From a virus, in IMG/VR virus record IMGVR_UViG_3300050821_001343, positions 35,182-99,181 of that record: a stretch of 64,000 nt of DNA. One strand, 5' to 3'. The translations under genes and the position numbers were made by a program. Every line of letters begins with the position of its first letter. The stretch's first letter is position 1. This document shows positions 1 to 64,000 of the stretch, piece after piece. The notes under the pieces were generated by a model, which was not told the origin of the DNA, searched no databases, and saw nothing but the letters and a program-made list of their open reading frames with translations.

Positions 1-668
1 CGGGACCGTATAGCGCACACGGACAACTTCAACAGGCCATCCTTAATGGCACCCTTTACTATGTAGGTGGCTACGATACGTCAGTTTTCTATCCTACCCT
101 GTACGCTTATACTGCTTCAACGAACTCATGGTCTAGCCAATTGGCTGAGTTAAGTCAATGGCGAGATGGTGTGGTAGGAGGGTTCATTGGTAGCGAGTTG
201 TATGTGATTGGGGGACGTAACGCTAACTCACCAAATGTATTCGGAATGACCGAGAATGAATACTTTGCTGTTGGGTCAACTCCGATTACATCGACATTTA
301 CTAAGATTCAACTTCACTACACAGGTAGCCCCTCTGGTACGGTTCGTCTGGGAATTTATTCAGACTCCGCTGGATCACCCGGTTCTTTGATCCTTGATGC
401 CGGAACAGTGGCTATGGTCAACGGATGGGCCGTGATTACCGGACTCAGTGTATCTTCGCTAGTCCTCGGCACACACTATTGGTTAGTCTTCCTGCAAAAT
501 GCATCGGCTTCGGTATCATATACGGCTGGTGCTCCGACTGGATCAGCGAGCGGTGCTCATTGTAGCAATAATACTGTGACTTATGGAGCACTGCCATCCA
601 CTTTCCCAAGTGGCGGTATATCCTGCCAAGTTGGTAGTATGTACGCGGAGAGGCTCACAGTTAACTAG
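1..668 (+). CDS. Kelch-repeat tail/receptor-binding protein, 5' end outside the window
   Basis: The reading frame is open from base 3, so only the C-terminal part is present. The first 60 or so codons show kelch features: a Tyr-Val-Gly-Gly blade start, a downstream Tyr...Trp pair, then a second blade with Tyr-Val-Ile-Gly-Gly. Kelch repeats form beta-propellers and in phages are found in tail fibres or spikes. The last 110 residues are Ser/Thr/Gly-rich beta-type sequence. It heads the + strand structural cluster, which supports a distal tail role. The exact receptor role is inferred. Confidence 0.6.
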   Translation, partial: GPYSAHGQLQQAILNGTLYYVGGYDTSVFYPTLYAYTASTNSWSSQLAELSQWRDGVVGGFIGSELYVIGGRNANSPNVFGMTENEYFAVGSTPITSTFTKIQLHYTGSPSGTVRLGIYSDSAGSPGSLILDAGTVAMVNGWAVITGLSVSSLVLGTHYWLVFLQNASASVSYTAGAPTGSASGAHCSNNTVTYGALPSTFPSGGISCQVGSMYAERLTVN

Positions 669-676
669 GAGAATAC

Positions 677-973
677 ATGAACTGGCAATGGCTTAAATCA
701 ATTTGGAGCGAGCCAAATGGTAACGGATCGTCTACACGAATCCATATGACTGTCTTGATTGCATTCATAATCGGAGTAGGGATTTCGTTTGGCGTTGCGA
801 CCCATCAGAAACGCTTTTCTATCGAACAGTTCGATAACTTTCTGAACGCAGGAGCAACTTTTATCGTGACCACGTGCGGTCCTCTTTATGCGGCCAATAA
901 GGTAGCGGATTGGGGCAAGAACCACGACAATCAACCAAACCAACCAAACCAACCAAACCAACCCGGAGCCTAG
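677..973 (+). CDS. Small membrane protein with QPN-repeat tail (holin candidate)
   Basis: 98 aa. It starts 8 bases after the preceding stop behind GGAGAATAC. Residues about 24-42 are a single hydrophobic segment (TVLIAFIIGVGISFGV); a second weakly hydrophobic stretch covers residues 60-75. The C-terminus is a Gln-Pro-Asn repeat encoded by a 9-bp tandem repeat. Size, one or two membrane segments and place beside tail genes would fit a holin or a virion membrane protein. No family signature proves either. Confidence 0.55.
   Translation: MNWQWLKSIWSEPNGNGSSTRIHMTVLIAFIIGVGISFGVATHQKRFSIEQFDNFLNAGATFIVTTCGPLYAANKVADWGKNHDNQPNQPNQPNQPGA
932..964 (+). repeat. 9-bp tandem repeat (CAACCAAAC, about 3.6 copies) in a coding region
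   Basis: Three full copies of CAACCAAAC and a partial fourth encode the Gln-Pro-Asn repeat at the C-terminus of the 677-973 gene. Exact copies suggest recent slippage expansion. Confidence 0.85.
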
Positions 974-976
974 AAT

Positions 977-1327
977 ATGTCAACAGTAAATCAGATCGTA
1001 AATGGGGCGTTTCAAGACCCCGAAGGCAACCCTCTTGCGAATGGTTTTTTACTGTTTGAGTTAAGTCAAGACGGTGTTGTAAACACAAGCACTCGGGTAT
1101 GCGCGGGGCATACCATACGTGTCCCGCTTAACTCAAGCGGAGATGTTCCATCATCGCCTATTTATAGCCTGTGGCCGAACACGGTGATAACACCTTCGAC
1201 TACATTCTATACTCTGTCTGCGTACTCGTCTACGGGACAACTTGTTTGGGGGCCGAATCCAGTTTCAATCACAGCATCCCCAAGTCCTCTTGATTTGGGC
1301 ACCCTAATACCGGGAGATATTAACTAA
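977..1327 (+). CDS. Tail-associated protein, unknown function
   Basis: 116 aa, starting 3 bases after the preceding stop. It opens with an NGAFQDPEGNPLANG segment followed by alternating Ser/Thr/Gly-rich beta sequence, which resembles a short carbohydrate-binding or fibre-accessory domain. It sits between the kelch protein and the large tail protein. No catalytic motif is visible. A structural role is inferred from context. Confidence 0.6.
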   Translation: MSTVNQIVNGAFQDPEGNPLANGFLLFELSQDGVVNTSTRVCAGHTIRVPLNSSGDVPSSPIYSLWPNTVITPSTTFYTLSAYSSTGQLVWGPNPVSITASPSPLDLGTLIPGDIN

Positions 1328-4300
1328 ATGCCAAACAGTCTATCCCTTGCTGGCGCACAACCCCAGAAACAACCCCGCTTTGCTCCGATTTTCACATCGA
1401 GGTTTTTCTCGGGTATATGGACAAATCGTAGTCCTCTTAGAGACGCAACTACCTCTCGTATTGTCGAAAAATTCTACGGCCAAGCCGGGGATGCCATCAT
1501 TGCCGGGACCAACATCGAGATTACGAATAAACTGACTTTTGCTCGCAGACCCGGCACTTCTGTGTATGATTCCAACAGCTATACGGACCCAGATCGGTAC
1601 TACGAGTTTCGTTTGTTCAACTCCACTACTGAACAGATTGATGTGATGATAGACCAAGCCAATGCTTTGTATTCTCTACATGGCGGCGTAAAGACATTGG
1701 TATTCACAAAGAGCACAGGCTCGGGACAGACTTACATGCAGTCTGTGGGCAACGAGTTATATTTTGCAGACGGTGTGGACAACAAGAAATGGCTTCAGAG
1801 TTTGTTCATTCGTTCCAACAGCACCTTGATCAACACAAACGTTAACCCATTCTTCACCACTTTCCTCATAGACCCGAACGGTAACATTCAACAGTTAACG
1901 GGATCATACGTTACGGCAAATGCTGTGAACTGGGGCGATGGCCTTCTTATCATCACTACTGACCAAACCAACTTGCTTACATCGGGAGTTGTAGCCGTTG
2001 GGGATAGCATCACCTTCCCTAATACTATGACTGCAACACAGTTGGAGGGGTTGACACTTGAAGTCACCGGAATAGCCGCCAACGAACTAGAGTTCTCTTA
2101 CATCAATTTGACAACTCCTACCTACAGTGGCGCAGAAAGTCACGTAGTTTTGGAGAACATTGGATCGGGAACTCCTACTACCGGATCAGGTACTCCAACG
2201 TGGAGCACAGTTGTACCTTCTCCGTCTAATAACTTTGCCGGTGGAGTCACACTTGATGGCTCGGCTCTCTGGACAAACAGAGGATTGCCGGTAGAGAATT
2301 GGGGAATTGATATAAGCAACGGCAAGCAATTGGCTAAACCATTGCCTGTTTCTCCGTCAGTCTCCGAAACCATTGCTGGTGGCAGTTCAAGTTCATCTCA
2401 AACTGGCCCCGGTTCAAATATTACATCTAATACTCTATCAGGTTTTGGATCATCACCTGTATCTGAAAACGTCACTTTGAATATGACGTTCAATGCGACC
2501 TCAACCTTCAACTTTACAGTATTGGCCGGTGGACCTGATCCTGCCAATTACGCACAGATACTTGTGTCTCCTGATGGCGGTGCGTCTTATATTTCTTTGT
2601 ATACGCAAACGTTTCAAACTCCATTTGGAGCAACTTCACCATACACAATCGCAGTGAGCAACATCCCGTTAAGCACGGTTCTATCCGGCGTGAGCAACTT
2701 GAATAACATTCAGGTCAAGATCATTACGGAATCTTTCGGAGCGAATGCAGGCGATGTGGCGAATTTTACTGTCACGCTTGGAGCTATCACTGTAGCAACG
2801 GGAAACAACGCATTACCATGGACCGCCAACACTGCATACAGCTTGGGTCAGGTTGTAATTGACAGCAACAACAACCTCCAAACCGTTACGGTAGCTGGTA
2901 TATCAGGACTAGTACAGCCAAATTGGAATACCATTCTAGGAGGTACGACGTTCGACAACTCTATAACTTGGGAGAATACATTCATCCAAGCCATCTCTGC
3001 ATTCAACGGCGGGTTTGAGTACAGCATTGCTCTCGTCAACAGTTTGGATGCAACCGTATCAAATGCTACTCCTTTGTCAGTGGCTACAGGCAACTTTGTT
3101 GGGGCTCAAGGTGTAGCAATTCCAGCAGGAGCCGGACTGCCTCCGTTGAGTCAGATTGACCCGCAAGCGGACTATGTGGATATTTTCAGAACAGTTGATG
3201 GCGGCTCTGTGCCGTTCTTAATTAACGGTCCCGGAAACTTTCCGTATACAATACCACTTGCTCAATACATTGCCGAGGGGTATGTAGATAATACTCTCGA
3301 CACTCAGTTGAACAATCAAATATCGGGAGCTATTGCTGGAGAGAACACTCCGCCCGGCATCGGAGCAATCAACCTTACGTATCACCTTAGCCGAATCTGG
3401 TACAGCATTGGAAATGTAGTCTACTGGACTACTGGGCCAGATACACCAGTCGGCAACGGAATCAACGGCACATCACCTTTGAACTTCGCCGCTATGCCAT
3501 CATTGGTCAAGAGAATTGTACCAACGACAAGCGGGGCACTCATCTTCACTGTGTCCGACGTGTATATCATTCAAGGAAACGGAACGACTAACAATCCAAT
3601 TCAAGGAGCATTACCATTGCTTCCGGGTATTGGACTGTTGAGCTACAATGCGTTGGATCAGAACGGACCGACTATTGGATTATTTACGACCGACAATCAG
3701 TTTATCATACTTGATCCCTCATCAGGAACAACGTATGCTGGATTTCCCATTGGCGATCAGCTAAGGCAGAATAACGGATCACCGGGCACAAGCTGGAATC
3801 CAGCCAATGTATATGTCGCATGGCATGTACAAGGCGAAGACCAAGCTTGGTATGTTTGTGACGGTACTAATGGATGGTACAGATTAATGTCCACACCGGC
3901 TCCTGAAAGCGGTTACACATGGTCGCCATTTGCAACCATCACAGGCGGGGCCGGTGCCGTGCAGAGCGTCGAGGTAACCCCCGGAGTTCATAGACTTCTC
4001 ATTGGACCCACGGGAACAGGTGAACTACTGCAACGAGATTTGACTGTGTTTACCGACAATGGAACAACCTATCCTGCTAACGCAACGATTGGCTCTCTAG
4101 TGCTGGCACAACCGGGTCAAGTAGCAGAAGTCGCTCACATTGTTTGCGAATCAGCCAAGGTCGGTGCCCCTGTAGAACTTGGATTCTTGACCGACGAGGC
4201 ATTTCCTTATTACACAGGACCGATTGATATTCTTAAGGAATGGACATCTGATCCTCCGAATTTGTCACCTAGCCAATCACTGTATAGTCAACGTTTCTAT

Positions 4301-4435
4301 TTAGCAAATATAGACGATGACGACGCAGCGGTGATGCGACATTGCCAAATTCAGATCATATTCTCACCTTATGATACTGTGCAAAATGAGATGCTAACCC
4401 TCACGGTTTTTGGGGCCTATTCGCAGGAGGTATAA
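1328..4435 (+). CDS. Large tail protein (tail nozzle-like)
   Basis: 1035 aa, with its ATG following the preceding TAA directly. The first 150 residues (an N-terminal Arg-rich segment, then RRPGTSVYDSN and a Tyr/Phe-rich beta region) resemble the N-terminus of podoviral tail tubular B/nozzle proteins, which start by describing lists of parameters in a beta-propeller. The middle (about 330-560) is Ser/Thr/Asn-rich and looks like an inserted beta-sandwich. No enzyme motif is visible. The gene order (tail protein, GNAT-like protein, internal virion proteins) fits a podovirus. Assignment as nozzle is inference. Confidence 0.6.
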   Translation: MPNSLSLAGAQPQKQPRFAPIFTSRFFSGIWTNRSPLRDATTSRIVEKFYGQAGDAIIAGTNIEITNKLTFARRPGTSVYDSNSYTDPDRYYEFRLFNSTTEQIDVMIDQANALYSLHGGVKTLVFTKSTGSGQTYMQSVGNELYFADGVDNKKWLQSLFIRSNSTLINTNVNPFFTTFLIDPNGNIQQLTGSYVTANAVNWGDGLLIITTDQTNLLTSGVVAVGDSITFPNTMTATQLEGLTLEVTGIAANELEFSYINLTTPTYSGAESHVVLENIGSGTPTTGSGTPTWSTVVPSPSNNFAGGVTLDGSALWTNRGLPVENWGIDISNGKQLAKPLPVSPSVSETIAGGSSSSSQTGPGSNITSNTLSGFGSSPVSENVTLNMTFNATSTFNFTVLAGGPDPANYAQILVSPDGGASYISLYTQTFQTPFGATSPYTIAVSNIPLSTVLSGVSNLNNIQVKIITESFGANAGDVANFTVTLGAITVATGNNALPWTANTAYSLGQVVIDSNNNLQTVTVAGISGLVQPNWNTILGGTTFDNSITWENTFIQAISAFNGGFEYSIALVNSLDATVSNATPLSVATGNFVGAQGVAIPAGAGLPPLSQIDPQADYVDIFRTVDGGSVPFLINGPGNFPYTIPLAQYIAEGYVDNTLDTQLNNQISGAIAGENTPPGIGAINLTYHLSRIWYSIGNVVYWTTGPDTPVGNGINGTSPLNFAAMPSLVKRIVPTTSGALIFTVSDVYIIQGNGTTNNPIQGALPLLPGIGLLSYNALDQNGPTIGLFTTDNQFIILDPSSGTTYAGFPIGDQLRQNNGSPGTSWNPANVYVAWHVQGEDQAWYVCDGTNGWYRLMSTPAPESGYTWSPFATITGGAGAVQSVEVTPGVHRLLIGPTGTGELLQRDLTVFTDNGTTYPANATIGSLVLAQPGQVAEVAHIVCESAKVGAPVELGFLTDEAFPYYTGPIDILKEWTSDPPNLSPSQSLYSQRFYLANIDDDDAAVMRHCQIQIIFSPYDTVQNEMLTLTVFGAYSQEV

Positions 4436-4438
4436 TCA

Positions 4439-5152
4439 ATGCCCGATTTAGCAAGTAGAACAGGTGTGGACCTTGATGGATATACTCCGATAGCTCCCGT
4501 CTCTGGATCACCAGTTCCGGCTCAAGGTACATCATCACCCAATACTGTTGAGCCGGGATTGAATCCATTTTTACGATGCCCAATACCTCCTATTTGGCAG
4601 TCATCACCAGATTCTTTGAGGCAGTTCTATCAGAACAATGTCGTTCCACAAACTAGATTGTTTAATCCTCCTCCGAATCAAAACGTATCTGTTGCCGCAG
4701 CCGCACCCGCTGCAAGCAATGTAACTAATGTTACTAACAACACAGTTGTCTCCGTAGCGGCTGCTCAGAATCCTAATTTGATTTCCAGTGACGGAACTAC
4801 AGGATCGCGTAGGTTTTTCCAAACTGCGAATCCAGAAACTACCGGCCCTACATCGAGTTATGTGTTTCAGAATTCCAATACCAGTCCCCTTTTAGTAGTT
4901 GTCTCTGCTGACGGCGGCGGCGGAGGATTTCACGGAGTAGTATATTGTGACATTACCACGACTCCCGTTACGAAAGTAGCACGACTATCTCGTGTCAACG
5001 CGGGGTCCAGTAATCCAAACTACTATCCCGGAAGCGTGATGTTTCTTGTTCCTGCTGGTTACTATTATGGGATCAGCGTGACAAGCGGCGGTGGCACGCC
5101 AGTCGGAGCTAATGCACTTGATTCATGGACTGAGTACACCCTTGGGAGTTAA
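4439..5152 (+). CDS. Tail/virion protein, unknown
   Basis: 237 aa, start behind GGAGGTATAATCA. The first 110 residues are Pro/Asn/Ala-rich and low complexity. The C-terminal 120 residues are a beta-rich domain with a run of five glycines near residue 160, like a small knob domain. It lies three bases after the large tail gene and its stop joins the next gene's ATG (TAAATG), so translation is probably coupled. Function unknown. Confidence 0.6.
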   Translation: MPDLASRTGVDLDGYTPIAPVSGSPVPAQGTSSPNTVEPGLNPFLRCPIPPIWQSSPDSLRQFYQNNVVPQTRLFNPPPNQNVSVAAAAPAASNVTNVTNNTVVSVAAAQNPNLISSDGTTGSRRFFQTANPETTGPTSSYVFQNSNTSPLLVVVSADGGGGGFHGVVYCDITTTPVTKVARLSRVNAGSSNPNYYPGSVMFLVPAGYYYGISVTSGGGTPVGANALDSWTEYTLGS

Positions 5153-5569
5153 ATGATTACCAACCGATTTATCACCGACAATGATTACTCTATTCTTGCT
5201 GGATCGTTGCTACTGGATGAGTATCACAAGGACACACCAGCCGGTTTCTTTTATGCAGACGGAACGGTTTGCTCTGTTTATGAAGACGAAAATGGTCCCA
5301 TTTGTTTTGTACGAGGAAAGCCCATTACACAAGACAAAGTGGCGATTATACAACTAGATATTCAATATGTCAACAATCGAGACGCTCGACGTAACATGAG
5401 AGCGATGCTTGAAGGATTACCAGAATTGGAAAAGAAAGCGCGTGAAAATGGTTTTTCTGGCTTTTTCTTTGTGAGTAATGTTCCTCTGCTTAGACAGTTT
5501 TGCATAAAGCGACTTGGATTCGAGGCTTATGGGGAAGATTGTCTGGTTAAAGTTTTGCAGGAGAAATAA
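5153..5569 (+). CDS. GNAT acyltransferase-like virion-region protein
   Basis: 138 aa. A central beta-strand/loop, a helix rich in Arg (RDARRNMRAML) and a C-terminal CIKRLGFEAYGED segment resemble the last strands of the GNAT fold (the 'lGF' motif). Podoviruses often encode such a protein just before the internal virion proteins. The acetyl-CoA loop (Q/RxxGxG/A) is not clear, so activity is doubtful and the protein may be structural. Its stop overlaps the next ATG (TAATG). Confidence 0.55.
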   Translation: MITNRFITDNDYSILAGSLLLDEYHKDTPAGFFYADGTVCSVYEDENGPICFVRGKPITQDKVAIIQLDIQYVNNRDARRNMRAMLEGLPELEKKARENGFSGFFFVSNVPLLRQFCIKRLGFEAYGEDCLVKVLQEK

Positions 5570-6387
5570 TGCGTATCTATACGAAGTTGCAATATAGTTG
5601 GGACGGTATTAAATACGCTCTTGACAAAGCCGAGTATTTCGAGTACAATGGAGAAGTAGCCTTATTGTGCGGCCCGTCTGCGCAGCAGACTCAACTTGCC
5701 AGCCAACAGGCAAGTTTCATGACTCAATTGCAGACTCAAGCTTCACAAGCTTTCGGAACCGCGTCAGCAGTTCTCAACTCATTGGTATCGACATTCACTC
5801 CGACGATTCAGGCTGGACCTAATCAACAGGGTATGTCACCGGCTGAACTTGCCGCCCGTAATGCTGCTGTTATTCAGAACGCCGGTATTGCGGCAAAGAA
5901 TGCAAAAGCAGCGGTCGGTAATGAAGAAGCTGCTGTAGGCGGGGGCAACGTCAGCCTGCCAAGCGGTGCCAAGATTGGTGCCGATCTGAGCGTAGCAGAA
6001 AACGCTGCTAACCAAACATCAACAGGGTTGAATCAAGTTGAGCAAGAGAATTACACACTTGGTCGAGAGAACTATGACAACGCAGTGAAGGGCCTTGAAG
6101 GATCAACCTCAGTCCTGAATCCGGTTACAAGTGCCGATAATGCTGCGAGCACTTCAGGCACCGTGGCGAGCAATCAAGCTAACGCAAACGAGCAAGCAAG
6201 TACAAGCTGGATGGCCCCAGTCGCTTCCGTTCTTGGAGATGTTGCTAGTGTTGCAACAGGCGGCATCATTAAAGGCATACAGAACCCAACGAGCAATGCT
6301 ACACAACAGCAACCCATCCCGAATTACGGTGCTAACCAAGGTAACCAAGGTAACATTGGCGAAGGCACGGTTGAAGAAGCGGCATAA
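5569..6387 (+). CDS. Internal virion protein, Ala/Gln-rich
   Basis: 272 aa. After a short ordered N-terminus the sequence is dominated by Ala, Gln, Asn and Ser with predicted long helices, typical of proteins ejected with podoviral DNA (gp14-like in position). A glycine-rich hydrophobic patch near 215-235 (ASVLGDVASVATGGIIKG) could be membrane active. Assignment rests on composition and gene order. Confidence 0.5.
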   Translation: MRIYTKLQYSWDGIKYALDKAEYFEYNGEVALLCGPSAQQTQLASQQASFMTQLQTQASQAFGTASAVLNSLVSTFTPTIQAGPNQQGMSPAELAARNAAVIQNAGIAAKNAKAAVGNEEAAVGGGNVSLPSGAKIGADLSVAENAANQTSTGLNQVEQENYTLGRENYDNAVKGLEGSTSVLNPVTSADNAASTSGTVASNQANANEQASTSWMAPVASVLGDVASVATGGIIKGIQNPTSNATQQQPIPNYGANQGNQGNIGEGTVEEAA

Positions 6388-6397
6388 GGAATAACAC

Positions 6398-9223
6398 ATG
6401 GCAGACCCACAGACACCGAATACAGGAATATCGAACCCACCTAATGGTGGAGCGGTAACGGATGTAGCACTTCCAGATTCAAATGAATCGACCGTTTCGC
6501 AAGCATCTGCGCCCAATCAACCTGCACAACAGACACCGCAGGCAGCACCGGCTGCTAGTGCATCGTCTTCGGCTCCCCAAGCTTCACAGCAACCGCAAAC
6601 TCCCGGTCAGTCGCAACCGGCAAGCACGCCAGCGGCTTCCGGTCAGACGCCCGATTTGTCGAAACCAACGCCACAGCAAGCGGCTGCGCAAGTGCAACAA
6701 CAGGTGAAAGATGCCAAGGTACAGAAGGCCAGCACTTTCCACGACATTGCCGAAACCCTATCTGGTGGTCCTCGTTTTACCTACACCATCGATGCTAACG
6801 GTAACACCGTTAAGACCAAAATTCCTGTAAGTAATGCTCATCTTGCACTAGCAATTGCAATGGAAGCTTTGAGCGGAGCAGCGGCAGGAGTCGGTCAAAC
6901 TGGACCCGGCGCTGTAGGCAAAGCTGCGACTGCTGGACTAAAGCAAGGACAAGATCAGACCGCGCAGATTCAAAAAGGCGATCAAGAGGCGCAGCAACAA
7001 GCACAGGGAGATTTTGCCCGTAAAGCACAGATCACTGAAACTAATATGCGTCTGTACGCCAATGCTGTCAACTTAGGGCGCATGAGTGTAGAAGATCAGG
7101 ACAACTATATTAAATCAGTTGCTCCCGTCGCTACTAAGTTGCAGCAAGAACTTCCCGGCTTCCTGAAAGAAGTAGTCGGATACAAAGGGCTGTCTCAATA
7201 CAATGTCACTGAGAATACAGCACTACCTTACCGCCGTGTCGCCAGAATTGGTGCAGACGGTCAGCAGGCTGTAGACAAGAACGGAGTTCCGCAGTGGGAC
7301 ATGGATTATCTGATCCTTGATCCAAAGTTCAAGGTTTCTGGTTTATTCACACCGGAGATTAAGAAGGCGTTCAAAGAACAAGGACTCCCTTGGGCCGATA
7401 ATCCAAACATCGACAATACTCCGATGAACGCGTACACTGCTCTGAATCTCATTTCCCGCGCATCACAGTGGAATGTAGCTAAGGGTTATGTCAGTAACTT
7501 CTTTGACACAGTAGACAAAGCCACGAAGGAAGGTTCCGCGCCGAAGAACGCCGTGGATATGACTACTGCCGGATCACTTACGGCTCCTCCGATCAAGGAC
7601 AAGCAGATTTCAGGACTAGTTGACGCCGCTTCGAATAAGTACGCCTCACAGGTATCCGACATTGTATCACCTGATAACTTTAGAGCGATCATTCATGGAA
7701 TCGTCAATCAGGAACACGGGCTTCATGGAGAAGTAAGTTCTAAAGGCGCTCAAGGTCCAATGCAGCTAATGCCCGGTACGGCTACGGCGTTAGGTGTACA
7801 CAATATAAACGATCCCGCTGAGAATGTGGACGCGGGTACAAAGTATTTCACTCAGCTTTTGAAGAAATACAAGTCGCTCCCCAACGCATTAGCCGCCTAT
7901 AATGCCGGTCCCGGAAACGTAGACAAAGCAAACGGCGTGCCGAACATCCCCGAGACAAAAGGGTATGTTGCGAACATTAGCAAGATGCTTGGCATTTCAT
8001 CTGAGGACAACGCAGCACAGACTCCTAATCGTCCCGATATGGCGCAGTTTACGCAGTCCAACCCGACCTTTCCATCAGCGGTAGAGAAATTCAATGCATC
8101 TCTTGCCCACACAGATGGAAGCTATGGAGCCGCATTAAAGGACATGGAAGCCAAAGGATTCACAGATGATGTGAAAACAATGTCTGCATTCTTCAACAGT
8201 GACGGGAAAGACAATATCAAGGCTCATGATGATTATGTAAACACACAGGCCGAGATACGCAAGTCTGACATACAAACCCAAGCTATCGAAGACCGTGCGG
8301 CTAACAAAACAGCACAGGATTCTTTAGCTCAGAAGCAGGTACAAGATCAACTTGACTCTTTTCAAAGAGCTAAGATGCCTGATAATGCCTTGCAACTTTC
8401 ACCTAACGATTTGATTGCCAATTTAAAGGGTCAAGGAGTAACAGTTCCGTTTCAAGTTATAAGTGATGCCCAAAAGGTAGCTCGTTATGAGTTACCACTT
8501 AGTGTTGCTTCCAACAAGCTGTGGTTCAAAGACAAGAATGCGAACCAATCAGCTTTGGCAGCTTTGGCTACACAGCTTAATCCTGAATTTAATGCCGGTA
8601 ACTACGACAAACTCAAAGCAACGGAGATGCCGAACGGTAAAGCAATTAGAACTGTAGAGTCAGCCGCCGCTGTGTCAAATCACTTAAACGATTTGATGGA
8701 TTTGTCTAACTCGATTAAGTCAGGAAGAACGAACTATCCTCTATTGAACAAACTTGAGGGAGAACTTCAAACACACACTGGTGGAAGTGACTATCTAAGA
8801 CTACAATCTTTGACAGGCGCTATCAACGGAGAAATGGGACCCGTTCTCGCAGGCGGTTACGCCCCTCATGAAGCAGAAATCAACGGGCTAATTAAGAACA
8901 TGAATGCTAACAACGCGGACGATCAGATTCAGCAATTAGGTAAACTTTACACCGAAATTATGTACGGTAAAGTAGCCCCGTTTGATGAAGAGTATAATGA
9001 ACTGTCCGGCTCAGGGGATAAGCATTTGACGATTCCAGCTTCGTTTACTAGACTGGCACAACGAAATGGATATGATACCCCGTGGGAGAAAAAGCTTCCT
9101 CAGCAAAATCAACAGTTACCCGGTCAGCGGCCAAATGAGATACCACAGTATTTGAATGGTAAGTTGGTCGGATACACTCTACCCGGCAAAACAGGCATGA
9201 GGCCGGTAACACCACAACAATAA
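6398..9223 (+). CDS. Internal virion protein with lytic transglycosylase (SLT) domain
   Basis: 941 aa. The first 110 residues are a Pro/Gln/Ser-rich leader. A soluble lytic transglycosylase domain lies at about 430-520: the catalytic Glu sits in VNQEHG (near 438), followed by GPMQLMPGT (near 455) and AYNAGPGNV (near 500), the classic SLT motifs I, II and III. The rest is helical. The enzyme cuts glycan strands so the genome can cross the peptidoglycan layer, as T7 gp16 does. The domain assignment is secure; the ejection role follows from context. Confidence 0.85.
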   Translation: MADPQTPNTGISNPPNGGAVTDVALPDSNESTVSQASAPNQPAQQTPQAAPAASASSSAPQASQQPQTPGQSQPASTPAASGQTPDLSKPTPQQAAAQVQQQVKDAKVQKASTFHDIAETLSGGPRFTYTIDANGNTVKTKIPVSNAHLALAIAMEALSGAAAGVGQTGPGAVGKAATAGLKQGQDQTAQIQKGDQEAQQQAQGDFARKAQITETNMRLYANAVNLGRMSVEDQDNYIKSVAPVATKLQQELPGFLKEVVGYKGLSQYNVTENTALPYRRVARIGADGQQAVDKNGVPQWDMDYLILDPKFKVSGLFTPEIKKAFKEQGLPWADNPNIDNTPMNAYTALNLISRASQWNVAKGYVSNFFDTVDKATKEGSAPKNAVDMTTAGSLTAPPIKDKQISGLVDAASNKYASQVSDIVSPDNFRAIIHGIVNQEHGLHGEVSSKGAQGPMQLMPGTATALGVHNINDPAENVDAGTKYFTQLLKKYKSLPNALAAYNAGPGNVDKANGVPNIPETKGYVANISKMLGISSEDNAAQTPNRPDMAQFTQSNPTFPSAVEKFNASLAHTDGSYGAALKDMEAKGFTDDVKTMSAFFNSDGKDNIKAHDDYVNTQAEIRKSDIQTQAIEDRAANKTAQDSLAQKQVQDQLDSFQRAKMPDNALQLSPNDLIANLKGQGVTVPFQVISDAQKVARYELPLSVASNKLWFKDKNANQSALAALATQLNPEFNAGNYDKLKATEMPNGKAIRTVESAAAVSNHLNDLMDLSNSIKSGRTNYPLLNKLEGELQTHTGGSDYLRLQSLTGAINGEMGPVLAGGYAPHEAEINGLIKNMNANNADDQIQQLGKLYTEIMYGKVAPFDEEYNELSGSGDKHLTIPASFTRLAQRNGYDTPWEKKLPQQNQQLPGQRPNEIPQYLNGKLVGYTLPGKTGMRPVTPQQ

Positions 9224-9230
9224 GGTGAAT

Positions 9231-11435
9231 ATGGATGATACACAGAACACTCCGCAACTGGCAACCGGGACTAATGGAAGCAATCCAGCTAGTCCTGCTG
9301 CTCCTGACGAATACTCAACTCCTATTCCACAAGGGGCCACAAGTGCGCCTACTCAGCAGGATGAGTATTCTACGCCAATTCCACAAGGAGCTACAGCAAC
9401 GCCGTCGAACATCACACCACCAGAAACCGGACTCAATAAGTTTGTCTCGGGATTGGAAGCAGATAAAGACCCAACTAATCCCGCAGATGACCCCGATGCT
9501 TATGAACGAGGCATCAACCGAATGGCCGCTGGCGGAATCAAAGAAGCTGCCAACGGTGTCGGAAACATCCTCGACATGCTAACCAATCATGGTCAAGGTG
9601 GGCCGGGGCCTGTTAGCACTAAAGCGGCAGTTGCTTTGTACAAGGAGATTCACAAAGACGCTACGCCACAGCAGATTTCAGATTTTGCTAATAAGCAGAT
9701 TCGTGCTCCGCAAGCGTTTCAGAAACCAATACAAGAAGCTATTAGTTGGTTGCACTCAGGGGGACAGCCAGACGGGTTTTGGGAAACGGTCGGTTCACTT
9801 GGAGAACAAGCAGCAGAGTGGCTTGGCGGCGAAGAAGCATTGAAACTTGCATCAGCGCCGATCAAGATTGTTGAAGGAGCACCTGAAGCCATTGACACAG
9901 CAAAGCACATCGCTTCTGCAAAGAATGTCATGACTGTTCTAAAGCTTAATCCAAAGTTAGCAGGTATTGTAGCTATCGGATTGAAAGCAAGTCAAACCGC
10001 ATTAGGATCAGCCGCGCAGAATTATGTGCATACTGAAGACCCGAATTCGGCACTAAGAGCCGGTGAGATAGGAGAGGGACTAGGAGCACTTGGGGGAGCA
10101 ATTGCAAAGCCTATTGAATCCATTTCCGATCAACTTGGAAACGTTGGGCCTAAAGTTGCGCAGATCGCAGGCGAGGATGTTCCGGTCGCGGCTACCCATC
10201 CACAACTTACAGGAGCACCAGCAAATGAAACTGCTACTAGTGCATTGAACATCAACAATCCTGAGAATTTAGAAACGACTGTTGAACCGGCAGGTAAAAC
10301 CGATGCAGCAACCCCGGTAAAAAATACGCTACAGCATTTTTCCACACCAGCGGGAGCACAGAACTTTGTGGATACACAGGTACAGCCAGCCGCAAGGAAA
10401 GCACTTCAGGCAGGTCTGTCACAACCAGCGATTGATTCTGTAGACGCATTACGCACACTTCGTGGAGAGGCACCGCTAGCAGATGCTCCTCCGAAGTTGA
10501 AAACGACCGCCGCAATTGCGAAGTTCATGCAAGGTGAGGCCAAGAAAACTTACCAAACACTGGATGACGCAGCACAGCAGGACATTGATAAGTGGACCGA
10601 GCAATACGGCGAACAGGCACAGAGCAATGCTGTGAAAGAGGGTGCTCCTGATTTTGAGACGCAGTTTTCCAAGATGGGACAACCATCGACCGAGACTGCA
10701 CCTAAACCAAAGATCACGATTCCAGAGAAGCCAAAGCTATTTACGGAATTGCAAGATCAAGTTAGAGATGCAAAGGCGACCATTGGAAGCAAGGCTTCAT
10801 CTCAAGTAGACAAGCAAACTGCGATTCAGAATCTTCCAGTCTATGAGAAGGAAATGAAAGCATTCATGGCGAAGCATGGGGGTTTGGTTGATCCTGATGA
10901 GTTGTCAACTGCTAACTCTGTATACTCACAAAGTAAGAGATATGAGTGGTTGTCAAAGCAACTACAACGAGCAACGCAAGGTGCGGAAGGCGGGGGTCTA
11001 TTTAAAGGTGATACTTTGAAGTATAGACCACAGGCTCTTGAGAGTCTTGAACGCCAATACAACATCCAGTTTGGAAAGACTGACGGAGAAGATGCCTTCA
11101 AGAAACTATTGGGACCAAAGGCATACAACAACTATAACGATGTGGTTAATGCTTTGAAGCGTCCAAGCACGGGCGGTGGTACATTCGTGGAATGGTTAAA
11201 CAGTCTCCCATTAAAATCGGGAAAAGTGTTTGGCACAATCCCCGTGGGAGCATTGGCAGATCATTTACTGTTCGATCCAGATGCCGCGTCGGAAATTGCA
11301 GCGAAGTTTGAGGGTGCATCTAAACTTGCGAAGGCTGCGGGTGAACGAGTAGGTGCAACCACAGCGGCAACCGTGCGACCAAAGAACTCATCGTTGAACG
11401 ATTCTTTGCAATCGGCATCTGGTGCTTTTCAATAA
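9231..11435 (+). CDS. Internal virion/ejection protein
   Basis: About 734 aa; ATG at 9231 is preferred over the upstream GTG because AAGGTG lies just before it. The N-terminus carries a duplicated segment (DEYSTPIPQGAT twice, near residues 24-55). The remainder is helical, Ala-rich and lacks catalytic motifs. It follows the transglycosylase protein and ends just before a strong SD for the next gene. Most likely an internal core or ejection protein; this is positional inference. Confidence 0.55.
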   Translation: MDDTQNTPQLATGTNGSNPASPAAPDEYSTPIPQGATSAPTQQDEYSTPIPQGATATPSNITPPETGLNKFVSGLEADKDPTNPADDPDAYERGINRMAAGGIKEAANGVGNILDMLTNHGQGGPGPVSTKAAVALYKEIHKDATPQQISDFANKQIRAPQAFQKPIQEAISWLHSGGQPDGFWETVGSLGEQAAEWLGGEEALKLASAPIKIVEGAPEAIDTAKHIASAKNVMTVLKLNPKLAGIVAIGLKASQTALGSAAQNYVHTEDPNSALRAGEIGEGLGALGGAIAKPIESISDQLGNVGPKVAQIAGEDVPVAATHPQLTGAPANETATSALNINNPENLETTVEPAGKTDAATPVKNTLQHFSTPAGAQNFVDTQVQPAARKALQAGLSQPAIDSVDALRTLRGEAPLADAPPKLKTTAAIAKFMQGEAKKTYQTLDDAAQQDIDKWTEQYGEQAQSNAVKEGAPDFETQFSKMGQPSTETAPKPKITIPEKPKLFTELQDQVRDAKATIGSKASSQVDKQTAIQNLPVYEKEMKAFMAKHGGLVDPDELSTANSVYSQSKRYEWLSKQLQRATQGAEGGGLFKGDTLKYRPQALESLERQYNIQFGKTDGEDAFKKLLGPKAYNNYNDVVNALKRPSTGGGTFVEWLNSLPLKSGKVFGTIPVGALADHLLFDPDAASEIAAKFEGASKLAKAAGERVGATTAATVRPKNSSLNDSLQSASGAFQ

Positions 11436-11444
11436 GGAGGATAT

Positions 11445-11852
11445 TTGTTAAGACAAGATGATTTTTGCCGGTCGCAATTAGTCCTTGCAGGATGGAGACA
11501 CGGACATATCTATGGGGGGCATCTCGGAAGCTGTTTAATCATGAGTTGCCTCGCTAACCGCCAGAAAGCGGGATGGGGACCATGGCTAGAGATTTTAGAC
11601 ACAATACCAAGGTATGCTGCCACAATTGAACAGCCTGAAGGGATACCCTCGATTTGGGAACCTAACTTCGTGAGACTCTTGCACGAAGTTGAATCCATCT
11701 CGGAAGGCTCCAAGGACTATGCAAACGGAGCAATGTATTGGTTTGACTCTTCGAAACCTGTCACCAATGAATGGTTCAAAGAGAAGCTTTTAGATAACAA
11801 AGAATCACATCCAGTAATAGGGAACATGAATTCCCTAATGTTGTTAAGATAG
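11445..11852 (+). CDS. Cell-wall-hydrolase-like protein (tentative)
   Basis: 135 aa, TTG start directly behind AAGGAGGATAT, one of the strongest SD sequences in the window. The middle segment (CLANRQKAGWG) and the later DYANGAMYWFD resemble the two conserved parts of SleB/CwlJ-type hydrolases, in which a 'GA..YY' motif follows the active site. The usual catalytic Glu region is not obvious, so the family call is weak. Its place between virion and lysis-type genes fits wall degradation. Confidence 0.45.
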   Translation: MLRQDDFCRSQLVLAGWRHGHIYGGHLGSCLIMSCLANRQKAGWGPWLEILDTIPRYAATIEQPEGIPSIWEPNFVRLLHEVESISEGSKDYANGAMYWFDSSKPVTNEWFKEKLLDNKESHPVIGNMNSLMLLR

Positions 11853-11864
11853 ATTGGAGAATAC

Positions 11865-12227
11865 ATGATTGATCCCGTGACGATGGCAACACTTGTTACT
11901 CTTGGAAGTGAAATTCTGAAAATTTGGATACCAGCAGGGGCACTCTTGTTTGGGATATTCCGAGGATGGCTCTGGGTGAAAAATAAGTTTGTGAACATAG
12001 ATGCGAACGTCATTGAGATGAAGAAGTCTCTAGACACTCATTTCGATGCATTACGTTCGGATGTGCAAGACCAGACAAAGACAATTGCCGGGGCACTATC
12101 CGAGCAGCGTCAAGATTTTAGAACATTCTATGCTCCCATGTTCCTGATGCAACAGTCACAAGTACAACAGGCTGCGGCTCCGGTGCGAGCTAAGAAGGCA
12201 CCCCGAAAACCGGCCCGAAAGAAATAA
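11865..12227 (+). CDS. Membrane-anchored coiled-coil protein (holin or spanin-like)
   Basis: 120 aa. Residues about 18-38 form one transmembrane helix (IWIPAGALLFGIFRGWLW). A helical region at 45-95 follows, then a Lys/Pro-rich basic tail. This layout is seen in phage holin-like and type II holin proteins. SD is GGAG 7 bases before the ATG. Function is inferred from topology and location. Confidence 0.5.
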   Translation: MIDPVTMATLVTLGSEILKIWIPAGALLFGIFRGWLWVKNKFVNIDANVIEMKKSLDTHFDALRSDVQDQTKTIAGALSEQRQDFRTFYAPMFLMQQSQVQQAAAPVRAKKAPRKPARKK

Positions 12228-12228
12228 C

Positions 12229-12257
12229 TTGACAAATGGGCCAAACTATGGTAATAT
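12229..12257 (+). promoter_or_regulatory. Sigma70-type promoter
   Basis: TTGACA (12229-12234), 17-bp spacer ending in TATGG, then TAATAT (12252-12257). It lies 33 bases before the metallophosphoesterase ATG and is the clearest + strand promoter in the window. Confidence 0.8.
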
Positions 12258-12290
12258 AGGGATGTAGTCAAAGTTCAATCACGGAGGATA

Positions 12291-13622
12291 ATGTCTAATA
12301 AACTAGCGGATACCAGAGATGGTCTAATTGTTGATCTTAAGATCATGCTTAAGCAGTATGGAAAAGTAAGCCGAGATTTCTATAGACAGAAGGGGGCTTT
12401 TTCTGAAAAGGTTTGGAGTAAATATTTTCCAACCTTCAAAGATTTTCTAGCAGCGGCAGCACCAGAAGAAGCGAACAATACGGAAACTCATACTTCTGAT
12501 GGAGACAACTGGGACATAACCCTTAAGGGGACGACGATTCACACGCTGCCAGAGTTGTTGGAATACTGCAAGGTTGACTTAGGAATCTGGGAAGTCGAAC
12601 GCTTTGTTGTTAACAAATGGGAAATGGGTTATGCAACTGGACCCAAGGATGACCGAGAAGCGAAGTCACACCCATTGTTCCAAGTTAAAGCCACGCTTAT
12701 CAAGCGGAAAGAGGTAGTTGATGCTCGTGCAGAACTTGACCGTCTCAAAGACGAATTCAAACGTACAGCGCCTAAAGTCAAACGCGCATCAGCCAAATCA
12801 TTACTCGAATCTGGCAATATGTTAGAGGTAAACATTCCTGATGCTCATTTTGGGAAGATGGCTTGGGCAACAGAGACAGGTGGACGTAGTTATGACACTC
12901 CGATTGCTTCGGCAACGTTTCTCCGCGCACTTGATACGCTTATCGGGCTATCTCGCGGATTCGTCTTCGGAAAGATTCTTTTTGTTGTTGGGAACGATCT
13001 TCTCAACTCGGATGATGAACTTGGACGTACAACCAAGGGAACCTTTGTCAGTACGGATGGCCGGTATCAAAAGACTTTCTCAACAGTCCGCAAGACCGTC
13101 ACTGAAGCGATTCACAGACTTCGTGAAATCGCGCCGGTTGAAGTCGTAATGGTCAGCGGTAATCATGACAATCTTGGAGTATGGCATCTCGGAGATTCCC
13201 TTGAGTGCTTGTTTGAAGGTTATGAGGATGTGACCGTAAGGAATGAACCCACGGCACGTAAGTACGTTCGCCATGGAAATGTTCTATTGATGCTCACGCA
13301 CGGAGACAAAGGGAAACGTGAAGACTATCCGTTGCTCATGGCAACCGAAAGGAGCCAAGACTTTGGAGAAACCAAATACCGAGAAATTCACACCGGACAC
13401 ATTCACCAGACCAAACTTCAAGAATGGCATGGAGTTCGCGTTCGAATCCTACCGAGCCTTTCTCCCCCTGATGCGTGGCACAGTGAGAATGCCTTCGTCG
13501 GGCAACAACGCAACGCTGAGGCATATGTCTGGAATGAGGAACACGGTCTAATAGCAATGTTCTTCCATAACGATGAGACATTTCCAGAAATTACAACAGA
13601 TCGAATACTGAAAGTTGAGTAA
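12291..13622 (+). CDS. Calcineurin-like metallophosphoesterase
   Basis: 443 aa, start ATG behind CGGAGGATA. The C-terminal two thirds carries the dimetal phosphoesterase motifs in order: IPDAHFGK (about 183), VVGNDLLN (about 230), VSGNHDN (about 287), LTHGDK (about 342) and HTGHIHQ (about 367). The N-terminal 140 residues look like a helix-turn-helix-type region followed by a linker. Such enzymes hydrolyse phosphomono- or diesters; in phages a DNA or nucleotide substrate is usual, but the substrate is not known here. It is the first gene after a strong promoter. Confidence 0.85.
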   Translation: MSNKLADTRDGLIVDLKIMLKQYGKVSRDFYRQKGAFSEKVWSKYFPTFKDFLAAAAPEEANNTETHTSDGDNWDITLKGTTIHTLPELLEYCKVDLGIWEVERFVVNKWEMGYATGPKDDREAKSHPLFQVKATLIKRKEVVDARAELDRLKDEFKRTAPKVKRASAKSLLESGNMLEVNIPDAHFGKMAWATETGGRSYDTPIASATFLRALDTLIGLSRGFVFGKILFVVGNDLLNSDDELGRTTKGTFVSTDGRYQKTFSTVRKTVTEAIHRLREIAPVEVVMVSGNHDNLGVWHLGDSLECLFEGYEDVTVRNEPTARKYVRHGNVLLMLTHGDKGKREDYPLLMATERSQDFGETKYREIHTGHIHQTKLQEWHGVRVRILPSLSPPDAWHSENAFVGQQRNAEAYVWNEEHGLIAMFFHNDETFPEITTDRILKVE

Positions 13623-13623
13623 C

Positions 13624-13851
13624 ATGCAACAAGTGTTTTGGAGAAACTATATCGCATATGTCTACACACCAAGTTCTGATCTTTACGATGTAGAGATTGG
13701 AGATGTATTTTTGCATCAAAATGGAAGACGATACAAACTGGTTGAGCGCGACATAATCAAATGTATCATCGTCAAGTGGACATGGTGGGATGACTTCAAA
13801 GCAAAATTAAGAGGAGAAAAAGTCAATGTCATCAGCGCACCTACCAAGTGA
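13624..13851 (+). CDS. Small protein, unknown
   Basis: 75 aa from ATG 13624, immediately after the phosphoesterase stop. Aromatic and charged with a predicted small beta-barrel (EIGDVFLHQNGRRYKLVE). It overlaps the next gene by 26 bases. No family recognised. Confidence 0.5.
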   Translation: MQQVFWRNYIAYVYTPSSDLYDVEIGDVFLHQNGRRYKLVERDIIKCIIVKWTWWDDFKAKLRGEKVNVISAPTK

Positions 13852-14176
13852 CGCACAGGCGCGGAAAGGAATGCCGATTTTCTCGGGAGTCCTCCGCTAT
13901 TTCCCAGATGCTATTGCAGAAATTGCAAGAATCTCAAAAGCAGGGAATGATCAGCACAACCCCGGCCAGCCCCTACATTGGTCAAGAGAAAAATCAGCAG
14001 ATCACCATGACTGCGCCTCACGGCATTTGATTGAATCCGGGACAGTCGATAGTGACGGATACCGCCATAGTGCCAAACTAGCATGGAGAGCATTAGCTAT
14101 CCTACAGCTAGAACTGGAAGCTGAATTCGCAGCTAACGCAAAGCAGGATGCAGCACAACCTTGGATTCAGTTGTAG
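13826..14176 (+). CDS. dGTP_diPhyd_N (DUF5664)-type protein
   Basis: 116 aa, SD GAGGAGAAAAAG. The conserved block of this phage family is present: KGMPIFSGVLRYFPDA, then LHWSREKSADHHDCASRH and a C-terminal HSAKLAWRALAILQLELE. The family name derives from the N-terminal region of phage dATP/dGTP diphosphohydrolases (MazZ-type), all-alpha enzymes that remove dNTPs. The EExxE-type metal site of full MazG-like enzymes is not clear in this short form, so catalysis is uncertain. No PurZ gene is seen in the window. Confidence 0.65.
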   Translation: MSSAHLPSDAQARKGMPIFSGVLRYFPDAIAEIARISKAGNDQHNPGQPLHWSREKSADHHDCASRHLIESGTVDSDGYRHSAKLAWRALAILQLELEAEFAANAKQDAAQPWIQL

Positions 14177-14204
14177 AGTCAAACCGGAATTTCAGGAGTA
14201 AAAT

Positions 14205-14348
14205 ATGCCGTTGGTCAAGAGCAAAAGCAAGAAAGCAATGAGCACCAATATACGCCGGGAAGTTGCAGCCGGTAAGCCACAAAAACAAGCCGTGGCGATT
14301 GCGTATTCAGTGCAACGTCGCGCAGGAAAGAAGCGCAAGGGGAAATAA
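14205..14348 (+). CDS. Small basic phage protein (DUF6496-like)
   Basis: 47 aa, SD AGGAGTAAAAT. Lys/Arg-rich sequence starting MPLVKSKSKKAMS with a central GKPQKQAVAIAYSV segment, a pattern common in small phage proteins of unknown function. The stop overlaps the following ATG (TAATG), implying coupled translation. Confidence 0.75.
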   Translation: MPLVKSKSKKAMSTNIRREVAAGKPQKQAVAIAYSVQRRAGKKRKGK

Positions 14349-14569
14349 TGTCGAAACTAAGCAAGCCAATCTCAGGTGATCCACTCCCCATGAAGGAAAA
14401 GAAAGAAGACGGCGGTTGGTCGCAGTTCGAAGCGTGGGCGGGACAGGAATGGTTTGGAGGAGACAATCCGTACAAGGAGCGTTATGGCAGCAGCAACACC
14501 GTCAACACCACCAACATCAGTAATACCCCCAGTAAGTTCCCTAAGCCAAGTGGAAAGCGCAGCAACTAG
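14348..14569 (+). CDS. Small hydrophilic protein, unknown
   Basis: 73 aa; ATG overlaps the preceding TAA. Hydrophilic, with a Trp-rich central part (WSQFEAWAGQEWFGG). It overlaps the next gene start by 86 bases, which is more than usual, so the real end of expression is uncertain. Confidence 0.5.
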   Translation: MSKLSKPISGDPLPMKEKKEDGGWSQFEAWAGQEWFGGDNPYKERYGSSNTVNTTNISNTPSKFPKPSGKRSN

Positions 14570-15257
14570 TTGGTTTAAGACACACGAGACATTACTGATC
14601 GTGTTCATGTCCTTAATCGTAGGGACATTTCTGGTTTACAAAGGACTGGATATTGTATCCAGTTACGAGAATCACAAAGCCCAACAAGCCATCGCGGTCG
14701 TGCAGGCACAGAGCAATCAGAATGCTGCTGATTTGACCACAGTGAAACAAACACTTGCTGCCTATCAAACGGCTCTTGCGAACGCTACCACGGCCAATCA
14801 GACGTTAGCACAGGCTGTGACAGCACGTAACACAGTTGTAGTCAAGCAAGAATCGACCGACGCCACTCTTCCTCAGTCCGCATTAGGGCAGAGATGGGAA
14901 ACATTGGTAAACGATACGGGTGTGACTCCAACTCCTACTGGATTTGCGGTCCCGGAGAAAGCAGCCCTCGATACGGTACAATCTCTTGAGCAAGTTCCGG
15001 TTTTGACGCAGGATGTGAAAGACGCTCAGGCTCAGACGGCCAATGATCAAATCGCACTGACGCAGGCTAACAATGTAATAGATCAAGGAAAAACTTTGGT
15101 AACCGGCCTACAAAATCAGTTGACAGATGAGACGAAATCGTGTAGTATTCAATTATCGGCTGCAAAGGCAGCAGCGAATAAGGGCAAATTCAAATGGTTC
15201 GGTATCGGATACGTTTCTGGATTCGTTAGCGGACTAGTGGTAGCGATTGTAAAGTAG
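14484..15257 (+). CDS. Membrane-anchored coiled-coil protein (spanin candidate)
   Basis: 257 aa from ATG 14484, chosen because AAGGAG lies 4 bases upstream. A transmembrane helix at about 35-58 (LLIVFMSLIVGTFLVYKG) is followed by about 130 residues of Gln/Ala/Thr-rich helix and a second hydrophobic helix at the extreme C-terminus (GYVSGFVSGLVVAIVK). The topology would suit a protein bridging the envelope. It is followed immediately by the tRNA-Ala gene. Confidence 0.55.
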   Translation: MAAATPSTPPTSVIPPVSSLSQVESAATSWFKTHETLLIVFMSLIVGTFLVYKGLDIVSSYENHKAQQAIAVVQAQSNQNAADLTTVKQTLAAYQTALANATTANQTLAQAVTARNTVVVKQESTDATLPQSALGQRWETLVNDTGVTPTPTGFAVPEKAALDTVQSLEQVPVLTQDVKDAQAQTANDQIALTQANNVIDQGKTLVTGLQNQLTDETKSCSIQLSAAKAAANKGKFKWFGIGYVSGFVSGLVVAIVK

Positions 15258-15258
15258 T

Positions 15259-15334
15259 GGGCCAGTAGCTCAATTGGGAGAGCAATCCCCTTGCACGGGA
15301 TAGGTTGCAGGTTCGATGCCTGTCAGGTCCACCA
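15259..15334 (+). tRNA. tRNA-Ala (UGC)
   Basis: Cloverleaf with D-arm AGCTCAATTGGGAGAGC, anticodon stem ATCCC/GGGAT around loop CTTGCAC (anticodon TGC), T-arm GCAGG-TTCGATG-CCTGT and an encoded CCA. One mismatch in the acceptor stem. Confidence 0.9.
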
Positions 15335-15342
15335 AAAGTTTT

Positions 15343-15419
15343 GCCCTGTTAGCTCAGTTGGTCAGAGCATAACTTTTACAAAGTTGGGGTCGGAGGTTCG
15401 AATCCTTCACGGGGCACCA
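15343..15419 (+). tRNA. tRNA-Val (UAC)
   Basis: Acceptor GCCCTGT/ACGGGGC, anticodon loop TTTACAA (anticodon TAC), T-loop TTCGAAT, encoded CCA. Eight bases after tRNA-Ala. Confidence 0.93.
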
Positions 15420-15428
15420 AGAGGTTGT

Positions 15429-15533
15429 ATGCATCATAAACACCATGTCGAGGATGTAGCTTGGGACATTTTCATAGGACCGTTCTACTTCACTTGGGGA
15501 ATCCTGAGATGGATTTTTGAGAACTGGGATTAA
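15429..15533 (+). CDS. 34-aa His/Trp-rich membrane peptide
   Basis: ATG 9 bases after tRNA-Val with SD GAGG. The sequence starts MHHKHHVEDVAWD and continues as a Phe/Trp-rich helix (FIGPFYFTWGILRWIF) that would insert in a membrane. Function unknown; the SD and the neat fit between tRNA-Val and the next gene support it. Confidence 0.55.
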   Translation: MHHKHHVEDVAWDIFIGPFYFTWGILRWIFENWD

Positions 15534-15546
15534 CTGAAAGGGGCAT

Positions 15547-15723
15547 ATGGACGCAGCACGCGAGGAAGCACGGGCAGCACGAATTGAGCAGCGCCGAATC
15601 CTTGGGGACTACTACCGGGAGCTATCGGTCAACTATTTGGACTATGAGGTTCTAGCAAAAACCATTGGGCCAACTCTGGCATTTCCAGCGCGTCCAAATA
15701 TTCCAGAATACGAGAACGCTTAA
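15547..15723 (+). CDS. Small helical protein, unknown
   Basis: 58 aa, SD AAAGGGGC before ATG. Begins with a highly charged helix (MDAAREEARAARIEQRR) followed by a Tyr-rich segment and a Pro-rich tail. Not recognised. Spaced 13 bases from the preceding stop and 7 from the next start. Confidence 0.6.
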   Translation: MDAAREEARAARIEQRRILGDYYRELSVNYLDYEVLAKTIGPTLAFPARPNIPEYENA

Positions 15724-15730
15724 GGAAAAT

Positions 15731-15913
15731 ATGCGATCTACAACTTATTGTCGTAAACTAGAAGATGGAAGTGGCTTTGTCATTGTAAGAACCATTTTCA
15801 AGAGGTATAAGAATTTTAATACTCCTTCCTATATCGACCAGCAATGGGAAGAAGCTTTAGCGACGGGTACGACGAAAGACGAAGCATGGTCAAATTACCG
15901 TCTAAAGGTTTGA
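15731..15913 (+). CDS. Small protein, unknown
   Basis: 60 aa from ATG 15731, SD AAGGAAAAT. Short alpha/beta sequence with a C-terminal EEALATGTTKDEAW segment. Lies just before tRNA-Gln. Not recognised. Confidence 0.55.
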   Translation: MRSTTYCRKLEDGSGFVIVRTIFKRYKNFNTPSYIDQQWEEALATGTTKDEAWSNYRLKV

Positions 15914-15918
15914 ATTGT

Positions 15919-15992
15919 ATCGGGTTCGTTTAGTGGCAGGACGGCAGGCTTTGACCCTGCTCGCTGAGGTTCGATTCCTTGCCCCGGTGCCA
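15919..15992 (+). tRNA. tRNA-Gln (UUG)
   Basis: Anticodon stem GCAGG/CCTGC around loop CTTTGAC (anticodon TTG), T-arm TGAGG-TTCGATT-CCTTG, acceptor ATCGGGT/CCCCGGT with one mismatch, encoded CCA. Confidence 0.88.
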
Positions 15993-16005
15993 AGATTGGA
16001 GAGAA

Positions 16006-16386
16006 ATGAAGAGACTGGCAGTATTTCTTATCGTATTGGTAACAATGTGTCTGCCCGATCTTGGCGGTCATCTTAACTGGTACGCTGAAAAACAGAATGC
16101 AGGATTCATGCCAGTATGGTGCTATGATACAGGCATGAAGATGTCGGTCGATGAAGATTCACGCCATGTGGAATTAACCAAATCGAGCAAGGTCCCATAT
16201 CTGTCCGATATTTTCCCCATGTATGTGTATTCATTTGAGGATAGCAAATTCGAATTAGATGGAGTAATGAGCATAGGCGATCTACTTCTATGGAGTGGCT
16301 ACGTCGGTTTCTTTTTCTCCCTGTTCTATTTGTTGGTGCTTTTGTTGGATGATTTGGTGACAGTTCTTTGCAGGTTTAGACATTGA
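16006..16386 (+). CDS. Membrane protein with N- and C-terminal helices
   Basis: 126 aa from ATG 16006 (SD GGAGAGAA). The N-terminus is a signal-like helix (LAVFLIVLVTMCL), the middle is about 70 residues of soluble sequence, and residues about 95-120 form a second strong helix (GYVGFFFSLFYLLVLLL). The stop is the last base before tRNA-Gly. Function unknown. Confidence 0.6.
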   Translation: MKRLAVFLIVLVTMCLPDLGGHLNWYAEKQNAGFMPVWCYDTGMKMSVDEDSRHVELTKSSKVPYLSDIFPMYVYSFEDSKFELDGVMSIGDLLLWSGYVGFFFSLFYLLVLLLDDLVTVLCRFRH

Positions 16387-16463
16387 GCGGGATTGTTTTG
16401 TAATGGTAGCATATCGGTCTTCCAAACCGTAAGGTATAGGTTCAAATCCGGTATCCCGCTCCA
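16387..16463 (+). tRNA. tRNA-Gly (UCC)
   Basis: Acceptor GCGGGAT/ATCCCGC, anticodon stem CGGT/ACCG with loop CTTCCAA (anticodon TCC), T-loop TTCAAAT, encoded CCA. Begins at the base after the previous stop codon. Confidence 0.9.
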
Positions 16464-16464
16464 T

Positions 16465-16541
16465 CTACCAGTGGCGAAGGGGTTTAACGCGGTCGGCTGC
16501 AACCCGTCTATTCACAGGTTCGAATCCTGTCTGGTAGTCCA
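16465..16541 (+). tRNA. tRNA-Cys (GCA)
   Basis: Acceptor CTACCAG/CTGGTAG, D-arm GGCGAAGGGGTTTAACGC typical of tRNA-Cys, anticodon loop CTGCAAC (anticodon GCA), T-arm ACAGG-TTCGAAT-CCTGT, encoded CCA. One T-T mismatch in the anticodon stem. Confidence 0.9.
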
Positions 16542-16554
16542 TTTGGAGGTACAC

Positions 16555-16743
16555 ATGACATACGTGGTGAAAGCACCGTCCAGCGCGGACGCAGGCAAGC
16601 AAATCCTCCTTAAGATCACAGGCGTTGATTATTTCGAGGTAAACGCAGGAACACTTTTGTTCTACAAACGTTCTAGTAAGAATCCGGTTAAAGCATTCGG
16701 TCCGGGTGGATGGTTTTACGTTCTTGAGAACGACAAGAAATAG
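16555..16743 (+). CDS. Small protein, unknown
   Basis: 62 aa, SD TTGGAGGTACAC before ATG 16555. Short beta-rich sequence ending in charged residues. Follows tRNA-Cys closely. Not recognised. Confidence 0.6.
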   Translation: MTYVVKAPSSADAGKQILLKITGVDYFEVNAGTLLFYKRSSKNPVKAFGPGGWFYVLENDKK

Positions 16744-16750
16744 GAGATAC

Positions 16751-17179
16751 ATGAAGCACACAATTGAAAAACTACTTCTGACAGCAGCGTTGCTGTTCGG
16801 CTCACTCACTGTCCAAGCACGGGCACAAGCACCAACGGTCACCCTGCCAAGCGCAACCGCTAGTCAGAGTAATCTGTCATGGACTAACTCCGCAAATTGT
16901 ACGGCTGCTACCCCCTGTCTTATCAATCCGTATCGGATTGGTGGGCAATGTCCGGCGAATCTTGCAGGCACAACTGGCTGGACTCAACTACCCGCTACAG
17001 CGGCACAGGCAACTTCGGCAACGGACACAACCGTGGTAGCTGGTCAAACCTATAGCTACGTGGTTGAAGCAACATTTGTATCTGGCGGAAGTCCTAGTGG
17101 ACCGTCGAATTGTGTAACTGTTTCAATCCCAAACGTACCGGGCGTCCCAACGGGCCTGAACGCGACCGTCACAAACTAG
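16751..17179 (+). CDS. Secreted fibronectin III-like protein
   Basis: 142 aa from ATG 16751 (SD AGGAGATAC). A clear Sec signal peptide (MKHTIEKLLLTAALLFGS, likely cut after QARAQA near residue 26) precedes an Fn3-like domain: an early NLSWTNSANC strand, a late TYSYVVEATF strand, and a C-terminal VPGVPTGLNATV segment that looks like the start of a second Fn3 repeat. Four cysteines could form disulfides in the periplasm. An exported protein among tRNA genes is unusual; it may alter the cell surface. Role unknown. Confidence 0.65.
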   Translation: MKHTIEKLLLTAALLFGSLTVQARAQAPTVTLPSATASQSNLSWTNSANCTAATPCLINPYRIGGQCPANLAGTTGWTQLPATAAQATSATDTTVVAGQTYSYVVEATFVSGGSPSGPSNCVTVSIPNVPGVPTGLNATVTN

Positions 17180-17364
17180 TATGTAGGGAAATTTGGACCT
17201 TTGGCGGTTGGGTGAAGGTCTGCGAAAATAAGTAATCGACATGTGCCCACGCAAATCCTCTGTGCCGTATCCGGGTCAAGGAGTTAGTACATGAAGCGTG
17301 CCCTTCCCTCTAGTCGGGGAGAAGTTGACCTATCCGATTAGCGGCTGGCGAGATGAAGGGATTT

Positions 17365-17441
17365 GCCACGGTAGCTCAGTTGGTTAGAGCGGCAGTTTTG
17401 TAAACTGCGGGTCGGGAGTTCGAATCTCTCCCGTGGCTCCA
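17365..17441 (+). tRNA. tRNA-Thr (UGU)
   Basis: Acceptor GCCACGG/CCGTGGC, anticodon stem GCAGT/ACTGC around TTTGTAA (anticodon TGT), T-loop TTCGAAT, encoded CCA. All stems pair well. The 185 bases before it (17180-17364) hold no gene I can support. Confidence 0.95.
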
Positions 17442-17511
17442 TATTCCTACACCTTAGATGCATTCACTATTAGGTGTTTGTATGACAACGGAATGCTAAA
17501 TTGGAGGCAGT

Positions 17512-17847
17512 ATGGCGAAGCAGTTATTGTTTTCTCTTACTGCCAAGGATTTTGATTTTCAATACTTCACTGTGAGTGGTCACGGAGGGTCTGGAAAAGA
17601 TACATCCAACACAGGTGCACGGTGCATTCATCGTGCGTCCGGTGCGACCGGAGAAGGCCGAGAAGAACGTAGTCAACTCAAGAACAGACAAAGCGCATTC
17701 GGTAAGTGTGTAAAATCCAAAAAGTTTCAGGCATGGCACAAATTAGAAACTATGCGTCGTCTAGGGCTACTCAAAGACATTGAGAGTCGAGTTGATGAGC
17801 AAATGAAAGACAAGAACTTAAAGATTGAATACATCACAGGAGATTAA
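17512..17847 (+). CDS. RF-1-domain peptide-release-factor-like protein lacking GGQ
   Basis: 111 aa, SD GGAGGCAGT. The sequence aligns with the catalytic domain of class I release factors and ArfB-like rescue hydrolases: FDFQYFTVSG, then a Gly-rich loop, TGARCIHRASGA, and ERSQLKNRQSAF. In these families the loop carries GGQ, whose Gln positions the hydrolytic water. Here the loop reads HGGSGKDTSN, so GGQ is replaced by GKD. It may bind ribosomes without hydrolysing peptidyl-tRNA, or use a variant mechanism. Its stop codon lies inside the tRNA-Trp gene. Context with tRNAs fits translation. Confidence 0.75.
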   Translation: MAKQLLFSLTAKDFDFQYFTVSGHGGSGKDTSNTGARCIHRASGATGEGREERSQLKNRQSAFGKCVKSKKFQAWHKLETMRRLGLLKDIESRVDEQMKDKNLKIEYITGD

Positions 17848-17911
17848 GCTAGAGGGAAACTGACCGGCTCCAACCCGGTACTCAGAGGTTCAAATCCTCT
17901 ATCTCCTGCCA
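17838..17911 (+). tRNA. tRNA-Trp (CCA anticodon), overlapping a CDS stop
   Basis: Acceptor AGGAGAT/ATCTCCT, anticodon stem ACCGG/CCGGT around CTCCAAC (anticodon CCA), T-arm AGAGG-TTCAAAT-CCTCT, encoded CCA. The D-arm is short and weak. Its first ten bases are also the last codons and TAA stop of the RF-like gene. Confidence 0.85.
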
Positions 17912-17925
17912 ATTTTAGAGGCACC

Positions 17926-18372
17926 ATGCAACTAAGCGATCAAGGGGCAGCATTTATTGCTAGCTTTGAAGGTATCAAGCTTGTACCGTATAACGATTCA
18001 AATGGATGGGCAACAGTCGGCATTGGACATTTGATCCGTAAAGGTCCGGTACTACCAACTGACCTACCGATCACACTGGCGCAAGCCTATGACTTATTCC
18101 GGCAGGATGCAAAAATTGAAATCTCTATCATTGGCATCTACGTTAAGGTTCCAATCAATCAGAATCAATTTGATGCCCTCTGCTCTCTTTCCTACAACAT
18201 CGGTGTCGGCAACTTTATGCGATCACCGATCCCATCCCTCATCAACAGCGGCCAGTTAGATCAAGTCCCCGCTGCGTTTCTCATCCACAACAAGGATGCT
18301 AAAGGCAACATCCTACGCGGCTTGACTCGTAGACGTGAGGCCGAAGTTGCAGTATTCAACAAACTAAGCTAA
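17926..18372 (+). CDS. Endolysin, T4-type lysozyme (GH24)
   Basis: 148 aa. The catalytic Glu lies in SFEG (residue 15), followed by YNDSNGWATVGIGH (about 22-35) with the catalytic Asp/Thr positions of GH24 muramidases, and a C-terminal GLTRRREAEVAVF signature. It cleaves MurNAc-GlcNAc bonds for lysis. No signal peptide is seen, so release would need a holin. It is followed by a strong terminator. Confidence 0.93.
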   Translation: MQLSDQGAAFIASFEGIKLVPYNDSNGWATVGIGHLIRKGPVLPTDLPITLAQAYDLFRQDAKIEISIIGIYVKVPINQNQFDALCSLSYNIGVGNFMRSPIPSLINSGQLDQVPAAFLIHNKDAKGNILRGLTRRREAEVAVFNKLS

Positions 18373-18400
18373 CCCACTGCTAGAAGATATAGCGGTCACT

Positions 18401-18428
18401 CCGGGTGCCTAAAAAGCACCCGGCTTTT
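18401..18428 (+). terminator. Rho-independent terminator
   Basis: CCGGGTGC - CTAAAAA - GCACCCGG followed by CTTTT, ending the + strand late/lysis unit after the endolysin. Confidence 0.88.
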
Positions 18429-18472
18429 CGTGTCTTTGTGGCACGTTGTATCAATTACCATCGGAGAAAGAA

Positions 18473-20134
18473 ATGCCAAGGGCCATAGACCCCAAGTTAC
18501 TTCAGTTCGGATCGTTATCCGAAACCATCATAAATTCTAAATACGCACAATTTCCAACACAACAAGATAAACAAACATGGCCCGAAATTGCACGCAGAGT
18601 TGCTAGCAGCGTTTTAAGTGCAGTTCCAGCGTCACAGTCTTTGATAGATGAGTTAACATACCGCATATCAATTCGTCAAATCATTCCCGGAGGACGTTAC
18701 CTGTACGCGGCAGGACGGGATTACCACCAAGTCCAGAACTGCCTGCTGATGAGAGCGGAGGATAGTCGAGAGGGTTGGTCCGAAATCATGCATAACGCGT
18801 CCATGGCCCTTATGAGCGGTGCAGGCATCGGAATCGAGTATTCGCCTGTCCGAGAGGCCGGGGCGCTTATAAAGCGAACTGGAGGTCAAGCAACAGGTCC
18901 TACAGCCCTCATGCAGATGGTCAATGAGGCAGGACGGCATATTATGCAGGGAGGCAGTCGCCGGTCGGCTATCTGGGCCGGTCTAGGATGGGATCACCCA
19001 GACATCTTCACCTTCATTGACATTAAGAACTGGTCACCTGAAGTACGAGCACTCAAAGCCAAGGACTTCAATTTTCCCGCTCCTATGGACGGAACAAACG
19101 TCTCGGTAAGACTTGATGGAGAGTTCTTCAAGGCGTATAATGACCTTGAGCACCATAAACACGACCATGCTCACTCGGTCTACTGGAAAACTATTCACCA
19201 GATGCTCAAGACCGGGGAACCGGGATTCAGTATTGACACAGGAGAAAACGAGGGAGAAACACTACGTAATGCTTGTACTGAAGTGTCTAGCTCTGATGAT
19301 TCTGATATATGCAATCTTCTCAGTATTAACATGGCTAGGATAAATACACTGGAGGATATGCAAGCCTGTGTGGAAGTGTCCACGGCTTTGCTAGTTGCCG
19401 GTACGGTTTACTCGCACGTTCCATACGACAAGGTTGCAGAGATTAGGACCCGTAATCGCCGCTTAGGTCTGGGTTTGATGGGACTCCACGAATGGTTGAT
19501 TAAGCATGGTAAACAATACGGGCCGGACGATGATCTGAAGAAGTATCTGGAGATTTATGAGCAAAGCACCCTACACGCCCATGGATGGGAACGAAAGTGG
19601 GGACTCTCTCTTTCTGCAAAGACTCGTGCAATTGCACCAACAGGAACTATTGGAATTGTGGCAGAGACAACTACAGGATGCGAGCCAATCTTCTGTGTGG
19701 CGTTCAAGCGGAGATATTTGCAGGGGAAGGTCTGGAACTATCAATACGTTATCGAATCCATCGCACAACGACTTATAGAACAGGATGGAATTGCACCAGA
19801 TCAAGTTGAGGATGCCTATTCGATCACGCCAGAACGCCGGGTAGAATTCCAGACGTGGCTTCAGCAATACGTTGACCATGGGATTAGCAGCACGATCAAC
19901 CTACCGGCATGGGGAAGTCCGACGAACAATGAAGACACAGTTACAGACTTCGGCAATATGCTTATGAAGAATTTGCCGAAACTTAGAGGGATCACGTGCT
20001 ACCCAGATGGAGCACGAAGCGGTCAGCCTCTAACGGCGGTCAGTTACAAGACAGCCATGAAGCACAAGGGACAGATATTTATTGAGTCTCAGGATGTGTG
20101 CGATTGGACAAAAGGCGGTACGTGCGGAAACTAA
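18473..20134 (+). CDS. nrdJ: Class II (adenosylcobalamin-dependent) ribonucleotide reductase
   Basis: 553 aa. ATG 18473 is chosen because GGAGAAAG lies 5 bases upstream. It reduces ribonucleotides to deoxyribonucleotides for phage DNA synthesis. The catalytic Asn-x-Cys-x-Glu motif is at about 265-269 (NACTEVS), with redox cysteines in QNCLL (about 88) and SDICNLL (about 280) and a C-terminal Cys pair (DVCDWTKGGTCGN). The LGLGLMGLHEW and IAPTGTIGIVAETT blocks are typical. No second subunit gene is present, as expected for class II. It stands alone between two terminators. Confidence 0.9.
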   Translation: MPRAIDPKLLQFGSLSETIINSKYAQFPTQQDKQTWPEIARRVASSVLSAVPASQSLIDELTYRISIRQIIPGGRYLYAAGRDYHQVQNCLLMRAEDSREGWSEIMHNASMALMSGAGIGIEYSPVREAGALIKRTGGQATGPTALMQMVNEAGRHIMQGGSRRSAIWAGLGWDHPDIFTFIDIKNWSPEVRALKAKDFNFPAPMDGTNVSVRLDGEFFKAYNDLEHHKHDHAHSVYWKTIHQMLKTGEPGFSIDTGENEGETLRNACTEVSSSDDSDICNLLSINMARINTLEDMQACVEVSTALLVAGTVYSHVPYDKVAEIRTRNRRLGLGLMGLHEWLIKHGKQYGPDDDLKKYLEIYEQSTLHAHGWERKWGLSLSAKTRAIAPTGTIGIVAETTTGCEPIFCVAFKRRYLQGKVWNYQYVIESIAQRLIEQDGIAPDQVEDAYSITPERRVEFQTWLQQYVDHGISSTINLPAWGSPTNNEDTVTDFGNMLMKNLPKLRGITCYPDGARSGQPLTAVSYKTAMKHKGQIFIESQDVCDWTKGGTCGN

Positions 20135-20140
20135 ATAGAA

Positions 20141-20168
20141 AGGCCCCGAATTAACGGGGCCTCTTTTC
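20141..20168. terminator. Bidirectional terminator between convergent genes
   Basis: AGGCCCCG - AATTAA - CGGGGCCT hairpin with CTTTT on the + strand and TTTCTATTT on the - strand. It separates nrdJ from the leftward arm. The stop codon of the 20151-20345 gene is in the loop. Confidence 0.85.
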
Positions 20169-20345
20169 GAATGTCACAGCTTTGATTCGTTGTACTGCAC
20201 GATTGGTCAGTTCACTGAATAGTTTGACCATATCTATTGCCTCAAGATTGTATTTCTGTTCAATTTCCTCCACTGACCTGAGAAGATCAACCTTGGCTTG
20301 AAGCGCGTTATGCTCATGCTTGTACTTTTTTAACGACTGGGCCAT
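20151..20345 (-). CDS. Small coiled-coil protein, unknown
   Basis: 64 aa, SD AAGGAGAACC. Helical throughout with heptad-like Leu/Ile spacing (LQAKVDLLRSVEEIEQKY). Last gene of the leftward arm, 8 bases after the AAA+ gene. Function unknown. Confidence 0.65.
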   Translation of the reverse strand: MAQSLKKYKHEHNALQAKVDLLRSVEEIEQKYNLEAIDMVKLFSELTNRAVQRIKAVTFEKRPR

Positions 20346-20353
20346 GGTTCTCC

Positions 20354-21481
20354 TTAGTCATCGTACGCTAGGCTCTCGTACTTGGTGAAGTTGTTGACTT
20401 GCGCATAGACCTTACGGGTGAGAATCAAGCGATGCTCTGGCGTCCGATACTCGTAGACTCCCTTCAGACCGTTGAACGATACCAAGTTCTTCGGTTCGAA
20501 GTAAACTTCGTCGTATTCCTCGATAGGTTCTGCCGCCTTCTTGCCCTTGCCCACCTTGGGATGCACACGGTGGATGTACTCGATTCCGAACTGCCGGAAC
20601 GGGTTAACTCGAACTTCATTCTTTTCGTGATCCAGACGGACAAGTTCCTTTCCATTGAGAAGTTCAAACTGGGCCGTGTAAGTCTCGCTCCATTGCTGCG
20701 ACATCTTGACATTAAGCATTTCCATCGCCTTGACTGGAGTCTCATCGTAGCGATTGCACTCTTCTACGATGGCTTGTAGAATGTCGAAGCTAATTGGGTT
20801 GACCATGGAAGCGATTACGCCAAGGTTGCTTAAGTTCGCCTTGTTCTTGAGATTCTCCTTGCCATACTCCAAGATGAAGTCTCGGCTCAAACCGATGAAC
20901 TCAAGCGAGTAGTACAAGCGTCCCGGACGATTCTGAAGATGATCGTTGATCCCGAGATAGTTGTTAGTGGTCAAGACTAGCAGCTTCGTGGTTGTGAAGA
21001 ATCCATCGAACAGTGTCAAAAGACCTTGTTGATCGTCTTTGGTATACACCTTCTCGAACTCATCGAACAGAATAATGCAGGGCTGCGTGATGGACTGGAG
21101 AAACGTATTAAATGCGTCTCCGGTGTAACTGTTGTTGACAATCAGAGTCGGATAGCCGCGAGTGAGCCCTTCGATGGATAGCTTCTTTGCCAGTAAGGTC
21201 TTTCCGCTTCCCTTCTCGCCGCTCAGAAGCACGCCCGTGCTCTTGTGCTTACGATCCTCGAACGTGTTCAAGATGCGATCAGCCTTGTCGATCACGTCGC
21301 CGTAAAGACGGCTCGGCAATTCGAAGTCGGGAGCGATTCTCAAGAAGAACCCAATTCCCGGTGCCGCATCGACGAGATATGTGCCAACGGGAAGCTTGGA
21401 AAAACGCTGTCCCGGATTGTCTGCGCCAAGCATGAAAATGTCCTCACGCCTGAAAAATGTTGGTGCCTGTGGTTGACTCAT
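20354..21481 (-). CDS. AAA+ ATPase
   Basis: 375 aa, SD AAAGGAATTGAA. Residues about 80-100 hold Walker A (LLSGEKGSGKTLL), about 135-145 Walker B (PCIILFDEFEKV), and sensor 1 in LVLTTNN about 30 residues later; NRPGRLYYSLEF supplies the arginine region. The C-terminal 130 residues are not recognised. Motif order is standard, unlike the second AAA+ protein at 57859. Phage proteins of this kind remodel protein or DNA complexes; the substrate is unknown. Confidence 0.8.
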   Translation of the reverse strand: MSQPQAPTFFRREDIFMLGADNPGQRFSKLPVGTYLVDAAPGIGFFLRIAPDFELPSRLYGDVIDKADRILNTFEDRKHKSTGVLLSGEKGSGKTLLAKKLSIEGLTRGYPTLIVNNSYTGDAFNTFLQSITQPCIILFDEFEKVYTKDDQQGLLTLFDGFFTTTKLLVLTTNNYLGINDHLQNRPGRLYYSLEFIGLSRDFILEYGKENLKNKANLSNLGVIASMVNPISFDILQAIVEECNRYDETPVKAMEMLNVKMSQQWSETYTAQFELLNGKELVRLDHEKNEVRVNPFRQFGIEYIHRVHPKVGKGKKAAEPIEEYDEVYFEPKNLVSFNGLKGVYEYRTPEHRLILTRKVYAQVNNFTKYESLAYDD

Positions 21482-21503
21482 TTCAATTCCTTTCGTTGAT
21501 CGG

Positions 21504-21734
21504 TTAGATGTGCTTTACTGTTAATCCAAGCGCGCGTAGTGCGGCCTCTTGTATGGTCAGTTCCCCTTTAGGATTAATCCAACAAATGGATCGGTCCTTC
21601 TGTGATGCCAATGGTGATCCTACAATTGATCCGGTAAGAATCCCGTTGCAATCGCATTGTCCGACCCTCAGCTTCAAGGACAACTCTGGTTCATGCTCCT
21701 TTGGAGTTGGTGCTCCTACTGTGATCTTCATCAT
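21504..21734 (-). CDS. Small protein coupled to NAMPT, unknown
   Basis: 76 aa. Start overlaps the NAMPT stop (ATGA). The middle carries a Cys-x-Cys (RVGQCDCNG) and the C-terminus a helix (TIQEAALRALGLTV). It is far too short for an NMN adenylyltransferase and lacks an HxGH motif. Function unknown. Confidence 0.6.
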   Translation of the reverse strand: MMKITVGAPTPKEHEPELSLKLRVGQCDCNGILTGSIVGSPLASQKDRSICWINPKGELTIQEAALRALGLTVKHI

Positions 21735-23230
21735 CCCTCCAGCAATCTCTTACGAATTTCCGTTACGTTTTCGTAGCGGTGCATTTCCCCGTTCTTGAAT
21801 ACAGGCTTGTACAGACCTTCTTTTTCTTGCTCCTCGGTCTGATTTTCATATAGTACAAAGTTACCGTGCTCCTTCTCAACTCGCAGTAACCCACGGGCCG
21901 AATTCTTCATTCCGGTATCGGTCTTAGGCTGCTTGAATAGGGGCAACTTCTTTCCGTTTACCTGTCCCCATGTTGCCTTGATTGCTGTCCCAAGGCTGTC
22001 ACGGGTCACGTAGTTGTATGTGTAGCTCCCTATTCCGAACACGATGTTAGATGACGCGAATCCTTTAGCCTTCAGGCCCTCTAGGATTGCTTCTGCACGT
22101 GCCAGCGAGATACTATCGCCGTAGATCAGACCTACGTGGGGGTCAAGTTCTTTATAGCCCTTCTCGTTGATTGTCCCGCCAAACTCGTCCCAGAGACATT
22201 CGACTGCGCCTTTGAATTCTGGTAATTGCCAGTCATATCCATACTGGTCATCACCCACGATGATCTTTACAGGATCACCACTGTCCGGCCTGAAGACAAC
22301 CTTACCATCCCGGCTCACAATTTCATTGTGCAACTCGTGCGTGAATTCAGTCAGCACCTTCCAAAAGTCCCACGTATCAGATACGATGCTAACGATTCCT
22401 TCTGGATAGACTTTGTTAATCAACCTACGGAAAGTATTAATCTCCGTTTCTTCCCCACCCATGCACATCACTGAGTGTTCTGTTGCCGGTACACTGCCGC
22501 CAAGGAACGTGTCTGCTCCAAAGTAGTAGTCTTCCAGCAAATCCAGTGCGACAATCGTGTCGGTTCCTGTGAAACTCAACAGGTGCGCAGCCCCGGACGT
22601 TGCCGCGTCTTCAATCCCGCTCATACCACGGAAGGAGAAATCATGTCCCTGCCATGGTACGAATGCTTTGGGAGCACCAGTCTTATCCGCATAGTAGTCG
22701 AACATGCGCCGGTACTCATACGCCGTGGTTGCGGACGTAATCATTTTCCAGATTTCAGCAGACAACTGCGTTTCAATATAGTTTGTCAGCCAGCCGAAAT
22801 CCTGATGTGTGTTTTGGATCGTAAAGACCGGAACACGAATGTCTACTCTGGACCCTTCAGGTAGAGCCTTGATAAGCAATGGAAGGTAACCAAGGTCGTG
22901 CAGCTTTTCAATATGCTCCGTTGAAACCTTGTCACGACCAAGAGCAAGGTCCATACGCCGCTTGTACCGGGCAACAACCTTCTCCTTTGGTTCGTTGAAG
23001 AAGTTTGCTTCCCACGTGTCAATCAGCATGTTCTGGCAGAAGTATTGCAGGCCAAAGAACACCACTTTGTTGTCGAACCCACGGACCTCACCATCAATGC
23101 CGTTCCAATGCTGGAATAGCTTACCTGACCGGCAGGTAAAGTTCGAATATACCTTTTCGGTCTTGACCGGGTACTGTGCGTAGTGCCCGGTCTTGTAGAA
23201 GTCAGTTGCGTGTAGTGGGAAAATCTTCAT
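21731..23230 (-). CDS. nadV: Nicotinamide phosphoribosyltransferase
   Basis: 499 aa, close to the length of bacterial and animal NAMPT. It makes NMN from nicotinamide and PRPP. Visible family hallmarks: DFYKTGHYAQYP at the N-terminus, HDFSFRGMSG (about 197), TGTDT (about 222), the catalytic-His segment VPATEHS (about 249) and RPDSGDP (about 313), the last two at almost the same positions as His247 and Arg311/Asp313 of the human enzyme. It starts 4 bases inside the stop of the PRPP synthetase gene, so substrate supply and use are coupled. Confidence 0.93.
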   Translation of the reverse strand: MKIFPLHATDFYKTGHYAQYPVKTEKVYSNFTCRSGKLFQHWNGIDGEVRGFDNKVVFFGLQYFCQNMLIDTWEANFFNEPKEKVVARYKRRMDLALGRDKVSTEHIEKLHDLGYLPLLIKALPEGSRVDIRVPVFTIQNTHQDFGWLTNYIETQLSAEIWKMITSATTAYEYRRMFDYYADKTGAPKAFVPWQGHDFSFRGMSGIEDAATSGAAHLLSFTGTDTIVALDLLEDYYFGADTFLGGSVPATEHSVMCMGGEETEINTFRRLINKVYPEGIVSIVSDTWDFWKVLTEFTHELHNEIVSRDGKVVFRPDSGDPVKIIVGDDQYGYDWQLPEFKGAVECLWDEFGGTINEKGYKELDPHVGLIYGDSISLARAEAILEGLKAKGFASSNIVFGIGSYTYNYVTRDSLGTAIKATWGQVNGKKLPLFKQPKTDTGMKNSARGLLRVEKEHGNFVLYENQTEEQEKEGLYKPVFKNGEMHRYENVTEIRKRLLEG

Positions 23231-24042
23231 ATAATCTCCAATAGAGGGTTAGTTTCGTCCACATTGGGGAACGGAAAGGCTGTGAATACCTTGTTGAAGC
23301 AGCCTAGCGGTTCCAGTCCTTTCGAAAAGATACCATGTGTCACATAAAGATACACATAGGCATCCGTGAGGGGCCGAAGCTTCTTTTCTAGTTCTATGAA
23401 CGTTCGGCCCCCATCGCAAATGTCATCCACTATTAGGAAAGATTTATTCCCAATGTGGTCAGAGTAAACAACCGTATCGGTAATAGCCCCGGTGCTCACG
23501 TCTCGAATTTTGTCGGCACGGACCATTGGAAGTCCGGTCTTCTGTGATACTTTTAGAACCTTTTTGATTGCTCCTGCATCCGGGGCAACTAACACAACAT
23601 CTCCGCTAACTCCGACAAGACGTTCATTTAAAATATCCTGTACCTCAACATTCTTCACTCGATCAATCAGAGCGAGAGCTACATCACTATGAACATCACA
23701 GATTCGGACTACATCGAATTTTAGCGAATTGATGAATTGTGCGATGACTGCAAGAGAAAGAGATTCTCCCGGCGCACACACTCTATCCTGTCGTGCGTAG
23801 GGTAGATATGGAATGTACAATTCGATTTTAATTGACGCACCATATTGACGCCGTAGGGCATCTGTTATCATTGCAAGTTCCATGATCTTGTCCGATGACG
23901 TAAGAGCACTAGTAATCGTAAATGGACGAGTTAAGTCTCCATTGAAGTAAAGAGATGACTCAAGCTTCACGCTTACTTCTCCCCCGGAGAATGTGAAACT
24001 CTTGAATGGAATTAATTGTCCTGAATGCAGAATCGTTGTCAT
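23227..24042 (-). CDS. prs: Ribose-phosphate pyrophosphokinase (PRPP synthetase)
   Basis: 271 aa from ATG 24042. Makes PRPP from ribose 5-phosphate and ATP. The ATP/PPi loop is seen in YARQDRVCAPGES (about 95) and the PRPP-binding loop in IVDDICDGGRT (about 200-210); CDVHSDVAL occupies the place of the 'flag' region. It is shorter than bacterial Prs (about 315 aa), as phage forms often are. The ATG lies only 7 bases from a promoter -10 element, so the transcript may be nearly leaderless. Confidence 0.9.
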   Translation of the reverse strand: MTTILHSGQLIPFKSFTFSGGEVSVKLESSLYFNGDLTRPFTITSALTSSDKIMELAMITDALRRQYGASIKIELYIPYLPYARQDRVCAPGESLSLAVIAQFINSLKFDVVRICDVHSDVALALIDRVKNVEVQDILNERLVGVSGDVVLVAPDAGAIKKVLKVSQKTGLPMVRADKIRDVSTGAITDTVVYSDHIGNKSFLIVDDICDGGRTFIELEKKLRPLTDAYVYLYVTHGIFSKGLEPLGCFNKVFTAFPFPNVDETNPLLEII

Positions 24043-24049
24043 ATTTACC

Positions 24050-24078
24050 ACTCTACCACGGTTGTGTCCTTTTGTCAA
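24050..24078 (-). promoter_or_regulatory. Promoter for prs-nadV, near-leaderless
   Basis: On the minus strand TTGACA (24078-24073), 17 bp ending in CCGTGG, then TAGAGT (24055-24050). The prs ATG starts at 24042, seven bases further, where transcription would begin. Confidence 0.75.
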
Positions 24079-24086
24079 GGACTATT

Positions 24087-24434
24087 TTACCGATTGTCTC
24101 CCTCAGATTTGACTACCCCACGTTCCCGGCGATCCGAAAGCTTGGCGATGTTGGCCGTAGCAATTTCCTCTAGAGGAATATTAAGTTCGTTCGCAATGGC
24201 CGCGATATACCAAAGAACATCTCCGACTTCTTTGATTAGTTCCGTCTTTTGTTCCGGCGTCAAGGTGTTCAAACTTGGAAAGATTCCGCTGTTTCTCCAC
24301 CATTTCTTTACTTTGTCAGCGGCCTCTCCGCTTTCCCCCGCCAACCCTAGTGCCGGATAGACAAGATTCTCTCCGATTAACGGGTAACCGGCTGTAGAGA
24401 CTGCTGCTTTTTCGTATTCGTCAAATGTCTTCAT
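24087..24434 (-). CDS. MazG-like nucleotide pyrophosphohydrolase
   Basis: 115 aa. The all-alpha NTP pyrophosphatase signature is present: GLAGESGEAADKVKK (about 30-45) gives the EExxE-type metal ligands and KEVGDVLWYIAAIANEL (about 70-87) gives the ExxD. Such enzymes hydrolyse (d)NTPs to monophosphates and in phages may also lower (p)ppGpp. Start overlaps the DHH gene stop by 4 bases. Confidence 0.88.
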   Translation of the reverse strand: MKTFDEYEKAAVSTAGYPLIGENLVYPALGLAGESGEAADKVKKWWRNSGIFPSLNTLTPEQKTELIKEVGDVLWYIAAIANELNIPLEEIATANIAKLSDRRERGVVKSEGDNR

Positions 24435-25276
24435 TTCTCTCCTTGTAAATTACAGAGGCAGGTTCCGTACAGCGGGGTCCTTACTTTGAATCCAGCGGCA
24501 TGTTTATGACCGCCCCCGCCAAGCTTCTTGGCAATTTCCGACACATCAAGTCCATTTTCATCTGATCGAAGACTGTACACAAAGCCTTCTCCATCATAAT
24601 AGAACGTCGAAGCAAAGGGTTCTCCTTTGGCTAGCAAGTTTCCCATATCACTTGAGAACGTATACGGTACGTTTACTGTCCACACATTATGCCCGTATAT
24701 ATCAATGCGGAACTTGTTGGCTGATAATTCGAGTGTATCTTTGGCCTTTGCTGCAAGAATCGCGGCCCCTGCGTCAGCTACTTTTGTGAATTGGAATGAC
24801 ACGTCTTCACTGAAACGATTCCAATTTTCAAAAGTGTAGTCAAGGCTAAATCCATAAGCAGAAACAACTCCGGTAGCTTTCAACTTAAAACGCCATAAAT
24901 CCCTATCCTCCACAAATTCTACAAGATGTGGAACTTTGTCGCTAGGGTGAAAGTATTCCCAAGTAATCCGTGCGCCGGATTTCTCCATGTTAAAATGTAC
25001 GGACACATTTGGTGCAAGTTCGCCAGCAAGGTCCGATTCAGCCGTTTTATGGTGATCCAGAATAACAATGTGCTCGGCTGTCAATGCCATGCCTAGAATA
25101 ACAGATCGCTTATAGCTGAAATCAACCATATATACTCGACGGCCCGTAACATCCGGGGGAGGGTCACCGTGTTTTGCGGGGTAAAACTCCCAGTCAGGAT
25201 GTGATTTCCATACAGCCCATGCTGCTGTAAATCCGTCTTGACAGTTGCCGTGATAAATTACCAAAGGTTTAGTCAT
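24431..25276 (-). CDS. DHH-family phosphoesterase
   Basis: 281 aa from ATG 25276 (SD AAAGGAGAGAA). N-terminal HGNCQDGFTAAW carries the first metal-binding Asp, ILDHHKT (about 73) is the DHH motif, and GGGGHKHAAGF (about 247) is the DHHA1 C-terminal motif. Members include nanoRNases and oligonucleotide or cyclic-dinucleotide phosphodiesterases. A role in nucleotide recycling or cyclic-dinucleotide removal is possible; the substrate cannot be told from the sequence. Confidence 0.88.
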   Translation of the reverse strand: MTKPLVIYHGNCQDGFTAAWAVWKSHPDWEFYPAKHGDPPPDVTGRRVYMVDFSYKRSVILGMALTAEHIVILDHHKTAESDLAGELAPNVSVHFNMEKSGARITWEYFHPSDKVPHLVEFVEDRDLWRFKLKATGVVSAYGFSLDYTFENWNRFSEDVSFQFTKVADAGAAILAAKAKDTLELSANKFRIDIYGHNVWTVNVPYTFSSDMGNLLAKGEPFASTFYYDGEGFVYSLRSDENGLDVSEIAKKLGGGGHKHAAGFKVRTPLYGTCLCNLQGEK

Positions 25277-25478
25277 TTCTCTCCTTTGTTGACAGGTAAA
25301 CGGCCAGCCACCAAATCGCTGTGACAAATACGTTTACAAATGGTATGCTACTTATAAGCAGGTTGAACACCATCTCTCCGGTACTTGCGCAGCCGTCCTT
25401 CCTGTCGGCAGCTTGTAAAAACAGGAAGCTACCAAAAAAACTTCCAACCCACGCTAGCCCAAATAAAAATATGCTCAT
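25269..25478 (-). CDS. Small membrane protein
   Basis: 69 aa with two predicted transmembrane helices: SIFLFGLAWVGSFFGSFLFL at the N-terminus and a second from about 38 to 60 (FNLLISSIPFVNVFVTAIWW). Overlaps the DHH start by 8 bases and the upstream stop by 4. Function unknown. Confidence 0.65.
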   Translation of the reverse strand: MSIFLFGLAWVGSFFGSFLFLQAADRKDGCASTGEMVFNLLISSIPFVNVFVTAIWWLAVYLSTKERND

Positions 25479-25633
25479 AGTCCCCTCACCTGTTCTAGCA
25501 AGTCCGCGACCGCTTCCTCAAAAGTATCGCCCAAACCCTCGATTGGATCATACATGGCTCCCATACCGTCAATAGTCAGATGGTATTCGTCGTCGTTCAC
25601 ATAGATTCGTATGTTACCTTCAAGTGTTAGCAA
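25475..25633 (-). CDS. Small acidic protein, unknown
   Basis: About 52 aa. No ATG is available; TTG 25633 is preferred because AAGGGGGA lies 6 bases upstream (a farther TTG at 25657 lacks an SD). Beta-hairpin start then an acidic helix (TFEEAVADLLEQV), similar to HicB-like small folds. Start uncertain. Confidence 0.5.
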   Translation of the reverse strand: MLTLEGNIRIYVNDDEYHLTIDGMGAMYDPIEGLGDTFEEAVADLLEQVRGL

Positions 25634-25952
25634 GTGGTGTCCCCCTTCCGCCTTCAATAGATGCCGGGTCCTTGGGAACTGAATTGACTACTCGATATAC
25701 GGAGTATTCCAAGTCTCGATCTGTCAACCCGTACATCGAATCCAGTGTTGCTTTCAGAACCTCGGCGGCTGTGTAAAATTTAATTAGCCGTTCCTTATCA
25801 TCTTTTGAGTAGACCCCACGCTTTCTCATGATCTGGAAACACGCATCGAGGGATTCCAGATAGTCACGGAGATGTTCTTCGCGGGTGCCTATGTCTTCAA
25901 GCTTGGGTTCCGGCTTCGGTTCCCGTATCGGTTGCTCCGGTACTTGCTCCAT
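25620..25952 (-). CDS. Hypothetical protein
   Basis: 110 aa. Pro/Glu-rich start (MEQVPEQPIREPKPEPK) then a helical domain of about 80 residues. Overlaps the downstream gene by 14 bases and the upstream gene by 56 bases, typical of this arm. Not recognised. Confidence 0.6.
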   Translation of the reverse strand: MEQVPEQPIREPKPEPKLEDIGTREEHLRDYLESLDACFQIMRKRGVYSKDDKERLIKFYTAAEVLKATLDSMYGLTDRDLEYSVYRVVNSVPKDPASIEGGRGTPLANT

Positions 25953-26205
25953 TTGGTTCCTCCCTCTTGAATTTGGAACGCGTTACTTTGCACGGTTGCT
26001 CACACTGACCGCACCGCCAGCTACCAAGCGGAGACTCACTAAACTTGTTCTCAGCTTTGTCCTCTGATTTCCGCGTGCAGGCGGGTTTCTTGGCCTGTAC
26101 CTTGCAACACACACTTGTGTACAAGAATACTGGGTCCTGTGGCTTTGACGCTGGCACATGCTTCTTGTGCCGTGCGTTCCGGTTTTTCTTATTCTGGTTT
26201 CCCAC
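25897..26205 (-). CDS. Small zinc-ribbon protein
   Basis: About 102 aa from GTG 26205, chosen for SD AAAGGGAT and because it begins after the preceding stop. Lys/Arg-rich N-terminus, a VCCKVQ pair, and a C-terminal WRCGQCEQPCK motif give Cys pairs that could bind zinc. Likely nucleic-acid binding; no family identified. Confidence 0.55.
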   Translation of the reverse strand: MGNQNKKNRNARHKKHVPASKPQDPVFLYTSVCCKVQAKKPACTRKSEDKAENKFSESPLGSWRCGQCEQPCKVTRSKFKREEPNGASTGATDTGTEAGTQA

Positions 26206-26216
26206 GTCTATCCCTT

Positions 26217-26576
26217 TCAGTTGCAGTCTGTGAATCCCCACTCCCGTTGCTTAGGCCCGGTCATAACTAATGACCATGATTTTCCATACGGGGTGATAAT
26301 ATTGTGCTTGAACGCTGCTGGTCTATAAAGCAAGCTACCAGCCCTTCTCCTGTCAAAATGCTTATCACTCTCTTCCAAGTAACCATTCCACAGAATCAAA
26401 GTCCAAAACCACCACGGATGATCGTGACAGTGTGGATGCCACTCTGGTGCAGTCAGTTCATGCAGATAGAGGTTGAACCATCTGGACTTGATGAGAGTGT
26501 ATCTGTAAAACACTTCACCCAGTTCAGTCCAGCCAATCTCTTTCCACGGAAGAAACTTACGCAGTAATTTGACCAT
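26217..26576 (-). CDS. Cupin-like protein
   Basis: 119 aa. The segment WHPHCHDHPWWFWTLILWNGYLEE (about 46-69) and later PAAFKHNII resemble the two His-rich motifs of cupins; the His cluster HPHCHDH could bind a metal. Related phage proteins are annotated as cupin-fold oxygenase-like. Activity unknown. Confidence 0.6.
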   Translation of the reverse strand: MVKLLRKFLPWKEIGWTELGEVFYRYTLIKSRWFNLYLHELTAPEWHPHCHDHPWWFWTLILWNGYLEESDKHFDRRRAGSLLYRPAAFKHNIITPYGKSWSLVMTGPKQREWGFTDCN

Positions 26577-26577
26577 T

Positions 26578-26826
26578 TTACACCGTCAACAGTAACTTGG
26601 TTCCCTTGGGTAATGGAGTGCATCTCCAGCCCATCTTGCTGGCAGTCGAATGACTTAAGTGCTCACTCTGTCCAAGACTGGGCCAGATTTTCAGATACCC
26701 TCCAATGGTGTTCTTCCAAACCAGTAGACTCGAATCTCCATCTATCATTGCCAAAGTATCGGAATCGAGTTCCTCCAGAGAATAGGTTGCTTTAACAGAA
26801 GGGTCCTTTTGTAATTCTATTTTCAT
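26578..26826 (-). CDS. Hypothetical protein
   Basis: 82 aa, overlapping the recA stop by 4 bases. Mostly beta sequence (SLLVWKNTIGGYLKIW). A promoter inside the 3' end of recA could drive it. Not recognised. Confidence 0.6.
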   Translation of the reverse strand: MKIELQKDPSVKATYSLEELDSDTLAMIDGDSSLLVWKNTIGGYLKIWPSLGQSEHLSHSTASKMGWRCTPLPKGTKLLLTV

Positions 26827-27920
26827 TTGTCCGCCTTTCGGATTTCGGTCACCTTGTCGGTGACGGCCTTCCTCAACTCTGAATCCAGCCTAACACACTC
26901 TATGACATTTGTCAAGCCCTGTGCAAGCTTTTTTTCACCAAAACTATAGTAACCGTTGTTGGTCTTGTCCAAGGCTCCTACCTTCACTGCATATTCGATG
27001 AAGTCAGTTTCCTTTTCGATTCCTAATCCGTACATCAATCGCACAGTGGTTGACCGCATTGGAGAGCCTACCTTGTTCTTTACAGCTTTAATCTCCAACT
27101 CGTGGCCCAATGGTGCATCCTTCTCACCGATAATAGCTCTACGGCGCACATCAAGACGAACACTGGCGAAGAACTTTAGAGCACGTCCCCCAGTGGTCAC
27201 TTCCGGCGATCCGAACATGACGCCGATCTTCTCACGAATCTGGTTAATGAAGACAATTGTGATACCATTCGCTGACGCCTTGCCACGAAGCTTGCGCATA
27301 GCTTGAGACATAAGACGGGCATGTAGGCCCATATTGGAGTCTCCCATTTCTCCCTCTAGCTCCGCACGGGGCACCAGAGCGGCCACAGAGTCAACGATGA
27401 TGAGACTGACAGCCTTGGAGTCAATCAGAGCCTCCACAGTCTCTAGAGCCTGTTCTCCGCTGTCCGGCTGTGCAATCAGCAGTTCGTTCACATTTACACC
27501 AAGCTTGGCCGCGTAATTAATATCGAGCGCGTGCTCGGCGTCCACGTATGCACAAATACTATCCGTAGCCTGTTGCTCACAGGCAACTAGATGCAGACAG
27601 AACGTTGTCTTACCAGATGACTCAGGACCATAAACTTCAATGATCCGGCCTCTAGGGATTCCACCACACTCAAGAACTCCATAATCAAGTGATGGAAGTT
27701 GTGTACTAATGACAGGAATATCCAGACCTAGACGTTTGCCTAGAATCTGGATTGATCCTGTCGTGTCGAATTGTTTGTTGAGAGACTTCTCTAACAGCCT
27801 AAGCTGCTCAAATCGGTCTGCCTTGGTTGCTGCTTTTGGTGCCTCGGTTTTACCTGCTTTGGCTTTTGGGGCCGCGTCTGCCCCGGCATGTGCCGCAGCT
27901 AGGTCTGATAGTACACTCAT
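26823..27920 (-). CDS. recA: RecA recombinase
   Basis: 365 aa, full length for RecA. An Ala/Lys-rich N-terminal extension (residues 1-33) precedes the core. Walker A is GPESSGKTT (98-106), Walker B LIIVDSVAAL (about 175), loop L1 region EGEMGDSNMGLHARLMS, and loop L2 FINQIREKIGVMFGSPEVTTGG. It forms filaments on ssDNA for recombination and replication restart; with the primase, helicase and PD-(D/E)XK nuclease it makes a phage recombination set. Confidence 0.95.
   Translation of the reverse strand: MSVLSDLAAAHAGADAAPKAKAGKTEAPKAATKADRFEQLRLLEKSLNKQFDTTGSIQILGKRLGLDIPVISTQLPSLDYGVLECGGIPRGRIIEVYGPESSGKTTFCLHLVACEQQATDSICAYVDAEHALDINYAAKLGVNVNELLIAQPDSGEQALETVEALIDSKAVSLIIVDSVAALVPRAELEGEMGDSNMGLHARLMSQAMRKLRGKASANGITIVFINQIREKIGVMFGSPEVTTGGRALKFFASVRLDVRRRAIIGEKDAPLGHELEIKAVKNKVGSPMRSTTVRLMYGLGIEKETDFIEYAVKVGALDKTNNGYYSFGEKKLAQGLTNVIECVRLDSELRKAVTDKVTEIRKADK
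26887..26915 (-). promoter_or_regulatory. Internal promoter in the 3' end of recA
   Basis: Minus strand TTGACA (26915-26910), 17 bp ending GTGTGT, TAGGCT (26892-26887). Shares the GTGTG(G/T) element before the -10 with other promoters in the window. It would feed the 26578-26826 gene and those downstream. Confidence 0.5.
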
Positions 27921-28144
27921 CTGTCCCTCAATAGTTGTGTTTGAAAAATTTCCACGTATCTCGGCTGCGTCGGTCTAGTTTTAGCCAATCGAGAATGAAA
28001 GAAAAATCGTACAGCTTCTTCATGGTCTTCGAAAAAATCTGTAGTCATACTGTCTTCCCAATGCGAGGAAACAGCCCATCCGTTTACAACCTTAATCGGT
28101 GGTAGTCTGTACTTCTGGGTTTTGATCTGTTGATCCCAACTCAT
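27917..28144 (-). CDS. Hypothetical protein
   Basis: 75 aa, SD CAGGAGC. Aromatic, with a central FFEDHEEAVRFFFHSRLAK segment. Overlaps the recA start by 4 bases. Not recognised. Confidence 0.6.
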   Translation of the reverse strand: MSWDQQIKTQKYRLPPIKVVNGWAVSSHWEDSMTTDFFEDHEEAVRFFFHSRLAKTRPTQPRYVEIFQTQLLRDR

Positions 28145-28547
28145 TTTGCTCCTGTTCTTTTTGCTGCTCTGCTTGTTGCTTCCACTGTGCGACGGTGGAC
28201 ATGAATTGTAACCAGCGGCGGAAGAACTTCTCTCCCTGAAGTGCTACTATGATGTTGTCTTCATTCTTTACGTGCATCTCATCAAGCTGCTGGACTATCT
28301 TTCCGTTGTTGTTGAACCATGCAAACCAGCAGGTTTGGCAATTGCGCTGTCTGGGTTGCTTGTGCAGGTTCAATCGGTGACCGCATCCCGCTACACGTGG
28401 ATGGCGAACGGTCACGTATAGTTTACGCAGCTTTCGCGCTTCAGCGGGTGTAGGTGGTTTTTGATCAGTTGTGTCAATTAGCTCGTAGTGTTCTGCTGTC
28501 GGCTCCTCTGGCTTTACCTGCTCAATGGATTCGGTTGGCTCGTTCAT
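28092..28547 (-). CDS. Zinc-binding hypothetical protein
   Basis: 151 aa. A Glu/Thr/Pro-rich start, then GCGHRLN...NCQTCWF (about 55-80), which could bind one zinc, then a Gln/Glu-rich helical tail. Overlaps its downstream neighbour by 53 bases. A small regulator or scaffold is possible. Confidence 0.55.
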   Translation of the reverse strand: MNEPTESIEQVKPEEPTAEHYELIDTTDQKPPTPAEARKLRKLYVTVRHPRVAGCGHRLNLHKQPRQRNCQTCWFAWFNNNGKIVQQLDEMHVKNEDNIIVALQGEKFFRRWLQFMSTVAQWKQQAEQQKEQEQNELGSTDQNPEVQTTTD

Positions 28548-28789
28548 GCTCCCTCCTCAGCAACATTATTCCAATTATCCAGAACCAGCTTTACTATAAC
28601 CTTTGGGTCCAACGGCTCTCTGCTGATAAATGGAACTATTCCTTCGGCTTCATATTCAATTAAACGTTGCTCTAACGGTGTCAGCTTCGGCTCAATAAAA
28701 CCGTATTTCTGAAGTAGCTGCTCTTTTTCTACTGCGTTAGCTGCTTCCTTAATCTCGGTAACAGCAAGGTCCAACTTTGTGTCTTTCAT
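28544..28789 (-). CDS. Hypothetical protein
   Basis: 81 aa, helical, charged. Overlaps the next gene by 4 bases. Not recognised. Confidence 0.6.
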   Translation of the reverse strand: MKDTKLDLAVTEIKEAANAVEKEQLLQKYGFIEPKLTPLEQRLIEYEAEGIVPFISREPLDPKVIVKLVLDNWNNVAEEGA

Positions 28790-28799
28790 GGTAATCCTT

Positions 28800-29234
28800 T
28801 CATTGTTTGGTTACGGTGAAATAGCGTGAGACAGGACTGATTTTTCGTGCCACAAGAATCCTGCCAATGTATTGTTCCAATTCAGCTCGTTCCTTCTGAT
28901 TGAACATTGGCCCCGTTTCGAACCAATATGTTCCCAAAAACAAGACGTTAAGTGCTTTGCCGAACTCTGGGTGATGCTTCTGAAATACTGCCAGCCCATC
29001 ATCCACGGCTGAATCTACGTCACAAAAGAAATCAAGTTGATTCGGTCGTGCTTGGTTTACTGGACTCGGTGAGTCACGTTGAGGCTCTGCTACTGATAAC
29101 GAACTGCGCGATTTCAGTAATGAATAGTGACCTTCTATTGGCTCTGGATGAGCATATGGGTCGCCCAATACCTCGTCAAAAGCGGCCTTATATTTTGCGG
29201 CGAGTTCTGCTTTTTTGTTTTTCTTTTGTCCCAT
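28800..29234 (-). CDS. Hypothetical phage protein
   Basis: 144 aa from ATG 29234, preferred over ATG 29252 because GGGGAAAGGGG precedes it. The C-terminal half (LDFFCDVDSAVDDGLAVFQ through ISPVSRYFTV) looks like a conserved domain of unknown function; the N-terminus is basic. It overlaps endonuclease VII by 47 bases. Confidence 0.55.
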   Translation of the reverse strand: MGQKKNKKAELAAKYKAAFDEVLGDPYAHPEPIEGHYSLLKSRSSLSVAEPQRDSPSPVNQARPNQLDFFCDVDSAVDDGLAVFQKHHPEFGKALNVLFLGTYWFETGPMFNQKERAELEQYIGRILVARKISPVSRYFTVTKQ

Positions 29235-29619
29235 CCCCTTTCCCCGCTGCATTGAATTTCGCTAGCAGCTTTTTTCTAACTTTGGTCCCAACTTCTCCCG
29301 GTGCCGTGAATCGATGCTGTCTCAGAACTACCCAAAACGGCGGTTCCTGAAAATAAACTACCGCATTTTGCAACCGTTCCAAGCTGTCTCGAAACAGAGC
29401 AATGCCTTTGTTGCACGGCCAGCAAAGAAGTCCTCTTACTTCTCCAGTCTTATGGTCATGGTCTACTGCAAGCTTGAGAGGAATCCCTTTCTTGTTTAGT
29501 CGTTTCTTGCAGATGAAACATACACCTTGTTGATATTCCAATACTCTGTTGAACTCGGCTAGCGTAATGTGGAATTCTCGTCGCAACCGTAAGTCTTTGG
29601 CTCTCTCTTTAGCTGTCAA
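29188..29619 (-). CDS. Recombination endonuclease VII-like (HNH fold)
   Basis: 143 aa with TTG start (SD AAGGGATAAAA). Zinc cysteines occur in CFICKK (about 34) and CWPCNKG (about 66); the catalytic signature is LAVDHDHKTGEVRGLL. T4 endonuclease VII resolves Holliday junctions and branches before packaging. The C-terminal 50 residues are basic. A second homologue is at 60862 on the other strand. Confidence 0.88.
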   Translation of the reverse strand: MTAKERAKDLRLRREFHITLAEFNRVLEYQQGVCFICKKRLNKKGIPLKLAVDHDHKTGEVRGLLCWPCNKGIALFRDSLERLQNAVVYFQEPPFWVVLRQHRFTAPGEVGTKVRKKLLAKFNAAGKGDGTKEKQKSRTRRKI

Positions 29620-29621
29620 TT

Positions 29622-30134
29622 TTATCCCTTGCCGTAGTCTGAAAAGTATCCCAGATCAATCAGCTTTGGTTGTGCGTCATCCATTCCTATGTTGCCTGAG
29701 TGCATGTCCACGCCGCCAGTTCCTTCTGTTGCATAAGGCCAAATAGCATGAATCAAGTCGTTAATTACACTCGCCAGAACGTGACCGTGTGATCCTTTAA
29801 TCGGCTTGTAGAAATGCACAAGCATGATCCCGGTAGACTTGTCGCAGTAATAAATACGCGGCATATACTTCTTGAGCGGTGCGTAGACTTTGAATCTTTT
29901 AATGCTACGCACGGCTCTGTCTTCGGCTACAGAGTGACGCCTGCAATCTTGATGGTCTGTTGCAGGTATCTTTATCACGACCGGCAATCCTGTAATCTTA
30001 TGGGCTGTCCGATAAACACCACAACCAATTCTTCTGGTTTTAATTCCTAGAGCATGAATATCGTCCAGACTTTTTGGTTTATGCTTGTCAAACAGTCCCA
30101 CAAGTTTGCCTATTCTTGTTTCAGTCCGGCTCAT
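29622..30134 (-). CDS. Protein-kinase-like fold protein
   Basis: 170 aa from ATG 30134, which overlaps the primase TAA (TAATG). LPVVIKIPAT resembles the VAIK strand with its Lys, and DMHSGNIGMDDAQPKLIDLGYF resembles the catalytic loop (HxxN) and DFG-like metal motif (IDLG). The protein is much shorter than bacterial Ser/Thr kinases. It may phosphorylate a small molecule or protein, or be a pseudokinase. Confidence 0.6.
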   Translation of the reverse strand: MSRTETRIGKLVGLFDKHKPKSLDDIHALGIKTRRIGCGVYRTAHKITGLPVVIKIPATDHQDCRRHSVAEDRAVRSIKRFKVYAPLKKYMPRIYYCDKSTGIMLVHFYKPIKGSHGHVLASVINDLIHAIWPYATEGTGGVDMHSGNIGMDDAQPKLIDLGYFSDYGKG

Positions 30135-32161
30135 TAGATCACTATATCCCCGTCCACATCCTTCCACGTTCCATGGGCCGCTTTCAGTGCATCAAGAGGC
30201 ATCTGCTGATTTTCTAAGTTTGCCTCTTTCAACATTCCGTTGCCCATCGGCTCTTGCATTGCCTTGATCTTGCCTTCGTTCAACTGACTGAAGGTGCTTG
30301 TCGCCCCGTCACACCAGACGGTTGTCTCTCCTCCTGCACTGTATCGAGAGATTGCACACGTGACCAACGTTTCAGGTGCAAAGGTCACACTGCTCTGTGA
30401 GAATGCACCGGCTGCAAATGTCTCCTTGCTGATGCCTCCTATACGGTTACGGTTGAGAATAAGGGTACAGTCACAGTCTTTAGCGATCTGTGATGCACCG
30501 TCAATGTTTGGAATCGCCGTGAGTTTGTTTTCTCCAACGCGATTTGGTTGGAGGATTCTCACGATCTGCGCACCGTAGTCTTTACCGATCTGCGACGTGC
30601 GCTTGCTAATCTCTGAGAGCCACTGTGTTCTATTCTTGCTGCCAATAGTAATGTCACAAAACCGTTGAAGGTTATCCAACATGATCCATTTCACACCATA
30701 GCGTCTGATACAGTCGATAATTAACTTGTAAATGTCATCCATGGTTTGGAACTTTGGATAACATAGATACAAGTTGCCCGGTCTGTTCGCTGCTATCTCC
30801 TTGACTCCGGGAATTGCGGACTTGAATAACTGGGTTAACTGCTCTGCTTCGGCTGCGTCCTTTGGTAAGTTGTCCGCGATCTGCGCTTTGTGACTGACCC
30901 ATTTACGCGCCAGCTTTGCACGTGTCATCTCACCACAAATGATGATACCGTCTTCCCCATAGGTATCAACCATGTACTCGATAAGGTTCATACCGAACGT
31001 AGTCTTGCCAATTTTCTCTTCGGCAAGAATGTCGATCACATCGCCTTCGTCGAACTGTACGATACTTGACAGCAGAGGCCAAACGTATTTCTGTCCGGCT
31101 CCCTTTCCATCTAGCTCCTCGGTAAATTCGTCAAGCGCGTCCGTGGCTTTTGCTACTCCGTCAACATCGAATAGCTCGGCTTCAGTCTTTAGCTGTTCGA
31201 ATCCTTCAGCAGTCCCGCCGTGTGTGAACCACTCGTTAAGGTCCTTGCCGGGTCGTTCGTTCCCTTCCTCAGTTGTAACCATGAAGTAAGGGAGGGTAAT
31301 TTTCCAGCAACGTTCAATTCCGATTCTCGATGCCAGCGTTTGCGCTGCACGTTGCCCAACTTTGTCACTGTCGTAGCAGACATAGATTTTCTCCAATCCT
31401 AGTTTGTCGAGTGTTTCAATCCACTCCGCTTTCTTGATGTTCGCTCCGGGGACTCCGCAGATATTGGAAATCCCTTTGTCCATTGCTGCGATGCAATTGG
31501 CCTCACCTTCTACCAGAACAACATCCTTGATGCCGTCCTTGAGTGCCTCACCGTTGTAGAGAGTTGAATCCCATCCTTTTGGTGCTGCAAAATCCTTGGG
31601 AACTTTCTTAAGATCGTTCGGGTCCGGGAGTGTCCTGAAGTGTGCCCAAACCGTGTTTCCATTTACTAGGTACGGGTAGACAAGTGCGCGGGTATCCTTA
31701 CCAGTCGATTTGAAGTAGTGCTTGGTAAGCCCAAGCTTCTGCTGCTTGATGATGTTGAGGGAGAATCCCCTGATGTTGCACAGATAGTCAATAGCCTCCT
31801 CATCCGCAAGTAATGCCGCGTGACAAGCATCTGTATCGGGTAGCGGGTCGGTTTTCTTTTCACTGTTTCCCCAATCCTTCTGTGAACTTACGCCGGGAAC
31901 TACAAGACCCAGATATTGTTTAAGGGAATATAGGTTCCCTGACTTCCCACAACGTTGGCACAGAAACAAGCCGTCCCGGTTCTTCTGCTCATCTTCTGCT
32001 CCATGGACCTCCATGTAACAATGATCAGTCTTGCCACACTCTTTGAACGGACACTTGCCTAACAAGATTCGTATACTGTCCGTTACTTTCCAATCCCATC
32101 CTTGACTCTGCACGAATTGAAGGGCCGCGCTCCCGTTGAATTGCTCTGGAATCTGATTCAT
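30134..32161 (-). CDS. DNA primase-helicase (T7 gp4-like)
   Basis: 675 aa. N-terminal zinc finger (Cys37, Cys42, Cys48 or His47, Cys68, Cys71), a Toprim domain (VVLVEGEANC near 211, VCYDSDKVGQRAA near 262), and a C-terminal DnaB-type helicase domain with Walker A AEEKIGKTT (about 380) and Walker B KWIMLDNLQRF (about 490). It unwinds DNA and lays down primers at the fork. The presence of one fused enzyme fits a T7-like replisome; the matching polymerase is not in this window. Confidence 0.93.
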   Translation of the reverse strand: MNQIPEQFNGSAALQFVQSQGWDWKVTDSIRILLGKCPFKECGKTDHCYMEVHGAEDEQKNRDGLFLCQRCGKSGNLYSLKQYLGLVVPGVSSQKDWGNSEKKTDPLPDTDACHAALLADEEAIDYLCNIRGFSLNIIKQQKLGLTKHYFKSTGKDTRALVYPYLVNGNTVWAHFRTLPDPNDLKKVPKDFAAPKGWDSTLYNGEALKDGIKDVVLVEGEANCIAAMDKGISNICGVPGANIKKAEWIETLDKLGLEKIYVCYDSDKVGQRAAQTLASRIGIERCWKITLPYFMVTTEEGNERPGKDLNEWFTHGGTAEGFEQLKTEAELFDVDGVAKATDALDEFTEELDGKGAGQKYVWPLLSSIVQFDEGDVIDILAEEKIGKTTFGMNLIEYMVDTYGEDGIIICGEMTRAKLARKWVSHKAQIADNLPKDAAEAEQLTQLFKSAIPGVKEIAANRPGNLYLCYPKFQTMDDIYKLIIDCIRRYGVKWIMLDNLQRFCDITIGSKNRTQWLSEISKRTSQIGKDYGAQIVRILQPNRVGENKLTAIPNIDGASQIAKDCDCTLILNRNRIGGISKETFAAGAFSQSSVTFAPETLVTCAISRYSAGGETTVWCDGATSTFSQLNEGKIKAMQEPMGNGMLKEANLENQQMPLDALKAAHGTWKDVDGDIVI

Positions 32162-32176
32162 TCACCCCTTGTCTAA

Positions 32177-32317
32177 CTACTTTTCACCATGAAACTTATA
32201 ACGATGCTTAAGACAGGTCTTACACTGCTCGTGAAAATGGCACAGGTCTATTGGATTGTGACACTGGTATGGCTTCCATGCGTGTCCTTCTACCAAGCAA
32301 ATTATCCATGCAATCAT
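32177..32317 (-). CDS. 46-aa Cys/His-rich protein
   Basis: SD GGAGAAGC before ATG 32317, which overlaps the upstream TGA (ATGA). Cys and His are spaced as a zinc ribbon: CHNPIDLCHFHEQCKTC. Probably a small zinc-binding protein; function unknown. Confidence 0.65.
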   Translation of the reverse strand: MIAWIICLVEGHAWKPYQCHNPIDLCHFHEQCKTCLKHRYKFHGEK

Positions 32318-32394
32318 AGATGCTTCTCCATTAGTGTTTTCCACTCTCGTTCAAGTTCGTCCGCACCATCTCTGCGATATTCCATTTTTCTCAT
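32314..32394 (-). CDS. 26-aa charged peptide
   Basis: Start ATG 32394 with SD GAGGATGAC, stop overlapping the next ATG. Highly charged helix (MEYRRDGADELERE). It exactly fills the space between neighbours, which supports translation. Confidence 0.5.
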   Translation of the reverse strand: MRKMEYRRDGADELEREWKTLMEKHL

Positions 32395-32401
32395 GTCATC
32401 C

Positions 32402-32617
32402 TCAATAGGCGTAGTCGTCGTGAATTTCTTTCTTTCGTGCTTCTTTCAAAACGGCTCGTTTGAACAGCCAGAGTAGAAACCGAGTCCACCGGGTTCCGTG
32501 ACATAGCGCCCTCGCACCTTTGTATTGAAACGAGTAACGAACTAGAAAAGCCGGGTCAGCTACAGAACCAAACAAGGGAACGTGAATTACATCCGGGTCA
32601 TGTTTTTGGTAGCTCAT
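32402..32617 (-). CDS. Hypothetical protein
   Basis: 71 aa, start overlapping the RNA ligase stop by 4 bases. Contains an amphipathic basic helix (LLWLFKRAVLKEARKKE). Not recognised. Confidence 0.55.
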   Translation of the reverse strand: MSYQKHDPDVIHVPLFGSVADPAFLVRYSFQYKGARALCHGTRWTRFLLWLFKRAVLKEARKKEIHDDYAY

Positions 32618-33825
32618 TTGCTATCCTTTTCTAGAAACTTATTCGATACGATTTTCAACTGCGCCCTACCTACTCCGCGCACATGACGTTCCGGGACAGA
32701 CTTAATGACTATGCCCTCACGGATATTGGTAGCACCTTTGACTTTCGACGGCCCATCTACAAGAGATTTGATCTTCTCAAGATCAAAGGGTCCTTGATAG
32801 AGAACAGGAACCGATCTACCAATTAACGATACTACTATATCCATGTAACGCTCATCTGTAGGGTCTAACCAGTTTCCATCTGGCTTTCTAATATCAAATG
32901 GGAAGAATTGTGGCTCCTTGCTGCCATATTCAAAGTTGCCTTGAGTGGGAGTAACTTCACCCCAAAGAACATAGCCCTCATTCACACGACACCATTCCTC
33001 GATCCATGGATTAGCTTTCAGCGCCTTCCTCCAGATGCAATTACTCGTTGGTGCTTTCCATAGTGTCCGTGATCCTGCATACATCACACCGTCAAGGAAG
33101 ATATATCGTGCATTACTTCCGTGAATCTTCTCAGTGACAATAACCGGCTCGTGTTCAGTAAACACGTTCGGGTAGTTCTTGAATGCATCTACATCGTAAA
33201 CCGGGATGCCAAGACTTACACTCTCTTCGGCTCCTCCAATCGCGTCATAGAATCCAAGCGCATTCTTTACGCGCCGGTAGATAAACTTGACCCATCCACG
33301 GACCGAACGTGGGTACTTACGCTTCAGCTTTGGTGCTCCGCTGTTGTCTCCTTTAGTTTCCTTTCCAGCATCCGGGTCGTAGTGAGTAATTCCCAACATA
33401 TTTGAAACGTCACCACCCGGTGCTAAGGACCAATACCCGGCACTTGGGTCCAATACCCACGAATAGCCATCTTTCTCATGGTCTATAGCCCAAAAATCGG
33501 TAACAGGTAGGAGAAGTCCTTCTGACCACTCTCCACGAAACTTGCGGACAGTAATACGTCTGCGCTTCTCTGGCACAACGAACGCCGCCGTTGAGTCTTC
33601 AGCAGGTACACACATATACGGTTCCCAAATGAACCGGAACGGCTCCGTTTGTGGGACAACGGAATCCGGCTGGATATACACAGCCAGATCGCCAACTTTA
33701 AACTGTCCGCTTTTGGACACCACTTGGTATTCCCCAATGGGGATAATATCTAGGGTATCTGCGTTGCCGTGCTTCAGCACTTCGGTGATCTTTACAATGT
33801 TAGCTTGATGGTTTGCTTTCGTCAT
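32614..33825 (-). CDS. RNA ligase, Rnl5-like (OB fold plus nucleotidyltransferase)
   Basis: 403 aa. The N-terminal 110 residues form an OB-type domain (VGDLAVYIQPDSVVP), as in Rnl5-type enzymes such as Deinococcus RnlA. The nucleotidyltransferase motif I is TEKIHGSNAR with the AMP-accepting Lys near 231; motif IV is REGIVIKSV and motif V KIVSNKF near the C-terminus. It seals RNA ends, probably nicks in tRNA or mRNA cut by host defences. A second, unrelated ligase is at 39797. Confidence 0.87.
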   Translation of the reverse strand: MTKANHQANIVKITEVLKHGNADTLDIIPIGEYQVVSKSGQFKVGDLAVYIQPDSVVPQTEPFRFIWEPYMCVPAEDSTAAFVVPEKRRRITVRKFRGEWSEGLLLPVTDFWAIDHEKDGYSWVLDPSAGYWSLAPGGDVSNMLGITHYDPDAGKETKGDNSGAPKLKRKYPRSVRGWVKFIYRRVKNALGFYDAIGGAEESVSLGIPVYDVDAFKNYPNVFTEHEPVIVTEKIHGSNARYIFLDGVMYAGSRTLWKAPTSNCIWRKALKANPWIEEWCRVNEGYVLWGEVTPTQGNFEYGSKEPQFFPFDIRKPDGNWLDPTDERYMDIVVSLIGRSVPVLYQGPFDLEKIKSLVDGPSKVKGATNIREGIVIKSVPERHVRGVGRAQLKIVSNKFLEKDSK

Positions 33826-34033
33826 GTCTCTTCCCTTCTAGGTAAAATGTGTCCATCAGTGAAGCGTCTTTGTTCCCGGCTTCAGGTTGCCATTCATGAG
33901 GAGGACGGTTACTAGCCAACAAGAAACTGTAACCGCTCCAATTTCTTAGAGCCTGCCAAAACCGTAGCTCTGGGTTCCCCATGCAGTACAGGAAAAAATC
34001 CCATGCGAGTTTAGAATTGCGCGTCTGTTTCAT
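33800..34033 (-). CDS. Hypothetical protein
   Basis: About 77 aa from ATG 34033 (SD GGGAGC). Conserved-looking segment FFLYCMGNPELRFWQALRNW. Overlaps the ligase start by 26 bases and the upstream gene by 23. Not recognised. Confidence 0.6.
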   Translation of the reverse strand: MKQTRNSKLAWDFFLYCMGNPELRFWQALRNWSGYSFLLASNRPPHEWQPEAGNKDASLMDTFYLEGKRHDESKPSS

Positions 34034-34217
34034 ACCCACTGCTCCCGGACTCGGCTGCTTCGAGACTAGCCTCATCGACACTATAGCCTTCTCGTATTGC
34101 GGTTACAAATGCATTCAGGAATATTGAATCCTCGCCTCGTGCCTGTGCGTTCCTATAGCGGGTCTTCCAGCGGATCAATGATCCCAACGAAATCTCTTCA
34201 TGCATGAAATGCGCCAT
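34011..34217 (-). CDS. Hypothetical protein
   Basis: 68 aa, helical; start shares one base with the upstream stop. Not recognised. Confidence 0.55.
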   Translation of the reverse strand: MAHFMHEEISLGSLIRWKTRYRNAQARGEDSIFLNAFVTAIREGYSVDEASLEAAESGSSGYETDAQF

Positions 34218-34525
34218 CAGTTTGGTACTCCCTCTGGCGGTGTGAACATCTGGATAGCTTGTTCGGTCAGCTTAAGCATCCAGTATGGACGCTTACCTTT
34301 CTTCAAATCTTGTTTCAGTTCTTTCTTGAATTCATTAGTTGCATCCACTATGAAACCAAGCTTCATAATAGCGTCCAGTGTCTCGGTATGAGATTTGATA
34401 ACCTCGGCCTCTTGTGCGGTATCGTCTGGCTGCGCCACAGGCGTAGCAATGAACTTCACTTTATTGTCGCACATCGTCTTCAGCAGTTTGAATTGGTCTT
34501 CCGTCAGTTCGATATGGTCGCTCAT
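34217..34525 (-). CDS. Hypothetical protein
   Basis: 102 aa from ATG 34525 (SD AGGAAAGGAA). Starts with a helical N-terminus (HIELTEDQFKLLKTM) and ends with a second helical part. Overlaps the upstream HNH gene by 65 bases, so an internal promoter at 34778-34807 may matter. Not recognised. Confidence 0.55.
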   Translation of the reverse strand: MSDHIELTEDQFKLLKTMCDNKVKFIATPVAQPDDTAQEAEVIKSHTETLDAIMKLGFIVDATNEFKKELKQDLKKGKRPYWMLKLTEQAIQMFTPPEGVPN

Positions 34526-34925
34526 TTTTCCTTTCCTTGTGAGGACACACGCCATTGTTGATTCGTTTCCCACAGTTACAATTGAAACACAAAACTTGGT
34601 ATCCATCTTTCGGATACCCTCGTCGTTTAAGTGACCTATAAAAACTAAAACCAGACCCTACAAGTTTCCGTTCCTTTCCGCCTGAACCTTTAACGTGGTC
34701 GATAGTAAGGAACGCTAGGATTGTTTCTCCACAGCAGGTACAAATGCCGCCGTATTCCTTAATGACTTCACTCTTCAATAATACACTATTTCTATGCCTT
34801 TTGTCAAGACAAATCGTACAGGTCACGCGATTTTTCTTTGCTTTACGCGACCAACAACAGCCACAGTAACCCTCTTGGATGCGTTTTAATCTGTACTTTT
34901 TGTTATACGTTTTATGCTTTGTCAT
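34461..34925 (-). CDS. HNH-type endonuclease (homing-endonuclease-like)
   Basis: 154 aa, SD GGAAAGGA. Two Cys pairs at the N-terminus (CGCCWS, CTICLD) and an HNH-like core: CTCCGETILAFLTIDHVKG (about 62-80) with the catalytic Asp-His, later CFNCNCGKRINNGVCPH. Such free-standing nucleases often spread as mobile genes. The last residues run into the next gene. Confidence 0.75.
   Translation of the reverse strand: MTKHKTYNKKYRLKRIQEGYCGCCWSRKAKKNRVTCTICLDKRHRNSVLLKSEVIKEYGGICTCCGETILAFLTIDHVKGSGGKERKLVGSGFSFYRSLKRRGYPKDGYQVLCFNCNCGKRINNGVCPHKERKNERPYRTDGRPIQTAEDDVRQ
34778..34807 (-). promoter_or_regulatory. Possible internal promoter
   Basis: Minus strand TTGACA (34807-34802), 18 bp, TATTAT (34783-34778), within the HNH gene. 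Good match, but 250 bases from the next start codon. Confidence 0.45.
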
Positions 34926-36610
34926 TCCTTTCCTGCTAATGCTGACCCAATTATCTTACTTGCGCTTCCTCTTGTCAAGTTGGTCGGGATTTGCTTTCCC
35001 TTGAACAACTTTTTAATCAGTTTCATCTGACCGTCCGTTGGCGCTAGCTGGTGCCACTCGGCCTCCCTCTTGACAACTTTGATGCATTCTGGTACGATCT
35101 TTCGAATCAAATCATCAGCGGCGGTAAAGGCTTCAGGGAGTGTGTCGCGTTCCCCTCTGTATTTCTTCCCTTTTAGGGTGCCCCTAATTTCCCACTTGTC
35201 AAGTAAATTCTGCTCGATCCGTACAGATTCCTTATCAGGAAGCATTAGTATATAGCCTCCACTGTAGGACGGGTGCCATGTGAACTCGCTGGCCGCTTCT
35301 ACTTCAGCCGGGAACTTGATTTCAAAGAGGTTAACGGCTTCTACGAACGCCTGAATCTCGTTAATGTCCTTTAACCCTGCAAAGTCTAGGTGAGGATACT
35401 TCGCTAGCTCCTCTTCAATCTCTTTAGCTGCCCATACAAGGCCCTTGCCGCGTAAATTGAGGCCAGAGGGTAGTCCAAGTAGCGTCGGCAGCGTAATGAG
35501 GCTGTGGCGGCTGCTCGCGTCACATACATCGAGCACGATACAGTCTATCTTGATCTGTGCTTCCGGCTCTATCATTAAGTTATGAAGATTGTCAACTCCT
35601 TCTGGAAGTCTTGTGCCTCGACCTACACGTTGACTAAATACAACTCCGCTTTTTGTAGGTGCAGCAAGTATGACACAACTAATCGTTGAAAGATCAAATC
35701 CTTCTACGAGAAGTTGTGCGTTAAATAGTACATCTATCTTACCTGCTCGAAACCGTGCGATCTTGTCATCACGGTCGGGGTCTGCTCCCCAGACTGCTTC
35801 CGCGTTAATTCCATTGTCAACAAATGTCTGTGCAAGGTTCTTAGAGTGCTGAATGTCTACACCAAAACCAATGGCTTGTCTGCCTGAACAATTGTCAAGA
35901 TATGCACGGGCTACGAGTTGGTTACGATACGGTGTGTCAACTGCGTCGGCCAGTTCTTTTTGGTCGTAGTCCCCGGCTGTAGTGCTTACCCCGTCCAGAG
36001 AAGTTTTTGTATCCACGCGGATACCACGAACATCTACCAGATAGCCGTCTTCTATGGCTTGACGGAGAGAGTAGGTGTAAACAATACGCTGGTAAAGCTT
36101 TCCCAATCCTTCCCCATCACCACGGGTCGGGGTCGCGGTGCAACCCAAGAGCAAACGGTTGCCGGGATTTTCAAGTAGTTTCGCTCCATTGTAGACGTTG
36201 TAGTAACTGTCTGCGATGCTGCGGTGAGCCTCGTCTACTATGTATTTGTCGATCTGGTGGAAGTTGAACTTTTTCAGGCGCTCGGTATTCTTGCGTCCAA
36301 GTGTTTGTACACTGGCTACAATAGCATCTGCTGTGGTAGGGTCACATTTCTCTGCCCCGGCCTCTTGTTGGACATTCATGCCGGGATTGCGCAGGCGTAA
36401 TTTGTTCATCGCCTGCTGTGCCAATTCGTCGCGGTGCAGGAGCACCATCATCTGTCCGGGAAGTTTGTAACGGAGTGTGTCAGGAAGAGTTGCGAAGACC
36501 TCAGTCTTTCCGGTGCCGGTCGCCATCACTAGGAGTTGACGGAGTATCCCATCGTTATGGGCTGTGTCAATCTTGTGCTTGGCTTCTTTTTGATATGGGC
36601 GATCAGGCAT
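34922..36610 (-). CDS. Superfamily 2 DEAD/DEAH-type helicase
   Basis: 562 aa. Walker A MATGTGKTEV (about 29-38), DEAHRS box (about 130), motif III LGCTATPTR (about 155) and motif VI QRVGRGTR (about 335). The layout is that of UvsW/RecG-like or type III restriction helicase domains. It could drive branch migration or R-loop removal for origin control, as UvsW does in T4. The C-terminal 170 residues are not recognised. Confidence 0.88.
   Translation of the reverse strand: MPDRPYQKEAKHKIDTAHNDGILRQLLVMATGTGKTEVFATLPDTLRYKLPGQMMVLLHRDELAQQAMNKLRLRNPGMNVQQEAGAEKCDPTTADAIVASVQTLGRKNTERLKKFNFHQIDKYIVDEAHRSIADSYYNVYNGAKLLENPGNRLLLGCTATPTRGDGEGLGKLYQRIVYTYSLRQAIEDGYLVDVRGIRVDTKTSLDGVSTTAGDYDQKELADAVDTPYRNQLVARAYLDNCSGRQAIGFGVDIQHSKNLAQTFVDNGINAEAVWGADPDRDDKIARFRAGKIDVLFNAQLLVEGFDLSTISCVILAAPTKSGVVFSQRVGRGTRLPEGVDNLHNLMIEPEAQIKIDCIVLDVCDASSRHSLITLPTLLGLPSGLNLRGKGLVWAAKEIEEELAKYPHLDFAGLKDINEIQAFVEAVNLFEIKFPAEVEAASEFTWHPSYSGGYILMLPDKESVRIEQNLLDKWEIRGTLKGKKYRGERDTLPEAFTAADDLIRKIVPECIKVVKREAEWHQLAPTDGQMKLIKKLFKGKQIPTNLTRGSASKIIGSALAGKE
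34950..34978 (-). promoter_or_regulatory. Promoter for the HNH gene
   Basis: Minus strand TTGACA (34978-34973), 17 bp, GATAAT (34955-34950), in the 3' end of the helicase gene; the HNH ATG follows 24 bases later. Confidence 0.65.
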
Positions 36611-36616
36611 TTGCTC

Positions 36617-37180
36617 CTAGCTAGGTTTTTCTAGTTCCCGAAATCGGCGGGATGGTCGTTCCTCTAATACTCCAGATTCCTCCGGGACTCGATTCTTATC
36701 CATGAAAAGAAGAACTGGGTTCGGAATGTTTGCCAAAAGTCTCATGAAACTAAGGCCCTCACGGATATGATCTGAGCCAAAAAGGGCTTGCCATACGATT
36801 CGTTCTTGGTCTGTAATGTTTTGTGGCAAATGCAATACAACGTGCCAGTGCTTGCCGCTGGTAGAATGAAATTTGTCCCATTGTACTGATCCTTGTTCAA
36901 ATCTTTCACGCAGAATGTCTAGGACTTCTTCAAATCGTTTAGGGATGTCCTCACAGTCGTAGTCTATTTGAATCTCATTAGGCTTGGCCGGAACAATCTC
37001 AAGGTTTGGGTTATGTTTCTTAGCTAGTTGTTCTAACGCGTTGTCCAGTTTATACTTCGGTGTCTTTTCAGGCTCGGGGTCTTTTTCATAAATAGGATCA
37101 CCCCAGTAGCCATAACCAATGATTTTTTTGGTAACAACGTCAGTAGGACTTTTCGTGATAACGAAGTCATCGAAACTCAT
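36617..37180 (-). CDS. AEP-primase-like protein (tentative), with C-terminal SRRFR motif
   Basis: 187 aa. IQIDYDCEDIP (about 70) gives a strand-DxD pattern and HSTSGKHWHVVLHLP (about 105) an 'S-x-H' type motif, the two first signatures of archaeo-eukaryotic primase folds and also seen in some phage replication proteins. A third catalytic Asp is not certain. The C-terminus ends ERPSRRFRELEKPS, sharing the motif found on five other early proteins. It sits just upstream of the helicase in the same operon. Confidence 0.5.
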   Translation of the reverse strand: MSFDDFVITKSPTDVVTKKIIGYGYWGDPIYEKDPEPEKTPKYKLDNALEQLAKKHNPNLEIVPAKPNEIQIDYDCEDIPKRFEEVLDILRERFEQGSVQWDKFHSTSGKHWHVVLHLPQNITDQERIVWQALFGSDHIREGLSFMRLLANIPNPVLLFMDKNRVPEESGVLEERPSRRFRELEKPS

Positions 37181-37190
37181 GGAACCCTTT

Positions 37191-37475
37191 CTACTTGGCT
37201 TTTCGTACCCGTGGTTTCTTGAAGTTCTTCTGTCCGTCCACGAATGCTGCTCGGAACTCTTGCAGCATTGAGATGGCTTTGTCGATCTTTACTACTGACT
37301 CAGGCTCGTTTCGGAACCACCAACTGATCTTTCGATTGCAGTCTGATAGGTCCACTTGGCCGGACAGTCTGGTGTGTTTGACTACCTTGTAGGATATGGT
37401 CGAATCACACCCAACCGGGTCTATCCATGCAGACCCGGTTGCGACAACCTTTGGATTTCTGCGAATACGTCTCAT
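37191..37475 (-). CDS. Hypothetical protein, tandem paralogue A
   Basis: 94 aa. Shares with its neighbour a SELSDCNRKISW-type core (here VDLSDCNRKISWWF) followed by a KIDKAISMLQEFR helix and basic tail. Overlaps the paralogue by 4 bases. Tandem duplication; function unknown. Confidence 0.7.
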   Translation of the reverse strand: MRRIRRNPKVVATGSAWIDPVGCDSTISYKVVKHTRLSGQVDLSDCNRKISWWFRNEPESVVKIDKAISMLQEFRAAFVDGQKNFKKPRVRKAK

Positions 37476-37750
37476 GCGGCCTTCTTTTTTGGAAACCGTT
37501 TCCGTGCTTTAATGAATTCTCTGCGAAAGTTGCGCAAGATTTCTATGGCTTTGTCAACCTTGGTAATCGCATCGTCGTTATTACTAAAGTACCACGAGAT
37601 TTTCCGGTTGCAATCTGATAACTCTACGGACCCGCTTATATTTACATAGCTGTCCGTGGTGATCTTGTAAGAAACCATGGAGTCGCTGTCTAGAGGATCA
37701 ATGTAGTGAGCCTCGGTTGCTATCAACTCAGGTTTTTGTTTTTCACTCAT
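37472..37750 (-). CDS. Hypothetical protein, tandem paralogue B
   Basis: 92 aa from ATG 37750. Core VELSDCNRKISWYF followed by KVDKAIEILRNFR matches paralogue A at roughly 45 percent by eye. The start overlaps the upstream membrane gene's stop. Confidence 0.7.
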   Translation of the reverse strand: MSEKQKPELIATEAHYIDPLDSDSMVSYKITTDSYVNISGSVELSDCNRKISWYFSNNDDAITKVDKAIEILRNFRREFIKARKRFPKKKAA

Positions 37751-38007
37751 GATTTTGTTCCTTTTGCAAACTCCCAGATAAAGAGCGGCCACAAAAGGAT
37801 GCAAACTAATGCGATGGCCTGACTCGGTGAAAGATGCATGTTGTCAGCTTGGCGTATAAAGTATTCGTATGACTTCTTGTACGCCTGTCCATTCTCGGTG
37901 TCCTTTTCGATCTGACTCTCCACGTAGTTAAATAGAACCAAGAGTGCAATGTTGAGGACAATGCCGATTGTCAGATACAAAAGTAATGAGAATGCTAATG
38001 GACTCAT
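37747..38007 (-). CDS. Membrane protein with two helices
   Basis: 86 aa. Transmembrane helices at about 4-26 (LAFSLLLYLTIGIVLNIALL) and 63-80 (AIALVCILLWPLFIW), separated by a charged loop. Function unknown. Confidence 0.65.
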   Translation of the reverse strand: MSPLAFSLLLYLTIGIVLNIALLVLFNYVESQIEKDTENGQAYKKSYEYFIRQADNMHLSPSQAIALVCILLWPLFIWEFAKGTKS

Positions 38008-38261
38008 GTTGGCTTCCAGCCCTTCCTTCGTGTGAATTTAACTACAATGTTTGTGACCAGTTGAGATTCCACTTCGATCTTCAGATTCCCGTCATGGTGC
38101 GCTTTATGACATTGCGCACATAGTGTGATTAAGTTGTTGAGCGTGTCCGGCCCTCCATGGGAGCGGTACAGCACGTGGTGAGGATGCAAGGCATTGCGAT
38201 CATAGCAGTGTCGGCATTTCCACCCATCCCTAGCGAAACAAGATTGGTAGATAAGGTCCAT
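38004..38261 (-). CDS. HNH endonuclease
   Basis: 85 aa. Compact HNH domain: CRHCYDRNALHPHHVLYRS, then DTLNNLITLCAQCHKAHH, with the zinc Cys pairs and the catalytic His-His. Phage HNH proteins of this size often help terminase cutting or act as homing nucleases; no terminase is nearby. Confidence 0.88.
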   Translation of the reverse strand: MDLIYQSCFARDGWKCRHCYDRNALHPHHVLYRSHGGPDTLNNLITLCAQCHKAHHDGNLKIEVESQLVTNIVVKFTRRKGWKPT

Positions 38262-38303
38262 AGTTGAGTAAAAACCAGTTCACGTTCAAGATCAGGTAAC
38301 GCA

Positions 38304-39014
38304 TTATTCTGCCTCTTCGTCTTCCAACGGTGTAGTTGCTAATACGCCGTTTGCGGGATCATTGATGAACGCCACGAATACTACCTCGGCTGCGGCTCCA
38401 TCTGATGCGTCTTGACTGATCCCTTCGTCATCCTTCTTAACCGATCCGATCTGCGCCTTTGCTAATTCCAAGGCCGGTCTTACTACTTGGTCAATTGCCA
38501 TTTGCTTCATGTACAGGTGAAGCCAGCCCATGGCGTCTTCTCCTATTAGACCCTTCAAGGTCTTTACATGATTCTTTATTTCATCAAGGGGCATATCTTT
38601 GCCATTATAAATGAAACCTTCAACGAAAGACTTAATCGGTATTTCTTCTTTAGTCTCCGGGTTGACCCATGTATCGTCCAAATTCAAGCTAGTAATTTCT
38701 CTCAGCTTGGCGATGCCCAGTGGTTCATACTTCTCTCGCGGAATCTGCATCACGTCCATAACTTCTGCTATGCGGCGAAGATATTGTGCCTTGCGGGGCT
38801 TGAGTTCCAATGTCTTGACGTACTCTTGGAAGGTTACGAAGCCTTCATAGAATCCGTTCTTCTTGATTGTGTGAAGAAGGTCCGCAATATCGAATGCCGA
38901 ACTGTTTACCTTCTTGATTAGTTGTTCCAGTTGCTTCCGAACCTTGGCCGATTCCCCGGCCACTTTCTGTCCCACGATATTAGGGGGACCGTTTTTATCA
39001 AATACTACTTCCAT
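38304..39014 (-). CDS. Hypothetical phage protein
   Basis: 236 aa. Helical; residues 25-110 (KVRKQLEQLIKKVNSS through KAQYLRRIAEVMD) resemble the helical N-terminal part of phage DNA-binding or ParB/Gp-type helix-turn-helix proteins. Acidic C-terminus. No catalytic motif. Confidence 0.6.
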   Translation of the reverse strand: MEVVFDKNGPPNIVGQKVAGESAKVRKQLEQLIKKVNSSAFDIADLLHTIKKNGFYEGFVTFQEYVKTLELKPRKAQYLRRIAEVMDVMQIPREKYEPLGIAKLREITSLNLDDTWVNPETKEEIPIKSFVEGFIYNGKDMPLDEIKNHVKTLKGLIGEDAMGWLHLYMKQMAIDQVVRPALELAKAQIGSVKKDDEGISQDASDGAAAEVVFVAFINDPANGVLATTPLEDEEAE

Positions 39015-39421
39015 TCCTCTCCGTATTTCTCAATTGCCTGCACAAACTCTCCAAAGGACTTAAAATGGTAATTGCGTCCAATGTAATGGAACACGTTCTC
39101 CTTCGGCCCGATAATGTAAGCAGGTTTTCCAGTACCGATGGCATACCCGTGCTCAAAGTGCCTGCCGCCTCTCGGTACTCCGATCAGCGGATTCTCAGAG
39201 AAGAATACAATTGCATCAGCCCGATCAATGTCTTCAATGTCAAACGTGGCGAACTCTTTGTACTGCTCCTCTGGGTCATCGCCTAGTTGGGAGTTTAGCG
39301 GTAGCTTTTCTTCTAGCCAACGTGATGTAACTTCTATCCCTTGGTGGCGTAAATATGCCGCGTAGACTTTTAATTCGTCTCGACGCGGATACTGAGCGGC
39401 TAGGTAAAGTTTTAACGACAT
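39005..39421 (-). CDS. Nucleoside 2-deoxyribosyltransferase-like protein
   Basis: 138 aa. N-terminal LYLAAQYPRRDEL and the DIDRADAIVFFSE-type strand (about 62-75) followed by GGRHFEHGYAIGTGKPAYIIG match the fold of nucleoside 2-deoxyribosyltransferases and DUF4406 proteins, with the catalytic Glu in FEHGYA. It may swap or remove bases in deoxynucleosides. Overlaps both neighbours slightly. Confidence 0.7.
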   Translation of the reverse strand: MSLKLYLAAQYPRRDELKVYAAYLRHQGIEVTSRWLEEKLPLNSQLGDDPEEQYKEFATFDIEDIDRADAIVFFSENPLIGVPRGGRHFEHGYAIGTGKPAYIIGPKENVFHYIGRNYHFKSFGEFVQAIEKYGEEWK

Positions 39422-39843
39422 TCATCCTCCTGTACTACAACAGGGGCATCATCTATTCCATCTGCCCTCTGGCCGGTGTTCTTTATGATCTGGATTGCCC
39501 GATCATCCCAAACGGCCACACAGCCGTAATCTTTTATACACGTCACAGGCAGCGAAGTACCAAAGACTTTCAACGACCATTTAGCTATTGCGTCCAGTGC
39601 TACGAGTCGCTTCTGAGGATCAGGCTCGGAGGCCCTTGCTGTAAAGATTTTTACAATCTTACCCTCAGCAAGCCACTGAAATACACGATTGACCATAGGA
39701 CCAATCGGTTCTCCGATATGCTCGTGTCCATGGAACGTATCGTATACGGCCAAAGTTCCGTCCAAATCGACTGCAATCCATGGGGCTAGGTAATCCTTAC
39801 CCAACCTTTGTGCTTTCCGTGCTTCCTTCTCGCTGTCCGTTAT
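39412..39843 (-). CDS. HAD-family phosphatase (polynucleotide 3'-phosphatase-like)
   Basis: 143 aa from ATG 39843 (SD AAAGGAACCC). DLDGTLAVYD near the N-terminus is the HAD motif I; IFTARASEPDPQKR supplies motif II; AVWDDRAIQI supplies the motif IV Asp pair. The latter segment and size resemble the phosphatase domain of T4 Pnkp. Its start lies inside the Rnl1-type ligase gene, so it may remove 3' phosphates before ligation. No kinase domain is attached. Confidence 0.75.
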   Translation of the reverse strand: MTDSEKEARKAQRLGKDYLAPWIAVDLDGTLAVYDTFHGHEHIGEPIGPMVNRVFQWLAEGKIVKIFTARASEPDPQKRLVALDAIAKWSLKVFGTSLPVTCIKDYGCVAVWDDRAIQIIKNTGQRADGIDDAPVVVQEDECR

Positions 39844-40810
39844 CATGGGTTCCTTTGTCGTAGTCCAGTAATGCAAAACATGTGGCTGTATACGGTTGGT
39901 TCTCTGGTTTCAGGAAGAACGCAGCAAATTCCTTCCGGCTAGTGCATGTTACTAGAGCGTCCTTGACAATCTCGGCGGCTCTGTTTCTGTGCGCCACTTC
40001 AATGCCGGGGTCCGGTAAATCTCGCAGGCGTTTCTGCTCGGCATAGAATTCCTTGCGGTTCTTGAGGAACGTAGGGAACTTTACTTTGAGTTTCAGGGGC
40101 ACAGTGCCGGGAATTCGGTATGAGACAACGTATCCTTCGGACTTGTTACTGTCTGCGTTTAGTGCATCCTTCAAGGAGAGATTGTTTATCTCTGCGGCCA
40201 TATCCAATTTGTTCTTGAAAGCATACTCGCTCACTATCCCCCCGTGAGCCTCTTCCCCTGTTTCAATGTTGATAAGGTCTAATAGGAACAGGCCGTCTTT
40301 AGGATATTTGATAACATGTGGCTGAATCTCTTGACAGATTATTTCGAACACCGGAGTATAACCATAGGGAAAGTCAATAAAGGCAGTCTGATCCAAATGA
40401 TTTTTCAACCATTGAGTAGCAAATTCAGCGTGCGGGGAATGGAATGATCCTTTAGTTGCGATCCCCCAGTGCTCTTTATAGCGCCACAGAATACCAAGAC
40501 ACCCGTTGATCTTCTCTGTGATAACTGGTGGGTTACCATTCGCCTCTTCAATCGCGGCTCTGTTTAACAAGTTTGGATACTGGTCGATGGAAAAGAATTT
40601 CTCATAAGGACGGGCAATGACATTTCCTTCGTCGTCTACAATCAAGCCTCGCGTGCGGCACGTAACGTCATCCCATACCTCATCATAAACTGCCCGTTTG
40701 CCGTAGCAGTAGATGGTTAAAGGTAGGGTGTTGTGTCGGCGTGCTGTGACAAGTCCACTAGTAACATACCAGCGGAGTTTGTCAACGTCAATGTAGTCAG
40801 AGAGTCTCAT
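39797..40810 (-). CDS. rnlA: RNA ligase 1 (T4 Rnl1-like)
   Basis: 337 aa, near the T4 Rnl1 length (374). The adenylated Lys is in TEKINGCLG (about 98; Lys99 in T4), with RTRGLIVDD upstream, VFEIICQ (motif IIIa) and SEGYVVSYR / LKLKVKFPTF (motifs IV and V). It joins 5'-phosphate to 3'-hydroxyl RNA ends, classically to mend tRNA anticodon loops. It overlaps the HAD gene by 47 bases. Confidence 0.88.
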   Translation of the reverse strand: MRLSDYIDVDKLRWYVTSGLVTARRHNTLPLTIYCYGKRAVYDEVWDDVTCRTRGLIVDDEGNVIARPYEKFFSIDQYPNLLNRAAIEEANGNPPVITEKINGCLGILWRYKEHWGIATKGSFHSPHAEFATQWLKNHLDQTAFIDFPYGYTPVFEIICQEIQPHVIKYPKDGLFLLDLINIETGEEAHGGIVSEYAFKNKLDMAAEINNLSLKDALNADSNKSEGYVVSYRIPGTVPLKLKVKFPTFLKNRKEFYAEQKRLRDLPDPGIEVAHRNRAAEIVKDALVTCTSRKEFAAFFLKPENQPYTATCFALLDYDKGTHDNGQREGSTESTKVG

Positions 40811-40816
40811 ATGTTC

Positions 40817-41047
40817 TTACCGTTCTGATTTTGATTCCAAAAGTTGGCCCATTGTTGTTAATTTGAAACCGCTCTCAGGTCCGATGTGAGGCTGACGATA
40901 AAAGCTACCATCATTTTTAATAGTGAATAGAGCCCAATCATCAGCGTCATTACGTGCCACAATGTCAACGCCATTTCCTTTTTTAACGGCAACGATTTCC
41001 CATGTGGGGTCGCTTGTGTGTTCTTTTACTACGAGATTAACTGCCAT
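40817..41047 (-). CDS. Hypothetical protein
   Basis: 76 aa from ATG 41047 (SD GGAGGAGAATC). Short beta-rich sequence (WEIVAVKKGNGVDIVAR). Not recognised. Confidence 0.6.
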   Translation of the reverse strand: MAVNLVVKEHTSDPTWEIVAVKKGNGVDIVARNDADDWALFTIKNDGSFYRQPHIGPESGFKLTTMGQLLESKSER

Positions 41048-41066
41048 GATTCTCCTCCACGTGTCC

Positions 41067-41498
41067 CTACTTCTGTGAGTTGTTAGGTACCGGGAACGAA
41101 TTTCCACTTCCCGGCCCGTTCTGTTGGCACTCTGTCTGAGTGTCTACTGTGTCCTGTGCTAGTTGCGTGAGTCCGATGAATGTTTCAATTTCACGGGCTT
41201 GTTCTAGTTCGTTCTGCGCATCAGGGATACTTTTATACATGCCCCGGAGGTACTCGTAGTCAGCTTTAAACGTCTTTTCTGCGGCGGCAAACTCAGGTTC
41301 CGTACAGGGTGTATTCCCATACACTTGCAGGGCTTTATTCGTCTTGTCAACGTTCTCGTAGTACGTATCTGAGAAAGTTTTAATCAGTGCTTTCTCTGAT
41401 TTCACCGGGTCTACGTGAACCACATGAGTGGACGGTAAGGCGTGGGTGCTCGCTACGAACACCCCAATGGACAGTACAAGCGCCGTGATCTTGTTCAT
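41067..41498 (-). CDS. Exported protein with signal peptide
   Basis: 143 aa. MNKITALVLSIGVFVASTHA is a Sec-type signal with likely cleavage near residue 20. The mature part is helical with two Cys (TPCTE, TECQQ) that could pair in the periplasm. Unusual among DNA-metabolism genes. Function unknown. Confidence 0.65.
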   Translation of the reverse strand: MNKITALVLSIGVFVASTHALPSTHVVHVDPVKSEKALIKTFSDTYYENVDKTNKALQVYGNTPCTEPEFAAAEKTFKADYEYLRGMYKSIPDAQNELEQAREIETFIGLTQLAQDTVDTQTECQQNGPGSGNSFPVPNNSQK

Positions 41499-42358
41499 TA
41501 AATCGTTATCTCCTGATCTGGCCCAACGTACTCACCTTCGACTACACCGTTCTCGATGCTCTCTTGAGCGGATTCGACTTCGGCTTCTGCTGCGGCCTGT
41601 GCTCTCTGTTGCTCTTTCTTCTCTTTAGATGCAATGTATTGCAAAAAGATTGCACCAAATTGCTCTCTTTCTTCAGGAGTGACAAAACGAAAGTCACTAA
41701 ACACGGGTACATAAGATACGAACTTTCCCGTGGTGATCAGCTTCGTTGTAAGCTTGAACTTCACATCGAAAATGTTCGGCTTAACACCCTCGGCTTCCTT
41801 CATCCACAGGATGCGCGTTAGATTCTGCATCCCGGCTTCGAAGTTCTGCTTCGCCTTGGACCGAATGAACATCTGCAACGGCATCTTGTACTTCGAATCA
41901 ATCAGAAGTGCCCGGTAGTGAGCATCACATGGAGGGATCAGGGCCTTGTTGGTCTGCCCATTGTTCTTTTCCTTGTACTCCCTCCACTGTGTCCAGTCCT
42001 GTCTTGCGCAGTTTGCACAATTCACGGCCTGCGGAATACGTGCCTTGGGATGTGGCACCTTCATGTCAGTGCTAAAGCACATCAGGTTCTCTGGTGTACG
42101 ATTCAGTTCTCCGGGGTTGCCAATGTGATATTGACGCTGCTCGGTCGGGTCTACTAGGAGTGTACACCACATCTCCTCGAATTGATCCCCTGTTTCAACG
42201 ATTCTCAGGTTTCCTTTAATGGCACCTTCAACTTGACTATTTGGTTGAACAATTGCTAGATTGGCTGGTTTCAGTTCGAACAGCGGATTGTTCCGGTTCA
42301 TTCCCAGACCGCCTGCCTGAATTGACGCATTGTTCAAAACGGTTAGTTCACTCGACAT
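41498..42358 (-). CDS. Zinc-binding phage protein, unknown
   Basis: 286 aa from ATG 42358 (SD AAGGAGAAC). A Cys cluster at about 100-145 (MCFSTD, NCANCARQDW, PPCDAHYR) can bind zinc; the C-terminal 30 residues are acidic and Gln/Glu-rich, as in ssDNA-binding proteins. It sits directly downstream of the PD-(D/E)XK nuclease, where a recombination-associated or ssDNA-binding role would fit. Not proven. Confidence 0.6.
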   Translation of the reverse strand: MSSELTVLNNASIQAGGLGMNRNNPLFELKPANLAIVQPNSQVEGAIKGNLRIVETGDQFEEMWCTLLVDPTEQRQYHIGNPGELNRTPENLMCFSTDMKVPHPKARIPQAVNCANCARQDWTQWREYKEKNNGQTNKALIPPCDAHYRALLIDSKYKMPLQMFIRSKAKQNFEAGMQNLTRILWMKEAEGVKPNIFDVKFKLTTKLITTGKFVSYVPVFSDFRFVTPEEREQFGAIFLQYIASKEKKEQQRAQAAAEAEVESAQESIENGVVEGEYVGPDQEITI

Positions 42359-42511
42359 GTTCTCCTTGTTTGAATTTGCATAAAAATTACTGTGTCGGGA
42401 ATTTATTTCCCCGAATCCCCTGCAAGGGCATGGGCTTTGCTCTGCATTAGGTTTGCAGACCCTTTGCTTTTCATTGTCCCAACGGAGCCTTTTACTCCAC
42501 ACATTAAGTAC

Positions 42512-42540
42512 AGTATACCACAACTAAGCTGATTTGTCAA
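42512..42540 (-). promoter_or_regulatory. Promoter with a 150-base leader
   Basis: Minus strand TTGACA (42540-42535), 17 bp ending TTGTGG, TATACT (42517-42512). The ATG of the next gene is at 42358. The leader holds two small hairpins, CCCTTGCAGGGG and CGGGGAAATAAATTCCCG. Confidence 0.75.
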
Positions 42541-43708
42541 GCAAATTCTGCAAGGCTGTCAGTAATTCAGGGGAGGATTTAACCTCTTTCTTTTCAACTT
42601 TTTGGTCCCTCAAGGACTCTAACGATGCCAGCCTATCGGCATATTTTTTCAAACACGTTTCACAGGGATTGCCTCCATTGCATTTCGGGCGTCTTACTCC
42701 CTTGTACGTCTTGGCTCCCTTGCAGGCAACCTTCAGGTCAGCCTCTTTGGTCGCCTTCTTCTCGGCCTTCTTAGCCGCCTTCCGGTGGTCCTTGGAATCC
42801 TCCATGGCTCTATTCAGGTCAGCCATTGACCGGCTCAGTTCTAAGGCTCGTAGAAAAGCTATCCATCCAAGCGTTGCTAGTTGACTGTCAACATGCCAAG
42901 CTTCGAACTCAGCGTCTTCTTTACCTAAACGTATAATCCAAATGTCTTCTACCTGCTCGCCTGTTTCTTCCTCATAGGCTTGCATGTATGCTGCCGTCTG
43001 TAGGATGAACTCGACATAGAGATAATTGCTTGTCTTCCAGTCGATGAGGGTTAACCTGTCCTTGAAATGTTCTTTGCAGCACAGTGGGTTGTTACAAGAA
43101 TCGGCTCGTGCCAGACCATCCATGGTTCCGGCGTACTTGTACCGTCTGCTGTAAATCTTACGCTCAGTACCAAGGAAACGCACGTTGTGATTCTGCGACC
43201 AATCCAACATAGCGACTACTGCATTTTGTGCTCTGGGCTCTACAGGAAAGTTGGATAGCTGGCTCTCGGTCGCGGCTGCGTCCTCGGTCAAGACTGTCCC
43301 GATGTACGTCTCGATCCAGTTATGGGCCTCAGTACCAACAGCCCCTGCGTCCTCAAGCTTGTCACGGTGTGCGGACTTGGCTTGCATGATCCATTTGGTA
43401 AATGCCGGTTCATGGAATGAGTAGTAATCCTTTACACCTTCAGGGGTGATGTTGTATCCTGTTGCAAAGTCTTTTGCCGTAGCAATCAGCTTTTGGGCCA
43501 TCATCTTTGATCCCCAAGGCAGAAGAATGCTGGACTTATCTAGGATGTGACAGATGTGGGTAACACCATCTTGCACTTCCAGACCATTGGGAGTCGCCAG
43601 CAGATACACATGGTTTTTAACATCGTACCTTAGCTCAACCGTGTTGTTATAAAACCAATAGCTCTCGGTTACTCCACCGAACTTTTGTATAAGGGATTCA
43701 AGACTCAT
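42524..43708 (-). CDS. PD-(D/E)XK nuclease (RecB/Cas4-like exonuclease)
   Basis: 394 aa. Motifs in order: TEAHNWIETY (about 127), KYAGTMDGLAR with the catalytic Asp (about 192), LIDWKTSNY with the D-x-K (about 222), and FILQTAAYMQAY (about 232). A C-terminal Cys set (CNGGNPCETC, about 350-361) might hold a zinc or iron-sulfur cluster. Probably makes ssDNA ends for RecA-mediated recombination or degrades host DNA. Confidence 0.85.
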   Translation of the reverse strand: MSLESLIQKFGGVTESYWFYNNTVELRYDVKNHVYLLATPNGLEVQDGVTHICHILDKSSILLPWGSKMMAQKLIATAKDFATGYNITPEGVKDYYSFHEPAFTKWIMQAKSAHRDKLEDAGAVGTEAHNWIETYIGTVLTEDAAATESQLSNFPVEPRAQNAVVAMLDWSQNHNVRFLGTERKIYSRRYKYAGTMDGLARADSCNNPLCCKEHFKDRLTLIDWKTSNYLYVEFILQTAAYMQAYEEETGEQVEDIWIIRLGKEDAEFEAWHVDSQLATLGWIAFLRALELSRSMADLNRAMEDSKDHRKAAKKAEKKATKEADLKVACKGAKTYKGVRRPKCNGGNPCETCLKKYADRLASLESLRDQKVEKKEVKSSPELLTALQNLLDKSA

Positions 43709-43723
43709 GTGCTCCTGTAACTT

Positions 43724-43951
43724 CTACCACCGATCCACTGCTTTTAAGTCCGACACAAGTATCCACTTTAACCGCGTTGGCTCCTCGTGTTTGTAAGTAC
43801 CAGCGGTCTTAATACCTGCATCGTTTCCACTAATCTCTACCAGAGTGCCAAACCTCCAGCCATTGGAATAATAAGATACCGGCTTGCCGATTTCAACACC
43901 AGCCGGTATAGGGGTCAGGTTTGTGTTACGTTTTCGGTTCTGCATGTGCAT
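43724..43951 (-). CDS. Hypothetical protein
   Basis: 75 aa (or 73 from ATG 43945). Small beta-barrel-like sequence (GKPVSYYSNGWRFGTLVEI), similar to KOW or SH3-type domains. Overlaps the upstream gene. Confidence 0.6.
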   Translation of the reverse strand: MHMQNRKRNTNLTPIPAGVEIGKPVSYYSNGWRFGTLVEISGNDAGIKTAGTYKHEEPTRLKWILVSDLKAVDRW

Positions 43952-44063
43952 CCCCTCTCTCGTCCCCTACTGGATAACAGAACCATCGGTCATTCCACAG
44001 ATGATAATAACTTATAGACAGTTCGGGACGTGCGATTAGTTGGCCGCAATTCTTACAGATCAT
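43926..44063 (-). CDS. 45-aa zinc-ribbon protein
   Basis: SD AGAGG; ATG overlaps the upstream TGA (ATGA). The N-terminus MICKNCGQLIARP and a later WFCYPVGD give a treble-clef-like Cys pattern, ending in AEPKT. It is related in pattern to the protein at 48647-48964. Confidence 0.65.
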   Translation of the reverse strand: MICKNCGQLIARPELSISYYHLWNDRWFCYPVGDERGDAHAEPKT

Positions 44064-44296
44064 TCTGCCTCTCGAAACTTCCTGCCTACTGATTCTTGTG
44101 ATAGCACCTTCGGGGTATGTTCTGTATGGTATTCTGCTATAAACTCGGCAACGTGGTTCATGGTGAAATTTATCCTCCCGGAAGGATCACCCCCACATGC
44201 CTTCATTACCGTCATTCTTTCTCCACGAAATCTAATAGTTTGTTTGAGCAGCCAATCGAGAGCCTGTTCTTTTTCTTCATCAGTAATCGGTGACAT
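44060..44296 (-). CDS. Small protein with C-terminal GRKFR motif
   Basis: 78 aa from ATG 44296 (SD GAGGAG, 7 bases). Helical; RFRGERMTVMKACGGDPSG in the middle resembles a short helix-turn-helix. The C-terminus QESVGRKFREAE carries the motif shared by other early proteins. Function unknown. Confidence 0.65.
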   Translation of the reverse strand: MSPITDEEKEQALDWLLKQTIRFRGERMTVMKACGGDPSGRINFTMNHVAEFIAEYHTEHTPKVLSQESVGRKFREAE

Positions 44297-44297
44297 G

Positions 44298-44540
44298 TCA
44301 TGACTCCTCGACTTTCTCCGGGGAATGGTGTAATGCTCTGTGTGACAATTCTTCTTCGTCCTTGTGTACACGACATACCGGCCTGCGAGAACTCTTGTCC
44401 GCATAGCCGAAGGTATCTAGTGAAAACCTCCAGAACGACGCATGTGCGTAGCACCCAAGTGAGTCAGTTCCGTTGTACTCGATGTGGCTGCACTGTCTCG
44501 GCGTACTAAACGCTCTGATTGGTTCGAAGATCACATTCAT
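44298..44540 (-). CDS. Hypothetical protein
   Basis: 80 aa with several Cys and His residues (CSHIEYN, CYAHASFW, CRVHKDEEE). Possibly zinc-binding. It overlaps the upstream gene by 4 bases. Not recognised. Confidence 0.6.
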   Translation of the reverse strand: MNVIFEPIRAFSTPRQCSHIEYNGTDSLGCYAHASFWRFSLDTFGYADKSSRRPVCRVHKDEEELSHRALHHSPEKVEES

Positions 44541-44833
44541 GCTTCTGCCTCCTCGAACCCAATTGTTTCCAGAATCCTTGCACTGCGCCTAAGACCGTCG
44601 TTGAAATCGCGCTCTGCCCTCTTGAACCCACGAATCCATGCGGACTTGAGCGGGTTCTCCTTGTAAGGATTGTTGTAAAACTGAACGCGAATCTTGAATG
44701 CGCTCTCCCCTGCTTTGACTGCGGCTAACTCCGCGAGATGGGGAAACTTTGGGGCGAATTTCGGCAGGCTGATAAACTTCGGCCCGTTGAGCGGCTTCTT
44801 GCGGTTATCCCGCTGATTCCTTTGATTCTTCAT
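44537..44833 (-). CDS. Rmf-like small basic protein
   Basis: 98 aa from ATG 44833. The motif NNPYKENPLKSAWIRGFKRA resembles ribosome modulation factor (NPY...W..G), a small protein that binds ribosomes; phage homologues are common. The ATG lies 6 bases from a -10 element, so the mRNA may be leaderless. Confidence 0.6.
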   Translation of the reverse strand: MKNQRNQRDNRKKPLNGPKFISLPKFAPKFPHLAELAAVKAGESAFKIRVQFYNNPYKENPLKSAWIRGFKRAERDFNDGLRRSARILETIGFEEAEA

Positions 44834-44839
44834 GATTTG

Positions 44840-44868
44840 AGTGTGCCACACTTTCCGGTAAAAGTCAA
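44840..44868 (-). promoter_or_regulatory. Near-leaderless promoter
   Basis: Minus strand TTGACT (44868-44863), 17 bp ending GTGTGG, CACACT (44845-44840), then 6 bases, then ATG 44833. Confidence 0.65.
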
Positions 44869-44869
44869 G

Positions 44870-45340
44870 TTATGCTGCGGGTTCGGTTACAGGTTCGGTT
44901 ACAGGCTCCATTGCGAATAGACCATCTGGATTGCTCTCGATTATATCTGCAATTTGGTCGAACGTCAACCCTTCGTCATTGTCGAAGGCCAGTGCTGCCT
45001 CTCTGCCGTCCGGTGTGGTATAATCACCCAGTGAGCTATTAATGCCGGACCACTTACGCACTTTACGCGGTAAGCCTGCTCTTTCTTGTTCCTCGTCCCC
45101 GTAGACGAAGGAAGGGCTCTCGCTTAGTAGAAATGGGGCTGCAATGACTCCCGCTTCAACGGCCAGTTCACATAATACTCCGAGACAACAAAAACCTTCG
45201 GGTATCTCTTTGCCGGTTAATTCTGACTTGTATGATCTGTTGTGCAGTGTAGTCTTGCCTTGTGGGTATTTACCACTGCGAAGTGCTGCTGTAAATGCAG
45301 TCCGTATCTCATCGCGTGTTGAATCTTTCGTTAATGCCAT
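44870..45340 (-). CDS. Conserved phage protein, unknown
   Basis: 156 aa. Starts with a helical region (STRDEIRTAFTAAL), has a GFCCLGVLCELAVEAG motif (about 50) typical of a widespread phage family of unknown function, and ends in a duplicated EPVTEPVTEP. Confidence 0.65.
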   Translation of the reverse strand: MALTKDSTRDEIRTAFTAALRSGKYPQGKTTLHNRSYKSELTGKEIPEGFCCLGVLCELAVEAGVIAAPFLLSESPSFVYGDEEQERAGLPRKVRKWSGINSSLGDYTTPDGREAALAFDNDEGLTFDQIADIIESNPDGLFAMEPVTEPVTEPAA

Positions 45341-45346
45341 AACTCC

Positions 45347-45874
45347 TCATTTCCCGGCAAGTGCTCTCGCCGCTTTCCGACCTACTGCGTCTTCATCCGG
45401 TTTCAAGTATTCTCCGGTAGATGCAAGTGACTTGTGTCCGAGATACTTTTGTACCTCATGAATATCTAATGCTTCTATCAGCCTCATCGCGCATGAGTGT
45501 TTCAACACATGCGGGTGAAGTTTGTGGTGCGGAATACCTGCGAGTTCCCCGGCACGTTGCATCATCTTGTAGACCCCGTTACGGGTCATTGGAAACAACC
45601 GCTCTCCGTTTGACAAAGTACCAGCGAGTATTTTCAAGCCCTCTGCTTCGTCTAAGTCTGGGTCTTCACTCGCAACGTAGGGATGGATAGTCCCACGCGA
45701 TCCCTTCAGGCGATCCGTTCGCACATACCCATCCCTGATATTCTCTTTGGTCAGGCTAGTTAGCTCGGTGACCCTTAGCCCATGGTTGAATCCAACCTTG
45801 AGCATCAGCCTGTGTCTCGGATTAGAGACATTCTGGATCAGAGACTTGAACTCTTCTTGTGCTAGATGTTGCAT
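45347..45874 (-). CDS. Minimal tyrosine recombinase (catalytic domain only)
   Basis: 175 aa. The catalytic set is visible: Arg34 in GLRVTEL, Lys in RLKGSRG (about 56), HPHVLKHS (about 120), LGHKS (about 145) and Tyr in TGEYL (about 154). The second Arg of the usual HxxR is Lys here (HVLKHS). The N-terminal core-binding domain is absent, so it may be a resolvase for genome multimers or depend on a partner. ATG lies 6 bases from a -10 element. Confidence 0.82.
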   Translation of the reverse strand: MQHLAQEEFKSLIQNVSNPRHRLMLKVGFNHGLRVTELTSLTKENIRDGYVRTDRLKGSRGTIHPYVASEDPDLDEAEGLKILAGTLSNGERLFPMTRNGVYKMMQRAGELAGIPHHKLHPHVLKHSCAMRLIEALDIHEVQKYLGHKSLASTGEYLKPDEDAVGRKAARALAGK

Positions 45875-45880
45875 GTATTA

Positions 45881-45909
45881 AGAGTACCACACTTTTACCC
45901 AGTTGTCAA
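45881..45909 (-). promoter_or_regulatory. Near-leaderless promoter for the recombinase
   Basis: Minus strand TTGACA (45909-45904), 17 bp ending GTGTGG, TACTCT (45886-45881), 6 bases, ATG 45874. Confidence 0.8.
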
Positions 45910-45914
45910 GTCTT

Positions 45915-46154
45915 TCAAGCTTTGAGCAAAACCTCAGTACCCTCGGGGGCGAGAATGAACTTCTCATTTGCATCTCTAAAAGCGACCCCAATTCGCCCTT
46001 GCTCAAACCATATAAGCTGCCCACTTATACCTAGCGTGTACACCGTTGGATAGTCATCCGGGGGAGCTAATTTATACAATGTACCCATCTTTAAGTCATT
46101 CCTTCTCAGGAATGGTCTGGCCGGTTCTTTGATATTCTTAACTTCAATGCTCAT
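45915..46154 (-). CDS. Hypothetical protein
   Basis: 79 aa, SD AAGGAGAAACC. Beta-rich. Overlaps the upstream peptide gene by 11 bases. Not recognised. Confidence 0.6.
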   Translation of the reverse strand: MSIEVKNIKEPARPFLRRNDLKMGTLYKLAPPDDYPTVYTLGISGQLIWFEQGRIGVAFRDANEKFILAPEGTEVLLKA

Positions 46155-46254
46155 GGTTTCTCCTTGGTTGAGATTGGTTGAGATTGGTTGAGATTGGTTG
46201 AGATGTATCGACCAGTAGCAGGATCAATGCAAACAATGATAGACAGGTCAGCAT
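46144..46254 (-). CDS. 36-aa membrane peptide with repeat-encoded tail
   Basis: ATG 46254, SD GAGGACTCC, 12 bases after the upstream stop. N-terminal hydrophobic helix MLTCLSLFALILLLVD, then a Ser/Gln/Asn/Pro tail encoded by the tandem 10-bp repeat. Could be a small membrane toxin-like or lysis peptide. Confidence 0.5.
   Translation of the reverse strand: MLTCLSLFALILLLVDTSQPISTNLNQSQPRRNHEH
46164..46204 (-). repeat. 10-bp tandem repeat, four copies
   Basis: TTGGTTGAGA four times (plus strand), exact, inside a small coding region. 10 is not a multiple of 3, so each copy is read in a different frame. Confidence 0.9.
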
Positions 46255-46265
46255 GGAGTCCTCGT

Positions 46266-46520
46266 TTACTTCTTGGCGTTGTTTACTGATGTTGACTTAA
46301 ACAGGAAACCCGCTAGCAAATTTAGGCCCAAAGCCTTCCAGAATGTTAACTTAGCAGTACCAAAGATGGCAGCGATGATGGTAGGAGTAAATAATACGTT
46401 TACCAACAGCATCGTGAACCATGCAAAGAGTGCTGAGAACGCGAAGATCAATCCGGCTGCTAGCGCCAGTCCCAACAAAATCCCTAGTACATAAACTAAA
46501 ATCTTGACAAGTGTTTCCAT
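46266..46520 (-). CDS. Membrane protein
   Basis: 84 aa from ATG 46520 (SD GAGGAGATAT). Two or three hydrophobic helices with small-residue motifs (LGILLGLALAAGLIFAF). Function unknown. Confidence 0.65.
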   Translation of the reverse strand: METLVKILVYVLGILLGLALAAGLIFAFSALFAWFTMLLVNVLFTPTIIAAIFGTAKLTFWKALGLNLLAGFLFKSTSVNNAKK

Positions 46521-46538
46521 ATATCTCCTCATTTCTAG

Positions 46539-46649
46539 TTACGCCAACAACAGGCAGGCAAGAATGAACAGGATCGGATGCAGGGCGAACAAAGCCGCGA
46601 TCTGCGGACCAAATCCCAACAGGAATAGTACCACTAGGACTAGTAACAT
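46539..46649 (-). CDS. 36-aa hydrophobic peptide
   Basis: ATG 46649 with strong SD AAAGGAGAAACT. Almost entirely hydrophobic (MLLVLVVLFLLGFG, then LFILACLLLA), two short membrane segments joined by a loop. Lies just downstream of tRNA-Ile. Confidence 0.65.
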   Translation of the reverse strand: MLLVLVVLFLLGFGPQIAALFALHPILFILACLLLA

Positions 46650-46668
46650 AGTTTCTCCTTTCTTGAAG

Positions 46669-46745
46669 TGGTGCCCAATGATGGGTTTGAACCGCCAACC
46701 TTTCGCTTATCAAGCGAACGCTCTTGCCAATTGAGCTAATCGGGC
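46669..46745 (-). tRNA. tRNA-Ile (GAU)
   Basis: Minus strand: acceptor GCCCGAT/ATTGGGC, D-arm AGCTCAATTGGCAAGAGC, anticodon stem TCGCT.../AGCGA with GAT in the loop, T-loop TTCAAAC, encoded CCA. The only tRNA in the leftward arm. Confidence 0.9.
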
Positions 46746-46843
46746 AGAATTGCGGGGAGTCCGCGTTTCCTCCCCAGTGGTGCCCTCACAGGTCTGGTGC
46801 CCTCACAGGTCCACTTACAGGGCGGTGCGCTACTCCCGTCTTG
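46746..46843 (-). other. Degenerate tRNA-like region with a 17-bp direct repeat
   Basis: Reads (minus) GGGAGTAGCGCACCGCCCTGTAAGTGG, which resembles a D-arm and a Thr/UGU-type anticodon arm, then two copies of a 17-bp segment ending in GGGCACCA (plus-strand copies at 46778-46794 and 46795-46811) like a duplicated tRNA 3' end. No T-arm is recognisable, so this looks like remnants rather than a working tRNA. Confidence 0.4.
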
Positions 46844-47290
46844 TTAGAAACTTTCCACATTAACGCGAACGGTACGGCCATTCAAGATGTTCTTGATGCG
46901 CCGGATTTCGCCGCGAATGGTTTCCAGTTCCAGTTCCAAATCTTCTGGACTGCCTTGGACCGTGACTGCGGCCCATTCGTTGTGCTCGTTCTCAAGGTAC
47001 TCGTCAAAACTTGCCGCTGTTGACTTCGAGATGGAATTCAGATCGGCTTCCAGTTCAGTTACCAGCCAGTCACCAAGCAGCTTACCGGCAAGGGACAATT
47101 CCGGGAGTAGGATTCCCAAGGCGAGAGCGGATTTACGTACCAATAGTACGGCAACAGTACCTTCTCCGTTGAGTACATCACGCTCGGTCGTGAGAATGAA
47201 GTCCGTGTTGTTGGTTGCTTCATCGGCCACACGAGGGATGTAGTCATCCTCCGGGGTAGTGGCAAATTTGTATGTGTTTCGACTTGACAT
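46844..47290 (-). CDS. Hypothetical protein
   Basis: 148 aa. N-terminal beta region, then helices with acidic residues (ELELETIRGEIRRIKNIL). Not recognised. Confidence 0.6.
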   Translation of the reverse strand: MSSRNTYKFATTPEDDYIPRVADEATNNTDFILTTERDVLNGEGTVAVLLVRKSALALGILLPELSLAGKLLGDWLVTELEADLNSISKSTAASFDEYLENEHNEWAAVTVQGSPEDLELELETIRGEIRRIKNILNGRTVRVNVESF

Positions 47291-47357
47291 ATTCTTCTCC
47301 TAAAGATTTTTATGAATCACTGACAGGGGCAGGCGATGCCCACCCCTGCCGGTAGTC

Positions 47358-47774
47358 TTAGACCACGGTGTAATATTTACGGAACGCATCCGCTCCGTCG
47401 CTGAAACTGCCATTCGTGTATACAACGTCCCTCGCCTTCTGATAGGCTTTACCTGCTCTGGTCTTCCCACCCCATGCCAAGGACTCTTTCCGTGTAGCTG
47501 TGTAGGTCAATCCTGTGGCCCAACTGTAGCCGTTTATCAATCCGGTAGTACGGTTAAACAACCAAGCCAGCCAAGAATATTTTGGGCACGTGTTGAATAC
47601 ACGCTTGAAACTCTTGCCCTTTGCCCAAGTCCTTGCTGACTCACATGCACCAAGCTTTTCCAATAGACCTTGAAACTCGGTCGGCTTGATGTTCTGCAAT
47701 TCGAACGGCACGATCTTCTTCGTACGCTTCCTGCTTGTCTTACTCTTAGTGCTTTTACTTGATTTTGTCGGCAT
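47358..47774 (-). CDS. Basic hypothetical protein
   Basis: 138 aa. Lys/Ser-rich first 22 residues (KSTKSKTSRKRTKK), then a conserved-looking core (CPKYSWLAWLFNRTTG). Likely nucleic-acid binding by charge. An imperfect hairpin, CAGGGG...CCCCTG, sits after its stop at 47324-47347. Confidence 0.6.
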   Translation of the reverse strand: MPTKSSKSTKSKTSRKRTKKIVPFELQNIKPTEFQGLLEKLGACESARTWAKGKSFKRVFNTCPKYSWLAWLFNRTTGLINGYSWATGLTYTATRKESLAWGGKTRAGKAYQKARDVVYTNGSFSDGADAFRKYYTVV

Positions 47775-48138
47775 TTTTCCTCCATACTCTTACGCCAGAT
47801 TGCTCTGTACGCAGTACCACTTTGAACCCTTGACGGTGAGCATAGGTACGGATGCTACCGGCAACTTTTGCTTGCTTCTCGCTCGATGAGGGGACCAGAA
47901 ACGAATCGTCTGTACCCGGTATCAGTGCAGCAATGGGAAAGGTAACGGTCCCTTTGCGGCCCTTGCGTCCGGGTATGGGGACCTTCTCAATCACATAGTC
48001 TCCCATTGAAACTATTCCAACTGCGTCAGCACTTTCGAGTACCAGTGCTGGATTCTCCTGTTCATCAAGTACCGGAGGGTTCGCTGGTTGGATCACAAAA
48101 TCTCCATCTGTAAAGCCTGTCTGACGTTTCTTTGACAT
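47755..48138 (-). CDS. Hypothetical protein
   Basis: 127 aa. Pro-rich N-terminus and a C-terminal GSIRTYAHRQGFKVVLRTE segment. Overlaps the downstream gene by 20 bases. Not recognised. Confidence 0.6.
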   Translation of the reverse strand: MSKKRQTGFTDGDFVIQPANPPVLDEQENPALVLESADAVGIVSMGDYVIEKVPIPGRKGRKGTVTFPIAALIPGTDDSFLVPSSSEKQAKVAGSIRTYAHRQGFKVVLRTEQSGVRVWRKNADKIK

Positions 48139-48157
48139 ACTGAAAAATCCTTTCCCG

Positions 48158-48400
48158 TTATGCGTACCGCATTCCCATGTGGATCAATTGAGATTGTGTC
48201 GTGTAATCCGTGATCGTGTTGAAAATGCTTTCAGCCAGTAGTTTAAAGCGGGTATCTAATTCGAACCCAAAATCATCTCCACCCCGTGCAGCCACACGGT
48301 AATCGCCGGTAGTCAACTGGGTAATAAATATCCTGATTTTCCCGTTGTCCGTAGGATACCAATCTTCGTCGGTCTTCACGTATTTAGTACGTTTTTCCAT
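48158..48400 (-). CDS. Hypothetical protein
   Basis: 80 aa from ATG 48400 (GAGG 5 bases upstream). Beta hairpins then a helix. Driven directly by the promoter 10 bases upstream. Not recognised. Confidence 0.65.
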   Translation of the reverse strand: MEKRTKYVKTDEDWYPTDNGKIRIFITQLTTGDYRVAARGGDDFGFELDTRFKLLAESIFNTITDYTTQSQLIHMGMRYA

Positions 48401-48409
48401 TACAACCTC

Positions 48410-48438
48410 ATAATACCACAGTTTCCGGGAATTGTCAA
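48410..48438 (-). promoter_or_regulatory. Strong sigma70-type promoter
   Basis: Minus strand TTGACA (48438-48433), 17 bp ending CTGTGG, TATTAT (48415-48410). Near-consensus. Only 9 bases to the ATG. Confidence 0.85.
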
Positions 48439-48612
48439 GCACTTTCTATTACAAGCACAATTCTTTCTTTCCCGGCACATATGCACTGCTCGGCAAACTC
48501 TTGTGCCGAAACTTTATCAGCATCTTCCACTTGGAAGTGCCAGAGCAGCTTGCGCTGTTGACCAAGCGTTGCGAGCGTCGTTTTCGGCTTTTTGTAACTC
48601 TTCAATGTTCAT
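48435..48612 (-). pseudogene. Small gene split by an apparent frameshift
   Basis: ATG 48612 (SD GGAGGAAGA) opens a 31-codon frame that stops at 48517. The other frame continues through a coding-looking stretch (VEDADKVSAQEFAEQC and KERIVLVIESA) to a stop at 48435 that overlaps the next promoter. One extra base near 48546 would join the two into about 58 codons. Either a real mutation, a programmed shift or a sequencing error. Confidence 0.45.
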
Positions 48613-48621
48613 TCTTCCTCC

Positions 48622-48650
48622 ATACTAACACACTTCCGTGTAATTGTCAA
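48622..48650 (-). promoter_or_regulatory. Promoter
   Basis: Minus strand TTGACA (48650-48645), 17 bp ending GTGTGT, TAGTAT (48627-48622); ATG follows after 9 bases. Confidence 0.8.
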
Positions 48651-48964
48651 GGGGTGATTCGAAACTTTCTTCCCGTCTCTTCAACGGCGACTTGCGACAC
48701 CTGTTGGAACAGAACTTCTTTCACAGTTGCGTGCTCCTTGGGTGTAAACTCCCCCGGCTCGGCTAGCATGAATTCACAGACTTGGCCGTACTGTGTTGTC
48801 CCTTTAGGGTGTTTATACTTCGGACTGCCTATATCGTCGTTGGCATACTCACAGGTACGCATTGGAATACGCAGAGAATCTTTCCCGGAGTGCATATAAC
48901 CGCTTATGGCACGGACATAAGGACTTGCCTTTTCTATAGGCAGTCCACAATTTTTGCAGTTCAC
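48647..48964 (-). CDS. Zinc-ribbon protein with C-terminal TGRKFR motif
   Basis: 105 aa. GTG 48964 is the start: it overlaps the upstream TGA (GTGA) and AAGGTGG precedes it. N-terminal CKNCGLPIEKA and later RTCEYAN are zinc-type Cys pairs. The C-terminus VAVEETGRKFRITP closely matches the end of the 50842-51093 protein. Confidence 0.65.
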   Translation of the reverse strand: MNCKNCGLPIEKASPYVRAISGYMHSGKDSLRIPMRTCEYANDDIGSPKYKHPKGTTQYGQVCEFMLAEPGEFTPKEHATVKEVLFQQVSQVAVEETGRKFRITP

Positions 48965-49254
48965 TGCGTCACCACCTTCGGAGTACCATATACAGTACCA
49001 ATATAGCATGGCGATACAGTATACACAACTTGCTCCTGATTGCACTTTTCTGCAATCTCCCCGCACACTTCAATTACAGTTGGCAGTGTTGTGTCAAAAA
49101 CTTCTATGATAAGAGAGTCCTCGGGAATGCCTCCGTAACTGCCAGCAGCAGACAAGATGGTGTATCCAGTAAAATGATATGCCAGAATGGAGTCGATCAC
49201 ATCCCGGTTCACATCCTCACAGTAGATTCGGTACAGCTTGTCATTCATTAGCAT
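48961..49254 (-). CDS. Hypothetical protein
   Basis: 97 aa from ATG 49254 (GGAG 6 bases upstream). Ferredoxin-like alpha/beta sequence with a central GYTILSAAGSYGGIPEDS. Similar small proteins occur in other phages. Function unknown. Confidence 0.6.
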   Translation of the reverse strand: MLMNDKLYRIYCEDVNRDVIDSILAYHFTGYTILSAAGSYGGIPEDSLIIEVFDTTLPTVIEVCGEIAEKCNQEQVVYTVSPCYIGTVYGTPKVVTQ

Positions 49255-49256
49255 GG

Positions 49257-49814
49257 TTAGCTCCATTCCTGCTGAATTGTTAACCAGCATATTGCCTGCA
49301 AATCTCTTGGTACAAGTCCGACTACACTCGCGGCTCTTTGATACATCTCTTCAATCCTTTTGTACAATGACCCTGCCACAACATCAGGGGCCTTGTCAAT
49401 AGCGACCCTAGCAGCCCATATATCTACCGTAACCAGTTCGGTGTTGCCCAAGATATTAGCATAGAATCTTGGAACTTTCAACCATCGGTTTGGTCTGGTG
49501 GGAGTAAGTACCATAACCGGATCGGCTCCGTTCGCAATGTCCCATGCCTTCTGAATGTTTCGGTAGGTCCCTGCCACGGTCGGCACGATGGTACTGGAAT
49601 GCTGTGCGGCTTTAAGTATCTTTGCGGCTCCTGCTTTGTTTGTTTCCCAGTGTTGCCTTGGTGATAATGCAGCGATCACTCCCACGGCTCTTTCTGTGTT
49701 TCTGTCAAGACCTTTAGCATAAGCCAAGGCATCAGGATACCACTGTGTCCCGGCTGCGACTAATTCCGGGGTAGCCTTTTTGAACGTGTTTAGTATCCTG
49801 TGTAGACTTGACAT
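49257..49814 (-). CDS. HhH-GPD DNA-glycosylase-like phage protein (tentative)
   Basis: 185 aa. GVIAALSPRQHWETNK (about 45) and KVPRFYANILGN followed by LVTVDIWAARVAI (about 128) are typical of a phage family (DUF7178-like) whose pattern recalls helix-hairpin-helix DNA glycosylases, where a late Asp is catalytic. It may act on modified or damaged DNA bases. The substrate is unknown. Confidence 0.6.
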   Translation of the reverse strand: MSSLHRILNTFKKATPELVAAGTQWYPDALAYAKGLDRNTERAVGVIAALSPRQHWETNKAGAAKILKAAQHSSTIVPTVAGTYRNIQKAWDIANGADPVMVLTPTRPNRWLKVPRFYANILGNTELVTVDIWAARVAIDKAPDVVAGSLYKRIEEMYQRAASVVGLVPRDLQAICWLTIQQEWS

Positions 49815-49822
49815 AACGGCTC

Positions 49823-50077
49823 CTAAAAGAACGGACTCGGTGAAACCTCTTCGTAACGGATTTTTGTGCAGCCCCGGATCAGCAAGTCCGAGAACTCATC
49901 GGTATACTGCTCGTTCAAATCGTCAACCTGCTTCGCTTGGTCGGTGTCGTCACATGTGCGAACGTAGAACTCCGCTCGGCATTCCTCACCCTGCTCATCC
50001 ACATAGAAGAACGTCCCTGCGTGGATTTCACACACTGCTACAGGCTCAGAGTACAGCAAGTGGTCAATGGTTTTCAC
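49823..50077 (-). CDS. Hypothetical protein
   Basis: 84 aa, acidic, beta-rich with an acidic helix. Overlaps the upstream gene by 4 bases. Not recognised. Confidence 0.55.
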   Translation of the reverse strand: MKTIDHLLYSEPVAVCEIHAGTFFYVDEQGEECRAEFYVRTCDDTDQAKQVDDLNEQYTDEFSDLLIRGCTKIRYEEVSPSPFF

Positions 50078-50265
50078 ATTTCCTCCAGTGTTGCTTTGAT
50101 CTGAGCGACGGTCGGGAGAACCTCCCCACTAGTGCGCGAACCTTTGGGATAGTATGCGAACCCATGGGGAGTCCTTTTGATTGTGCCTACATGTGTGTCT
50201 TTAAGGTAGACGTGTATAGGAACGTTGAGTGCCAGTGGTGCCTTGTAATTAACGTCCGCTCTCAT
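50074..50265 (-). CDS. Hypothetical protein
   Basis: 63 aa, small beta protein with helical C-terminus (VLPTVAQIKATLEE). Not recognised. Confidence 0.55.
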   Translation of the reverse strand: MRADVNYKAPLALNVPIHVYLKDTHVGTIKRTPHGFAYYPKGSRTSGEVLPTVAQIKATLEEM

Positions 50266-50489
50266 GATTCCTCCACAGGCACTTCGAACAACAAGTGCTC
50301 GACTACGGTACCAAAGGCCAGTTCGCCGCCCTTACCGGCAAACCAGATATGCCAGTAGTGCTCCAATGTGTACCCGGCTGCGCCGAATAGGGCCAAGATA
50401 AAAACCTTGCGGGTGAGATACTTCTTCCAGTGAATCCGCCTCAAGTCCGCAAACTTGATCGTGTGAATGTTCTTCTTAATGTGTCCCAT
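50262..50489 (-). CDS. Membrane protein
   Basis: 75 aa. Basic N-terminus, one helix at about 28-48 (KVFILALFGAAGYTLEHYW). Probably an inner-membrane peptide. Function unknown. Confidence 0.6.
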   Translation of the reverse strand: MGHIKKNIHTIKFADLRRIHWKKYLTRKVFILALFGAAGYTLEHYWHIWFAGKGGELAFGTVVEHLLFEVPVEES

Positions 50490-50510
50490 GTCCTTTTCTC
50501 CTCCTTTCTT

Positions 50511-50795
50511 TTAGTATCCCCGGAACGCTCCCTCTTCTTCAATGAAAGGCGCACTAGTGTTGACTAACTCTCTCGGAGCGATTCTGATAATCTCCTCGAT
50601 TGTTAGATAGCCTTCGACCGCCAACAGGTAGTACGATTGATTCTCCCAATAACGTTTGGAATTGGTGTAGGTCAGCCCACGTGCAATCTCGGCTCCGGTG
50701 ATAAGGCTTTCAGGATCATACCAGTTGCCCCGGCTGCGACGGATAGCGAAGTTGTCTTTCTCGAATTTCGATTGAAAATCAATTCCTGCGAACAT
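50511..50795 (-). CDS. Hypothetical protein
   Basis: 94 aa. Helical and aromatic (RYWENQSYYLLAVEGYLT). First gene after the promoter at 50817-50845. Not recognised. Confidence 0.6.
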   Translation of the reverse strand: MFAGIDFQSKFEKDNFAIRRSRGNWYDPESLITGAEIARGLTYTNSKRYWENQSYYLLAVEGYLTIEEIIRIAPRELVNTSAPFIEEEGAFRGY

Positions 50796-50816
50796 TTGTC
50801 CCTCACTTTCAAATAC

Positions 50817-50845
50817 AGAGTACCAAACTTATTCCCAAGTGTCAA
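50817..50845 (-). promoter_or_regulatory. Promoter
   Basis: Minus strand TTGACA (50845-50840), 17 bp ending GTTTGG, TACTCT (50822-50817); leader of about 20 bases. Confidence 0.75.
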
Positions 50846-51093
50846 GAGTTATTTTCAGTTTCTTTTGACTCGTTTGTGTTAGTACCACTGTTTCCAACTA
50901 TTCTAAAACGCCTGCCTGTAGGTTCCACTGCAACTATATTAGAAGTACGCCTCCATTTTGCTGGCGTTACCTTGCGCGTATGCGTCCAGTGTCCTACAAA
51001 CTCCAACGTGATCGTGTCGAGGCTGTATACGGCTCTATGCACGGGCTGTAGGCAATGACGGCAATGACGAATTAGCGGTTTGTCCTTGGGCAT
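50842..51093 (-). CDS. Zinc-finger protein with TGRRFR motif
   Basis: 83 aa. CRHCLQPVHRAV and a later GHWTHTRK give a CxxC...H..H pattern; VAVEPTGRRFRIVG matches the end of the 48647 protein, but here an 18-residue hydrophilic tail follows. Overlaps the upstream gene by 22 bases. Confidence 0.65.
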   Translation of the reverse strand: MPKDKPLIRHCRHCLQPVHRAVYSLDTITLEFVGHWTHTRKVTPAKWRRTSNIVAVEPTGRRFRIVGNSGTNTNESKETENNS

Positions 51094-51290
51094 CTCAGTC
51101 CTACTCTGTAATCGCTTGCACGCTGAATGTATCGGCCTTGTGGCCCTGTGAGTACCACAGCGCGGTCAGTACCAACACACTTCAAGGCCACAGTCAGTAT
51201 GCGCCGTGCGAATTCGGTTTCTGGCCTGCCGTATTCTTTACGCAGATACCGGCAAGCATTCTCCAGTAGTTCTCTCGAGTCCTCGTCCAT
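51072..51290 (-). CDS. Hypothetical protein
   Basis: 72 aa, helical N-terminus (RELLENACRYLRKEYG). Not recognised. Confidence 0.55.
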   Translation of the reverse strand: MDEDSRELLENACRYLRKEYGRPETEFARRILTVALKCVGTDRAVVLTGPQGRYIQRASDYRVGLRCPRTNR

Positions 51291-51482
51291 TTAGTCCGCC
51301 TTGCGCCAAGATTCATGGATAGCGTTATCCACGGTTGACTCTATCTCATCTATACGCTCTTCCAAGTCCTTCACTGTGCTGCTATCGGCCTTGTCGTCCA
51401 TGTCGGCACGCAGGGATGCAATTTCTCCCAGTAATTCTTTTCTCAGTTCGGCAAACGTTGCTTCGATTTCTTCCCGGCTCAT
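51291..51482 (-). CDS. Coiled-coil protein
   Basis: 63 aa, almost entirely charged helix with heptad spacing (LEERIDEIESTVDNAI). Probably oligomeric. It starts inside the stop of the 51479 gene. Confidence 0.6.
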   Translation of the reverse strand: MSREEIEATFAELRKELLGEIASLRADMDDKADSSTVKDLEERIDEIESTVDNAIHESWRKAD

Positions 51483-52243
51483 TCGGTCCCCCTAAACCTT
51501 CGTCCTGTAAAGTATTCTGCGGTTGCGGTTTTAGAAGTAGCTTCTTTCTGCCTCTTCCACTCTGCGAACTCTTTGATTTCGTCTAACACTGAGATTGAAT
51601 GCTCGGTGGTTGCTGCGAGTGCTCCGTCCGTTAGACTGCCGGTGTCCGGCCATTCCCCTGTGATTGGGTTGTAGCCGTCCTCGTAGCTCTCACTTAATGA
51701 TCCCGCATTTTCGTACTTGTATTGACCTTCCGGTATCCACGTAGCAGGATGGGGTTTAGGGTATACACCCTCGACTGGTACAAACCATGCAGAAGAAAAT
51801 GTGCTCACATAACCTTTGAGCCTAATCCGTAGTAATTGATCCCCGTAGCTATTCTTCTGATCTTCGATTCCAAGGACTATTAGGTATTCATCTTTCGGAG
51901 AATAAGTCCACTTAGAAAGCGAACCATCCGTTCGTACGAAATCTCTGGGCAGTACAGCTTGTCCAACGGTGAATGTATGTCTAGTCGGTGTGACCTCGAC
52001 TGGCACAAACCATTCCTCAGAAAACTCTGCTAGAGAGCCGTTTATTTTGATTCTCAGTATATCATAACCCCTTGAGTTAGCCTCATTAAGAATTTCAAGT
52101 ACCGTAAAGGTTTCAGTCTTTGGCCCAAACTGCCACTCCATGAATATAGTACCATCCTCATCGAGCACATTAACGGGCCGCACAGTATCACCCACCTTAA
52201 ATCGGTGCTTCTCTGTCTGTCCTTTAATGCTACTATTTGGCAT
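51479..52243 (-). CDS. Two-repeat SH3-like protein with TGRRFR C-terminus
   Basis: 254 aa from ATG 52243 (AAGGAG 7 bases upstream). Residues about 12-80 and 82-150 are two copies of one domain: FKVGDTVRP...FTVLEI...LRIKINGS..WFVPVE and FTVGQAVLP...LIVLGI...LRIRLKGY..WFVPVE. These look like SH3/KOW-type barrels. A linker and a helix follow, ending TGRRFRGTE. Function unknown. Confidence 0.65.
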   Translation of the reverse strand: MPNSSIKGQTEKHRFKVGDTVRPVNVLDEDGTIFMEWQFGPKTETFTVLEILNEANSRGYDILRIKINGSLAEFSEEWFVPVEVTPTRHTFTVGQAVLPRDFVRTDGSLSKWTYSPKDEYLIVLGIEDQKNSYGDQLLRIRLKGYVSTFSSAWFVPVEGVYPKPHPATWIPEGQYKYENAGSLSESYEDGYNPITGEWPDTGSLTDGALAATTEHSISVLDEIKEFAEWKRQKEATSKTATAEYFTGRRFRGTE

Positions 52244-52406
52244 TGTCGAACTCCTTGGCAAGTTTGCGAAGTACCAAAACGATTACTACTGCTAGCAAGC
52301 CTAGCTCAATATGCTGCCATCTGTGCGTCCCAAACAAGGCCAGCACTAGCTGAATACTGGCATACAGTTTGCAGCACGCGATCCCATAGCCGTCAAGCTT
52401 GCTCAT
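52233..52406 (-). CDS. Small membrane protein
   Basis: 57 aa from ATG 52406 (SD AAGGAGAAAAAG). Hydrophobic centre (IELGLLAVVIVLVLRKLAK). Overlaps neighbours at both ends. Confidence 0.6.
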   Translation of the reverse strand: MSKLDGYGIACCKLYASIQLVLALFGTHRWQHIELGLLAVVIVLVLRKLAKEFDNAK

Positions 52407-52558
52407 AAACTTTTTCTCCTTAACATACGGAGATAGAGCCAATATAGCCCTTTGGAATATCCTCGATTATACTGGCGCAATGCTTTAGCCGTATGCTGCT
52501 CGGTGCGCTGTGTATCCCCGTGCAATCCGTCAATGTACCCTCTTCTCCAAGGTGTCAT
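52403..52558 (-). CDS. 51-aa basic protein, Rmf-like pattern
   Basis: ATG 52558, SD GGAGAAAGAG, stop overlapping the next ATG (ATGA). RRGYIDGLHGD and YNRGYSKGLYW repeat a GYxxG pattern seen in ribosome-modulation-factor-like phage proteins. The SD abuts the 3' arm of the structured RNA. Confidence 0.65.
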   Translation of the reverse strand: MTPWRRGYIDGLHGDTQRTEQHTAKALRQYNRGYSKGLYWLYLRMLRRKSL

Positions 52559-52723
52559 AATTTCTCTTTCTCCAATCGTGAGAGCTAGTAGCGGAGAACC
52601 GCTCTCTCAATATCCCTAGCGTCTTGCTCTGGGCCATTACTACACGGGCTTACCGTGGGTCATGGCATCCAATGCTGCTAGAGACTAGCTCTCACGATTA
52701 GGGCACTCTCGTGCCCCGTTCGT
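52559..52723 (-). ncRNA. Structured intergenic RNA element (unknown class)
   Basis: A 165-base non-coding gap in an otherwise gapless operon. In the minus-strand RNA: a GGGCAC-GAGA-GTGCCC hairpin; then a perfect 16-bp outer stem (AATCGTGAGAGCTAGT, paired with ACTAGCTCTCACGATT; arms at 52574-52589 and 52684-52699). Inside are CTAGC/GCTAG, GCCAT/ATGGC enclosing CACGG/CCGTG, and an AGCGG-TTCT-CCGCT hairpin. The outer stem ends directly before the SD of the next gene, so it could control its translation, be cut by RNase III, or be a separate RNA. I do not recognise a known riboswitch or ribozyme core. Confidence 0.7.
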
Positions 52724-52885
52724 TTACATCATACGCAGATACTTTCGCGTTGCGTGTGTGGCCTGCTCGTGTGGCATGTGCCGATGGAAGACCGCGTGGA
52801 CGTTGTGGAAAACGGCCTGCATACTGTCCATTCCTGCTTTGACGGCCTTGGTCAGTTGGCCTTTGAGTGCGGGAGTCATCTTCAC
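52724..52885 (-). CDS. 53-aa protein, His-rich
   Basis: GTG 52885 overlaps the upstream TGA (GTGA), AAGGAG 9 bases before it. Sequence rich in His, Met and Ala (FHNVHAVFHRHMPHEQ). Not recognised. Its stop is followed at once by the structured RNA. Confidence 0.6.
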   Translation of the reverse strand: MKMTPALKGQLTKAVKAGMDSMQAVFHNVHAVFHRHMPHEQATHATRKYLRMM

Positions 52886-53088
52886 AGGCACAGGCTCCTT
52901 GCGAGGGATGTATCCGCCTCGGGGGTTTCCAGTTGTTTGTGGAAGGTTACAGTCCGAGTGACTTCGACCAGTGTGCGCGTTGTCAGATCGGACCAGTTAA
53001 TGGCCTCTATGAAGCGGAGAGCATTTGCACGCTTCTCTGCGTCCATCTCTTCTTGGGTAAGTTTTGGAGTACCAGTAATACTGTCCAT
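52882..53088 (-). CDS. Hypothetical protein
   Basis: 68 aa, helical (TQEEMDAEKRANALRFIEA). Not recognised. Confidence 0.55.
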   Translation of the reverse strand: MDSITGTPKLTQEEMDAEKRANALRFIEAINWSDLTTRTLVEVTRTVTFHKQLETPEADTSLARSLCL

Positions 53089-53112
53089 GTGGCTCCTTTC
53101 AAGCCTTCGGGG

Positions 53113-53214
53113 TTATTGTCCAGATACAAAAATCCAGACTGCAATTGTGACAATGAACAGGAGAATACCGATTAGAGCCCACGGTGTTTGGTAATCCAGT
53201 TCTAAACTTGGCAC
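53113..53214 (-). CDS. 33-aa single-pass membrane peptide
   Basis: GTG 53214 chosen for SD GGAGGAGAAAAG. Short soluble start then a helix WALIGILLFIVTIAVWIF ending at the C-terminus. Function unknown. Confidence 0.6.
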   Translation of the reverse strand: MPSLELDYQTPWALIGILLFIVTIAVWIFVSGQ

Positions 53215-53236
53215 CTTTTCTCCTCCTGTAAAACGT

Positions 53237-53389
53237 TTATAAGTTTGGCTTAGGTTGAGGTCTGTGACGGGCCTCCTCAGCCTGCCAGTCTGCAATATGC
53301 TTTTGCTCGTCTGCGGCTTCTTCTGCTTGCCGCTTTACATCGGCCTCACGCTTCGCGTTGAGTGCCACAATCATTTCCAATCCGTGCAT
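53237..53389 (-). CDS. 50-aa charged helical protein
   Basis: ATG 53389 two bases after the upstream stop; GGAGG lies 11 bases upstream. Ala/Glu/Lys-rich helix (ADVKRQAEEAADEQK), Pro-rich end. Not recognised. Confidence 0.55.
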   Translation of the reverse strand: MHGLEMIVALNAKREADVKRQAEEAADEQKHIADWQAEEARHRPQPKPNL

Positions 53390-53391
53390 GA

Positions 53392-53592
53392 TTAGACTGC
53401 CTCCTGCTTGGCAAGGTGCGCTTTACGCCAAGCTTTGAACGGTGGTTTTCTTGCTGGTGAGAGTTTACGCATACGTGGGGCTTTGTATTGCCGTGTACGC
53501 ATGGTCGGCTCGTTGTCGATACGATCCCACATTCCTGCAAATGTTTCTGCCAGAGTGGAGTCTGTCGGCATTGGCTCGTGATGGTCTGTCAT
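53392..53592 (-). CDS. Small basic protein
   Basis: 66 aa from AT-start 53592 (ATG; SD GAAAGG). Acidic N-terminus and a basic C-terminal half (APRMRKLSPARKPPFKAWRK). Probably nucleic-acid binding. Confidence 0.6.
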   Translation of the reverse strand: MTDHHEPMPTDSTLAETFAGMWDRIDNEPTMRTRQYKAPRMRKLSPARKPPFKAWRKAHLAKQEAV

Positions 53593-53761
53593 TTGTAACC
53601 TTTCTGTAGCAAGTGCGCTACTGCAAAAGATTGGACTATAGCCCCATCGCTTGCAGTAAGGCACCTAGCCTACTGGGAGAGTCATTAACTCTCCTGTTGC
53701 ATAAGTCCTCCCGCGTATCTGATACGGTTGAACTACCCTGCCCGGTTCCGCCTACCAGTCC
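53593..53761 (-). other. Structured non-coding gap with a CGTATC palindrome
   Basis: 169 bases between two operon genes. Minus-strand hairpins: GGAGAG-TTAATGA-CTCTCC, GTAGC-GCACTT-GCTAC (53606-53621), CTGCAA...TTGCAG, and the palindrome CGTATC-N-GATACG (53714-53726). It may be RNA structure, an operator, or tRNA remnants (AGTAGCGCAC also occurs at 46746-46843). Confidence 0.45.
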
Positions 53762-54115
53762 CTAGTTAATCAGGGAATCTGGCAATCCTTCAATCGACCC
53801 ACCTTGGCCGATGGTGTCATCGCCATCGGAATAGCCACTTTCGGCTTGAAGCTTCTGCGCCTGTTCGAGCAAACTGCCGTCTGCAATCCCACTGATGATC
53901 CGTGCGGTGATGTACAGGGTAAAAGCTGCCTCGGCAACCACACTCGTACCGATGCCGTTTTCTACAAGCTTGTCATGGAATGCGGCCAGAGTCTTGGAAA
54001 GTTGGACCGCTTCGGCTTCGAGTGCGATCAATTTCTCGGTCACATCTGCGGCGGTTTCCTGCTTCACAGGCTCGTTACTCTCCGGGTTTCCCGGCACTGC
54101 GTTTGGATTGTCCAC
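53762..54115 (-). CDS. Hypothetical protein
   Basis: 117 aa. Disordered start, central helices (TEKLIALEAEAVQLSKTL), Gly/Asp-rich end. Not recognised. Confidence 0.55.
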   Translation of the reverse strand: MDNPNAVPGNPESNEPVKQETAADVTEKLIALEAEAVQLSKTLAAFHDKLVENGIGTSVVAEAAFTLYITARIISGIADGSLLEQAQKLQAESGYSDGDDTIGQGGSIEGLPDSLIN

Positions 54116-54150
54116 TTTTCCTCTTTTCTTGGTTTCTTACTGCTGAAATG

Positions 54151-54360
54151 TTATAGATAGTACACGATTTCTTGGCGTCCTTGCCGCTCTTTCCGTGCAT
54201 TCCATTTGTTAATCAATTGGAATGCCTCTAGTACAGGCATCCCTGCGAGGGATGAAAACGGCACGCCAGCTTCTTTGTAGTGGTCTGCATCAAATGCCAC
54301 AAAGCTTTCAGACTGTACGAACGTTCCTAGAACCCGCTTTGTGAATCCTTTGAATCTCAT
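54151..54360 (-). CDS. Hypothetical protein
   Basis: 69 aa. Mixed alpha/beta (SFVAFDADHYKEAG, then PVLEAFQLINKWN). Follows its own promoter. Not recognised. Confidence 0.6.
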   Translation of the reverse strand: MRFKGFTKRVLGTFVQSESFVAFDADHYKEAGVPFSSLAGMPVLEAFQLINKWNARKERQGRQEIVYYL

Positions 54361-54380
54361 TGTCCCTCTCTTTCAAACAC

Positions 54381-54409
54381 AGAATAGCAAACAATCAAAA
54401 ACATGTCAA
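54381..54409 (-). promoter_or_regulatory. Promoter
   Basis: Minus strand TTGACA (54409-54404), 17 bp, TATTCT (54386-54381), 20 bases before ATG 54360. Confidence 0.75.
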
Positions 54410-54417
54410 GAACTTTT

Positions 54418-54555
54418 TTACGGGTCCGGTAAAAAACATGAGTTAGGGGCGTTCGGAGATGCACATTTCAATTCTACTTCTATAGTCTTGTTTAACAAGT
54501 ACCATGCCAGTATTAGGCCAATAATGATTGCCGTTGCTGTTATGATCTTTGTCAC
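54418..54555 (-). CDS. 45-aa single-pass membrane protein
   Basis: GTG 54555 lies 6 bases from a -10 element and also overlaps the upstream TGA (GTGA). One helix (ITATAIIIGLILAWYLL) then a polar tail with two Cys. Either leaderless or coupled translation could start it. Confidence 0.6.
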   Translation of the reverse strand: MTKIITATAIIIGLILAWYLLNKTIEVELKCASPNAPNSCFLPDP

Positions 54556-54821
54556 AGTTGTACAGTACCAAGTATCAAACCCAATGTCAATAACTTTCTA
54601 GTACCACTTAGGTGTGAGTACCAAAGTACCAAACTAAAGTACCAAGTACCATAGCCTACACACTTGTAGATATGTGTAAAGGTTTTGTCAGTAAACGCCT
54701 GTGCGTGCTCGCTGGAATACTTTTTGCCGTTTCTTCGCTTTCGCTTTTTATTCCCTTTTGCCTTTTGTTCGCCTATTACTGTAAACGTTTCTCTGATAAT
54801 TCGTGTGCGGCCTGCATCCAA
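54552..54821 (-). CDS. Basic protein of doubtful start
   Basis: 89 aa from TTG 54821; no ATG is available and the SD is poor (GGATGAC). The frame remains open upstream to about 54880 (GSPEITPDD), so the 5' end may be lost. Lys/Arg-rich segment KGNKKRKRRNGKK, then a hydrophobic end encoded partly by the AGTACC-rich DNA. Possibly a decayed gene. Confidence 0.4.
   Translation of the reverse strand: MDAGRTRIIRETFTVIGEQKAKGNKKRKRRNGKKYSSEHAQAFTDKTFTHIYKCVGYGTWYFSLVLWYSHLSGTRKLLTLGLILGTVQL
54562..54590 (-). promoter_or_regulatory. Near-leaderless promoter
   Basis: Minus strand TTGACA (54590-54585), 17 bp ending ACTTGG, TACTGT (54567-54562), 6 bases, GTG 54555. Just upstream (54600-54650) AGTACC occurs five more times. 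Confidence 0.7.
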
Positions 54822-54980
54822 GTCATCCGGGGTAATTTCAGGTGATCCTGCAAACCCCTGTACAGGGAGTCTAAAAACGGCCTATACGTGACTCACATTT
54901 GACATGTAGCGCGTCCCCGTGCATCACTTGGGACCTAGATACCCCGGAATCAACCTACCCCGGAAAGAATGCGGGCGATA

Positions 54981-54995
54981 GCGTATTTAATACGC
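54981..54995. promoter_or_regulatory. Palindrome GCGTATT-T-AATACGC
   Basis: Perfect 7-bp arms around one base, in the 255-base non-coding stretch 54822-55076. Related to the palindromes at 53714 and 59393. Candidate operator. The rest of the stretch holds only the terminator at its right end. Confidence 0.5.
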
Positions 54996-55026
54996 ACGGG
55001 CTTTTTAGGATCACTAGCAGGCAGGC

Positions 55027-55057
55027 AAAAAAAAAGCCCCCGGACGAATCCGGGGGG
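55027..55057 (-). terminator. Strong rho-independent terminator
   Basis: Minus strand CCCCCGGA-TTCG-TCCGGGGG followed by C and nine T. Ends the 60725-55077 transcription unit. Confidence 0.93.
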
Positions 55058-55076
55058 TAAGGCCGTACACTTGCGT

Positions 55077-56081
55077 CTAGGAAACTGCCCTAAACTTTCG
55101 ACTAGGCATCTCTTCTACCAGATCGGCCAATTGTGACCCGAGAGATGCCATTGAAGCTTGTACCGATGACTTATAATCGGCATTCTTCTTTAATGCTTGC
55201 ATGTCCATGTCCGGGGTTATCAAGGCTTGCACATCGGCGGCAAGCTTGGCAAGGTCCTTATCCCCGGTAATGTTTCGTGCTTCGAACGTCTTGAGGAAAG
55301 CTTGTATATTCGTTACTGCCGATGTATGTAGCCGTTTGACGTTCCCATCTTCGCTCGGGGCCAATGCGTCTGCTAGATGATTCACCATCTCAGATAGGGT
55401 TTGACGCATGACTGCTGTAATTTCCTCAGTCACCACTGCCATTTTCGCCTGCATCTTCTCTTGCTCAGCTTCATACATGCCCATAGCCTTTAGGCTCTCC
55501 GGGGTTTGAAACGTCAAATACTGCCAGTCAAACCCGAAGCGATTACGGATTACATCAGGCGGAGGAAAGTCATTCGGATCAAGTAGAGTGCCTACTGGAA
55601 CTCCTAAGACTGTGGCAAGTTCGGCTAGGTTTTGCTCCGCCGTTTTCACCCGCTCGGGGTAGGCTATGGCAAACGTTTCTACCAGATCGGCACGAACTTG
55701 AGCATACTCACTCAGCAGGCCATTGACATGCTCTAACAGATCAAGAGGTAAGAGCATAACCCCCATGTCATACGGCAGGCAAAGGTCATACAACCTTGAA
55801 CGCATCTTCCCATCGGCTGATTTGATAGCCTCTAGCTCTGAGGATTCCAAGATGGTCTTTTGAATCTTCAAAAGCTTTTTCAAGCTTGCAGCCTGTGGGG
55901 GGTTCGATACCGGCTCTAGTGACTCAGAACTTTCCGGTACAGGTTCGCTTTTCGGGGTATCGTTCGAACCCCGTAAAACACTATTGGAAACCTTTTTCGA
56001 GTTTCCAAGCACTTTGAAACTCACGCGGAGAAACATACTTTTTTCAAGGATGTTTCCTGCAAGATGTGCTTTAATCGGCAT
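55077..56081 (-). CDS. DUF3150-like protein with C-terminal SRKFR motif
   Basis: 334 aa, SD GGGGATGAA. Residues 1-55 form a basic N-terminal segment and linker; about 75-300 are helical with LPYDMGVMLLPLDLL and FAIAYPERVKTAEQNL, which resemble DUF3150 proteins found beside AAA+ or MoxR ATPases in mobile elements. No catalytic motif. Ends EEMPSRKFRAVS. Last gene of the AAA+ module operon. Family call is tentative. Confidence 0.6.
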   Translation of the reverse strand: MPIKAHLAGNILEKSMFLRVSFKVLGNSKKVSNSVLRGSNDTPKSEPVPESSESLEPVSNPPQAASLKKLLKIQKTILESSELEAIKSADGKMRSRLYDLCLPYDMGVMLLPLDLLEHVNGLLSEYAQVRADLVETFAIAYPERVKTAEQNLAELATVLGVPVGTLLDPNDFPPPDVIRNRFGFDWQYLTFQTPESLKAMGMYEAEQEKMQAKMAVVTEEITAVMRQTLSEMVNHLADALAPSEDGNVKRLHTSAVTNIQAFLKTFEARNITGDKDLAKLAADVQALITPDMDMQALKKNADYKSSVQASMASLGSQLADLVEEMPSRKFRAVS

Positions 56082-56129
56082 TTCATCCCCGTTTCTGGAG
56101 GCATAAGTCCCTGTGATGCTACTGCAAAA

Positions 56130-56159
56130 ACATTACCAGATAGACGCGAACCCCGTCAA
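56130..56159 (-). promoter_or_regulatory. Possible internal promoter
   Basis: Minus strand TTGACG (56159-56154), 18 bp ending TCTGG, TAATGT (56135-56130), in the gap before the DUF3150-like gene. Confidence 0.5.
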
Positions 56160-56161
56160 GT

Positions 56162-56494
56162 TTATAGAAAATATGCCTCAAGATATGCAATCTCCGCGTC
56201 TATGGCCTGTGACCTGTCCTTGTAAACTTCCGGTAAAATTGGCCCGTCAATAGGCGATAGATTCACTCTCCACAGGCAAGACCATGCGCGGGTAGACTCT
56301 GTAACCTTTCCGTACTCCCCAAACACGGCACGGGCCATATAAAAGGCTAGACGGGGCATCAGGCTAACAGGCTCTACATGTGAGGCCCGTTTAATTACGC
56401 TTGTCTCATCCAAGAAACAAGCGGAAAGCCCGTTAACTAAGAAACGGGCTTCGCCTGTGCTGTCATCAATCGAGATTGTTATGCGTTCAGTCAT
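56162..56494 (-). CDS. DUF2997-like N-terminus with extra domain
   Basis: 110 aa from ATG 56494. The first 18 residues (TERITISIDDSTGEARF) match the DUF2997-type start of the 57086-57277 protein, and the DNA there is nearly identical over about 25 bases. The remaining 90 residues are unrelated, helical and Cys-containing. It may be a duplicated and fused copy. Confidence 0.6.
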   Translation of the reverse strand: MTERITISIDDSTGEARFLVNGLSACFLDETSVIKRASHVEPVSLMPRLAFYMARAVFGEYGKVTESTRAWSCLWRVNLSPIDGPILPEVYKDRSQAIDAEIAYLEAYFL

Positions 56495-56505
56495 GACTGC
56501 CCTTT

Positions 56506-57078
56506 TTACTTTGCAGATAATTGCTTTGCCATCTCTGTACATACGTCAATATATGCGCGGTATTCGGTGATTTGCTCTTTTGTATAACCGTGATCTTCCC
56601 CGATTGTTTGGTAATACTTGCGCCATTCTTTAATAGTATGCACTTCACAGCCGATAGCAATTTCACTGTGACTGCAAAGTGTTACCGCGTGGCGTGTCCC
56701 TTGAATGTAAAGAGGGGAAAAGGCCCATGCATCGCCACGAACCCGCGCATTACCGTAAACCCGCGCATTACCGTAAACCCGCGCATTGCCCCCAATTCGC
56801 GCATCGCCATAGACTTGAGCATCGCCATAGACTTGAGCATCGCCCGCTACCCACGCATTACCATAGACTCGGGCATTGGCATAGACTCGGGCATCACCAT
56901 AGACTCGGGCATCACCATAGACTCGGGCATTGTCATAGACAATGCTAGTTGCGGCCAGATAAGCCGATGGAGCAACGTGGGCAGTTTTATAAATCCAACC
57001 TTGCCCGTTTTCGTGTGCGTGCCAATCACTGTCAACTGACTGCCATACTCTGTCTAATACGTTTTGTGGCACTCTCAT
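56506..57078 (-). CDS. Hexapeptide-repeat (left-handed beta-helix) protein
   Basis: 190 aa. Residues about 45-125 contain some 13 copies of a six-residue repeat of the type (A/R)VYGDA, expected to fold as a left-handed beta-helix like LpxA acyltransferases. The repeat DNA is an 18-bp unit with several identical copies (56750-56940), so it can expand or contract. The C-terminal 60 residues are helical. No acyltransferase His is evident. Function in the module unknown. Confidence 0.75.
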   Translation of the reverse strand: MRVPQNVLDRVWQSVDSDWHAHENGQGWIYKTAHVAPSAYLAATSIVYDNARVYGDARVYGDARVYANARVYGNAWVAGDAQVYGDAQVYGDARIGGNARVYGNARVYGNARVRGDAWAFSPLYIQGTRHAVTLCSHSEIAIGCEVHTIKEWRKYYQTIGEDHGYTKEQITEYRAYIDVCTEMAKQLSAK

Positions 57079-57085
57079 AAAAGCC

Positions 57086-57277
57086 TCATTGACCTTGTTT
57101 GACGTATTGGGTTTGAGTTTGATTGAACTCGGGTTTGTGAACTTCGCTTGTCACTTCGCCGATTTCGCCAAAAGCTTTGATGACTGCCGCACAGCCTTTG
57201 CCGTGAAATCCTTGCAAATCTACCGACGATTCGCCTGTGCTGTCATCAACCGTGATTCGTATCAATTCTCCGGCCAT
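57086..57277 (-). CDS. DUF2997 protein
   Basis: 63 aa. LIRITVDDSTGESSVDLQGFHGKGC (about 5-29) followed by EIGEVTSEVHKPEF fits DUF2997: a small beta-hairpin protein with a conserved GF.G..C. DUF2997 genes typically sit beside DUF1257 genes and an AAA+ ATPase, as here. Confidence 0.7.
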   Translation of the reverse strand: MAGELIRITVDDSTGESSVDLQGFHGKGCAAVIKAFGEIGEVTSEVHKPEFNQTQTQYVKQGQ

Positions 57278-57319
57278 GTCTATCCATCCTTTCCGGGCAC
57301 ATAGCCCTATGACGGTGCA

Positions 57320-57763
57320 TTACGCTTTTACAAAAAGCATGTCAGTCTTGCCGTTCTTTTTAGGGCCATATCCGGCAAAGCGCAAACCTTGCTTTGCTGC
57401 TAGTTTCTGGTACTGGGTTCGCGTATATGCTGCCGTGAGTTTGCCCATGTACGCGGGGGTTAAGAAGTGAGAGTCATACTGCGAGATGAAAGCACTATAT
57501 GTGCCATCGGCCTGCAAACGAAAACCAAAGTCATTCGAGGCCCCCGAACCCATCACGCGATTAAATGGGCCTTTGCGAATCACGATATTCGCCTTATCCC
57601 CTGCCGCATCGGTGTAATGCGTGGCTTTGCCCGTGTAATCGTACAATTGAGCGGGGGATTCATGAAATTCAATGTCCTCACGGTTGAATCCCATTTCGAC
57701 TAGTGCTGAAATGAGGGTTTCCGGGTCTTTGAATTTCGTTTGGTTAGTCGAGTATTTAGACAC
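57320..57763 (-). CDS. DUF1257 (Ycf35-like) protein
   Basis: 147 aa, GTG start (AAGGAT about 9 bases upstream). TKFKDPETLISALVEMGF at the N-terminus, NDFGFRLQADGTYSAFIS in the middle and a C-terminal LTAAYTRTQYQKLAAKQGLRF are the DUF1257 signature. Ycf35 is its chloroplast/cyanobacterial relative, of unknown function. Next to a Ycf46-like ATPase and DUF2997. Confidence 0.8.
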   Translation of the reverse strand: MSKYSTNQTKFKDPETLISALVEMGFNREDIEFHESPAQLYDYTGKATHYTDAAGDKANIVIRKGPFNRVMGSGASNDFGFRLQADGTYSAFISQYDSHFLTPAYMGKLTAAYTRTQYQKLAAKQGLRFAGYGPKKNGKTDMLFVKA

Positions 57764-57812
57764 CTGATTTGATCCTTTCCGGGGTATAAACCCCTGTTAG
57801 CTTGCACTTGAA

Positions 57813-57842
57813 AGCCTATCAGAAACGGGGCAAACTTGTCAA
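57813..57842 (-). promoter_or_regulatory. Possible promoter before the DUF1257 gene
   Basis: Minus strand TTGACA (57842-57837), 18 bp, TAGGCT (57818-57813). A small hairpin GGGG-TTTATA-CCCC follows at 57781-57794. Moderate match. Confidence 0.45.
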
Positions 57843-57858
57843 GCCTGCCCCGTTCGGC

Positions 57859-59373
57859 CTAACGCATCATACGGCCTGTGCTTTCCTCTTCCACGTTCGA
57901 AGCTTGTGACACTCCGCCTGCGAACTGGTAGGCCCCCGGATAGGACGCTGATAGATACTTGCCGGAACTGCTACGCCGTAGGTTATCAATCCGCTCTGAT
58001 GCCGATACAGTCACAGGAATGATGTACTGTGCGGCCTGTGCCAGAGTCAAACCCAAACGATAGGCAGTGACGGCACAAGTCTTAATTTCGGCACCAGTCC
58101 ATCCCGTGTCATTCGGGGTAGACTCAATATCGGGAATCTGGTATTTCTCCCGGTAGATTTTCCAGATTGAGGCACGTTCGATTTGATCCGGTGCATCGAA
58201 AAAGAATATTGCATCCGCGAACCTACGCCGTAATTCCGGTGAAAGAGAATCGATGCTATTGCACGTTGCCAATGCAAAGATTTTACGATCTGAGATGGCA
58301 TCTAGCACGGCCTGTGCTTTACGCCAGTTTTCGTTCGAACTGCCGACAATCCCGGATTCCAGATCGGGGATTGAAAGAGAGATTACGGGCTTTTTATACT
58401 TGTTGCCAATGCCCTTGATAATCTCCGACTTACCTACTCCCGGCAAGCCTACCCCGATAGTTCCCCGCATCCCAATGTCTTGTGACCATGTGAGGAATCC
58501 ACCTATCAAGCCCGTTTTTACCCCGGACAATTCTGTGCCTGCCCCCGCCGCACCCTTTTCGATTTCATCCAAGAATAAAAGCACGTTTGGCGAGTCCTTG
58601 CCATTCATGACTCTATCAAGAAAAAGCTTGATTTCGCCAAGCCCCCCGATAGCGTCAAGGCTTGCCGTCGTCTTCAAAACCGATAGGCCGCGAGTCTGAT
58701 TGATAGCTTGCTCTTTCCGTTCCCAAAGTCCTTGAATGTCCATCTTCCCATTGGGAATGTCTAAGCACATAGCCGCACTTTGATCGGCGGGAAAGGCAGG
58801 CAGGCCGATTAGTGCGCGTGTGGCGTCTGCTAGCACTTCGCTTGATGGTTCGGGGAGTTTAGCGTCTTTAAAAGACGTTTTCACAATGGCCGTAATTTCC
58901 TCACTTGTGGGCAGGGGTTCGTCCAACACAAGGAAATCGTTAGCTAGTTCGTTCGGCAGGATGGCCCCGGAACTAGTCAAAAGGACTAGCATATTCCCCT
59001 TTGCCTTGTAGGGTTCGCGCAAGTTCCAAATCCCTTGGATAATAGGCGCATCAGTCCAAAACATGTGGGCATTGGCAAGAAACGTAATGCAATCGCCTTT
59101 GAGGAATGAGGCAACGCGCAAAGCTTCGCCAAGGTTCATTGTAGCCTCAATTGCCGTACCTGCCTTGCCCACTGCCGCGTTTAGCTCTGCTAGTGTGGGC
59201 TCGTGATACGTGTGCAAGCCTTTGACACAATCCCAGATAATGAAATGGGGCATTTTATCCTTTGCCCAAAGGGTTTTTACACGTTTGATTGTCGAATTGT
59301 TATCGAACGTGCGAACGGCTACCAGTGGAGTAGATACAGCGTGTGCAGCCTTAAAACTGTCCAAGAATTTCAT
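57859..59373 (-). CDS. Ycf46-like AAA+ ATPase with Walker B placed before Walker A
   Basis: 504 aa from ATG 59373 (a TTG at 59379 is possible). Residues 1-190 resemble the Ycf46 N-terminal domain (LPNELANDFLVLDEPLP). In the ATPase core the order is abnormal: LLFLDEIEKGAAG (Walker B type, about 264) and GFLTWSQD come first, then GVGLPGVGKSE (Walker A, about 306-316), GIVGSSNENWRKAQAVL, sensor 1 ALATCNS (about 368) and LRRRF (about 380). In ordinary Ycf46 the DEID-FLTW segment lies between Walker A and sensor 1. Related phage proteins share this order, so it is probably a stable rearrangement. Confidence 0.85.
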   Translation of the reverse strand: MKFLDSFKAAHAVSTPLVAVRTFDNNSTIKRVKTLWAKDKMPHFIIWDCVKGLHTYHEPTLAELNAAVGKAGTAIEATMNLGEALRVASFLKGDCITFLANAHMFWTDAPIIQGIWNLREPYKAKGNMLVLLTSSGAILPNELANDFLVLDEPLPTSEEITAIVKTSFKDAKLPEPSSEVLADATRALIGLPAFPADQSAAMCLDIPNGKMDIQGLWERKEQAINQTRGLSVLKTTASLDAIGGLGEIKLFLDRVMNGKDSPNVLLFLDEIEKGAAGAGTELSGVKTGLIGGFLTWSQDIGMRGTIGVGLPGVGKSEIIKGIGNKYKKPVISLSIPDLESGIVGSSNENWRKAQAVLDAISDRKIFALATCNSIDSLSPELRRRFADAIFFFDAPDQIERASIWKIYREKYQIPDIESTPNDTGWTGAEIKTCAVTAYRLGLTLAQAAQYIIPVTVSASERIDNLRRSSSGKYLSASYPGAYQFAGGVSQASNVEEESTGRMMR

Positions 59374-59392
59374 TGTCAAATTGTCCTTTTCT

Positions 59393-59407
59393 GCGTATCA
59401 GATACGC
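59393..59407. promoter_or_regulatory. Palindrome GCGTATC-A-GATACGC
   Basis: Perfect 7-bp arms, 20 bases upstream of the AAA+ ATPase start. Twin of the palindromes at 53714-53726 and 54981-54995. Candidate operator. Confidence 0.55.
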
Positions 59408-59410
59408 GGG

Positions 59411-60040
59411 TTATGGCTTGTGAAAGATTAATGATAACATGGGGGTGCGCACTCTTGAATCACTGTTATAGTAATCATCCTTAACATACTGCCAACCCCG
59501 TGATGTGAGTGCATACCGGAATGTCTTCTTAAACATTCTAGCTAAACTTTTACGGTAACGCAAAGGTACATCGGACGTTTCGCCCTTTTGCCGTATGCCA
59601 GCATATACCATGCAGTTGATGATGATTACAGTGTCAGACGGTGCGGCTTTGAAAAAACGATCTAGCCTTTGCTGATTGCAACCTTTTGATATTGTTTGAA
59701 ATTGGCACATCAGATCAAGATAGTACAAGCCCGAGATGCCGTCCTCAGCACATTCGGCTATATGTTTGATGGCATCTCCGCGTCTAAACTCCGCGTTAGG
59801 ATGATACCGTTTTAATCCCCGTTCGTGCCTTGGGTCCTTGTTGATGCCGATTACTCGATTGAAGCGATAGCTCCAACTTTCCAAGTCTTGACTCGGATGC
59901 AGACGGCGATATGCTTTAGGATCATACGTGTCAATGAGAGAAACAAGGGTTTCCCTGTGTGTATGGAGTCGTTGACATACAGGGATAAAAACCCTATTCA
60001 AGTGGGCTTGTTTCGTGCCGTGATGCGTCTGGTATGCCAT
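59411..60040 (-). CDS. Rossmann-like protein (methyltransferase-like, tentative)
   Basis: 209 aa. RVIGINKDPRHERGLK, then FRRGDAIKHIAE and GLYYLDLMCQF, then DTVIIINCMVY, resemble strands 2 to 5 of an SAM-methyltransferase fold, but the first glycine loop is not clear. Basic overall. In the AAA+ module operon. Function unknown. Confidence 0.5.
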   Translation of the reverse strand: MAYQTHHGTKQAHLNRVFIPVCQRLHTHRETLVSLIDTYDPKAYRRLHPSQDLESWSYRFNRVIGINKDPRHERGLKRYHPNAEFRRGDAIKHIAECAEDGISGLYYLDLMCQFQTISKGCNQQRLDRFFKAAPSDTVIIINCMVYAGIRQKGETSDVPLRYRKSLARMFKKTFRYALTSRGWQYVKDDYYNSDSRVRTPMLSLIFHKP

Positions 60041-60042
60041 TG

Positions 60043-60237
60043 TTAGTCATCCCACCTAACACGGTTATAGTGCTCAATTTCCTCTTGAGTCATCGCCTGT
60101 GCGTGATACTTGGCAGCATATGATTCGAGAGTGTGATGATTCGTTACAGGCACGGGCTTTGCACTAACGATCAAATACAGACCATATGTGAGCAAAGCCC
60201 CTGAAGTGAGTAAACCGCATATTACGAGAATGGTCAT
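60043..60237 (-). CDS. Membrane protein
   Basis: 64 aa with one N-terminal helix (TILVICGLLTSGALLTYGLYL). Polar C-terminus. Overlaps its upstream neighbour by 4 bases. Confidence 0.6.
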   Translation of the reverse strand: MTILVICGLLTSGALLTYGLYLIVSAKPVPVTNHHTLESYAAKYHAQAMTQEEIEHYNRVRWDD

Positions 60238-60419
60238 TTCAATAATTCTCCCGATAGGACAATTTTACCTGTAGTCGTATCAACGACTTGATGCAAGTCT
60301 GAATTGTACAGTGCGGGATGGTTTATCAAATCAGTAAGATAATCACTTTGCGCTGTAAGATCATCCCATCCCCCGAGTGGATAGTGCTTGTCAAAGCAGA
60401 ATAGTAAAAATCGTTTCAT
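60234..60419 (-). CDS. Hypothetical protein
   Basis: 61 aa, mixed. Start lies one base after the upstream stop. Not recognised. Confidence 0.55.
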   Translation of the reverse strand: MKRFLLFCFDKHYPLGGWDDLTAQSDYLTDLINHPALYNSDLHQVVDTTTGKIVLSGELLK

Positions 60420-60420
60420 G

Positions 60421-60543
60421 TCATGCCCCTATTGTGAGGATTTCGCCAAGAATGTAGAGAGATGCGTAAACGATACGCATATAGAACTTTTCTCCCCCGT
60501 CTAAACGCTTGGCGATGTGAACGGCATAGAAAAAACTAATCAT
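60421..60543 (-). CDS. 40-aa amphipathic peptide
   Basis: ATG 60543 overlaps the upstream TGA (ATGA). Sequence begins MISFFYAVHIAKRL and ends in a hydrophobic helix (IVYASLYILGEILTIG). Fills its slot exactly. Confidence 0.6.
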   Translation of the reverse strand: MISFFYAVHIAKRLDGGEKFYMRIVYASLYILGEILTIGA

Positions 60544-60725
60544 GGTGTGACCCTTCCCAGTGCTTTGTCCATGCGATCTTTGAGCATATCGGCTAGTTGT
60601 TTCGCGTCGTAGTACGCATCAACGCAGTCACGGTTTAAGGCTTGGCGCAGTGCATCTTTCAACCAATATGATGCGGATGCGCTGTTATAGACTTGCTCGG
60701 GAGTCGGTAAGTAAAGAGTCGCCAT
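60540..60725 (-). CDS. Small conserved phage-type protein
   Basis: 61 aa, SD AGGAAAGGGAACT. Helical (QVYNSASASYWLKDALRQAL). First gene of the AAA+ module operon. Function unknown. Confidence 0.65.
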   Translation of the reverse strand: MATLYLPTPEQVYNSASASYWLKDALRQALNRDCVDAYYDAKQLADMLKDRMDKALGRVTP

Positions 60726-60750
60726 AGTTCCCTTTCCTGACTACTTAACT

Positions 60751-60779
60751 ACTATAGGAAAAATGTTTACCAGAGTCAA
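60751..60779 (-). promoter_or_regulatory. Promoter of the AAA+ module operon
   Basis: Minus strand TTGACT (60779-60774), 17 bp, TATAGT (60756-60751), 25 bases before ATG 60725. Confidence 0.75.
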
Positions 60780-60861
60780 GCCTGTACAATATAAATACGC
60801 GAGACATTCAAACTATAGTAATACCTGATAGTAATATGGTGAATAAAATGAATCTTTCAGG

Positions 60862-61317
60862 GTGCCAGCACATCTAATAGACATGGGAGAATCACGAAAA
60901 TTATGTGCGGTATGTAATCGTCCGGTGTCCCGGATTCTAAAGAAACAAAGCAAGCTTTGCAAGTCATGTACCGATTATGTTCGCACCATCGGTATTAAAT
61001 ACGGTGTCACTCTTGATCGTTATTTATGGTTCTTAGAAAAACAAAAACGGCGATGCGCCATATGCGGGCTGTTAGATCATGAATGCGGCTCAAGGAATCG
61101 CCGTGGGTTAGTTGTAGATCACTGCCACGTGACAAATATAGTACGCGGTTTAATCTGTCAGCCCTGTAATACATTACTCGGGGGCGCTAAAGACAATGTG
61201 ATTGTTTTACAGAGTGCAATTGATTACCTAAATGCTCCAACTAATCAATTAGTTTCGGGTCAAATTTTACTCGAATTTGATGAAAATGAATATAAGTTGT
61301 TTATAATCAATAGCTAA
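60862..61317 (+). CDS. Endonuclease VII-like HNH nuclease
   Basis: 151 aa from GTG 60862, or 144 from ATG 60883; neither has a good SD. Cys pairs CAVCNRP, CKSCTD and CAICGLLDH, the catalytic GLVVDHCHVTNIVRGLIC, and CQPCNTLLGGAKD are the endonuclease VII signature. It has an extra N-terminal zinc ribbon. It is the only + strand gene here, which suggests a mobile homing-type gene. Confidence 0.85.
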   Translation: MPAHLIDMGESRKLCAVCNRPVSRILKKQSKLCKSCTDYVRTIGIKYGVTLDRYLWFLEKQKRRCAICGLLDHECGSRNRRGLVVDHCHVTNIVRGLICQPCNTLLGGAKDNVIVLQSAIDYLNAPTNQLVSGQILLEFDENEYKLFIINS

Positions 61318-61530
61318 ATCGCTTTACTAAATTTTTGAATTTCATCTAGGACGCGCTGCAAGCCCCATGTACAGGTCATTACACGGCTAAATTCACTACG
61401 GACAAGGTAAAGCGATTTACCGACCAAATCCGTTTTTAGTAATCAATTAGTAAACTTTTCCTGTAATCTATTGATATTAAACGAGTTAACAGGTGATACA
61501 AAACCCCGCTAGTAAATCGCTTTACTAAAT
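61315..61530. repeat. Three copies of palindrome GTAAATCGCTTTAC
   Basis: The 18-mer TAAATCGCTTTACTAAAT occurs exactly at 61315-61332 and 61513-61530; an inverted copy of its core (GTAAAGCGATTTAC) is at 61407-61420. The first includes the TAA of the upstream gene. In AT-rich non-coding DNA (61318-61773) with further TTAGT/ACTAA clusters. Candidate origin or regulator-binding iterons. Confidence 0.7.
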
Positions 61531-61738
61531 CACTCACTTATGAACACGTGTGCAACCCAATAGGCATAGTGGTCTGAGCGATTCGAGGCTTTTTATCCGT
61601 ATACATGTTACAGTCGGTCACAGATCAGGCATACAATCAGCCTATTACCTTAGTGCGTATTGTTTACTCGTTTACGTGAGTTTGGCACGTTACATGCTAG
61701 TCTGTTACCATGTGTAGCAGTTGATTACTAAAGTATCC

Positions 61739-61767
61739 TTGCATACTGTAAAAATCTCTGATGTAAT
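61739..61767 (+). promoter_or_regulatory. Near-leaderless promoter
   Basis: TTGCAT (61739-61744), 17 bp, TGTAAT (61762-61767), 6 bases, ATG 61774. A similar block (TTGCAACTGTAAAAA) recurs at 62119, before the 62175 gene. Confidence 0.55.
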
Positions 61768-61773
61768 GTAGTC

Positions 61774-61947
61774 ATGAGTGGGTACGCGATTATCTGGTAC
61801 GGTACACACGGCCTGTTGATGGCTTGGCAATTATCGGGCTTGCTTGTCTTGGGACTTGCCCGGTATCGTTTCGCGCATCCGTTCAAATTCAATAGGGGAA
61901 TTGTCAAATGGACTCACACGCACAAGTCGTGGAATTGGTCGAGATAG
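61774..61947 (+). CDS. 57-aa membrane-like protein
   Basis: ATG 6 bases from the -10, no SD. One hydrophobic helix (GLLMAWQLSGLLVLGLA) followed by a basic tail (YRFAHPFKFNRGIVKW). Overlaps the next gene by 40 bases. Confidence 0.5.
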   Translation: MSGYAIIWYGTHGLLMAWQLSGLLVLGLARYRFAHPFKFNRGIVKWTHTHKSWNWSR

Positions 61948-62099
61948 TTCTACTCATGATGCGTATCACATCAGTAAGGTCACTCCGGGGTTACAGCGTT
62001 CAGCGGCTCAATTCTGATACGTGGAACGTTGACGGGGAGTATATGACTTTGACTGAGGCATCATGGAAGATTGCAAGTTATAACACTGTGGAACGCTAG
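61908..62099 (+). CDS. Hypothetical small protein
   Basis: 63 aa, SD GGGGAA. A hydrophobic start (VVELVEIVLLMMRI) then a small alpha/beta part ending in TLTEASWKIASYNT. Not recognised. Confidence 0.5.
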   Translation: MDSHAQVVELVEIVLLMMRITSVRSLRGYSVQRLNSDTWNVDGEYMTLTEASWKIASYNTVER

Positions 62100-62174
62100 T
62101 CTGTTACTTTAGTGCTCTTGCAACTGTAAAAACTTTTCTGGTAGTCTTTGGATGCATCATTGGAGGGTGCAAAT

Positions 62175-62309
62175 ATGAATATGCAAGCTTTTGTAAAACA
62201 AATCGCAGAGGTCGCAACGTGGCCGAACTCAAATGTGCAGTTAATCCCGATGCGCCAGTCTGATATGGTGCGCGGTTGCTTGATTCGGTTTCGACTTGGC
62301 ACACGGTAA
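62175..62309 (+). CDS. 44-aa hypothetical protein
   Basis: ATG 62175, strong SD GGAGGGTGC. Amphipathic N-terminus (MNMQAFVKQIAEVATW) and a basic C-terminus. A tiny upstream frame (ATG 62152, eight codons) overlaps its start and could couple translation. Followed by a terminator. Confidence 0.55.
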   Translation: MNMQAFVKQIAEVATWPNSNVQLIPMRQSDMVRGCLIRFRLGTR

Positions 62310-62328
62310 CGCATCTCTAACCTAAACG

Positions 62329-62353
62329 GCCTGCCTTACGGGGCAGGCTTTTT
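62329..62353 (+). terminator. Rho-independent terminator
   Basis: GCCTGCC-TTACGG-GGCAGGC followed by TTTTT, 19 bases after the 44-aa gene. Confidence 0.88.
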
Positions 62354-62855
62354 AGTGCCTGCGAGTTATCCGCCTGCGTATTGTTTACGTGTCCCCAGTG
62401 GCCCGGTATCGCGTCCAAGGTCATCCAAGCATATAGGAGAGCTAGAACGGCCTGCCAAGCCTTACACAAGCCTTATAAACGTATTGTTTACGCGGCCTCA
62501 CTAGTCGAGCATAGCGCCCCACAGCATAGCATATATAAGAGAGAATGCATAAAGGTCGTAACAGGCTTGTAACAGGCTTGTAACGTATACAATACACTTA
62601 TGTACTAACTACGCTCGGGTGATGGTCAGGCAATTAAAAATTATCAACTAATTTATTAGTTTGACGCTGCTATCCATTTCGTATTCATTACATGATAATG
62701 GATACTCGGAGGGTAACCCTCCATTTAATCAATAACTTACGGCCAGATCGAATTACAGCACACGTGTGCATACTGCATGAACAAAGGCGATAGGCCCTAA
62801 ACAGGTCACGCACGCGGATGCAACCCGTTTAGAATCAAAAGGATGCAAACCAACC

Positions 62856-62907
62856 CTGCCTTTGCCACGACGCGGCAGAGTCCGCCCACCCTTCCCTGCA
62901 AAGGCAG
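62856..62907. repeat. 10-bp inverted repeat in the non-coding region
   Basis: CTGCCTTTGC (62856-62865) and GCAAAGGCAG (62898-62907) with a G+C-rich 32-base loop. The stretch 62354-63135 has no gene I can support, only this, the CGTATTGTTTAC copies and the hairpin below. Confidence 0.6.
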
Positions 62908-62981
62908 CGCAGGACCCGGCCAGCAAACGGACAGCTAGTTAACAGATATGGGACCCATCTACTAATAGATTAGTTGATACG

Positions 62982-63030
62982 TGGGACCCCTATTCTAATA
63001 GGTTTAAGTCCTATATAGGGTCCCATTTTT
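62982..63030 (+). terminator. Long hairpin with T tract
   Basis: TGGGACCCCTAT pairs with ATAGGGTCCCA (one bulged C) and is followed by TTTTT. A further GGGACCC copy lies upstream at 62950-62956. A tandem TCCGGGAAAGG pair follows (from 63032). Acts as a terminator or structured RNA. Confidence 0.6.
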
Positions 63031-63135
63031 GTCCGGGAAAGGTCCGGGAAAGGTGGTATGTTAGTTTTATGCTAGATTTGGGAGGGTATTTAGACCTTTG
63101 TGGCAGGTTTTATATAGGACATTACAATAAAAACC

Positions 63136-63162
63136 AATAAAAAGGCCCCTTTGGAGGGCCTT
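63136..63162 (-). terminator. Rho-independent terminator
   Basis: Minus strand GGCCC-TCCAAAG-GGGCC followed by TTTTTATT, just after the 63169-63354 gene. Confidence 0.85.
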
Positions 63163-63168
63163 GTGGGG

Positions 63169-63354
63169 TTACTCGACTTGTTTGCCCTTGAATTGTTCCA
63201 CGTGGAACTTCTGGGAGGCTTTGATCTGCTGTGGAAGAGTTATTCCCTGTATGCCTTCTCGTAGGATAGCAAGAGTGCTGGCTTCGTATCCCTTCCTGCT
63301 GGCTAGAACGTAATAATACGCATCCCACAAGGTCTGTATGGTTTCAGAGGTCAT
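63169..63354 (-). CDS. Small hypothetical protein
   Basis: 61 aa from ATG 63354, overlapping the upstream stop (ATGA). Helical (IQTLWDAYYYVLASRKG). Last gene of the unit entering from the right. Confidence 0.65.
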   Translation of the reverse strand: MTSETIQTLWDAYYYVLASRKGYEASTLAILREGIQGITLPQQIKASQKFHVEQFKGKQVE

Positions 63355-64000
63355 AGAACCTTTATCGGGATACCGACAATGACTCGGCATTTGCTACATA
63401 TGGTCCCACCCATCTTTTTCTCCTTCAGTGCTTGGCAGCAAGTGGACAGGCTGTTGTACTTGGCACGGATCGCCGGACCGTCAACTTGTTCTTCATCTAA
63501 TTTCTGTAACGCATAAGTGAGTATAAAGAACCATCCATCATTGTCACTTAATCCATTATTACGTTGATCCTTATACTGCTTTTCTAAATATGCTCTGGCC
63601 GACCAAACCTTCCGATAAGCGTCTACTTTCATCTCCGCGTATTCTATACGCTCCTGTTGGTTCTTAATCGTCTCGTTGGCCTGCTGGAGACGCTCCTCAA
63701 GGGCTATCTCACGGGCGCTAACTGTCTCCGGGACTAGTTCAAGACTTGGCCCATTCGGTCCCATAACGGCCCGGTAAAGGGGAGTCGGTGTCCAGTTTCT
63801 TGGCACATTGGCATCCGGGATGACAGGAACACGATCATAGCTGCCGTCTTCCTTTCGGACAAGGGTACGTCCGCTTCCTTTTATACCATTACCGTTCCGA
63901 TACAATTCTGGTAAGCAACATGGGTCGGAACAGCCTTGATGTGCAGCCGTCCTACTGGCATTCGATCCTCCAGAAGCATTCTTCTCTGGCTCTGGGGTTC
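63351..64000 (-). CDS. Coiled-coil/zinc protein, 5' end outside the window
   Basis: The frame is open to the right edge, beyond the TTG at 63905, with sensible sequence (for example HQGCSDPCCLPELY), so the start is not in the window. About 216 codons are visible. A helical coiled coil at the centre (ALEERLQQANETIKNQQER) and a C-terminal CCQALKEKKMGGTICSKC zinc ribbon. Not recognised. Confidence 0.6.
   Translation of the reverse strand, partial: TPEPEKNASGGSNASRTAAHQGCSDPCCLPELYRNGNGIKGSGRTLVRKEDGSYDRVPVIPDANVPRNWTPTPLYRAVMGPNGPSLELVPETVSAREIALEERLQQANETIKNQQERIEYAEMKVDAYRKVWSARAYLEKQYKDQRNNGLSDNDGWFFILTYALQKLDEEQVDGPAIRAKYNSLSTCCQALKEKKMGGTICSKCRVIVGIPIKVL

Follow-up and report, generated by a model that had tools for sequence, protein, structure and literature searches.

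The 165-base gap 52559-52723 between two small genes encodes a multi-stem structure on the minus strand of the viral DNA analysed here, a stretch of 64,000 nucleotides (the window) taken from a viral record of 99,181 bases. As predicted by folding, the structure is real and striking, and by sequence comparison the element is an orphan among the sequences searched. With a probability of roughly one in two, it is proposed to be a cis-acting structured leader in phage mRNA, or a processing or stability element; a cis-acting mRNA element is favoured over a trans-acting RNA. If the element alone is real, it represents one more structured phage leader and, for phages of a bacterial phylum that has received little study, offers a manageable system in which to examine message processing. 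Judged by the AAA ATPase, the best annotated relative of the phage is Tunturiibacter phage Tunturi_3 (40.6% identical), whose host is acidobacterial, and closer relatives are IMG/VR contigs (46-56% identical). The window phage infects soil bacteria, and its host is probably acidobacterial as well.

Architecture, stability and context of the element

Read along the minus strand, a 55-aa gene (52724..52891) ends in its stop codon, after which come 6 bases, hairpin 1, the outer stem P1, a GGAG motif and the ATG of a 51-aa gene (52403..52558). Hairpin 1 (52717-52700), which begins 6 nt past the stop codon and lacks a U-tract on the minus strand, consists of 7 bp and a GAGA loop with a mean pair probability of 0.93. 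It is directly abutted by P1, in which the 5′ arm AATCGTGAGAGCTAGT (52699-52684, mean pair probability 0.94) pairs with the 3′ arm at 52589-52574; the 16-nt arms match at 100% and enclose an interior of 94 nt. Within this interior, the long interrupted helix P2 (52614..52683, mean pair probability 0.95-1.0) is composed of the segments 52683-52677/52620-52614 and 52675-52653/52647-52626, and the 5-bp hairpin P3 (AGCGG-UUCU-CCGCU, 52590..52603, mean pair probability 0.98) adjoins the 3′ arm of P1. The GGAG at 52573-52570, a likely Shine-Dalgarno sequence (SD), touches the end of P1 and is located 11 nt ahead of the ATG at 52558. The first-pass annotation had described a hairpin and a perfect 16-bp outer stem around a branched interior, with the outer stem ending against the SD of the 51-aa gene; the former was recovered in the sequence, the inverted-repeat listing and the predicted fold, and the latter is borne out by the contact between GGAG and P1. 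Since P1 is made up of Watson-Crick pairs only, its sequence leaves the strand undecided, and the direction of the genes is the reason for preferring the minus strand.

The folding energy of the element was -72.8 kcal/mol (z -7.6) on the plus strand and -74.7 kcal/mol (z -6.9) on the minus strand, and none of 200 shuffles on each strand was as stable. In a scan of both strands of the window in segments of 165 bases with a step of 30 bases, the element ranked first in GC-corrected energy among 4256 segments. When the window was simulated 200 times with a Markov model, one copy contained a perfect inverted repeat of at least 16 bp with a spacer of at most 160 bases.

The 51-aa gene, for which neither a known family nor a relative was found, overlaps by 4 bases with the next gene (52233..52406, minus strand, 57 aa from the likely ATG), whose product, by eye, looks like a small membrane protein. 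The gap had been described as free of coding, and its non-coding nature is confirmed: no minus-strand ORF of at least 40 aa lies within 52559-52723. From the opposite strand, a 55-aa ORF (52452-52619) extends into it. The description as a gapless operon applies to the immediate neighbours, which overlap their own neighbours, but not to the wider region: nine gaps of more than 40 bases were counted between 47 and 60 kb with the gene starts chosen in this analysis, on which the count depends, including gaps of 170 bases (53592-53761) and 255 bases (54822-55076), and one of the nine contains a strong predicted terminator (55056-55037). The 170-base gap, in the same gene row, is also structured on the minus strand; its long imperfect hairpin precedes the SD of an ATG near 53591 (z -3.66 for 53580-53765). 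That the window holds another structured gap before an SD counts toward reading the element as a cis-acting leader.

Homologue searches and elements of the same build

In Rfam 15, no family matched the element at the gathering threshold or at E<=10; the sole match at E<=10 was a chance hit of a CRISPR repeat (E 2) outside the element. Neither ARAGORN nor Rfam detected a tRNA or tmRNA at the element, in agreement with the first-pass annotation, which had recognised no known riboswitch, ribozyme or tRNA. The element resembles the riboswitch, ribozyme and leader families of Rfam in its position as a structured leader and differs from them in matching none. The covariance search that had been suggested, with a model built from the element (R1), recovered only the element itself; being derived from a single sequence (effective number 0.49), R1 is weak and of low sensitivity. 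In 41 and 58 sequence sources it returned the element and a weak reverse-strand self-match, the remaining matches being at chance level (12-13 bits, E>7). R1 found nothing at E<=10 in 73 further distinct viral records (sets of 29-30, 22 and 23 selected loci, with G002 in two sets). In 14 bacterial genomes there was no match at E<=1, nor was there any at E<=0.1 in 150 genomes belonging to a single acidobacterial order; the two bacterial sets partly overlap and comprise about 160 acidobacterial genomes in total.

Searches by blastn against the phage collection, with a 5-kb stretch and with the element alone, yielded only chance matches of at most 29 bases. The exact 16-mer of the P1 arm matched four viral contigs, in every one of which the second arm is absent, and an exact search with an 18-mer of the inner hairpin gave no match. 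Relatives of the upstream 55-aa gene were found at four distant loci (L006-L009) and at L010, and no similar element was present in the 3′ flanks of the relatives at L006-L009. For the neighbouring 185-aa and 260-aa genes, as for the 51-aa gene, no relatives were found, nor were any found in genomes for the 334-aa gene. Of the earlier description as an unclassified RNA, the multi-stem, non-coding and Rfam-negative element is confirmed; its standing as a conserved RNA, with no homologue found and hence no covariation, or as a discrete RNA is unsupported.

Elements of the same build were identified in a survey of perfect inverted repeats (arms of at least 12 bp, spacers of 20-160 bases) covering 705,217 bases in 11 records of the group. 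Counting identical-core repeats from overlapping stretches once, 26 were obtained, and those with arms of at least 14 bp (16 of 26) were followed up; the Markov expectation for such arms was a mean of 0.5 in 12 simulations. From one locus set of the analysis, L007 was omitted, its contig being that of L128. Genes with conserved counterparts in other phages contain five of the 16, and 11 lie outside such genes. Among the latter, three are operator-like repeated near-palindromes (window 61407; L188 8195 and 8233), and five, in the window and in the records G029, G007, G004 and G030, share the build of the window element, namely a perfect stem of 14-24 bp and an interior of 46-109 bases ahead of a short gene, with unrelated sequences. 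In G029, a 24-bp stem with a 50-nt interior is directly followed by GGAG, and a promoter-like box is found 83 nt upstream. The end of the 19-bp stem of G007 (109-nt interior) overlaps the SD. The G004 element, with a 14-bp stem and a 46-nt interior, begins 5 nt after a TTGACA-17-TACAAT box and has its SD 3 nt after the stem. In G030, the 14-bp stem reaches 22 bp with further and G-U pairs, and the SD is situated about 15 nt after it.

The G030 element occurs in two homologous copies before homologous genes, and their stems begin 8-9 nt after -10-like boxes. Pairing of the outer stem is kept across one two-sided and four one-sided changes, with three pairs broken. For 39 pairs compared across the two copies, 96.2% of cells show standard pairing, compared with 31-41% in slid versions; the shuffle control (255/500) is uninformative with two sequences only. 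In 40 sources, a covariance model of the pair matched only these two places, on both strands. In pairwise comparisons of the window element with five same-build elements, three were no better than shuffles, and the similarity reached p 0.022 (L012) and 0.052 (L013), both uncorrected. The arms of L163 carry GTGAGAGC in the register of the window element (p 0.02-0.67, depending on gap costs). Taken as sequence resemblance, this is not convincing.

The occurrence of the same build at mRNA 5′ leaders in relatives points to an element acting in cis on its mRNA and not to an independent class of RNA. In an automated test, the stem end was adjacent to an SD in 4 of the 26 repeats, a weak excess over about 1.5 expected at the random rate; the stems of G007 and G030 were not flagged by this test. 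That leaders behind promoters are generally structured in this group was unsupported: overall, 232 promoter-linked leaders had a mean z of 0.10 and no more structure than random stretches. A broader reading, which we consider rather unlikely, is that the group uses private, fast-replaced closed-stem leaders, each phage having its own long perfect stem and folded interior immediately before the SD of short genes, that new stems would arise by template switching with the architecture kept and not the sequence, and that the window element would be an intercistronic instance. If so, these phages would retain a regulatory RNA shape and discard its sequence, and homology-based RNA discovery would miss such elements.

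A proposed leader role and its alternatives

As gene order suggests, the element would be co-transcribed with the gene row on the minus strand. Hairpin 1 would then form the end of the 55-aa gene's message, and the closed stem with its branched interior would serve the 51-aa gene and those that follow as their 5′ leader. P1 would set the 5′ boundary and the lifetime of the downstream message and may in this way affect expression. One option is that P1 would block decay from the 5′ side; the other is that it would be cut by a double-stranded-RNA nuclease, for which RNase III is the natural candidate, and that after cutting the downstream genes would receive their own, separately stable message. 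The SD directly behind P1 would remain outside the helix.

The leader reading is supported by the location of the element between a stop codon and an SD along the direction of the gene row, and by its exceptional stability. In G004 and G030 (three copies) the stems start near the expected RNA 5′ end, which suggests 5′-end protection there. Unlike in G004, G029 and G030, no promoter of at least 9/12 was found ahead of the window element (best 8/12), so that its 5′ end would need processing. On the predicted fold, P1 is plausible as a substrate of a double-strand nuclease, and the 16-bp P1 together with the adjoining 7-bp P2 segment forms a long regular duplex as in RNase III sites. No intrinsic terminator was detected on the minus strand at the element; the sole terminator-like match was hairpin 1 on the plus strand. 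Translation control by a stem that frees the SD was considered and dropped: predicted SD accessibility was 0.71 with the element intact and 0.25 with the element deleted in a first context, but with a shorter upstream context it was 0.37 for the intact element, and 120 shuffles were as accessible (mean 0.39, with 52.5% at least equal).

Two known systems are comparable. Stem-loops of the ompA type at the 5′ terminus stabilise mRNA. The likeness consists in a stem at or near the 5′ end of the message with the SD just after it, and the G004 and G030 elements begin about where transcription should start, whereas the window element lacks a recognisable promoter ahead of it and has a longer, branched and closed fold and a putative stability effect. 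In phages such as T7, intercistronic hairpins are processed by RNase III. The window element has in common with these a long double-stranded stem between two phage genes on one presumed transcript; it differs in its 94-nt branched interior, in a probably acidobacterial host and in that cleavage is putative.

That the element gives rise to a separate small phage RNA, cut out of the operon transcript within P1 and acting in trans on host or phage RNA or protein, is judged unlikely. Such an RNA would fit the compact closed fold, in which every helix has high pair probabilities, and the non-coding nature of the element, which has the strongest fold in the window. However, the viral and acidobacterial sequences searched yielded no homologue, the element has neither its own promoter (best 8/12) nor a U-tract terminator on the minus strand, and its tight position against the SD suits a leader better.

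Perfect inverted repeats are known to arise by template switching in replication, and P1 could be a young mutational product, later put to use or not. That it is a relic without selected function is a serious rival reading, judged unlikely. The excess of 16 repeats over the Markov mean in the survey would agree with such an origin, as would the five repeats inside conserved genes, where the case for a selected RNA function is more difficult to make, and an earlier sample with 15 repeats in 217 kb from close relatives, none in 236 kb of the middle set, 14 in 1.23 Mb of distant and 9 in 1.14 Mb of bacterial sequence. The first-order Markov model, however, understates repeats, and three of the four sets of the earlier sample exceed it (at least 14 bp, spacer 20-160). 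Furthermore, 11 of the 16 repeats lie outside conserved genes, in DNA that seemingly makes up little of the genome, several are located at leaders ahead of SDs, and a simple stem-making event would not account for the fold inside the window element. Homologues to which the five coding cases were compared gave no sign of which arm is derived.

Given its perfect terminal inverted repeats, the element might also act at the DNA level, as a miniature mobile element or as a recombination or replication site, but this is very improbable, as it is single-copy in the 99-kb record, shows no flanking target duplication by eye, and has its arm matched exactly in four viral contigs without the second arm. 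A ligand-binding riboswitch or ribozyme controlling the small genes, for which the three-way junction in the branched interior and the leader position would speak, is very unlikely in view of the missing Rfam match at E<=10, the lack of detected conservation, the absence of a minus-strand U-tract terminator and the unsupported sequestration of the SD.

Further observations in the phage group

The excess of perfect inverted repeats of at least 14 bp derives from the stretches L177-L210 and the window. Perfect 16-bp and 14-bp inverted repeats were observed in L127 (12257-12393 and 11378-11520) in an orthologue of a conserved 126-aa gene and in the AAA gene; in the window, the 126-aa gene has strong predicted structure at 56300-56500 (minus strand, z -4.48). 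The region 62690-63060 of the window is structured and apparently non-coding (z -3.30 on the minus strand). In a gene-poor stretch of the window, the near-palindrome TAAATCGCTTTAC / GTAAAGCGATTTAC occurs at 61315-61327, 61407-61420 and 61512-61525; it is common to the relative L012 (8586-8734) and, from its sequence, looks like a set of repressor operators. Promoter-like TTGACA boxes precede orthologous genes upstream of 42358 in the window (minus strand), at L184 5335-5468 and upstream of 453 in L198, the L184 and L198 orthologues being 70-72% identical to the window gene at 42358. In G006 and G004, the leader is closed by stems of the types GGGGUAGCG/CGCUACCCC and GGGGCAGCGG/CUGCUGCCCC.

In the literature searched, no description of such closed-stem leaders was recognised, which does not prove their absence. 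The main text of the Tunturi_3 paper mentions tRNA genes and contains none of the terms non-coding, noncoding, riboswitch, promoter or hairpin (PMC11924767). In Tunturi_3 (PP885686), locus L045 includes a 1.66-kb stretch without annotated features (3717-5376), and ARAGORN found neither tRNA nor tmRNA in L045. The window itself carries eight tRNA genes according to ARAGORN and two different RNA ligases (39797-40810 and 32614-33825; Pfam RNA_lig_T4_1 and RNA_ligase). Two-piece tmRNAs have been reported in phages, mostly marine or aquatic ones (PMC9004378). A phage-encoded permuted two-piece tmRNA was found in record G030 (IMGVR_UViG_3300048502_000040) at L189 2330-2744, with 79 bits for Rfam RF04321 (cut-off 47) and an ARAGORN assignment as tmRNA* with the tag ATKSVGSRIASFVKGLFSFDGFAIPVLA.

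Follow-up and report, generated by a model that had tools for sequence, protein, structure and literature searches.

Few protein machines are as widespread and as well studied as AAA+ motors, whose motif order is usually taken as fixed and is assumed by annotation models. A gene on a viral stretch of 64,000 nucleotides (the window) raises the question of how strictly this order has to be kept. In a preliminary description based on the letters alone, its product was taken for a Ycf46-like AAA+ ATPase in which the Walker B segment lies ahead of Walker A, and a permuted core that still folds was proposed. It has to be asked whether this order is genuine and inherited, what kind of rearrangement it represents, and whether such a protein could still work as an AAA+ enzyme.

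The ATPase gene and its motifs

The gene lies on the minus strand at 57859-59373 within a virus record of 99 kb and is uninterrupted over 504 codons, and the plus strand of this stretch carries stops throughout. Its parts are given below, with the corresponding positions in phrog_8638 and in a canonical profile made from 61 viral and phage relatives of canonical order.

57859..59373, minus strand: Ycf46-like AAA+ ATPase of 504 aa, core permuted; start codon ATG at 59373, stop codon at 57859-57861
58654..59373, minus strand: N-terminal domain of Ycf46 type, residues 1-240, in normal order and without Walker motifs of its own; residues 6-254 correspond to canonical profile 13-248; matching part of phrog_8638, 29-286
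58474..58590, minus strand: block B, residues 262-300, the Walker B strand and the next helix, placed before Walker A; residues 264-299 correspond to canonical profile 326-363; matching part of phrog_8638, 365-403
58555..58581, minus strand: Walker B LLFLDEIEK (265-273), with D269 and E270 invariant
58291..58467, minus strand: block A, residues 303-361, comprising strand 1, Walker A, helix 1, strand 2, the pore-loop region and helix 2; corresponds to canonical profile 266-324; matching part of phrog_8638, 307-364
58426..58449, minus strand: Walker A GLPGVGKS (309-316); Pfam AAA match at 308-352
57934..58287, minus strand: block C, residues 363-480, comprising the sensor 1 strand, the arginine-finger region and the lid; corresponds to canonical profile 366-499
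58258..58269, minus strand: sensor 1 ATCN (369-372)
58222..58224, minus strand: Arg384, invariant, at the arginine-finger place of canonical relatives; assignment inferred from the alignment

Each motif conforms to its pattern: GLPGVGKS fits the Walker A consensus GxxxxGK[ST] (Pfam AAA E 5.6e-10), LLFLDE fits hhhhDE of Walker B, and ATCN supplies the polar residue of sensor 1. The AAA+ order Walker A, Walker B, sensor 1 is not met by the protein, and the order Walker B, Walker A, sensor 1 noted beforehand proved to be exact (265-273, 309-316, 369-372). The assignment to Ycf46 held as well, as phrog_8638 matches the N-terminal domain (E 1.3e-32, best stretch residues 11-252), and the best viral fold matches of the permuted protein carry the name ycf46.

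Relatives with the same order

With the window protein alone as query, no relatives were found among viral and genome contigs, and a two-sequence alignment as query retrieved 80 viral loci. Walker B comes first in 17 of them (L007-L022 and L024) and Walker A in the remainder. Two of the 17, L010 and L024, gave search scores equal to those of L009 and L016 and were not counted apart, which leaves 15 distinct IMG/VR contigs. Phage proteins of the same order had been mentioned in the preliminary description, and they do exist: in addition to these contigs, gp103 of Tunturiibacter phage Tunturi_3 has the Walker B-first order at about 41–43% identity. Tunturi_3 is a podovirus-like isolate from tundra soil (PMC11924767). 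A tblastn search of phage records with two further permuted members returned only Tunturi_3 at E 1e-10 and no other permuted isolate. By a genome scan, nine more permuted loci (L087-L095), several of them incomplete, were identified in bins of Acidobacteriota, Gemmatimonadota and Planctomycetota, and a tenth locus (L096) ends after Walker B. The genome bin of L088 apparently contains two permuted copies and one canonical copy. Matches from Mycobacterium (Firecracker), Rhodobacter, Rhizobium and a Streptococcus satellite, as well as plasmid copies of Candidatus Manganitrophus and Treponema, were considered as permuted candidates and rejected, as all have canonical order.

It could be objected that the order is an artefact of assembly or sequencing or marks a decayed gene, and one relative (L099) does have a frameshift, though in canonical order. 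However, the reading frame of the window gene is open and its motifs are conserved, and the swapped order is kept at 28–54% identity across numerous independent contigs as well as in the Tunturi_3 isolate; the objection is already refuted by these independent occurrences and retains practically no credibility. Since 23 near-full-length proteins from independent contigs, one of them from a sequenced phage isolate, share the order, chance or assembly error is excluded. The gene belongs to a real, stable, permuted AAA+ lineage, and the earlier view of a lineage rather than an error is supported by the same swap in 23 of 23 proteins, which form one clade.

An exchange of two neighbouring blocks

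When aligned to the canonical profile, the window protein falls into four pieces with the chain order 13-248, 326-363, 266-324 and 366-499, corresponding to the N-terminal domain, the Walker B strand with the next helix, Walker A to helix 2, and sensor 1 with the lid. A search for homologues that keep the order had been suggested, and by the same alignment the order N-terminal domain, B, A, C was found in all 23 near-full-length relatives and canonical order in none, with swap boundaries that agree within a few positions. PHROG 8638, whose profile was made independently, aligned as 29-286, 365-403, 307-364 and 408-541 and failed to give a colinear whole-length match, and a third search (a genome search with another canonical alignment) returned the identical four pieces. 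About 17 linker positions (profile 249-265), which connect to strand 1 in canonical proteins, have been lost or can no longer be recognised.

Returning the blocks to canonical order gave a single colinear match in 22 of the 23 proteins and raised the mean score of the 23 from 233 to 274 bits; in the control, the same exchange shifted by 20 or 40 residues lowered the mean to 181–208 bits. The exception is L017, which has an insert in the N-terminal domain. This insert (residues about 170-190 of the L017 ATPase) carries four cysteines (CGGCGG...CEKCKG) and resembles a small zinc ribbon in the alignment.

Across 26 family sequences, Walker A follows Walker B at a spacing of 43–48 residues and sensor 1 follows Walker A, where both are present, at 60–62 residues; in canonical relatives, it is Walker B that follows Walker A, about 55 residues further on. 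A circular permutation, with old ends joined and new ends opened, does not apply, as the N-terminal domain stands first and the lid last, as in canonical relatives. From the alignments, the rearrangement is best read as an exchange of the two neighbouring blocks B and A, rather than as the move of one motif. The proposed permuted core is upheld by the profile alignment in this more precise form, with two adjacent blocks exchanged in 23 of 23 proteins and the linker positions lost or unrecognisable. Such proteins are split or under-scored by colinear profiles, and the best stretch of Pfam AAA covers only residues 308-352.

Conservation of catalytic residues

No variation occurs at D269, E270, E272, G312, K315, N372 and R384 among 17 aligned members. 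In place of the glycine that precedes the Walker A lysine, 11 of 26 members have A and 1 has S (GPPGAAKS, GVPGVSKS; among L001, L008, L013 and L087-L095), and variants at this position occur in active AAA+ proteins (MCM, RavA/MoxR).

It had been stated beforehand that the proposal would be refuted by a second acidic pair after Walker A. In that case, the Walker B role would have passed from the upstream LDEIEK to an acidic residue downstream of Walker A, and the upstream block would be a relic or serve another use. The order does depart from that of all canonical relatives, and individual acidic residues are scattered over the stretch from Walker A to sensor 1 (positions 325, 334 and 345, at most 65% acidic). 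However, Asp-Glu 269-270 is 100% conserved in the 17 members, and no adjacent conserved acidic columns were found between Walker A and sensor 1 in the same set, the most acidic column reaching 65%; at the level of sequence, the refuting condition is thus not met. In the predicted model, helix 2 runs straight into the sensor 1 strand, so that no strand would be left for a second Walker B. A replacement of the upstream Walker B is considered very unlikely.

Predicted fold of the exchanged core

A structure prediction had been called for, and AlphaFold returned a confident model from 16 permuted sequences (pLDDT 86.9, pTM 0.78; canonical control from 18 sequences, pLDDT 84.3, pTM 0.63). It contains the five expected core strands (264-268, 303-309, 330-333, 365-371 and 388-392), with lengths in the permuted and the canonical model of 5/5, 7/6, 4/4, 7/7 and 5/5. 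As DSSP assigns a strand to 264-268, these residues are hydrogen-bonded to another strand in the model, and from the strand count it is inferred that they belong to the P-loop sheet; the contact between Walker B and the P-loop is likewise inferred only. The best PDB folds by Foldseek were the two-domain AAA+ proteins p97/Cdc48, Rix7 and NVL with TM-scores of about 0.34–0.52, and these modest values say nothing on the swap because Foldseek aligns in sequence order.

The sheet order of AAA+ proteins is 5-1-4-3-2. In the exchanged core, strand 3 with Walker B and helix 3 would precede strand 1 with Walker A, helix 1, strand 2 and helix 2, and judged by homology and general knowledge of the fold, the permuted protein most likely folds into this ordinary sheet. 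Strands 1, 3 and 4 would each be directly preceded by one of the three cut points, at the sheet edge opposite the nucleotide, so that the loops on the nucleotide side (P-loop, Walker B, sensor 1) would keep their places. As a matter of topology, helix 3 would be followed by strand 1 where the adjacent strand 4 is usual, and helix 2 by strand 4 where the adjacent strand 3 is usual; each new connection would shift one strand, with crossovers staying right-handed and helices on the same face. According to the coordinates of the profile alignment, the new connectors have about 9, 3 and 1 residues. Ordinary ATP hydrolysis as a ring-forming remodelling motor is the most likely activity, though catalytic geometry, activity and ring formation are inferred and no biochemistry is available.

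A domain swap, in which block B of one subunit completes the sheet of its ring neighbour, is not excluded by the sequence, and block B is preceded by a short, new linker. However, all five strands are present in the confident single-chain model, and connectors of the length found suit a fold within one chain, which makes such a swap highly improbable. It may be speculated that the block exchange also changes motor coupling, as the N-domain linker enters the Walker B strand directly and not the Walker A strand as in ordinary AAA+ proteins. This suggestion is doubtful; if it were true, the N-terminal domain or a bound partner would have direct mechanical access to the catalytic glutamate.

Origin of the exchange

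In a tree of 95 sequences, calculated from all columns after the permuted blocks had been brought into register, a single branch separates the 23 permuted proteins from all others (SH-aLRT 100). Because un-permuting the blocks might bias this tree, it was repeated on the N-terminal domain alone, which is untouched by the swap, and the permuted clade was recovered again (SH-aLRT 99; 97 with one canonical row added). Both trees were quick searches without bootstrap and with a midpoint root. The closest canonical row to the permuted clade is L099 from a Planctomycetota bin, followed by the canonical group L023-L029 and L044, a grouping that meets the expectation of descent from canonical members under the midpoint root. 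L099 is frameshifted at Walker A and entered the tree only as two parts with the gap masked.

Canonical order is likely the ancestral state, since it is the general order of AAA+ proteins and one swap is enough for the sample. The swap most likely arose once, from a canonical Ycf46 ancestor of phage or plasmid type. A plausible route, which is inferred, would be an in-frame tandem duplication of A-B from which the leading A and the trailing B were then lost; in this way, the blocks could be swapped with every junction outside the motifs. The block orders of the retrieved sequences showed no intermediate with duplicated blocks. Several independent permutations might be conceivable if the change were easily tolerated, and the cuts do lie at tolerant places in the fold. 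However, both trees show a single change and the breakpoints are nearly identical in all members, and repeated origins are regarded as still less probable than a domain swap. A single origin of a Ycf46-type AAA+ protein with internally exchanged blocks and ordinary fold and hydrolysis is, as a whole, very probable, with catalytic geometry, activity, ring formation and the route of origin being inferred.

Relation to known systems

The permuted protein is a true AAA+ protein by descent and residues, motif order excepted. It shares with Ycf46-type AAA+ proteins (phrog_8638; canonical phage, plasmid and bacterial copies) the N-terminal domain, all catalytic motifs, the lid and DUF1257-, DUF2997- and DUF3150-like neighbours. 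It differs from them in the Walker B block before the Walker A block and in the missing linker positions. p97/Cdc48, Rix7 and NVL, its best structural matches in the PDB, have the same tandem AAA-like architecture but canonical order and Walker motifs in both domains, whereas the N-terminal domain of the permuted protein has none.

The circularly permuted GTPases RsgA/YloQ and RbgA/YlqF remain active and likewise have a P-loop NTPase domain with motifs in another order, and they are the nearest precedent for a permuted AAA+ core. In these GTPases, however, the whole domain is circularly permuted with new ends, whereas here the chain ends are fixed and two inner blocks are exchanged. In permuted DNA methyltransferases, an unrelated enzyme class, the motif order is reportedly changed in a Rossmann-like fold with the fold kept (Bujnicki 2002). 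The G domain of RbgA has been called circularly permuted (PMC6912228). No description of a permuted AAA+ protein or of reversed Walker motifs was found in the open-access literature, by which subscription journals are mostly not covered.

The lineage suggests that a common AAA+ machine can tolerate a rearranged core with all catalytic residues kept. Together with canonical relatives in the same gene neighbourhood, it provides a natural experiment on the connections needed for folding and ATP coupling.

Gene neighbourhood

Three conserved genes lie downstream of the permuted ATPase gene.

57320..57763, minus strand: DUF1257 (Ycf35)-like, conserved partner gene; iterated profile E 1.5e-29; no match to Pfam itself, relatives in the same profile match PF06868
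57086..57277, minus strand: DUF2997, conserved partner gene; PF11211 E 1.8e-4, narrowly short of the curated threshold; iterated profile E 8e-17
55077..56081, minus strand: DUF3150-like, conserved neighbour; PF11348 E 0.0024, short of the curated threshold

DUF1257-like and DUF2997 genes were each found at a minimum of 18 of 29 permuted loci versus at least 25 of 137 canonical loci, and DUF3150-like genes at no fewer than 20 of 29 versus at least 18 of 137; these counts are lower bounds, as many loci are cut. On Candidatus Manganitrophus plasmids, canonical-order copies are annotated in a row as AAA, DUF1257, DUF2997 and DUF3150, and the genes for DUF1257 (Ycf35) and DUF2997 are also clustered in Synechocystis (PMC4284462). 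As the permuted enzyme occupies the place held elsewhere by a canonical copy, the data suggest that it does the same work. The best guess, with about an even chance of being right, is that the gene set encodes an ATP-driven remodeller with its substrate or adaptor among the partner genes.

A few further observations were made around these loci. Similarity to the beginning of the DUF2997 protein of 57086-57277 (IRITVDDSTGESSVDL) is seen in a second small protein (ITISIDDSTGEARFLV; window 56162-56542), which the DUF2997 profile misses. Between the partner genes, at window 56506-57078, lies a beta-solenoid protein with repeated ARVYGDA units (YdcK solenoid, Hexapep). A second AAA ATPase of the phage, at window 20354-21481, has canonical order (Pfam AAA E 3.6e-9). 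Next to the closest canonical relative (L099:1-1700, Planctomycetota bin, frameshift at Walker A), a DUF3150-like gene is found. An AEP-TOTE primase domain (PF22548; L087:20-796) near a permuted copy in a Bryobacteraceae bin suggests an integrated element or phage. ORF96 of Tunturi_3 (L001:9696-10655) is annotated as 'HNH endonuclease', yet it belongs to the iterated family of the DUF3150-like window protein (E 1.2e-82).
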